Origin: a virus
Direction: 5' to 3' (one strand)
Virus record (IMG/VR): IMGVR_UViG_3300045135_000017
Span: 1-23,839 of that record
Length of the DNA: 23,839 bases
Shown here in pieces: positions 1-23,839 of this stretch. Each line of letters starts with the position of its first letter. The first letter of the stretch is position 1. A model generated the notes under the pieces. It ran no database searches. It was not told where the DNA came from and was given only the letters and a program-made list of their open reading frames with translations. A program made the position numbers and the translations under genes.

Positions 1-279
1 AGTCTGACCTGCAGTTACAGCAAACTGTGATGCAGCAGAACCTTTAGCTAGGATGGATTCAATTGTATCTTTATCGTATCCTAGCATTGCCATCATGCCA
101 GCACTTTCATCTAGAACAGCTTGCTTTTTACGTCTTTCACTTTCACGTGCTAGTCGTTGACGTGTGGCAATAGATCGTTCTTCACGTGCTATTTCTTCTA
201 AGCGTTCTTCTTCATCTTCAATTCGTTCAACGATTTTCTCAGAAACACCAGCTAATATTCCACCAAAACTAAAAGCCAT
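1..279 (-). CDS. Charged helical phage protein, N-terminal part (runs off window)
   Basis: The first 93 codons of a gene whose 3' end lies beyond base 1; no stop is reached. The start ATG at 279 shares its A with the TAA stop of the upstream gene (TAATG), and an AGGAGAG ribosome site lies about 6 nt before it, so the start is firm. After a short glycine-rich hydrophobic N-terminus (MAFSFGGILAGV) the chain becomes a long run of Glu, Arg and Lys (about residues 14-55) that should form a charged helix or coiled coil. A milder stretch follows (MMAMLGYDKDTIESILAKG). Its place at the end of the virion gene block, after a probable internal virion protein, suggests another virion or ejection-related protein, but I do not recognise the family and the truncated length prevents comparison. 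Confidence 0.75.
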   Translation of the reverse strand, partial: MAFSFGGILAGVSEKIVERIEDEEERLEEIAREERSIATRQRLARESERRKKQAVLDESAGMMAMLGYDKDTIESILAKGSAASQFAVTAGQT

Positions 280-821
280 TATGCTCTCCTCGCCATTAAC
301 CCACCTTGTTCAGGTGCTGCCTGTTCCTGTTCTTCTTCCATCATGGGTTCTTCATCTACACCCTCAATTGCATCACGTTCTTCTTGTGCTGCTTCTAACT
401 CTTCAGGCAAACGTTCTCTAAGTTTTTTCATTGCCAATGCAATTTTAGTGTCTGAGAACTCGTCTTCATCTCTACGTCTTTCAATACCAGTTGAGTATTC
501 AATACCTGCATCATCACCAATGTATGCCATCATTTCTACAAGTACAGGGATTACAAGCATACCTACATCAATTGTGTGTAGCCCCTCCATAACTGCAGCA
601 GACTGCATACCTTCAGCAATCGTAACTAGTGGTATACCCAACTCCATGACATCCAGTAGCTGTTCTAGTACATCGGGGTCAGTGAATCGTGGTAGGTAGT
701 AGTCTAACGCTTCTTCAACTGTTGTATATTGTGGTGGTTTCTGCCAAGGTCTACCGCCAAGTTCAGCAGTCATACCCATACCTGGTACTGGACCAGTTAT
801 TAATTCACGCCTACTTGCCAT
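279..821 (-). CDS. Unknown acidic phage protein, 180 aa
   Basis: I do not recognise this protein. The N-terminal half (about residues 30-110) looks folded: a segment that begins with TVEEALDYYLPRF is followed by a hydrophobic stretch (GMLVIPVLVEMMAYIG, about 87-102). The C-terminal 60 residues are a charged helical tail that ends in a Glu/Gln/Ala-rich low-complexity segment with two methionine pairs. The start ATG at 821 overlaps the end of the upstream 68-aa gene by 11 nt, and the stop overlaps the next start as TAATG, so the three genes are probably translationally coupled. The hydrophobic stretch is short and could be a buried helix rather than a membrane segment. Its position at the end of the structural block favours a virion or assembly role; this is inference only. 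Confidence 0.8.
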   Translation of the reverse strand: MASRRELITGPVPGMGMTAELGGRPWQKPPQYTTVEEALDYYLPRFTDPDVLEQLLDVMELGIPLVTIAEGMQSAAVMEGLHTIDVGMLVIPVLVEMMAYIGDDAGIEYSTGIERRRDEDEFSDTKIALAMKKLRERLPEELEAAQEERDAIEGVDEEPMMEEEQEQAAPEQGGLMARRA

Positions 822-1017
822 TCTTTAACCCCATTCTTGCTTTACGTAAGTCTCTGACCATTTCAACTACACGAGCTTCTGGTTCAGCTTCTTTCTCTTG
901 CTCTTTTTTCTTAGGAGTTAGACGACCAAGTAAACCAGTAGACTTTACAGGTTTTGGTTCTTCTTTTTCTACTAGAGCATTAATTCTTGCGTATGCTTTT
1001 GCTGCTTGATTATACAT
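811..1017 (-). CDS. Small basic phage protein, 68 aa
   Basis: A 68-residue, strongly charged protein with a helical N-terminus (MYNQAAKAYARINALVEKEE), a Pro/Lys-rich linker around residues 21-38, a Lys/Glu stretch, and a basic helical C-terminus (about 49-68) containing VVEMVRDLRKAR. An AGGAAGA ribosome site lies about 5 nt before ATG 1017 and the gene starts 13 nt after the stop of the 644-aa gene, which supports it as a real gene. Its last 11 nt overlap the start of the next gene. I recognise no family. Its size and charge suit a virion-associated or DNA-associated accessory protein, but nothing in the sequence decides this. Confidence 0.7.
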   Translation of the reverse strand: MYNQAAKAYARINALVEKEEPKPVKSTGLLGRLTPKKKEQEKEAEPEARVVEMVRDLRKARMGLKNGK

Positions 1018-1030
1018 GTTATCTTCCTAT

Positions 1031-2965
1031 TTAACCGAATATACCACCTAGATTATCAAAGCCACCTGTCAGGAATGTACCAATCAATTTACCAAATGAA
1101 ACTGATGAAGCGTAGTCATTCTTCAAACTTTGAATGTCGGCATTTTTATCGCCCTGAAGTTTGATCTGTGCCAGTTTGTTAACACGGTCACGTTCATTCT
1201 CAGCAGATTGCCATGCAAATTCCATACTATCTGAATAGTAGTTCCACAAGTTATTGTATGCAGTCTCTGACATGTTTAGAATTGACTTAGCATTAAGTTC
1301 ATTAGCACGGTTGATAGCTGCTGTGTTTGCAGTTGCAACTTCCCTACGCCATTGTACATTATTTTGGTCAATAACTAAACGGTTTTTTGCATTAAATTGT
1401 TGTCGTTGATTTTCTAACTCAGCGTTAAAACGTTCTTGTGCGTTAAGTTCACCAGCCCTAAACTGTTCCATAGCATTATTCTGTGATGCATTGAACTGTG
1501 ATGTTTGTGCTTGCAGGTTAGCAAAGAACTGGTTAGTCTGGTTTTCAGATGTAGCATTAAACTGACGTGCAGCATTCTCAGCAGCTTGGTCTGTAAACAA
1601 GGCTTGCTGCATAGCTTGTGCTTTAAACATTGTGGTTTGTTGTGCATTGGTAAGGTTAGCCATGTCCATCTGCATAAAGTTCTGTGCATTTAGAACTGCA
1701 GCTTGCTGACGGTTAGACAAGTTAGCCATGTCTAGCTGAGATAACGCAGCAGCCTCTGCCATTACAAGAGCTTGTTCATTGTTTAAGTTCTGTAGATTGA
1801 CAGTGTTAGCAATACGTGAGTTTTCAAGAGCAACCTGCTGTTCAGCAGTGAAGTTCATGTTAGCTATATCACTAACCTTGGACGCATTAATAACACGAGA
1901 TTGGAATGCTTGGTCAAACTCCATACCAATAAAGGCCGCACGTTGTTGTGCAGCCAGCATTGCCCGTTCTTGACGGTTGGATAAGTTCTGTGCTTCAAAA
2001 GCAGCTTGTGTAGCTGCATCAGCTTGTGCAATAGGTAGCGCAGACTCCATAGCAGCCTGTACAACAGCCTGTCCAGCCATAGAGGATGCACCTAGCCCAC
2101 GTGCAGCCATCGCACTGGTAGCGGCTCTCATGGCCCCTGCAGCCCATGCAGGTGTTTTACCACCTTCAAAGTCTTGCATTAGGTTGTCTAGCTGACCTGA
2201 AACTGTAGCTTTTTGTGATGGCGTAGCAGTTGCAGCTTGCACTTGCTCTGTAAACTTAGCTGCTGCAGCCGCATCTGCTGCACCCGTAACCAATTCACCA
2301 GATTGAATCTGACGTTGGGTAGGGTTATTCATTAAAATGCCAGTACCCTGTGCACTTTGTAGTGTGGATACAGATGTTCCCTGTTGTGTTTGTGCTTGAA
2401 CTAAATTTTGTTGATCTAAAGAACCTTGTGCAGCCTCTACTTCAGCTAACTGTTGTTGCATATCAGCAGTTACAGTATCAGCAGTTGTAGTAGCAGCACC
2501 AGTTGCAGTTGGTGCTTTAGCAGTATCTGTCTTACGAAGCATTGTAGTTTTAGCTTCAATATCACCAGTTACATCACCAACATTAGCCCCCATGAACTGT
2601 TGATCTTGTAGACCAATACCTGTGGCAGTTACTTTACCACCTGTAGGCAAAGCAGGATTGTAGGCTAAGTTAGCCATTTGATCTTCTAGTGGTCTAGCTT
2701 TGTTAGATGCGGCACCTTCACCATAATCAGCTAAGTCATCTTGATCTTCAGCAGAACCACTGTTAGAGAATGCAAGTTTTTTCTTGTTAGGAACCATACC
2801 ACCTTTTAACATGCCAATAGCCATGTCTTTGTATTGGTTCATCAGAGTTTGTTGTTCAGGGTTCTGAGCTAAGTAAGTGGCAAATTGTGACATGTCACCA
2901 GAGTAGCCCATAGTACGTGCTAATCTCTCTTCTGCTTCAGGTTTAAATCCTCTAAACTGTATCAT
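1031..2965 (-). CDS. Probable internal virion/ejection protein with 22- and 11-residue helical repeats (644 aa)
   Basis: A large Gln, Asn and Ala-rich protein, predicted almost wholly helical from about residue 165. The N-terminus (about 1-60) is a compact conserved-looking segment starting MIQFRGFKPEAEERLARTMG. Residues 327-458 carry 22-residue repeats with the motif N-[LF]-[STN]-N-x-Q at 327, 371, 393, 415 and 437. From 468 to about 530 the period becomes exactly 11, with Q/R-F-[N/F/R] at 468, 479, 490, 501, 512 and 523. Such 11-residue repeats favour right-handed coiled coils or amphipathic helices. The C-terminus is glycine-rich and hydrophobic (FGKLIGTFLTGGFDNLGGIFG). Podovirus ejection proteins of the T7 and P22 types are likewise long, helical and Ala/Gln-rich; assignment to that role rests on composition and position. 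A TAGGA ribosome site precedes ATG 2965. Confidence 0.8.
   Translation of the reverse strand: MIQFRGFKPEAEERLARTMGYSGDMSQFATYLAQNPEQQTLMNQYKDMAIGMLKGGMVPNKKKLAFSNSGSAEDQDDLADYGEGAASNKARPLEDQMANLAYNPALPTGGKVTATGIGLQDQQFMGANVGDVTGDIEAKTTMLRKTDTAKAPTATGAATTTADTVTADMQQQLAEVEAAQGSLDQQNLVQAQTQQGTSVSTLQSAQGTGILMNNPTQRQIQSGELVTGAADAAAAAKFTEQVQAATATPSQKATVSGQLDNLMQDFEGGKTPAWAAGAMRAATSAMAARGLGASSMAGQAVVQAAMESALPIAQADAATQAAFEAQNLSNRQERAMLAAQQRAAFIGMEFDQAFQSRVINASKVSDIANMNFTAEQQVALENSRIANTVNLQNLNNEQALVMAEAAALSQLDMANLSNRQQAAVLNAQNFMQMDMANLTNAQQTTMFKAQAMQQALFTDQAAENAARQFNATSENQTNQFFANLQAQTSQFNASQNNAMEQFRAGELNAQERFNAELENQRQQFNAKNRLVIDQNNVQWRREVATANTAAINRANELNAKSILNMSETAYNNLWNYYSDSMEFAWQSAENERDRVNKLAQIKLQGDKNADIQSLKNDYASSVSFGKLIGTFLTGGFDNLGGIFG
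1367..1987 (-). repeat. 22-residue then 11-residue coding repeats
   Basis: In-frame protein repeats within the 644-aa gene. Units of 22 residues begin at residues 327, (349 degenerate), 371, 393, 415 and 437; six consecutive 11-residue units begin at 468, 479, 490, 501, 512 and 523. At the DNA level the copies have diverged, so the periodicity is maintained at the protein level and this is not a recent tandem duplication. Confidence 0.85.
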
Positions 2966-2977
2966 TGTTTATTCCTA

Positions 2978-3454
2978 TTACCACTTACCTTGTTGTTTTC
3001 CTGTATAGTATAGCAATACTCCTAACAGTAAAACTCCAGATAAAAATGCCAGTATTCCAACTGTCCAATTAATTATTGCATCTTTAAGTTCTTGCTTACG
3101 ATAAGCCTCTTCTTTACGCTGCCTACGCATTTCAGCTTCTATACGAAGAACTTCTTCCCATGCTGATGGGCCATAGTACAAAGAGATGTGACTCTTTATT
3201 TCTTTACGCATCTCTTCCATTTTTCTACGATGTGCAAAGATTTCTATTGCTGTATTATCTTGACCCGTTGCTAATGATTTCCAAATGGGTGGGTTCTTAG
3301 TTTTTTCTTCAGCGTAGTTAAAGTCACTGAACGCCTGACCCCATTTAGATAGCTGGCTGGTCATGTCCTGTATATCACGACCTACGGATATACCGTGTTT
3401 GATAGCATTAAATGCTGACGTAGCTAAACCGACTGCTGTTACTGGATCAATCAT
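2978..3454 (-). CDS. Phage membrane-tethered protein with C-terminal TM segment, 158 aa
   Basis: The start ATG at 3454 overlaps the stop of the small cysteine-rich gene as ATGA, so it is probably coupled to it. The N-terminus (MIDPVTAVGLATSAFNAIKHG) is a mildly hydrophobic helix. The centre (about 75-125) is highly charged with EEMRKEIK and EAEMRRQRKEEAYRKQE stretches. Residues about 129-151 form one clear transmembrane segment (WTVGILAFLSGVLLLGVLLYY), followed by a short basic tail. The layout is a cytoplasmic helical domain anchored by its C-terminal end. I remember similar proteins next to small cysteine-rich proteins in other marine phages, without an assigned function. It could belong to the lysis or entry module made with the neighbouring membrane proteins; holin action by itself is not shown. 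Confidence 0.8.
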   Translation of the reverse strand: MIDPVTAVGLATSAFNAIKHGISVGRDIQDMTSQLSKWGQAFSDFNYAEEKTKNPPIWKSLATGQDNTAIEIFAHRRKMEEMRKEIKSHISLYYGPSAWEEVLRIEAEMRRQRKEEAYRKQELKDAIINWTVGILAFLSGVLLLGVLLYYTGKQQGKW

Positions 3455-3597
3455 AAGGTTATCTCTCTAGGACATATATACTCTGGACTAACCCTATAGT
3501 ATTTTGTTTTGTTGTCAGGGCATTTGTAAGTACAAGACTTATAAAAACCATCGTAGAAACTGTGACCAAACCCCACGATGAATATTAAACATGTCAC
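3451..3597 (-). CDS. Small cysteine-rich, probably exported phage protein (48 aa, GTG start)
   Basis: A short gene filling what would otherwise be a 139-nt gap. GTG 3597 has AAGGA exactly 6 nt upstream; the start overlaps the stop of the 120-aa gene (ATGTGA) and the stop overlaps the next start as ATGA, so it is nested in the operon on both sides. The protein begins with a short hydrophobic stretch (MTCLIFIVGFGHSF) and continues with FYDGFYKSCTYKCP and ends near YICPREITL, giving four cysteines (3, 22, 26 and 42). The C-x3-C pair and the third mature cysteine with Tyr/Pro-rich sequence suggest a small disulphide-bonded periplasmic or envelope protein. The hydrophobic part is short for a signal peptide and has no proper lipobox. 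Similar little proteins occur in marine phages as I recall; the function is unknown. Confidence 0.75.
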   Translation of the reverse strand: MTCLIFIVGFGHSFYDGFYKSCTYKCPDNKTKYYRVSPEYICPREITL

Positions 3598-3956
3598 ATT
3601 CCATCCTTGTTCATAATCATCGTGTTATGATCTCTGTTTACATACTTTAATTCATTTTCTATTAAAGCAAGACGTTGCTGTAATTCAGTAATACGTTTAA
3701 TTGTACTAGCAAGATTATCTAGCTCTTGCCATAATTCGTCAACATCATCCCAAACGTATTGTATTTCTTTTGCATTATCCGTTACATCACGTTTAAGATT
3801 TACATTGTCCTCAATAGCCATGCGGCTACCCAGTTGACTAACTGTTTCTTCTAATGATGCAATTGTAGCAGCCTGTTGGGAAACCCACCAAACTCCACCT
3901 GCAAGTTGGACAGCCATTGCAGCTACTAATGCTATGGGGAGTTTGATGTTTTCCAT
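3594..3956 (-). CDS. Membrane-anchored coiled-coil phage protein, 120 aa
   Basis: The N-terminus MENIKLPIALVAAMAVQLAG continues to VWWVSQ, one transmembrane segment at about residues 5-26. It is followed by about 90 residues of helix: SLEETVSQLGSRM (about 34-46) and, from about 60 to 110, heptad-like stretches such as ELWQELDNLASTIKRI and LQQRLALIENELKYV. The charge pattern suggests a short cytoplasmic N-terminus with the coiled coil outside the membrane. It lies between a second small single-TM protein (60 aa) and the cysteine-rich protein, starting 1 nt after the former's stop. The shape is that of an inner-membrane spanin-like or other lysis or envelope accessory protein; there is no specific motif to prove it. 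No strong ribosome site is visible, so reinitiation from the upstream gene is likely. Confidence 0.8.
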   Translation of the reverse strand: MENIKLPIALVAAMAVQLAGGVWWVSQQAATIASLEETVSQLGSRMAIEDNVNLKRDVTDNAKEIQYVWDDVDELWQELDNLASTIKRITELQQRLALIENELKYVNRDHNTMIMNKDGM

Positions 3957-3957
3957 G

Positions 3958-4140
3958 TTACTTTTCTGCTACTCTATTCTGGCGAACTAAAAAGTCTTGC
4001 CACATTGGTTTAATCATCTTGTAGTTTTCGTCAACTTTATATGAAACTACTGCCATGTTAGCATTCATCTGATAAAGTTGAAGTGCTCCCCAACTCAAGA
4101 TGCCAAGTGCGACAACACCAATTAGTTGCTCAAATTTCAT
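3958..4140 (-). CDS. Small single-TM phage protein, 60 aa
   Basis: MKFEQLIGVVALGILSWGAL is an N-terminal hydrophobic segment (about residues 5-24), followed by QLYQMNANMAVVSYKVDENY and a charged C-terminus ending VRQNRVAEK. One membrane helix with a 35-residue helical tail. The ATG at 4140 immediately follows the TAA stop of the upstream gene, with GAGG about 8 nt before it, so the genes are coupled. It could be a holin-like or spanin-like component, or a membrane partner of the 120-aa protein next door, which has the same layout on a larger scale. No family is recognised and no function is shown. Confidence 0.75.
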   Translation of the reverse strand: MKFEQLIGVVALGILSWGALQLYQMNANMAVVSYKVDENYKMIKPMWQDFLVRQNRVAEK

Positions 4141-4362
4141 TTATGCAGCCTCTTCTTTAGGTTGTTCTGATAGAGCTTTAGTAAGTGCATTCATAAATGC
4201 ACCACGACCCACGTTTAGTTGATCTAAATTAAACTGTGTAGATTTAATCTTACGATCCAAATCTGCGACATGATTAACAAGAACTTGTTGTTCATTTGTC
4301 ATGTCTTCATATTGATATTCTACATCGTCAATAACAATAGGCGTTGTTTTTTTCTCTGCCAT
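4141..4362 (-). CDS. DUF6447-like small phage protein, 73 aa
   Basis: A soluble, mostly helical 73-residue protein. The N-terminal part (VIDDVEYQYEDMTNEQQ, about 9-25) reads as a small beta turn and the start of a helix, followed by a helical hairpin: VLVNHVADLDRKIKSTQFNLDQL and GRGAFMNALTKALSEQ. The pattern 'IDDxEYxxxxMTxEQxxLVxHxxDLDRKI ... LxVGRxAFxxAL' resembles the small phage family I know as DUF6447; this is from memory and not checked. AAGGAG lies about 7 nt before ATG 4362, one of the stronger sites in the window. The family has no established role to my knowledge. It is placed after the fibre genes and before the membrane cluster. Confidence 0.8.
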   Translation of the reverse strand: MAEKKTTPIVIDDVEYQYEDMTNEQQVLVNHVADLDRKIKSTQFNLDQLNVGRGAFMNALTKALSEQPKEEAA

Positions 4363-4388
4363 TTGTTTTCTCCTTTTAGGTTGTCAAA

Positions 4389-4691
4389 TTACCACGGCAC
4401 TCCTGTACCTGTGGTTGGTGTTTTATCTGCTTCAATCTTTGCAGATAATGCTGCTTCAGTATCTGCTTGAGATACAGAATCTTGTACCCAACCGATTACA
4501 TCTGCTTCGGTTAGGTTATCGTAAGCAATAAAGTCTGCTGCATCTGCGTCATACTCTAAGCCTACTGTGCCGTATGTAGATGCAATGTAGTCGCCATCTA
4601 CTGCATCACAACGCCAGTGTGCTACTGTCACACCACCGTCTGATAGGTTACGTTCTACCGTTGGAATACTCCATGTGTAAGTTATAGCCAT
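4389..4691 (-). CDS. Small fibre-cluster protein (DUF7936-like), 100 aa
   Basis: Starts MAITYTWSIPTVER, a typical opening for small marine phage proteins of this type, then VTVAHWRCDAVDGDYIASTYG, and a conserved-looking C-terminal core FIAYDNLTEADVIGWVQDSV at about 54-73, with PTTGTGVPW at the end. The core matches that of the upstream 111-aa gene (FIEFENLTRDQILQWV), so the two are paralogues. I associate the pattern with DUF7936-like phage proteins. The final 'VPW' is a common ending in that group. AAGGA lies about 8 nt upstream of ATG 4691. The role is unknown; its position next to the fibre gene suggests a virion or fibre-associated part. Confidence 0.75.
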   Translation of the reverse strand: MAITYTWSIPTVERNLSDGGVTVAHWRCDAVDGDYIASTYGTVGLEYDADAADFIAYDNLTEADVIGWVQDSVSQADTEAALSAKIEADKTPTTGTGVPW

Positions 4692-4703
4692 TATATTTTC
4701 CTT

Positions 4704-5039
4704 CTACTCTGGTAACTCAATCCTTGTTAAAACAGGATTATCTGGGTCTACAACTTGTTTGTCTCTTAATTCAGAAGTAATACCTGTTTTTAAAGAATTA
4801 ATTTGGTCTTCTCCCACTTTATCCGTAACCCACTGCAAAATTTGATCTCTTGTAAGATTCTCAAATTCAATAAAGTTTTCTGTTGTTGGATTATCTAATT
4901 TAACAGGAAAAAAGTTGGTTACTGTATTAACTCCATCTGTACCTGTAAGAGAAAACTTAATCTCTTTTATAATATTGTTCATGCCGTTTATATTTGCTGA
5001 TTTGGCATTAGAAATATCCGTAGTGAAAGTTACACTCAT
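4704..5039 (-). CDS. Small fibre-cluster protein, paralogue of the next gene, 111 aa
   Basis: The start ATG at 5039 overlaps the stop of the fibre gene as TAATG and has a strong GGAGGA site about 8 nt upstream, so it is coupled to the fibre. The N-terminal half is beta-like (MSVTFTTDISNAKSANING, IKEIKFSLTGTDGVNTV). From residue about 57 it shares the pattern F-I-[EA]-[FY]-[ED]-N-L-T-x-x-x-[IV]-[LI]-x-W-V with the 100-aa protein that follows. The C-terminus (PVLTRIELPE) replaces the 'VPW' ending. The tandem arrangement points to gene duplication followed by divergence. Function not known; candidates are a fibre chaperone or a virion accessory protein. Confidence 0.75.
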   Translation of the reverse strand: MSVTFTTDISNAKSANINGMNNIIKEIKFSLTGTDGVNTVTNFFPVKLDNPTTENFIEFENLTRDQILQWVTDKVGEDQINSLKTGITSELRDKQVVDPDNPVLTRIELPE

Positions 5040-8000
5040 TATGCCGTTCCTCCGCTTATTCTTGATATGTACACTTGATACGCTAAACTACCAGCGGTTC
5101 TTTGAATTGTTGCGCTACCACTACCACTAGCTACTTGTACAGTAAACGTATTGCCACTAGAACCGCCTTGAACAAAAGAACAACTTCTTTGTTGGAATGT
5201 TCCTGCGTCTGGATCAAAAACCATAACTTGCCAAGCCACACCAGAGCCTGCATTAGGGTACATAGGAATTGCGGTTGTTCCGTTAGTTGTAACGATATAA
5301 AGAAGAGTAGCTCTATTATTAAAATCACTACCAATGGAGTTCTGACTGTTGTTGTCAAATGAATAATAAGCAACTACGTTTAACCCACTGGCACCTGCGC
5401 CATCGTTAAAAGAGTCATACGTTATTTCTTTAACGTCAGCAGTACCAGAAAGGTATAGGTTCTTGAATGCGCCACCAGATGTGCCAAGATTAGCATAATT
5501 ATCTTGAACTGTTCCGTCTTCGTCAGTAGGTAGTATTGCAGGAGGTGATGAACTACCTGTTGCGGTTAAACCTGTGCCACCGTTACCTGCTGATCGTGGG
5601 TCTAAAATTATTGTTGAAACTAAACCAGAACGACTTGCAATATTTCCTACCACAGTTCCGTCTTTACGAAACTGCATGATACTCCCATCACTGCTTGTAC
5701 GATTTATGTCAAAAACATTATTGTTGCGTGTTGCTGTAATTTCACCAGTACTGCGGAGTTCTATACCAGCATTAGTTAGATTTGACGCAGTTTTTCCCAC
5801 CAACAGATTGCCATTACCATCCAGACGCATTTTTTCTGTTGATGTACCATTAAAATAAATGCCGTAGGCTAAACCTTGATTAGTGCCTGAAAATGAACGA
5901 ACAAAGCCACCATAGCTGTTACCACCACTTCCATGCTCTAAAGTAATTTGGCTATTAGTATCCGTTTGTGGCCTTACATGAAGCATGGATGACATAGCAG
6001 TTTGACCAATACCAAGCCGACCACTGCCGTCTAAGCGCATATATTCTGTGCTGCCAAGATAATATCTGTATCCAGTGGGTCCGCTAAATGTAAGGTGTGA
6101 CGAGTTGGCAATGGTATTAACACCAATTCTGTATTCTCTTTGCCCTCCGTTATTACCTTCAATGACAATACCTGCATCTTCTAAGCTAGTTGTGTTTTTC
6201 ACACGCAATAACACATTGTTAGAACTTGCAGACAAATTTTGAACATCTAAGGAAATAGTACTGTCGGGGGTGCATCCAATGCCCACAGAACCGTTGCTGT
6301 CGATGCGCATGGCTTCTGAGCTGTTAGTAGCAAAAGCAATAGCACCATTACTAGAAGATGCATCAAGTGTATGAAGTGCACCGTTAGATGTGTTTGTTGA
6401 ACTGGTAAACCTAAGTGCACGACCATTATTACTATTATCACCACCAACACGAAGGTATTCGCCTTCAGCACCAAGAGCTACTTCAAATAGTGCATTAGGT
6501 GAATTTGTATTAATTCCAATTTTATCTTCTGAAGCATCTACAACAAATAAATTTGTTTTTACATCACCTTCAATACGGAAGTTAATATCTGCACCAGCTT
6601 CATTAAATACAGTTTCAGTTGGGTCAAGGCGCATACGACTGTAGTTAGAACCATTAGTTTGTGTAATAAAGTCTAGTCTACCGTCCTCTGTGGTATCTGT
6701 AACGTCCATAATAGTTGCATCAATAGAGGCGTAGATAGCTTTATTGCCACCGCTATCTTGACCTGCAAAGTCAATTGCACCAATAGCATCATTGTCTGCA
6801 GGACTTGCAGAGTTTCTGTGTAATTCAAATACTGGCCCTGCTGTAGCACCTGCATCTGTAGATGTTAGGTTAATTTCACTTGGTACAAAACCACCAGCGA
6901 TATTAACTTTACCTGTACCATTAGGTGTAATGTTAATGTCACCGTTAGTATTAGTAGAAGTAATGCTGTTACCATTGATATTAATGTTGTCTACATCAAG
7001 GTCTGTGTTGATTACAACTGTACCAGTACCATTTGGAGACAAGTTGATGTCACCATTAGTATCTGTGCTTGAGATAGTGTTTGTAATAAGGTTTAAATTG
7101 CCTACACTAATATCACCAGTTACGTCAATACCGTCAGTAGTAGTGGCGAGTTTAACTGAATTATCGTAATAAAGTGATATTGCACCATCATCATTGATGA
7201 TCATGTGCGTTTCATTATTGCCTACATCAGTGAAACGCCAAGCATTGTCTGTTTGTAAGTAACTATCTGTTGTTCCACCATCTCTAATAATATTATTAGT
7301 ACCATCGTGCCAAATTTGTAAATCAGAACCATTACCAAATTTTACTTTAGCCTGATCTGCAAACTCAAGAGCGTTATCACTTGCATCCCAAGTAACATCA
7401 TAACTAGCACCTTTGATAACAACATCACCATTAGCTTTTATACGCATACGCTCTGTGGCTGCTGCACTTTCATTTGTTTTAAACACAAGGGCAGTAGAGT
7501 TATCAGTAGAACTAAAGGTTGCTTCTGCTGCAGCTTCAATCTCAGCACCGACTAGGATAGCATCTGTACCACTCGCTTCATCTGGGGCATTAAAGCTGAT
7601 CTTACCAATAGTGTTACCAGATTCAACTGTTGTATCACCAGTTTGTAGACGAAGTGTAAAGCCACTAGCAGCTTGAGCATCTAGTCCTGTATCAGCAACG
7701 TGGGTTACAGACACGTCATCATCAGCACCAAATGTAAGGATAGCAGCATCACTCTGTAGTCTAAAGTCATCAGTAACGATAACTTCAGGTGAGGTAATTT
7801 TAGCTGTTGTGTCTGCTGCAATGTCTAGCTGCCCATCGGCACTTGAGCTAATAGATAATGCAGTATCACGAAACTGTAGGGCATTAGTTGTATCAATAAG
7901 AAGGTTTCCACCTAGACCGTCAATGTATGCTGTACCATCAATGTACAAGTCTTTAAACTTGAGGGATGCAGTACCAATGTCTAATCCAGCATTTGTACTA

Positions 8001-8215
8001 GGAGCTACGGCTGATGCAGAAGCAACAAACTCTTGGCTTGGTCCAAGCACTGTAATGGGGCCACCTTCAGCAGCCGTACCATCGTGTGTGTGACCAGTAG
8101 AAGAGTTAAACGCAGCTTCAATTGCGTCATATTCACCGTCAAAGTCTGCAGCGTTGATAACGTTACCGTCAGCAATGTTGTTCGCTGTATCGTTCCTTGT
8201 GTAACCTGTGCCCAT
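5039..8215 (-). CDS. Tail fibre protein, 1058 aa
   Basis: A long beta-rich protein with few Cys or Trp. The N-terminus (MGTGYTRNDTANNIADGNVI, then GHTHDGTAAEGGPI at about 41-54) is the type that attaches fibres to podovirus tails in marine phages. The shaft contains repeated short strands: two copies 37 residues apart of TNGDIN-x2-PNGTG, and several copies of a pattern like MR-[IL]-D-x-x-G-x-[LV]-x-[IV]-G (for example MRIDSNGSVGIG, MRLDGSGRLGIG, MRLDGNGNLLVG). The C-terminus (after about 940) has a jelly-roll-like composition and ends SRISGGTA. I see no peptidase S74 chaperone at the C-terminus, although the repeat style is often seen in front of one. Starts 6 nt after the nozzle gene with AGAAGG upstream. 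It should bind the host surface receptor. Confidence 0.9.
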   Translation of the reverse strand: MGTGYTRNDTANNIADGNVINAADFDGEYDAIEAAFNSSTGHTHDGTAAEGGPITVLGPSQEFVASASAVAPSTNAGLDIGTASLKFKDLYIDGTAYIDGLGGNLLIDTTNALQFRDTALSISSSADGQLDIAADTTAKITSPEVIVTDDFRLQSDAAILTFGADDDVSVTHVADTGLDAQAASGFTLRLQTGDTTVESGNTIGKISFNAPDEASGTDAILVGAEIEAAAEATFSSTDNSTALVFKTNESAAATERMRIKANGDVVIKGASYDVTWDASDNALEFADQAKVKFGNGSDLQIWHDGTNNIIRDGGTTDSYLQTDNAWRFTDVGNNETHMIINDDGAISLYYDNSVKLATTTDGIDVTGDISVGNLNLITNTISSTDTNGDINLSPNGTGTVVINTDLDVDNININGNSITSTNTNGDINITPNGTGKVNIAGGFVPSEINLTSTDAGATAGPVFELHRNSASPADNDAIGAIDFAGQDSGGNKAIYASIDATIMDVTDTTEDGRLDFITQTNGSNYSRMRLDPTETVFNEAGADINFRIEGDVKTNLFVVDASEDKIGINTNSPNALFEVALGAEGEYLRVGGDNSNNGRALRFTSSTNTSNGALHTLDASSSNGAIAFATNSSEAMRIDSNGSVGIGCTPDSTISLDVQNLSASSNNVLLRVKNTTSLEDAGIVIEGNNGGQREYRIGVNTIANSSHLTFSGPTGYRYYLGSTEYMRLDGSGRLGIGQTAMSSMLHVRPQTDTNSQITLEHGSGGNSYGGFVRSFSGTNQGLAYGIYFNGTSTEKMRLDGNGNLLVGKTASNLTNAGIELRSTGEITATRNNNVFDINRTSSDGSIMQFRKDGTVVGNIASRSGLVSTIILDPRSAGNGGTGLTATGSSSPPAILPTDEDGTVQDNYANLGTSGGAFKNLYLSGTADVKEITYDSFNDGAGASGLNVVAYYSFDNNSQNSIGSDFNNRATLLYIVTTNGTTAIPMYPNAGSGVAWQVMVFDPDAGTFQQRSCSFVQGGSSGNTFTVQVASGSGSATIQRTAGSLAYQVYISRISGGTA
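6911..7057 (-). repeat. Two 111-nt spaced coding repeats in fibre shaft
   Basis: Two related segments encoding TNGDIN-x-x-PNGTG, starting exactly 37 residues (111 nt) apart: the plus-strand images are at 6911-6946 and 7022-7057. They are about three-quarters identical at DNA level by eye, so this looks like an internal duplication of a shaft unit. Confidence 0.7.
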
Positions 8216-8221
8216 TTTAAA

Positions 8222-10645
8222 TTACCTTCTTGTGTTAGTGCTATACTCTAGCGTGACAGCATCCAATGAAAATGGTGGGTCTGTACTGTCAGATGTATAC
8301 TGAAGTGAAACAACAAATGCTGATCCTATAATTTGTGTTTCAAACAGTGTTTTTAGTTTAGTGCTATATACTGCTGTTGATCCAAATGTAGCTTGACCTA
8401 AAAATGCAACAGTACCAGTTGAGTTGTTAAAATCAATTCGTGTAGGTTGCACACTATTCTTTTGGTCAAAGTCTAGTTTCAAACTTACGTCAAATGACAC
8501 ACTACCTTGTGGGTCTGTATACAAAAACATCTTATAAAATGTTTTACGTACACGTGGATCACTAATTGGCATATACGGTGTAGCAAACGTTGTTTGAATA
8601 TTGCCGCCATCAAAACTATTACCTTCTTCCATTTGATACAGATAACCATCGTCATTTGCAAATACAATTGTTTCAGCGTTTTGATAGAACCTACTATCTG
8701 CTACATAAGCACGAATGCCTCGTGTCTCAGCCCATGCCATACCTTCGCCACCTTGACCTGCCATCTGTGTACCAAGTATGCCTTGAGCATTTTCTTGTGT
8801 AATATTGTTGTTGTATCCTAACAATCTGTATTGTGACTTAGCACGAATAACAACACTAGTAAATGATGTATTATATAAATATAAGTCAGTTACTTGTTCT
8901 TGGATAGCTTTAGATACAACACCTAAACCAAAGTCACCTATTCTATCTGTGGCACTAAGAAGTCTTAGACCATCTGGTCCAAGGAACATAACATCACCAC
9001 CAACTTCTTGAATAGTATCTTTGTCAACACATCCAATGTCTATTGTAATTGGCTGTAGGCTAAAGTCAGCAATTGTATTACCAACTAACTGGAATATAGC
9101 AGACTCAGTAAATATAACTAACTGTTGTCTAAATACAACTAGCCCTGTGATGTTAGCTCCTACGGAGATTGTACCAGAACCAGCAGCGGCTGTAAAGTCA
9201 TTATCTGTAAAAGGTGCGGTAAAAACTAGTAAATTATCTTTGCCAAAGAATAGTTGGCTCTTAAAGCTAGTTACAAACTCAGCACCAATAATGTCAGCAG
9301 GTGCATCGTTAAGTGCGGTAAAGGTAGAGCCATCGTACAATGCAGGAACGTTAGTACCATCTACAATGGCAATCTTTTCATCTCCTACATAGTTATACCT
9401 AGAAAATCTAGTTTTGGTAGCATTTTCTCGTGACGTACTTAAAAAAGTTATAGCTGCATTATCTGCTGGTGAGCTATCCAAGGCAGGATCAATTGCTATT
9501 GTAGCACCGCCAGAGGTAACAGTAGGAGTAGCTGTAACTGTATAAATTAAATCTACACCTGCAATTTTAAACACATCACCTAACTGTGGTGTGGCAGTTA
9601 GTCCATCTACAATTAAACTGCTACCTGTTTGTGACGCACCATTTACAAGTACTGTGCCGTAGCTAGGAACGTTTACAAGTGAATATCCACTGCCTGTTGT
9701 CTTTAATAGGCTTTCATTTCTAGCTACAATAACTGAGTCTAAGAATACACCACAACCGATAGTAAGATGGTTAGTTGTGGTGCTGCTAAACTCTACTGTA
9801 TCACCGTTAGATGGAGTAACATCTAAACTGTCAGTAAGTGTTAATGATGCTCTATTGTCATCATCATCAAATGTAACACCACCAGATGCAATAGTGTACT
9901 CTGACTTAAACTCTAACGCAGTATCATCTGTTAGTGTAATTGCTACACCTGCAGAAGATGTACCCAATGTAACGTTAGGTGAGGAGAAAGCAGAGATAGT
10001 AGTTCCTCGTGGAATACCTGTGCCTACAATCTCCATTCCAGCTTGGATAGTACCTGACACGTTGTCTACTGGAACTGTAGTAGTCTTATACGTAAACTGT
10101 AGTGCTGTATTATTCGCTAGTGATCTAGCTTCAGATATTGTTATCAAGTTACCTACAACTGCAGTTACTGTAGTAGTAAACGGTAAAAGAGTAACAGCAT
10201 CGTTAGCAGTAAACGTTTGACCAACGGCAATAGTACCTGATGCCACATTATCAACTAGTACTTGATTACTTTCGCTTGTAGCACCGTTTACGTCTGCTGT
10301 AGGACCATTGACAGTATTAATTGTAGTAGAGCCATTAATGTCAGCAGTAGCATGTACTAATTTAAATTTATCGCCAGCTTCTGGTGTTTGACGAATATTA
10401 GCAATGTTTAGTGAAGTACCTGTTTGACTGTCGCCATGCACAACAGGTATACCATAAGGAGGAATAATGTCTTCGTCATATTTATTGTATCCAAGTATGC
10501 GTTTATAGCCACCCTCAATAGAAGGTTCAAAATTTCTAAGTATACGTGCAGACCCAGGCATGTTAATACCTTGCTGCAACGGACTCATGTTGGTAATAAG
10601 CCCACCGCTAAACTGAATGGGATATGTTTGGCGATTTGTAGGCAT
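8222..10645 (-). CDS. Tail tubular/nozzle protein (T7 gp12-like class), 807 aa
   Basis: The N-terminus has the hallmark of this family: PIQFSGGLITNMSPLQQG (about 9-26) followed by ARILRNFEPSIEGGYKRILGY, meaning the segment just after the start that is shared by podovirus nozzle proteins. The second half (about 400-807) continues as the family core, with TRFSRYNYVGDEKIAIVDG, FKSQLFFGKDNLLVFTAPF and ending in a beta-rich region. Residues about 72-400 are an insertion of beta segments that repeat internally: QTG[ST]SL at 74 and 339, VDNV(A)SGTI at 131 and 193. The protein forms the distal tube of the short tail below the adaptor. The length is near that of T7 gp12 (about 790). It begins 3 nt after the adaptor stop with only a poor ribosome site, so translational coupling is likely. 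Confidence 0.85.
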   Translation of the reverse strand: MPTNRQTYPIQFSGGLITNMSPLQQGINMPGSARILRNFEPSIEGGYKRILGYNKYDEDIIPPYGIPVVHGDSQTGTSLNIANIRQTPEAGDKFKLVHATADINGSTTINTVNGPTADVNGATSESNQVLVDNVASGTIAVGQTFTANDAVTLLPFTTTVTAVVGNLITISEARSLANNTALQFTYKTTTVPVDNVSGTIQAGMEIVGTGIPRGTTISAFSSPNVTLGTSSAGVAITLTDDTALEFKSEYTIASGGVTFDDDDNRASLTLTDSLDVTPSNGDTVEFSSTTTNHLTIGCGVFLDSVIVARNESLLKTTGSGYSLVNVPSYGTVLVNGASQTGSSLIVDGLTATPQLGDVFKIAGVDLIYTVTATPTVTSGGATIAIDPALDSSPADNAAITFLSTSRENATKTRFSRYNYVGDEKIAIVDGTNVPALYDGSTFTALNDAPADIIGAEFVTSFKSQLFFGKDNLLVFTAPFTDNDFTAAAGSGTISVGANITGLVVFRQQLVIFTESAIFQLVGNTIADFSLQPITIDIGCVDKDTIQEVGGDVMFLGPDGLRLLSATDRIGDFGLGVVSKAIQEQVTDLYLYNTSFTSVVIRAKSQYRLLGYNNNITQENAQGILGTQMAGQGGEGMAWAETRGIRAYVADSRFYQNAETIVFANDDGYLYQMEEGNSFDGGNIQTTFATPYMPISDPRVRKTFYKMFLYTDPQGSVSFDVSLKLDFDQKNSVQPTRIDFNNSTGTVAFLGQATFGSTAVYSTKLKTLFETQIIGSAFVVSLQYTSDSTDPPFSLDAVTLEYSTNTRR

Positions 10646-10648
10646 ACA

Positions 10649-11371
10649 TTAAAATACTCTAAATGAACTCACAGATGTACGGTTTTGTTGGATTGCAGTT
10701 GAACGGGCGTAGTCATAACGGTTGATATACAGACTACGCATGTTTTTAATTTCATCTAGGAATCTACCCTGTGCAACTTGCGCCTCTTGTGTTTCACCAC
10801 GAAACATGTATGCATAATGCATTGCACCATCTACAATAATATAACGAAACTGTTCAGGTATTGTAGGTACGTCAGTAGCGTTAAGAAGGTCTACTGGTAA
10901 ACGATAATATTCATACACAACGGTGTACGCTTTATCTGGGCAACGCACGAAACCAAACTCTTGGTTAGGTGTACGGAATACGTAATCAGGAAAACCACGA
11001 ACTGATGTAGCTGTATTGTACTCAGCATCAACGTATTTATCTAGGTACTCTTCATACGTAATTACTTTAATACGTTTTGTGTCATTGCCTAGTGTAGCAT
11101 TACGTTTAATACGAAAGCTATCAAAGTCTAATGTCTTAGCATCACTAGGAAATGTATAACGAACAATACCAGCAGTAAGTGTTTCTTCTTCAGTTACGTG
11201 ATTAAAGGGCCATTCGTATTCATGCTGATTGATATAACGAATTGCAGAGTTAACTGCATCTTTAATCATAGAGTATTCACCAACAGCAGTAGCAAAGTTA
11301 CTAGATGTTAGTTCAACCTCATTGAGCCTACGGTTTACGTCATTGACAAGTCCAATGTAATCATATGCCAT
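10649..11371 (-). CDS. Head-tail adaptor / tail tubular A-like protein, 240 aa
   Basis: MAYDYIGLVNDVNRRLNEVELTS opens a protein whose first 80 residues are helical (AVGEYSMIKDAVNSAIRYIN), followed by a beta part beginning ETLTAGIVRYTFPSD and a C-terminal helix. This is the layout of the T7 gp11-like adaptor family that joins the portal to the nozzle. The YEYYRLPVDL and PEQFRYIIVDGAMHYAYMFRG segments are typical for it. The last 25 residues (after RYDYARST) are a likely flexible tail. It is directly followed by the nozzle gene, as is usual for these phages. An AAAGGA site lies 8 nt before ATG 11371. I am fairly sure of the family; the role as adaptor ring follows from that. Confidence 0.8.
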   Translation of the reverse strand: MAYDYIGLVNDVNRRLNEVELTSSNFATAVGEYSMIKDAVNSAIRYINQHEYEWPFNHVTEEETLTAGIVRYTFPSDAKTLDFDSFRIKRNATLGNDTKRIKVITYEEYLDKYVDAEYNTATSVRGFPDYVFRTPNQEFGFVRCPDKAYTVVYEYYRLPVDLLNATDVPTIPEQFRYIIVDGAMHYAYMFRGETQEAQVAQGRFLDEIKNMRSLYINRYDYARSTAIQQNRTSVSSFRVF

Positions 11372-11372
11372 A

Positions 11373-11735
11373 TTAACGTTCCTTTATTCGTAGTTTAATG
11401 GTACGTTCTGCTGTACTTCCTGTATCATCTGTCATCTGACAAGAAAATGTATACTCTACATTATTCTGCCCACCACCAATATTTATTGTTGCAACAGTGT
11501 TTGTATTTGTTTGTGATACGTTCTGAATGCTGTCAGTAGTAGCCGATCCAGAGGCAGCAGTTAATGTTTCACCTGCTTCTATTTCAGTTTTTGTGTCGTA
11601 CAAAGATGATTTAACAAACCACTTAACACTGTTAATAACAGCAGGTGTAGCTGATCCATCATCAAGAAATCTTGACCAATCTACACTGTAATCTAATGTT
11701 TCATCTGGGTCTTTATTAGGCCAACGAAAGCTCAT
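11373..11735 (-). CDS. Phage fibre-tail adaptor-like Ig-fold protein, 120 aa
   Basis: MSFRWPNKDPDETLDYSVDW is a diagnostic opening: small phage proteins named 'fiber-tail adaptor' commonly have (K)DPDExLDYxxDWsxfL here. Next comes an Ig-like beta sandwich with VKWFVKSSL, DSIQNVSQTNTNTVATI, and a last strand STAERTIKLRIKER. The final motif (S-T-A-E-R-T-[IV]) recurs in the 37-aa protein encoded just upstream. GAGGA lies 6 nt before ATG 11735, at the end of that 37-aa gene. It probably helps attach fibres to the tail. Confidence 0.75.
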   Translation of the reverse strand: MSFRWPNKDPDETLDYSVDWSRFLDDGSATPAVINSVKWFVKSSLYDTKTEIEAGETLTAASGSATTDSIQNVSQTNTNTVATINIGGGQNNVEYTFSCQMTDDTGSTAERTIKLRIKER

Positions 11736-11737
11736 GT

Positions 11738-11851
11738 TTAATCCTCGTTTGCGTAGACTGTTCTATCTGCTGAAGTAGTTTTACGTTCTACTATTACTAA
11801 TCTTCGTTCATACCGAACTAGAACTGTTCTTTCTGCTGATGTGCTAGGCAT
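11738..11851 (-). CDS. 37-aa protein with an internal 22-residue-spaced repeat
   Basis: A gene of 37 codons plus a stop that fits exactly between the beta-repeat gene and the fibre-tail adaptor gene. ATG 11851 shares its A with the upstream TAA (TAATG), GAGGG lies about 7 nt before the start, and the downstream ATG is only 2 nt after its stop. The protein contains TSAERTV at 4-10 and TSADRTV at 26-32, exactly 22 residues apart, separated by strongly basic and hydrophobic strands (LVRYERRLVIVERK). The same sequence style (STAERTIKLRIKER) closes the next gene's product. I cannot assign a family; it is probably a small virion or fibre-attachment protein. Confidence 0.75.
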   Translation of the reverse strand: MPSTSAERTVLVRYERRLVIVERKTTSADRTVYANED

Positions 11852-12657
11852 TATGCGGCCCTCGGCAATACTACAGTTCTTCTACGGCTGTATCTATTTT
11901 TTACTGCCTCAAAATTAAATTGTACTGCAATTATTTTTACATGTACTGAGTTTCCAGAACTTGCATTTATAGATGCAGTAAATTCAGCAGGGGTAATTGG
12001 AACTCTTTGAACTGAACCCGTAACACTAACTGAGTTTAACTTTTCAACAAGGTTTACAGTTACACCGTTTACTGATCCTATAGCACTTACACTAGTAACA
12101 TCGTTAGCTGCTAATTCTTCTTTTACGTTTGGACTTACTATTCCAATAGAACCAGTAAGACCAAAACTTGGAAGTAGTTCGTTAAAACTAAATATAGGTT
12201 GAACTGCTGTAACAGCACCTGTAGCAGATACACCAGTTACTTTTTCAGTAATGTCTATTTCAAAACCGTCTACTGAAACAGACTCTACTGCAGTTGTACC
12301 AAATACACCAACTATTTCAAAAGAGTTACTAACACCTAGTGTATTAATACTACCTGTTAATGCTACGCTTGTGACATTGTGTGTATTACTAAATTCAAGA
12401 GAACCGTTTATTGCTCCTGTAGCAGATACACCAGTTATATCTTCTTTTATGTTTGGAGAAACTGTTCCGATAGAACCTGTAGCAGATACGCTATCAAGTC
12501 TTTCAGATATATCAATTTCAAATCCATTTATTGCAACAGGCTGTATGGCACCTGTAGCTGCAACTCCAGATAAAGTAAATGATATATTTACCGCACCGTA
12601 GCTAGATGCACCGTATACACCAACTCCGTATTTAGCTGAAGCTAGAACGACTGCCAT
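11851..12657 (-). CDS. Virion beta-repeat protein (nine repeats), 268 aa
   Basis: The N-terminus MAVVLASAKYGVGVYGASSYG is followed by nine units of about 20-25 residues centred on V-[SA]-x-T-G-[SA]-[IV] (positions 32, 57, 77, 98, 118, 143, 165, 190 and 210). The motifs alternate with strands such as GFEIDI and SPN[IV]KE. The last 45 residues differ (ASINASSGNSVHVKIIAVQ) and end in NRYSRRRTVVLPRAA. I expect an elongated beta solenoid or spike-like virion part. Proteins with this kind of repeat occur next to fibre-tail adaptor genes in marine phages as I recall, but with no settled name. Starts 10 nt after the 145-aa gene with GAGG 6 nt upstream, and overlaps the next small gene by 1 nt. Confidence 0.75.
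   Translation of the reverse strand: MAVVLASAKYGVGVYGASSYGAVNISFTLSGVAATGAIQPVAINGFEIDISERLDSVSATGSIGTVSPNIKEDITGVSATGAINGSLEFSNTHNVTSVALTGSINTLGVSNSFEIVGVFGTTAVESVSVDGFEIDITEKVTGVSATGAVTAVQPIFSFNELLPSFGLTGSIGIVSPNVKEELAANDVTSVSAIGSVNGVTVNLVEKLNSVSVTGSVQRVPITPAEFTASINASSGNSVHVKIIAVQFNFEAVKNRYSRRRTVVLPRAA
11995..12573 (-). repeat. Nine 20-25-residue coding repeats
   Basis: Protein-level repeats with core V-[SA]-x-T-G-[SA]-[IV]; centres are 20-25 residues apart. DNA is related but not identical between copies, for instance the stretches around 12230 and 12430 on the plus strand, which both contain GTAGCAGATACACCAGTTA. Confidence 0.8.
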
Positions 12658-12667
12658 AGTTTACCTC

Positions 12668-13105
12668 TTAGGCAATACGTATTACTGCATTAGATGCATC
12701 TGCTGTTGGAAATTCAATAGTTAAGTCACCTGCTGTAGCACTAACTGTACCACCAAAATCAATTACACAAATAGCTTTGTTTGATTGTGAAGAGTTATAA
12801 ATAATACAACCATCTGCTGATGTAGTTACGTTTGAAAATACTTCGTCAGTAAAGTCAACAATAGCAGTAGTACCGTCTGCAGAAATAGTTGCGCCGTCTA
12901 GCTGTTGTCCACCTGCTGAATAACCAGTGCCTGTAGCTTCATCAGAGTTACCTGTTACATCTGAATAGTTTGTTGTTGCTGCACCATACGTACCTGTAGG
13001 TGTATCTTTAATTAGTGCAAGTTTAATAACATCGGTATCCAAATCATGAGTACCGCCAAGAAGCTCTTGTTTAAAACTTGTGCACATTGCCGTTGTAATA
13101 GCCAT
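12668..13105 (-). CDS. Virion structural protein, 145 aa
   Basis: MAITTAMCTSFKQELLGGTHD is followed by VIKLALIKDTPTGTYG, ATGTGYSAGGQQLDGATIS, AIVDFTDEVFSNVTTSADGC and ends IEFPTADASNAVIRIA. This pattern (short helix, then a beta fold in which the ladder 'Y.AGG..L' is followed by 'DF.D..FS' and 'A.G..IYN') is a widespread small phage protein often found just after the capsid genes. It is usually annotated only as a structural protein. It has an AAGGGA site before ATG 13105 and is separated from the gene before it by a 59-nt spacer with a hairpin. It could be a head decoration or head-completion component, or an auxiliary tail part. Confidence 0.75.
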   Translation of the reverse strand: MAITTAMCTSFKQELLGGTHDLDTDVIKLALIKDTPTGTYGAATTNYSDVTGNSDEATGTGYSAGGQQLDGATISADGTTAIVDFTDEVFSNVTTSADGCIIYNSSQSNKAICVIDFGGTVSATAGDLTIEFPTADASNAVIRIA

Positions 13106-13128
13106 GTTTGAATCCCTTTAGTTGATCA

Positions 13129-13152
13129 GAGGGGCCAGTTGCCCAGCCCCTC
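13129..13152 (-). other. GC-rich hairpin in the spacer after the decoration gene
   Basis: The arms GAGGGGC and GCCCCTC (7 bp, all matched) enclose a 10-nt loop. On the minus (transcribed) strand there is no T-run after the second arm, so it is not a classical rho-independent terminator in that direction; read on the plus strand it is followed by AGTTTAATTTATTT. It may end or stabilise the 3' end of the capsid and decoration mRNA. No promoter is visible in the rest of the spacer (13106-13164). Confidence 0.6.
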
Positions 13153-13164
13153 AGTTTAATTTAT

Positions 13165-13656
13165 TTATGCTAGTGCATCACGTGCGACTTCATCGGCAGA
13201 CATTTCGCCAAGTCCGTCAACATCCATCAACACTGCCCATACACGTACCTTACCTGCGGTAGATACTGTTGTAGCAGCTTGGATCAATACATCAACTGTG
13301 TCTGATGTTGTGACCAAGATTGGAGTTGCAGTGTTTGCTAGTGTTGCATAATCACCTGCAGAAGCAGAGTCAAAAGCAAAACCATCAACAAACGCATCAA
13401 CGTCACCACCTGTGATACCAAGGTCTAGAACTGTACCTGTACCACCTGAAGGTGCTGTTGTACATTCCATACCTGCAGCCATTACCATAGTGTTAGCACC
13501 AACAGTAATTGCTTCAATAATATCAGCAGCAGCAAGGGCAGAACCCTTTGCAGTTGCAGCAGCAGCAAGATCAATTTCTTGCTCTACCATATATGGAGAA
13601 CGTCCACGTGCACTTGAACCGTGTGCGGCAGCGGATAAAGTAGTAACTGTAGCCAT
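13165..13656 (-). CDS. Probable head decoration/virion protein, 163 aa
   Basis: A small Ala, Thr and Gly-rich protein without long hydrophobic or charged stretches. Segments such as VEQEIDLAAAATAKGSALAA, IEAITVGANTMVMAAGM, TPILVTTSDTVDVLIQA and GKVRVWAVLMDVDGL show a beta-sandwich-like composition. The gene begins 16 nt after the capsid stop with a strong GGGAGGGA ribosome site, and is followed by a spacer with a hairpin. Small beta proteins encoded directly after the capsid gene are commonly head decoration or fibre-type surface proteins; I do not recognise the family precisely. Confidence 0.75.
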   Translation of the reverse strand: MATVTTLSAAAHGSSARGRSPYMVEQEIDLAAAATAKGSALAAADIIEAITVGANTMVMAAGMECTTAPSGGTGTVLDLGITGGDVDAFVDGFAFDSASAGDYATLANTATPILVTTSDTVDVLIQAATTVSTAGKVRVWAVLMDVDGLGEMSADEVARDALA

Positions 13657-13672
13657 TGTTTATCCCTCCCTA

Positions 13673-14737
13673 TTAGCGCAAGTTATATAGCGCATTAACC
13701 AACGCTTCTGGGCGTAGGATTTTGCGACCGTATAGGTGCATACCACGAACGATGTCAGCAAAGCTGTCAGGGTCACGATATGTTTCTGTCTTATTGATCT
13801 GCTCTGCAGTTGCAACCGCTGAGTCATGACCACCTACGATAACACCGTAGTTAGTTGCGTTTGACGCTGCGTTTGTTGCAGGACCAGAACCAATTGTTGG
13901 TAGGTTGTTTGAAACGTAAACACGGAAACCATGTAGGTTGTTCAACACAAGACCGTTGCGAAGTCCACCTGACTCACCGAAGTCTGCGTTTAGAAGACGT
14001 GAATCTTCGTCACGTAGAATTTCCATGAATACTGGGTCAACTACAAGCCACCGTCCAGATGTATCAACATTCTGTTGGTCTAGTTTACGAGCCATACGTG
14101 CAATCATTTGCAATGGGTTTGCTTCACCTGCTGTTGAAGGTGTAGCTGTTGCACCACCAGTACGTGGTAGCAATGCAATAGATTGCGATGCTGTACCTGC
14201 GTTAAAGTCAGAAGCGTCCAACTTCATTGAGGCAAGCAGTTCGTCAGAACCTGCAGTTGATACAGCTTTAGAACCGTTTACAGTTGTGTTAACTGTATCT
14301 GGGTTGCCGTGAATTGCAGATTGTTTATAACCTGACAAATAACCAAGAACATCTTGGTCAAACTGATCCGCTAGGCGGTATGCCGCACGGTCAGATGCAA
14401 GGCTTTGGAAATTGACGTGGCTATGAGCCTCTTCAATATCGTCTACCTTGAAAGCAAAATAGTTCGCTTTGTCAATGGTCAATGAGAAATCCTCATCGTC
14501 CAAATCTTGTGGCGTGATTGTAGTACCACGATCATACGCCTTAACAGTGATCTCAGGTTCTTTGATGATTTTAACTGAGTCGCCCATGTTTGCGATCTCA
14601 CCAAAATAATCTGAGTTTGTCACTGCTTCAACAACAGATGCCTTGCGGAATGCAAGTTGCACCTGTTTGGAATAGATTACTGGAGAAAAGTTACCGTTTG
14701 GTAAGTTTCCGTAACCTGCTGCTGTTGAAAATGCCAT
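13673..14737 (-). CDS. Major capsid protein (HK97-fold), 354 aa
   Basis: Builds the icosahedral head. The N-terminus MAFSTAAGYGNLPNGNFSPV is followed by KQVQLAFRKASVVEAVTNSD, then GDSVKIIKEPEITVKAYDRG, the long strand-rich 'P-domain' start, DQFDQDVLGYLSGYKQ, and RWLVVDPVFMEILRDEDSRL. The C-terminal part RNGLVLNNLHGFRVYVSNNLP is typical of HK97-like podovirus coat proteins. There is no obvious protease-processed delta domain at the N-terminus, and a separate scaffold gene precedes it. AAGGAG lies 7 nt before ATG 14737. It has its own 262-nt leader with a promoter, in keeping with the high amount of this protein needed. Confidence 0.9.
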   Translation of the reverse strand: MAFSTAAGYGNLPNGNFSPVIYSKQVQLAFRKASVVEAVTNSDYFGEIANMGDSVKIIKEPEITVKAYDRGTTITPQDLDDEDFSLTIDKANYFAFKVDDIEEAHSHVNFQSLASDRAAYRLADQFDQDVLGYLSGYKQSAIHGNPDTVNTTVNGSKAVSTAGSDELLASMKLDASDFNAGTASQSIALLPRTGGATATPSTAGEANPLQMIARMARKLDQQNVDTSGRWLVVDPVFMEILRDEDSRLLNADFGESGGLRNGLVLNNLHGFRVYVSNNLPTIGSGPATNAASNATNYGVIVGGHDSAVATAEQINKTETYRDPDSFADIVRGMHLYGRKILRPEALVNALYNLR

Positions 14738-14744
14738 TGTATTT

Positions 14745-14750
14745 CTCCTT
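14745..14750 (-). promoter_or_regulatory. Strong ribosome binding site of the capsid gene
   Basis: AAGGAG on the minus strand, 7 nt before ATG 14737 (AAGGAGAAATACAATG). Among the best sites in the window, fitting the need for hundreds of copies of capsid protein. Confidence 0.8.
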
Positions 14751-14823
14751 TAGCATTAAGCATGACAGATGCAAAACTAACTATACTTGTACGAAGGCTA
14801 ACAGTCTATGGGTGCATATACCT

Positions 14824-14854
14824 GTAAATATATAATGATCAGTCATATATTTAC
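14824..14854 (-). other. AT-rich hairpin in capsid leader
   Basis: The perfect 10-bp inverted repeat GTAAATATAT / ATATATTTAC encloses an 11-nt loop in which TGA and TCA could extend the stem. It lies about 90 nt before the capsid start. It could act as an mRNA structure or as a protein-binding operator in the DNA; nothing in the sequence decides this. Confidence 0.55.
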
Positions 14855-14911
14855 TGCATACGGGCCACTCTTATTAGGTTGTCCGAAAGGATATGTTGTT
14901 TGCGAATAAGT

Positions 14912-14954
14912 GTAAAGTGGCACAGGTAATCCATATAGGGGCTGTACCACTTAC
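14912..14954 (-). other. Strong hairpin near the 5' end of the predicted capsid transcript
   Basis: On the minus strand GTAAGTGGTACAG (14954-14942) pairs with CTGTGCCACTTTAC (14925-14912): 13 pairs, one of them G-U, with a single bulged base, around a 16-nt loop. It has no T-run and so is unlikely to be a terminator. A stem at the very start of the transcript could protect the capsid mRNA from degradation, or bind a regulator. Confidence 0.7.
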
Positions 14955-14967
14955 GATTATACATATA

Positions 14968-14995
14968 GTTATACTTATAAAAATCTATATGTCAA
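14968..14995 (-). promoter_or_regulatory. Sigma70-like promoter for capsid gene
   Basis: On the minus strand the perfect -35 box TTGACA (14995-14990) is followed after 16 nt by the -10 box TATAAC (14973-14968, one mismatch to TATAAT). A T/A-rich spacer helps. A perfect TATAAT (14961-14956) lies 6 nt further on but is too far from TTGACA to share it. The predicted start of transcription is near 14961, just before the hairpin at 14954. The rest of the window has no other non-coding place for such a promoter, so the match is unlikely to be chance. Confidence 0.7.
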
Positions 14996-14999
14996 TAGC

Positions 15000-15851
15000 T
15001 TATCTAGCATTACCAGATAAATCATATACGAAATTGCCTGTACGGATAGCTTCCATAATTTCATCAGACCGTCTTTCGTATTCTTGTGCAGACATTTTAT
15101 TTACATCAGATTCCAAGATTGCACCTGAACCATCTGATGATTGTGGACGACTACGTGAGTTACGTGAGTTCACTGAACGTGCAGCGTCCTTGTCTGTATT
15201 ACGTTTCTTTTTAGTTTGAATGTTCTGATCTGCTTTGTACAAATCAATAGCACGTGCAGCGGCACGAGCATCATTATCATTTTCGTATAGTGCATCTTGT
15301 ACCCACTTAGGCTGTTCATTTGCCCATTCATGGAAAGTATCACTCTCACGAATTTCATCAAAGTCAGGATGAAGTCGCATTAGTTCTGCTTCTGCCTTTT
15401 CACGTGCTGCAGTTTCACGCATTTCATCTACCGCACGTACACGTTCTTCTAACTCTGCTGCTTGTTCTTTTGCCTTTTTAATTGCAATTGTTTCAACAAT
15501 GCCAGCCACATCAGGGTACTTACGCATCCACGCTTCTAGATCATCATCTGATGTAGGTAGCTGCATTTCTTTTTTAGTGGCGGCATTTAGTTGCCCTTCT
15601 AAACGATTTAGTCTATCTGTCCACTCTTTTTCTTTATCTTGCATATGCCGACGAAGATCACCATAACGTTTCTTGAAACTTTTTTCTTCAGCATTTGCAG
15701 GTTCAGCTTCGGGTTCTACTGCTTCACCTTTTTGTTCAGCTATTAATTGCTCTAGCTCTTCTTCTTCTTTTTTAAGTCGATCTTCGTTTGTGTATTTTTT
15801 GTTAATAAAAGCGGATTTAGTTTCCACTTCTTTTACCATTGCTTCTGCCAT
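15000..15851 (-). CDS. Probable capsid scaffolding protein, 283 aa
   Basis: A highly charged, helical protein encoded directly before the capsid gene. It has Glu-rich runs (LKKEEEELEQLIAEQKGE, about 26-43), a helical centre with EKEWTDRLNRLEGQLNAA, a short folded-looking segment (SDDDLEAWMRKYPDVAGI, about 100-117), more coiled coil to about 170, HPDFDEIRESDTFHEWANEQ, a Ser/Arg/Lys-rich linker and a C-terminal helix (SAQEYERRSDEIMEAIRTG). Scaffold proteins of podoviruses have this composition and position; the C-terminal helix would be the capsid-binding part. An AAGGA site lies about 7 nt before ATG 15851. There is no protease motif that I can see. It should guide head assembly and leave before or during packaging. 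Confidence 0.8.
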   Translation of the reverse strand: MAEAMVKEVETKSAFINKKYTNEDRLKKEEEELEQLIAEQKGEAVEPEAEPANAEEKSFKKRYGDLRRHMQDKEKEWTDRLNRLEGQLNAATKKEMQLPTSDDDLEAWMRKYPDVAGIVETIAIKKAKEQAAELEERVRAVDEMRETAAREKAEAELMRLHPDFDEIRESDTFHEWANEQPKWVQDALYENDNDARAAARAIDLYKADQNIQTKKKRNTDKDAARSVNSRNSRSRPQSSDGSGAILESDVNKMSAQEYERRSDEIMEAIRTGNFVYDLSGNAR

Positions 15852-15885
15852 TTGATTTCCTTTACTGGGGCCACCGTAGCCATTC

Positions 15886-15900
15886 GGGGTGGGGGATGGG
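15886..15900 (+). other. Run of G tracts in the spacer before the scaffold gene
   Basis: On the plus strand GGGGTGGGGGATGGG, with a fourth tract GGGG at 15867-15870. Four G tracts could form a quadruplex on that strand, or the C-rich transcript could bind a protein. It sits in the 71-nt spacer between the small 67-aa gene and the scaffold gene and is unusual for an AT-rich genome. The significance is uncertain. Confidence 0.35.
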
Positions 15901-15922
15901 TAGCCAGTTCTAATCTAGATAG

Positions 15923-16126
15923 TTATCGTGTACCTAGACCACGTTTCTTGACTGCAGGTCTTTTTAAAGGCTCAACAGAAATAACATCATTCATTTCTGG
16001 CCCAAAGATTTTAGCCAAAGAATTTCCAGCAGCAGTACCTAACACTGAGCTAATGCTTTGTTTCTCATCGTCAGAAAGTGATTCATAACGATTAGCCATC
16101 ATCATTTTGTAATCTTGTAAGTCCAT
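15923..16126 (-). CDS. Small phage protein, 67 aa
   Basis: A short, mostly helical protein: MDLQDYKMMMANRYESLSDD, KQSISSVLGTAAGNSLAKIFG and a basic C-terminus (RPAVKKRGLGTR). A longer reading from a TTG codon at 16147 is possible, but ATG 16126 is better: AAAGGAAA lies about 7 nt before it and the methyltransferase stop ends 1 nt upstream (TGATATG). No family is recognised. The position between the portal-proximal proteins and the scaffold suggests a head-assembly accessory role, and the basic tail could contact DNA or the scaffold. Confidence 0.7.
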   Translation of the reverse strand: MDLQDYKMMMANRYESLSDDEKQSISSVLGTAAGNSLAKIFGPEMNDVISVEPLKRPAVKKRGLGTR

Positions 16127-16127
16127 A

Positions 16128-16832
16128 TCATTTCCTTTTATTGACAAATAAGAGTGCTGATTTTTTCCAGTACATATTATTTTCTTGTGGGTATACTATT
16201 TCAACTACGTCAGTATAGTATGGTAATATCTTTTCTATTATCTTAAATCTATTTGGTGCTACAAGGTTTTTGTATTCTAGTTTGTTTACATCATCTCTGT
16301 ATGACCAAACAACACCATCAAATGTCATATCACCACGATTTAAAAAGTTTTGTCTATCCTCAAATGTTTCAAACAAATACATAGGATCACAAAACGTAAG
16401 TAAGAAGTTACCTTCTTTGTTTACTCTGTTAGATGAACAGTATAGTGAATTTACTGCATCATCTACAGATTTAGAGTGTACATAGCCTATCCACAGAAAA
16501 GTAACTAGGTCATATAAAGTATTAAGTTTTACTTTCTTTATATCACCAACTAAGTACTTTATGTCTTTGCTAGTAGTTTCTTTTGCGTAATTGATCATAT
16601 CTGCTGAACGATCAATACCGTGTTTTTCTACGTCAGATGTTACAGTGTTAAGGTGATAACCCGTTCCACATGCAACATCTAACCAATTTGTTTTATTTTG
16701 TAGTAAGTTCTCTATTATGTTTATTTCAAACTTAGTGTGTTGATAGTGTGCTTCATCTAAAAGGTACAGATTATTATATACATCTGCGTATTCTTTTGTG
16801 TAAGGCTTACTATACGACTTCTCCGTTTTCAC
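16128..16832 (-). CDS. Class I SAM-dependent methyltransferase, 234 aa
   Basis: Rossmann-type methyltransferase. Counting from the outer GTG at 16853, motif I is WLDVACGTGYH at 57-67, the acidic end of strand 2 is GIDRSADMI (D81), and motif III is LVGDIKKVKL with D104. I see no DPPY, NPPY or PCQ motif of DNA methyltransferases, so a small-molecule, protein or cap-type substrate is more likely; the substrate is unknown. GTG 16832 is preferred as start because GGAG lies 7 nt before it; this gives a 23-nt overlap with the 1220-aa gene. The outer GTG 16853 has no such site. Hand counts of four 60-nt stretches gave about 23-37% G+C, lower than about 48% in one portal stretch, which suggests later acquisition. 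It sits among head genes, where a methyltransferase is unexpected. Confidence 0.85.
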   Translation of the reverse strand: MKTEKSYSKPYTKEYADVYNNLYLLDEAHYQHTKFEINIIENLLQNKTNWLDVACGTGYHLNTVTSDVEKHGIDRSADMINYAKETTSKDIKYLVGDIKKVKLNTLYDLVTFLWIGYVHSKSVDDAVNSLYCSSNRVNKEGNFLLTFCDPMYLFETFEDRQNFLNRGDMTFDGVVWSYRDDVNKLEYKNLVAPNRFKIIEKILPYYTDVVEIVYPQENNMYWKKSALLFVNKRK

Positions 16833-19800
16833 GTATAAACTCCGTATCTCCACCTACAGTATCAAATAGTTTCATCCATAGGCTCTTTACAGGAGAGTAT
16901 ATCACACCGTGTTTGTTCTGTCCATAGTAATATTTACCATATGATACTAGTGGATCAGCAAATGTTTTAGTTACTAACCATTTAATAACAGATGACTTAC
17001 GCATTAATGGAACAAGTACTTCTGCTACTTTATAATATCCACGACGATTGCGTTCAGTCATGTGTTCATCACGATAGCGGCGTACAACTTCGTCCATTGT
17101 ACCATCACCGTAACGGGCTTCTAGCATAATGAAGCAGCAGCCGCCACTATCAGATTTTGATTCAGTCTTACCGCCACTATCCTTATTACTACTTTTCTTT
17201 GTAGTAGTAGTCTTAACTGTATCAGATTTCTTTTTCATTTTAGCGTCATAAGTTTTATCTGCAAACTCAACCTTCTGAACGCCTTTACCTGCAATTTTAA
17301 CTGCCTGACCATGTTTACCATCTGCTGCAGCTTCAGCCAAACTACTATATGTTTTTTCTCCACCATCATCTGATTTAGTAGACTTTGTTGTAGTTTTAGT
17401 AGAAGTCTTAGTAGACTTAGTTGATTTAGTAGAAGTTTTTGTTTTACTCTTACTATCGTCTACAACTTCTACTGGTTTAAGGAAACCTGATGATACAGCA
17501 CGTCCTTCATCAATAGCAGTCTGAATACTACCACCATACTTTTCAGCTTGTTCCATATCGTTTGCAGATAAACCAAGTGATGCGCCAACTGCTGGATCAA
17601 AGTTACTTTCAGCATATGCATCTTGTTTATTACGCAGTCTGTTAACAGAAGCAAAGTGATTTGCTACAGCACTGTCGCCTCTATCTACAGCAGCATCAAA
17701 TGCAGTTTGCTCTGCATCAGAAAGTATATTCTTAGTAAATCCAGCAGACAATTGTTTATTTGCTGTTGGATCATATTTACCTTTTGTAACTTTTACTTCT
17801 GCTTCTGCAGCTTTTGCTGCTGCCTCTTCTGCAGTTTCAGTAGTATAGGTTTTACCTTCAAACGTAAACGTTGCTGCACCTGCTGCTCTGTTACGTGCAA
17901 AGGCATCACTAAATGATTCTTTAGCTACACCAGCTTCAGGAATAATATCTTTTAGTTTTATATCAGCTACAGGAGTACCCTTTGCTTCTTCTATAGGTGT
18001 TCCAAAGGCATCGTATTTAATATCTTCAGGTTTAACTTTATCTTGTATCTCTTGTGATGGCGTAACCTGTGTTACCGTTTGGCCTACACCTACAGGTTGC
18101 GACATAAGCATTTCTTCTTTACGAGCATCACTTACAACGGGTTGTTGCATTAGTGCTGTTTCTTTTTTATCATCTTCAGTTTTAAGTTTAAATGCTTCAG
18201 CAGTTTGTTGATTAAAGCCAACTGTGCCTACACCCGTTTGTATTTGTTGTTCTACAAGAGGTTTCTGTTCCATAAAGGATTTTATTTCAGTTCCTGTATA
18301 ACCTGCAGCTTCTAAGTCAGCACGTTCTAGATTACCAGTTTGACCATATACTTGTTGTGCATAGTCACCAATATCTTGCTCTTGTTGTGCTGCAGAAAAT
18401 GAACTTACAGTTTTCGGTGCTTCAGTTGGATACTGATACGCCTGACCTGTGTACGCTTCTGTATCTGTAGTAGTAGGTTGGAACGCTGCAGTTGTTTGAG
18501 CATCTACTGTACCACGTCCTGCTTCACCCATATCCATTGTAGCATATGAAGGGGCAGAAACATCAGTAGTTGGCATAGGTGCTTCCATTGCCTCAAGACC
18601 AGTTTGTGTTGGCGTAGTAAATGATGTAGATGCAGCAGGGATAGTTGCCTCTGCAAGATTACGATCAACACCTGCATTAACCAATGTTTGTACTTGATTA
18701 TTACGTTGAGTTTGCAAGAAGTCTGTAGTACTTGTTGGTGTAGTCGTAGCCTGAGTTGTAGTTGTAGCAAAGTCACGAGTAATAGGCATTGAGGTGCTAT
18801 CAGAAGTATCTAGCATACCCATAGCTGTACCAGCCTCTTGACGTGCTGCTGATGCTGCTCGTGATGTATCAGTAAGACCCATAGGCTCTGTAGCTGGGTC
18901 TAAACGTGGCGTATCAACTGGAAGTATCTGTGACGCATCTTCACGAAGTGTGTCAACAACATCTCTGTAGTTTGTACCATCATAGCCTAGAAATGCCTTT
19001 TGCGTATCTGACATATCATCTAGCTGCGCTTTAACACCATCTAAGTTTTGATATACAGCATTTACAAGTGCAATACGTGTATCTTCACCACCAGCTTGTA
19101 CGGCACTCATAATTGAAGGATCAACAAAGTTGCCTAGCTCTTCACCAATGTGATTTGCCATATTTGTAATAGCTGTATCGTATAGTGCTTTGTCAACAGA
19201 GGTTGGGTCTTCTTGGTATGCTGCAATAACTGTGTTAGCTGCTGTATACTGGTCTGTAGTAAATGTGCTACCTGCTACACCAATCATGCCTGTGTTCAGT
19301 GCATCAATAGCTTCTTGTGTAGCTTGTCCTTGTGTATTAGCATATGTATCAATGTTACGGCTGTGAGAAATCAAGTTTGCATTTGCACCTTTTTCTTTCT
19401 GTGCATCCGTAAGACCAAGCATGTCACCAACAGTGTTAATAATTTTATTAATGATGCCGCCAAACAAACCTTTCTGACGATCCTCATAGCCTTTGATCAT
19501 TTCTTCATAGGCAGCACGTTGACCAGCAGGTAAGTTAGCTAGACGAGCTTTAGCCATTTCAAGAATACGGTTATCTTCATAACGTAGCATTGCACCCATA
19601 CCGATTGCTGCAAGGGGGCTAATCAAAGATGCAACACCCATAGCTAGGTTACGACCAAAACCATTACGTTCATTTGCTTTATCTAAAAACTCTTCGTCGG
19701 ATAAAGAATCCCAATCAATAGAATCATCTTGTCCTGATGCTTTGTAGGCATTGATTGCTGCCATGTCAGGGCCATCACTCTGCACTGCTGCACTAATTGT

Positions 19801-20472
19801 TTCAGCACCTGTAGATGGTAGTTGAGGAGCTTCAATACCCTCTTCTCCTTCACCTGTATAAAGTGTATAACCTTCAGGAATAGGATAAAGAGGTACACCG
19901 CCAATAAACGGAACCATAAGGCTCTGTCCTTCAGCGTTACGATACTCTTTAAACTCCATCTTGGCATCAGCCATAACTTCATCAAAAGTTACTTGAGGAC
20001 GATCAGGATCACTTTGCATAGGTACGTCTTGCTGCAAAGAGCCTAGTGAAATACTTTCACCTGCTTGATCATCTGCCATACCACTTTGGTTAAATGCTAG
20101 ACCCCCATCTGCCATTTTAACTTCTTTTTCATTGCCGTTATCGTCTACGTCTACTATGATAAGATCACCCATACCAAAAGGCATGTCAGTAGGTAATGTT
20201 GCCTCATCCGCATTACCCATCAACCCCATTGCTTCCATTTTCTTCATGCCCATCATGGCTTCATCACGCATACCTAAAAACGTTTTCAAACCATGATAGC
20301 GTGTAGTGGCTTCATCTGCCACCCATTCACCTGCACTTAGTCGTGCATCAATGTCATCACGCACACCTTTCTTAGTACCGCCAGTTGGAACTTTGTTCCC
20401 TGACACTTCATCAATTTCTCCACCCTCATCTTTGAGGCCACCTTTTTGGTACATTTGAGGTCGATTCATCAT
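16810..20472 (-). CDS. Large virion-region protein with CFI-box-like C-terminus, 1220 aa
   Basis: Order of parts: an N-terminal segment GGTKKGVRDDIDARLSAGEW (31-50) followed by RYHGLK, a motif common in large marine phage proteins; an acidic linker with IPEGYTLYTGEG at about 198; a hydrophobic segment NLAMGVASLISPLAAIGMGA (about 275-294); an amphipathic stretch around 335-355; a Thr/Gln/Pro-rich middle (about 560-760); a Ser/Thr/Lys-rich linker (from about 1005); and a C-terminal domain of about 110 residues beginning GGCCFIMLEARYGDG (about 1110) and continuing VVRRYRDEHM and ADPLVSYGKYYY. The last part resembles the CFI-box C-terminal domain (CFIATAAYG) of many bacterial proteins. ATG 20472 has AGGA 7 nt upstream. 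It lies between portal and scaffold, so it may be an internal or ejected virion protein; the function is not known. Confidence 0.8.
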   Translation of the reverse strand: MMNRPQMYQKGGLKDEGGEIDEVSGNKVPTGGTKKGVRDDIDARLSAGEWVADEATTRYHGLKTFLGMRDEAMMGMKKMEAMGLMGNADEATLPTDMPFGMGDLIIVDVDDNGNEKEVKMADGGLAFNQSGMADDQAGESISLGSLQQDVPMQSDPDRPQVTFDEVMADAKMEFKEYRNAEGQSLMVPFIGGVPLYPIPEGYTLYTGEGEEGIEAPQLPSTGAETISAAVQSDGPDMAAINAYKASGQDDSIDWDSLSDEEFLDKANERNGFGRNLAMGVASLISPLAAIGMGAMLRYEDNRILEMAKARLANLPAGQRAAYEEMIKGYEDRQKGLFGGIINKIINTVGDMLGLTDAQKEKGANANLISHSRNIDTYANTQGQATQEAIDALNTGMIGVAGSTFTTDQYTAANTVIAAYQEDPTSVDKALYDTAITNMANHIGEELGNFVDPSIMSAVQAGGEDTRIALVNAVYQNLDGVKAQLDDMSDTQKAFLGYDGTNYRDVVDTLREDASQILPVDTPRLDPATEPMGLTDTSRAASAARQEAGTAMGMLDTSDSTSMPITRDFATTTTQATTTPTSTTDFLQTQRNNQVQTLVNAGVDRNLAEATIPAASTSFTTPTQTGLEAMEAPMPTTDVSAPSYATMDMGEAGRGTVDAQTTAAFQPTTTDTEAYTGQAYQYPTEAPKTVSSFSAAQQEQDIGDYAQQVYGQTGNLERADLEAAGYTGTEIKSFMEQKPLVEQQIQTGVGTVGFNQQTAEAFKLKTEDDKKETALMQQPVVSDARKEEMLMSQPVGVGQTVTQVTPSQEIQDKVKPEDIKYDAFGTPIEEAKGTPVADIKLKDIIPEAGVAKESFSDAFARNRAAGAATFTFEGKTYTTETAEEAAAKAAEAEVKVTKGKYDPTANKQLSAGFTKNILSDAEQTAFDAAVDRGDSAVANHFASVNRLRNKQDAYAESNFDPAVGASLGLSANDMEQAEKYGGSIQTAIDEGRAVSSGFLKPVEVVDDSKSKTKTSTKSTKSTKTSTKTTTKSTKSDDGGEKTYSSLAEAAADGKHGQAVKIAGKGVQKVEFADKTYDAKMKKKSDTVKTTTTKKSSNKDSGGKTESKSDSGGCCFIMLEARYGDGTMDEVVRRYRDEHMTERNRRGYYKVAEVLVPLMRKSSVIKWLVTKTFADPLVSYGKYYYGQNKHGVIYSPVKSLWMKLFDTVGGDTEFIRENGEVV

Positions 20473-20476
20473 AGCA

Positions 20477-20695
20477 TTATCCTAAGTTTGAAATTACATC
20501 ACGCAAACTTTTTAGCTTACGCAGTTCGTATATAGCTCCTTGTGCTCTATACATTTCTGTGGGGTTATCCGATTGTTCTATTGTACGTTGTTGACCTTCT
20601 ATCAGACTATCTAAATAGTTACTGAAGTTGGTCCACTGCTGGTGGTTGCTCACCAGCCCCTTGAGCTTGTTCAGGTGCTCCTTGTCCATTTCCAC
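20477..20695 (-). CDS. Small phage protein overlapping the portal end, 72 aa
   Basis: A helical 72-residue protein: KEHLNKLKGLVSNHQQWTNF, SNYLDSLIEGQQRTIEQSDN and EMYRAQGAIYELRKLKSLRD. The pattern W-x-x-F-x-x-Y-L-D-x-L-I, then YRxQGAIxxLRKLKxLRD, is one I have seen in small proteins encoded directly after portal genes in related phages. The first 77 nt overlap the low-complexity 3' end of the portal gene in another frame. The start is uncertain: GTG 20695 has AAGGA 4 nt before it, while ATG 20689 is 10 nt from the same site. It ends 4 nt before the 1220-aa gene. It may support head or portal assembly; no evidence for a specific role. Confidence 0.75.
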   Translation of the reverse strand: MEMDKEHLNKLKGLVSNHQQWTNFSNYLDSLIEGQQRTIEQSDNPTEMYRAQGAIYELRKLKSLRDVISNLG

Positions 20696-22754
20696 TAAAT
20701 CCTTGTTCGTTAGGTTGTGGAGCCATACCAGTTCCTATTGTACCACCACCTGCGCCTGTTGGATCGGCTGGGTTAGCCCCTGCTGGTGGTTGTTGCTCTT
20801 GAGCTTCTTGTTGAAACTGTTTCATTAGCTCCGCTTGGATCGCTGCTTCATTCATGTTGTTAGTAACTTTATCTGGATCAAGTTCTAACGATTTAGCAAT
20901 CTCCCTAATAATATACTGGAATTTTGCGAAAGGTGCAAGTGTTGGTGCGCTTGCAATCTGCATAAACTGCATTAAACGTTGGCTACGTACTTCATTAGCC
21001 ATCAACGATTCTGTACCACGTGCTTTAACTTCTAAGTCTCCACGAATCTCAGGGTTAAAGTCAAACTGCATATTAAAGCGATACAGTCGTTCACCAAGGG
21101 GTCTGAGTAGATAATCATCTACGTTTTTAATAACATTCTTAATAGCACCACTAGCAGCACCCATTAGCATACTAATGCCACTAGCTGTACGGCCTACACC
21201 CTGCACACCTGTTTGTCCATGTGCAAAAGATGGGAAGCCAGTTGATTCGTCAGCAAGCACACGAGCCTTGTCAAATAGCTGCATGTTCTCACCTGAAACG
21301 TTAGGAAACTTAGTGCCAAAGATAGCCTGTCCTGGGGCACCACCTTGTCTACGGAATACTTTCCCTGGGTATACTGTTAAGTCTTGGCCTGGAACTAGGT
21401 TAGTTTCATCTACTTCAATCAGTAGGTTGCCTGACATAACTGCGTTATCTACAGCCATACGCATGAAACCATTCATTAGAGTTTGCGTATCGTCCATGTT
21501 CTCAGCAATACCAACACCAAAGAATGAATATGGATTCAGTTCATATGGTGCAGCTACGTAAGGAATAGAAGATGGTTTGAATGGGTTTAGCACCATACGT
21601 AGTAGGCGACCATTACAAATCCAAACGTTAGCCTGTAGTTCATCCATAGCCATTAGCTCTTCTGGAATATCTACACCTTGCTCTTCTAATGTTTCAGTAT
21701 CTACCATGCCCCAGTATTCTAGAACTTCATAACGTTCAATACCATGCTCTGGTGCATAGTCAGCTAGGTCTTCTTCCCAATATTCTTTGTTATAGTTTTC
21801 ACCTAGTTTGATAGCTTCGTCAATAACAGATGAACGGAAGTATGGACGTTTCTTTAGGTTACGCATTTGTGAACGTGATAGTTTGTGACGTTCAATTACA
21901 TACTGAGCTTCGTCCATGTTATTTGCATCGGGGTCTGGATAAAAGTTCCACACAGATACATGGCTAACCTGTGGCACAGTTTTCATGCTAGGTTCATACT
22001 CACCGTCTTCGTTCCAGTTAGGATACTCTTTGTCTACAGCAAATGGACCTTTCATGATCCCTGTACCAAAGAGTGCCATTTCAAATGCTGTACTACGAAG
22101 ATGTTTAGATGCGTTTGATTCTTCTAGCTGATCGTGAATTTTCTTCTGCATGTTTTTAGCTGCAATCATTGCTGGGCTAAATGTAACTGCAGTTGGTGTT
22201 TTACCTGCGCCTACTTTAAGATTATCTATACCGTCAAACTTATCTTTAAGTGGTCCAAGGCTATCAGCCAGTGTTTTAGCTGTAGCACCTGCTGGTATCT
22301 CACGACCATCTCCTGCATATCCATATGGACTTACAGGTTGTTCTTTACCATTAGTGCGTAATTGTTCTGGCTCTTGTGGATCAAAGCTAACATCTGCAAC
22401 CACACCATCAGGAAGTTCAGTAGGATCAATGGTAAGTGGGAATTTATTGTTAGCGAATAGTACGTCTACAATCTGACCGTAGGCAGCAAGAACTTTAGTC
22501 TTAGTTACTTTGATAAATACACGAGACTTCTCAGCCTCAGTGAACTGTACCTCTGGACCATAAATACCACGATAGTTACGATAAGATCGTAGCCAACGTT
22601 CTTCATCTTGACGACGATAGTCTTCAGCACGATGATAACGTTCCATAATAAATGGAATAATATTCTCTGTCTTATAATCTTCAGAGATGTCGTTTTCAAC
22701 GTCCTCTAGTACGATTGAATCATCTTCAATAAATGTTTCGTTATCGTCTTCCAT
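20619..22754 (-). CDS. Portal protein, 711 aa
   Basis: The dodecameric ring at the head vertex through which DNA is packaged and ejected. The acidic N-terminus (MEDDNETFIEDDSIVLEDVE) is followed by the typical helical opening ERYHRAEDYRRQDEERWLRS, AEKSRVFIKVTKTKVLAAYG, a middle domain with HVSVWNFYPDPDANNMDEAQ (about 268-287) and PFKPSSIPYVAAPYELNPYS, then a clip/crown region GVGRTASGISMLMGAASGAI, and a long C-terminal helix ending in a Gln/Pro/Gly-rich tail (after about 650). The PDP and RTASG segments are signatures that I know from podovirus portals. Starts 10 nt after the terminase stop with AAGGA 7 nt upstream; the end overlaps the next small gene by 77 nt. The length is large but within the podovirus range. 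Confidence 0.9.
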   Translation of the reverse strand: MEDDNETFIEDDSIVLEDVENDISEDYKTENIIPFIMERYHRAEDYRRQDEERWLRSYRNYRGIYGPEVQFTEAEKSRVFIKVTKTKVLAAYGQIVDVLFANNKFPLTIDPTELPDGVVADVSFDPQEPEQLRTNGKEQPVSPYGYAGDGREIPAGATAKTLADSLGPLKDKFDGIDNLKVGAGKTPTAVTFSPAMIAAKNMQKKIHDQLEESNASKHLRSTAFEMALFGTGIMKGPFAVDKEYPNWNEDGEYEPSMKTVPQVSHVSVWNFYPDPDANNMDEAQYVIERHKLSRSQMRNLKKRPYFRSSVIDEAIKLGENYNKEYWEEDLADYAPEHGIERYEVLEYWGMVDTETLEEQGVDIPEELMAMDELQANVWICNGRLLRMVLNPFKPSSIPYVAAPYELNPYSFFGVGIAENMDDTQTLMNGFMRMAVDNAVMSGNLLIEVDETNLVPGQDLTVYPGKVFRRQGGAPGQAIFGTKFPNVSGENMQLFDKARVLADESTGFPSFAHGQTGVQGVGRTASGISMLMGAASGAIKNVIKNVDDYLLRPLGERLYRFNMQFDFNPEIRGDLEVKARGTESLMANEVRSQRLMQFMQIASAPTLAPFAKFQYIIREIAKSLELDPDKVTNNMNEAAIQAELMKQFQQEAQEQQPPAGANPADPTGAGGGTIGTGMAPQPNEQGFSGNGQGAPEQAQGAGEQPPAVDQLQ

Positions 22755-22764
22755 TTACACTTCC

Positions 22765-23839
22765 TTAATATCCAAATGTGCTATCTGCAACTCTCATACC
22801 AACGGATGGTTTACCATATGGATCATAATCAAATACACTAAACCGTGGTCTTGACATTATACCGTATCTTAAAGCATCGTACAAGTGGTCTTCTGAGGTT
22901 GTATCAATGTCTTCTGGATTCTTTTTGTCTATTGGCAAAGCTGGTAACTGTGCAACTATATTAGTACAAGTATTGAAGAATACTAATCTTGGCTCTTCAG
23001 TAAATTCATCTACCTGTAGTCTACGGTGTATTTCATTTTTACCTGATACACGTGAACCTCTAGAACGATCTGATGGCCTCCAACGACAACCTTTCATGAT
23101 CATCTGTTCAGCCAAGCTAGGACCAGTATCCCCACGCTTATGCCACAAAGAACTATCAAGCACTCCATACTTAATGTTTCCGTCTTCAGCTTCTAGGTCT
23201 AAGACCATATCGGCAAGGTCTGTGGCGAGTACTTTACTGACGTATAATTCTCTATATACGACAAGTTGCTCATTAGGCGAAACGGCAAACCACAACACAC
23301 CACTGTGAGAACCATAACCGTAATCACATGCCCTAAACTTAACCCAGTTGTTAGGTATATTAAAAGGTTCGACAACATGAATGTTCCTATCAAACTCTGT
23401 AAAGGCAGCACCTTCTTTAATATCCCAATCACCATCTAGCAACTGTCTACGTTGTTGTTCTGGTAGTGACAGTAGCATAGCTTCGTAGTCGCCTTGCTCT
23501 GACAGGTATGGGTTATCTTTCAAACGTGCAGGAATAAACCTACGTTTAAATAATGGCTTTCCTGCTTTCTCATGTCCTGCAGGATAGCGAAGTACTTCAT
23601 TAGTTTCAATGTCAGTAGCTTCAAACGATTTACCTGCAGGGGCAGGATCAATAAACATTTTCTTTACCCAGTGATGGCCTCTACCTCCTGGGTTGGTAGT
23701 AGCCCTCATATATACAGGTAGGTCAGGTGCAGTAGACCGTAGACGTGATCTCATGTAGTTCCACGCAAATGGTGAAGGCCACTGAGTAAGTTCGTCAAAG
23801 CCTATCCAGCTAAACGCTAGACCTTGGTAACGCAGAACG
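22765..23839 (-). CDS. terL: Terminase large subunit, C-terminal 357 aa (5' end off window)
   Basis: The open frame begins at base 23838 and continues off the window. Counting from there, FSWIGFDE (9-16) is the Walker B strand with the catalytic Asp-Glu; RATTNPGG (about 45-52) is the coupling motif III. The nuclease part contains FRACDYGYG (first Asp near 172), KYGVLDSSLWH (second Asp near 228) and EDHLYDALRYG (third Asp near 321), which together form the RNase H-like metal site. Thus both the ATPase end and the whole nuclease domain are present. The protein packages DNA into the head through the portal, encoded next. ATG 23754 is only an internal Met, not the start. The Walker A motif and the N-terminus lie outside the window. 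Confidence 0.93.
   Translation of the reverse strand, partial: VLRYQGLAFSWIGFDELTQWPSPFAWNYMRSRLRSTAPDLPVYMRATTNPGGRGHHWVKKMFIDPAPAGKSFEATDIETNEVLRYPAGHEKAGKPLFKRRFIPARLKDNPYLSEQGDYEAMLLSLPEQQRRQLLDGDWDIKEGAAFTEFDRNIHVVEPFNIPNNWVKFRACDYGYGSHSGVLWFAVSPNEQLVVYRELYVSKVLATDLADMVLDLEAEDGNIKYGVLDSSLWHKRGDTGPSLAEQMIMKGCRWRPSDRSRGSRVSGKNEIHRRLQVDEFTEEPRLVFFNTCTNIVAQLPALPIDKKNPEDIDTTSEDHLYDALRYGIMSRPRFSVFDYDPYGKPSVGMRVADSTFGY

Follow-up and report, generated by a model that had tools for sequence, protein, structure and literature searches.

The 644-aa protein encoded on the minus strand at positions 1031-2965 of the window, by which the whole 23,839-nucleotide stretch of viral DNA is meant, carries a repeat array that is predicted to be helical, lies on a single Asn-marked 11-residue lattice, changes length by whole units among its homologues and sits in a conserved gene neighbourhood. 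It is tentatively proposed, at rather less than even confidence, that the protein represents an undescribed family of phage genome-delivery rods in which 22-residue units, or 110-residue super-units in one lineage, are added or removed in register, giving length-tunable conduits or solenoids of ~2 to 32 units. The 23.8-kb fragment belongs to an HMO-2011-type podovirus, with the gene order large terminase, SU10-type portal and adaptor, major head protein, tail fibre and a terminal cassette; this type is one of the most abundant kinds of marine phage (PMC9038755). The protein is homologous to gp44 of the Roseobacter phage CRP-345 (92% identity) and to HMO-2011 gp25 (55% identity), and relatives occur in pelagiphages, roseophages, rhizobiophages, Aeromonas and Vibrio podoviruses and one Pseudoalteromonas phage, with many more on viral contigs from metagenomes. 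None of these relatives has a functional name save for one 'huntingtin' label, and the gene is hypothetical in nearly all HMO-2011-type phage annotations. Neither the repeat nor the protein has a family in Pfam, NCBIfam or PHROGs, phmmer and profile searches of PDB chains gave no match with a meaningful E-value, and a scan of host genome contigs found no relative. Foldseek returned nothing significant from the PDB, the top rows being helical or designed repeats, and one significant match among viral models, a phage protein with DUF4214, presumably homologous, the rest being unspecific long helices. The repeat is undescribed in the libraries searched. A DUF4214 domain is also seen towards the N-terminus of a homologue with a long array (L192, 3001-6558).

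All parts of the protein lie on the minus strand. The N-terminal domain (residues 1-55, 2801-2965) is modelled by AlphaFold with helices at 9-18, 25-34 and 36-54, at pLDDT 74-83 for residues 11-50, and L148, a freshwater relative, has these helices in the same location. Anchor A (residues 292-334, GASS...ALPIAQADA...NLSNRQ, 1964-2092) is the conserved entry to the array and is preceded in the homologues by ~165 to 780 residues (L092, L093, L206); the array proteins of CRP-2 and CRP-603 exceed 1000 residues. Block 1 (residues 327-458, 1592-1987) consists of six 22-residue units, anchor D (residues 452-474, QALFTDQAAENAARQFN, 1544-1612) forms the junction, and block 2 (residues 459-530, 1376-1591) is made of 11-residue units with Q/R-F-N. 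Anchor B (residues 528-572, VIDQNNVQWRREVATA..., 1250-1384) follows, and the Asn lattice runs on into it to residue 558. The protein ends in a Gly-rich hydrophobic tail (residues 618-644, 1034-1114), which in relatives is replaced or extended by other modules (CWVAREVYG box, Peptidase_S74). This tail is not family-wide, as only ~41% of tails look glycine-zipper-like and their hydropathy is modest; the idea of a membrane-inserting tail common to the whole family was dropped for this reason.

The initial annotation had described, at 1367-1987, a 22-residue motif, N-[LF]-[STN]-N-x-Q, followed by an exact 11-residue repeat; these positions correspond to residues 327-533. The shorter repeat is as described, with Q/R-F at 468, 479, 490, 501, 512 (RF) and 523; the longer one is exact in register and degenerate in motif, as four of six units match to the letter (327, 393, 415 and 437), unit 371 has one change (NFTAEQ) and unit 349 hardly fits (EFDQAF). 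The 11-residue period is far above chance: residues 320-560 hold 185 self-identities at lags 11, 22, 33 and 44 against 89 +/- 9 in 20,000 shuffles (maximum 135), and base periods of 7-10 and 12-15 give 74-100, with no excess. No 11-residue signal was seen in eleven ejection proteins treated likewise (T7 gp14-16, P22 gp7, gp20 and gp16, SU10 gp20-24). Asn keeps a single phase (8 mod 11) over residues 327-558, filling 15 of 22 positions through both blocks, and in 52 representatives it marks 22-mer positions 1 and 12 (70% and 69%) and 11-mer position 1 (74%), again in one phase. Of the proposal that both blocks form one hendecad lattice with a 2-residue phase shift between them, the single 11-residue lattice holds, and the shift belongs to the hydrophobic stripe while the Asn lattice is unshifted: the strongest hydrophobic marker passes from N+1 (Leu) in block 1 to N-1 (Phe) in block 2, which rotates the hydrophobic face by ~150 degrees relative to Asn.

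Distances between anchors A, D and B were measured with small HMMs in 293 homologues. The A-B distance, which spans about 126 to 786 residues, equals 5 mod 11 in 292 of the 293 proteins and in 15 of the 16 distinct lengths. The A-D lengths (50, 72, 94, 116, 160, 226, 270, 336, 380, 490, 600 and 710) are all 22n+6, a reading of 93 in nineteen proteins being due to a one-residue gap within the anchor itself, so that block 1 ranges from ~2 to 32 units and changes by whole 22-mers. The D-B lengths (54, 65, 76, 87, 98, 109, 120 and 197) are all 11m+10, and block 2 changes by whole 11-mers. Indels that are not multiples of 11, named at the outset as evidence against the lattice, are absent from the arrays of the 293 homologues apart from a single +1 insertion (D-B of 99 in L110), found on a contig where the length of the match does not divide by three. 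As a control, the stretches ahead of A (155 distinct lengths) and behind B (42 distinct lengths) in these proteins fall in every residue class mod 11. On a tree of the anchors at least 26 changes in block 1 and 9 in block 2 are required, eight of the latter fitting 11m+10. Among 80 close homologues (median 74% identity in the region) no indel falls in residues 291-590, against 454 indel runs in residues 60-290. Quantised lengths of this kind would follow if delivery of the phage DNA depended essentially on the register of the array and not on its length. In one homologue (L139, IMGVR 3300048591_000011) a D-B distance of 197, eleven 11-mers above block 2 of the window, is accompanied by a short block 1.

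The array gene leads the final five genes of the structural module (644, 68, 180, 374 and 1156 aa in CRP-345), and so lies in the terminal structural cassette, as would be expected of an ejection gene of the T7, P22 or SU10 kind. Directly downstream, also on the minus strand, are a 68-aa gene (811-1017, homologue of CRP-345 gp43, often undetectable in relatives), a 180-aa gene (279-821, homologue of gp42) with a membrane-like hydrophobic stretch, and the start of a homologue of gp41 (1-279, 374 aa in CRP-345), which is cut by the window end. The gp42 homologue was detected in 270 of 304 loci, each time downstream of the array gene and on its strand. No other neighbour accompanies the array gene as constantly as this 180-aa partner (consensus PIPGQSLTAELGNRPWQQPPQYTTVEEALEYY), which has no family in Pfam or PHROGs and resembles a common cyanophage virion protein. 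Further domains are found in relatives: the homologues in CRP-235 (L096 911-3445), CRP-3 (L087 5224-7083) and CRP-212 (L098 1799-3583) end in a Peptidase_S74 domain (PF13884) that scores above the Pfam cut-off, the CRP-235 homologue also has a LysM peptidoglycan-binding domain, and in CRP-603 a Hydrolase_2 (cell-wall hydrolase) gene directly adjoins the array gene. The S74 domains of CRP-235, CRP-3 and CRP-212 and the LysM of CRP-235 point to domain exchange around a constant rod. Peptidase_S74 was not found in the 644-aa protein, and most of the family is without it.

The preferred reading is that the 644-aa protein is a virion-delivered ejection (pilot) protein of HMO-2011-type podoviruses and works like phiX174 H, by analogy with which the role is drawn; our judgement of it is evenly balanced. 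We infer this role from gene position, the co-conserved partner, LysM and S74 in relatives and the phiX174 H analogy, and an ejection or tube function is plausible, supported by gene order and analogy rather than by sequence relationship or virion proteomics. The constant A-B value of 5 mod 11, the absence of proline, the predicted helices, the gp42 homologue, LysM and Hydrolase_2 speak for it; against it stand the lack of homology to T7, P22 or SU10 proteins, a tail that is not family-wide, low pLDDT and arrays that would reach 118 nm. The protein would consist of an N-terminal helical head, a modular helical rod and a variable C-terminal module, and several copies may exit the head together with the DNA or before it. 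Through the in-register lattice these copies could assemble side by side into a helical, amide-rich rod or conduit that spans the periplasm and works in the manner of the phiX174 H tube, with the 180-aa partner and the C-terminal tail engaging the membrane. We infer the virion location, oligomer, conduit and membrane contact in this scheme. The register would be under strong selection, because a non-whole-unit insertion would rotate all downstream contacts, and total length would be free to evolve. Virion proteomics for the HMO-2011-type group was not found in the literature, the MQM1 paper having none; Peru-2 was considered as a source and dropped, as it is T7-like and unrelated.

The phiX174 H protein (PDB 4JPP) forms a DNA tube and combines Gln/Asn/Arg-rich hendecads with Ala/Gly/Ser-rich ends (PMC7354561, PMC4224467). 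The array protein is likewise a virus protein with predicted helical Gln/Asn/Arg-rich hendecads, a lattice type that changes along the rod and Ala/Gly/Ser-rich ends, and the trans-envelope role proposed for it is that of phiX174 H. The two differ in that hendecads give way to heptads in phiX174 H whereas 22-residue units give way to 11-residue ones on one Asn lattice here, and in length, with a coiled coil of ~121 residues against 126-786 in the array family; they have no sequence relation, and the array protein was modelled as a single chain. In the Kuravirus SU10, whose portal and adaptor types are matched in the window phage, five genes (gp20-24) also end the structural module (PMC9509320), and gp21 and gp22, at 25-26% Asn/Gln, are as rich in these residues as the array protein; however, gp20-24 have no detectable homology to it and no 11-residue periodicity. 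The ejection proteins of T7 (gp14-gp16) and P22 (gp7, gp20, gp16) resemble it in its putative role and in position in a short-tailed phage, but lack the repeat and show no homology. Alignment by hhalign to the T7, P22 and SU10 ejection proteins gave probabilities of 0.1-0.4%, meaning no homology, and therefore membership in any known ejection family is not claimed.

Helical structure is predicted throughout the array, but its form differs between the blocks and a rival arises here. A globular fold without long helices had been named as evidence against the hendecad proposal, and the AlphaFold monomers show only helices, long ones over residues 296-634 in the 644-aa protein, at low mean pLDDT (56 for this model and 48 for L148). 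Block 2 is modelled as one continuous helix at pLDDT 73-80; block 1 has long helices at pLDDT 45-60 in the 644-aa protein, whereas in L148 it is broken into separate helices starting at 363, 385, 407, 429, 451, 473, 495, 517 and 539, always at 22-mer position 4 and mostly at pLDDT 56-70. Because the L148 model breaks the helix every 22 residues, block 1 may be no plain coiled coil but a solenoid of one helix and a short turn per 22 residues, leaving block 2 alone as a straight hendecad rod. This is somewhat doubtful as a whole, although it agrees with an N-cap signature or capping box (position 3 is S/N/D/T in 94% and position 6 is Gln in 87%) and with a Gly/Asn share of 31% at position 21. 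The lack of proline argues for a continuous helix: it is absent from all 13,684 residues of both blocks in representatives, against 4.2% upstream, and from all 458 units, the turn and N1 positions included. The helix-propensity contrast is low. The long helices predicted for the 644-aa protein itself and the lack of a significant PDB match likewise speak against a solenoid. The hendecad coiled coil of the initial annotation is thus upheld in part, being helical in prediction with a continuous block 2; in block 1 the N-caps, the L148 breaks and the low hydrophobic moment count against it, and a 4-4-3 stripe is traceable in each block, with a moment that is low and not the strongest harmonic. 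A continuous hendecad helix is supported only for block 2; in block 1 a helix that breaks repeatedly, or a solenoid with one helix per unit, is equally possible. A straight helix rises 1.5 Angstrom per residue, so that the A-B span of the 644-aa protein (236 residues) would measure 35 nm, roughly the size of a periplasm, and the longest (786 residues) about 118 nm, beyond the Gram-negative periplasm; of all arguments this one weighs most against a simple tube in every member, and in a solenoid the problem disappears. The solenoid fits either functional reading, and could serve as a spacer or, within the head, as a surface that binds DNA or protein. Two other folds for the 22-mer were rejected: a beta-solenoid (Asn ladder, pentapeptide-like ANLxN), as both AlphaFold models are all-helical in the array, and alternating helical hairpins, as identity at even unit spacing is not above that at odd spacing.

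In the main rival to the ejection reading, the same rod stands on the tail as a trimeric needle or fibre, a right-handed hendecad coiled coil with exchangeable C-terminal tips and, in some relatives, a self-cleaving S74 chaperone. Such a function is unlikely, though the S74 domains of three relatives suggest a trimer over a wide tube, and exchangeable C-terminal modules, a variable length typical of fibre shafts and a gene that comes after the tail fibre gene are all in keeping with it. S74-chaperoned trimeric fibres (PF13884) are thereby matched in some relatives; the 644-aa protein and most of the family have a short tail with neither S74 nor a receptor-type tip, LysM is unusual as a fibre domain, a separate 1058-aa protein takes the fibre place, and the array gene with four further genes ends the structural module where SU10 has its ejection genes. 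That whole-unit length change is a mere product of tandem-repeat recombination, uninformative on structure, is quite improbable. The largest lineage does advance by A-D = 50 + 110k (160, 270, 380, 490, 600 and 710), five 22-mers per step, and in the longest arrays units five apart are most alike, up to 97% identical in DNA in two contigs (L174 and L176), so that some expansions are recent. Adjacent units in long arrays, however, are only ~43% identical in DNA, which is too little for them to misalign often, and the small non-unit indels that are frequent in the flanks are missing from the array; simple slippage therefore explains the recent gains but not the absence of small indels. Least probable is a coat on the host membrane formed by the repeats as amphipathic lipid-binding helices, as in apolipoproteins or alpha-synuclein. 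Apolipoproteins share the 11/22 numerology and some members of the array family have a hydrophobic tail, but the array has only a weak hydrophobic moment (0.10-0.12) at 98 degrees per residue, the face rotates between blocks, the array is rich in Asn/Gln without a lysine/glutamate pattern, and proline punctuation is absent.

Under the preferred ejection reading, the natural series of lengths, with the same anchors and 2 to 32 units of 22 residues, allows the control of rod length to be addressed, including whether the length of a DNA-delivery rod matches the host envelope. The structure is open to a direct test, as one expressed array would separate a continuous hendecad rod from a new one-helix 22-residue solenoid.

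Elsewhere in the window, a 1220-aa protein (16810-20472, minus strand) carries a cysteine-led C-terminal module, CCFIMLEARYG..., and a CWVAREVYG... module ends HMO-2011 gp25 and seven viral-contig homologues (C-termini of L068, L055 and L083); the cysteine-led module appears to move between the C-termini of different structural-module proteins. The 1220-aa protein also has a low-complexity Lys/Thr/Ser stretch at about residue 1001 with significant lag-10 self-similarity. A SAM-dependent methyltransferase gene (16128-16853, minus strand) lies within the structural module, between the gene for this protein and the scaffold region, and is present in CRP-345 as well.
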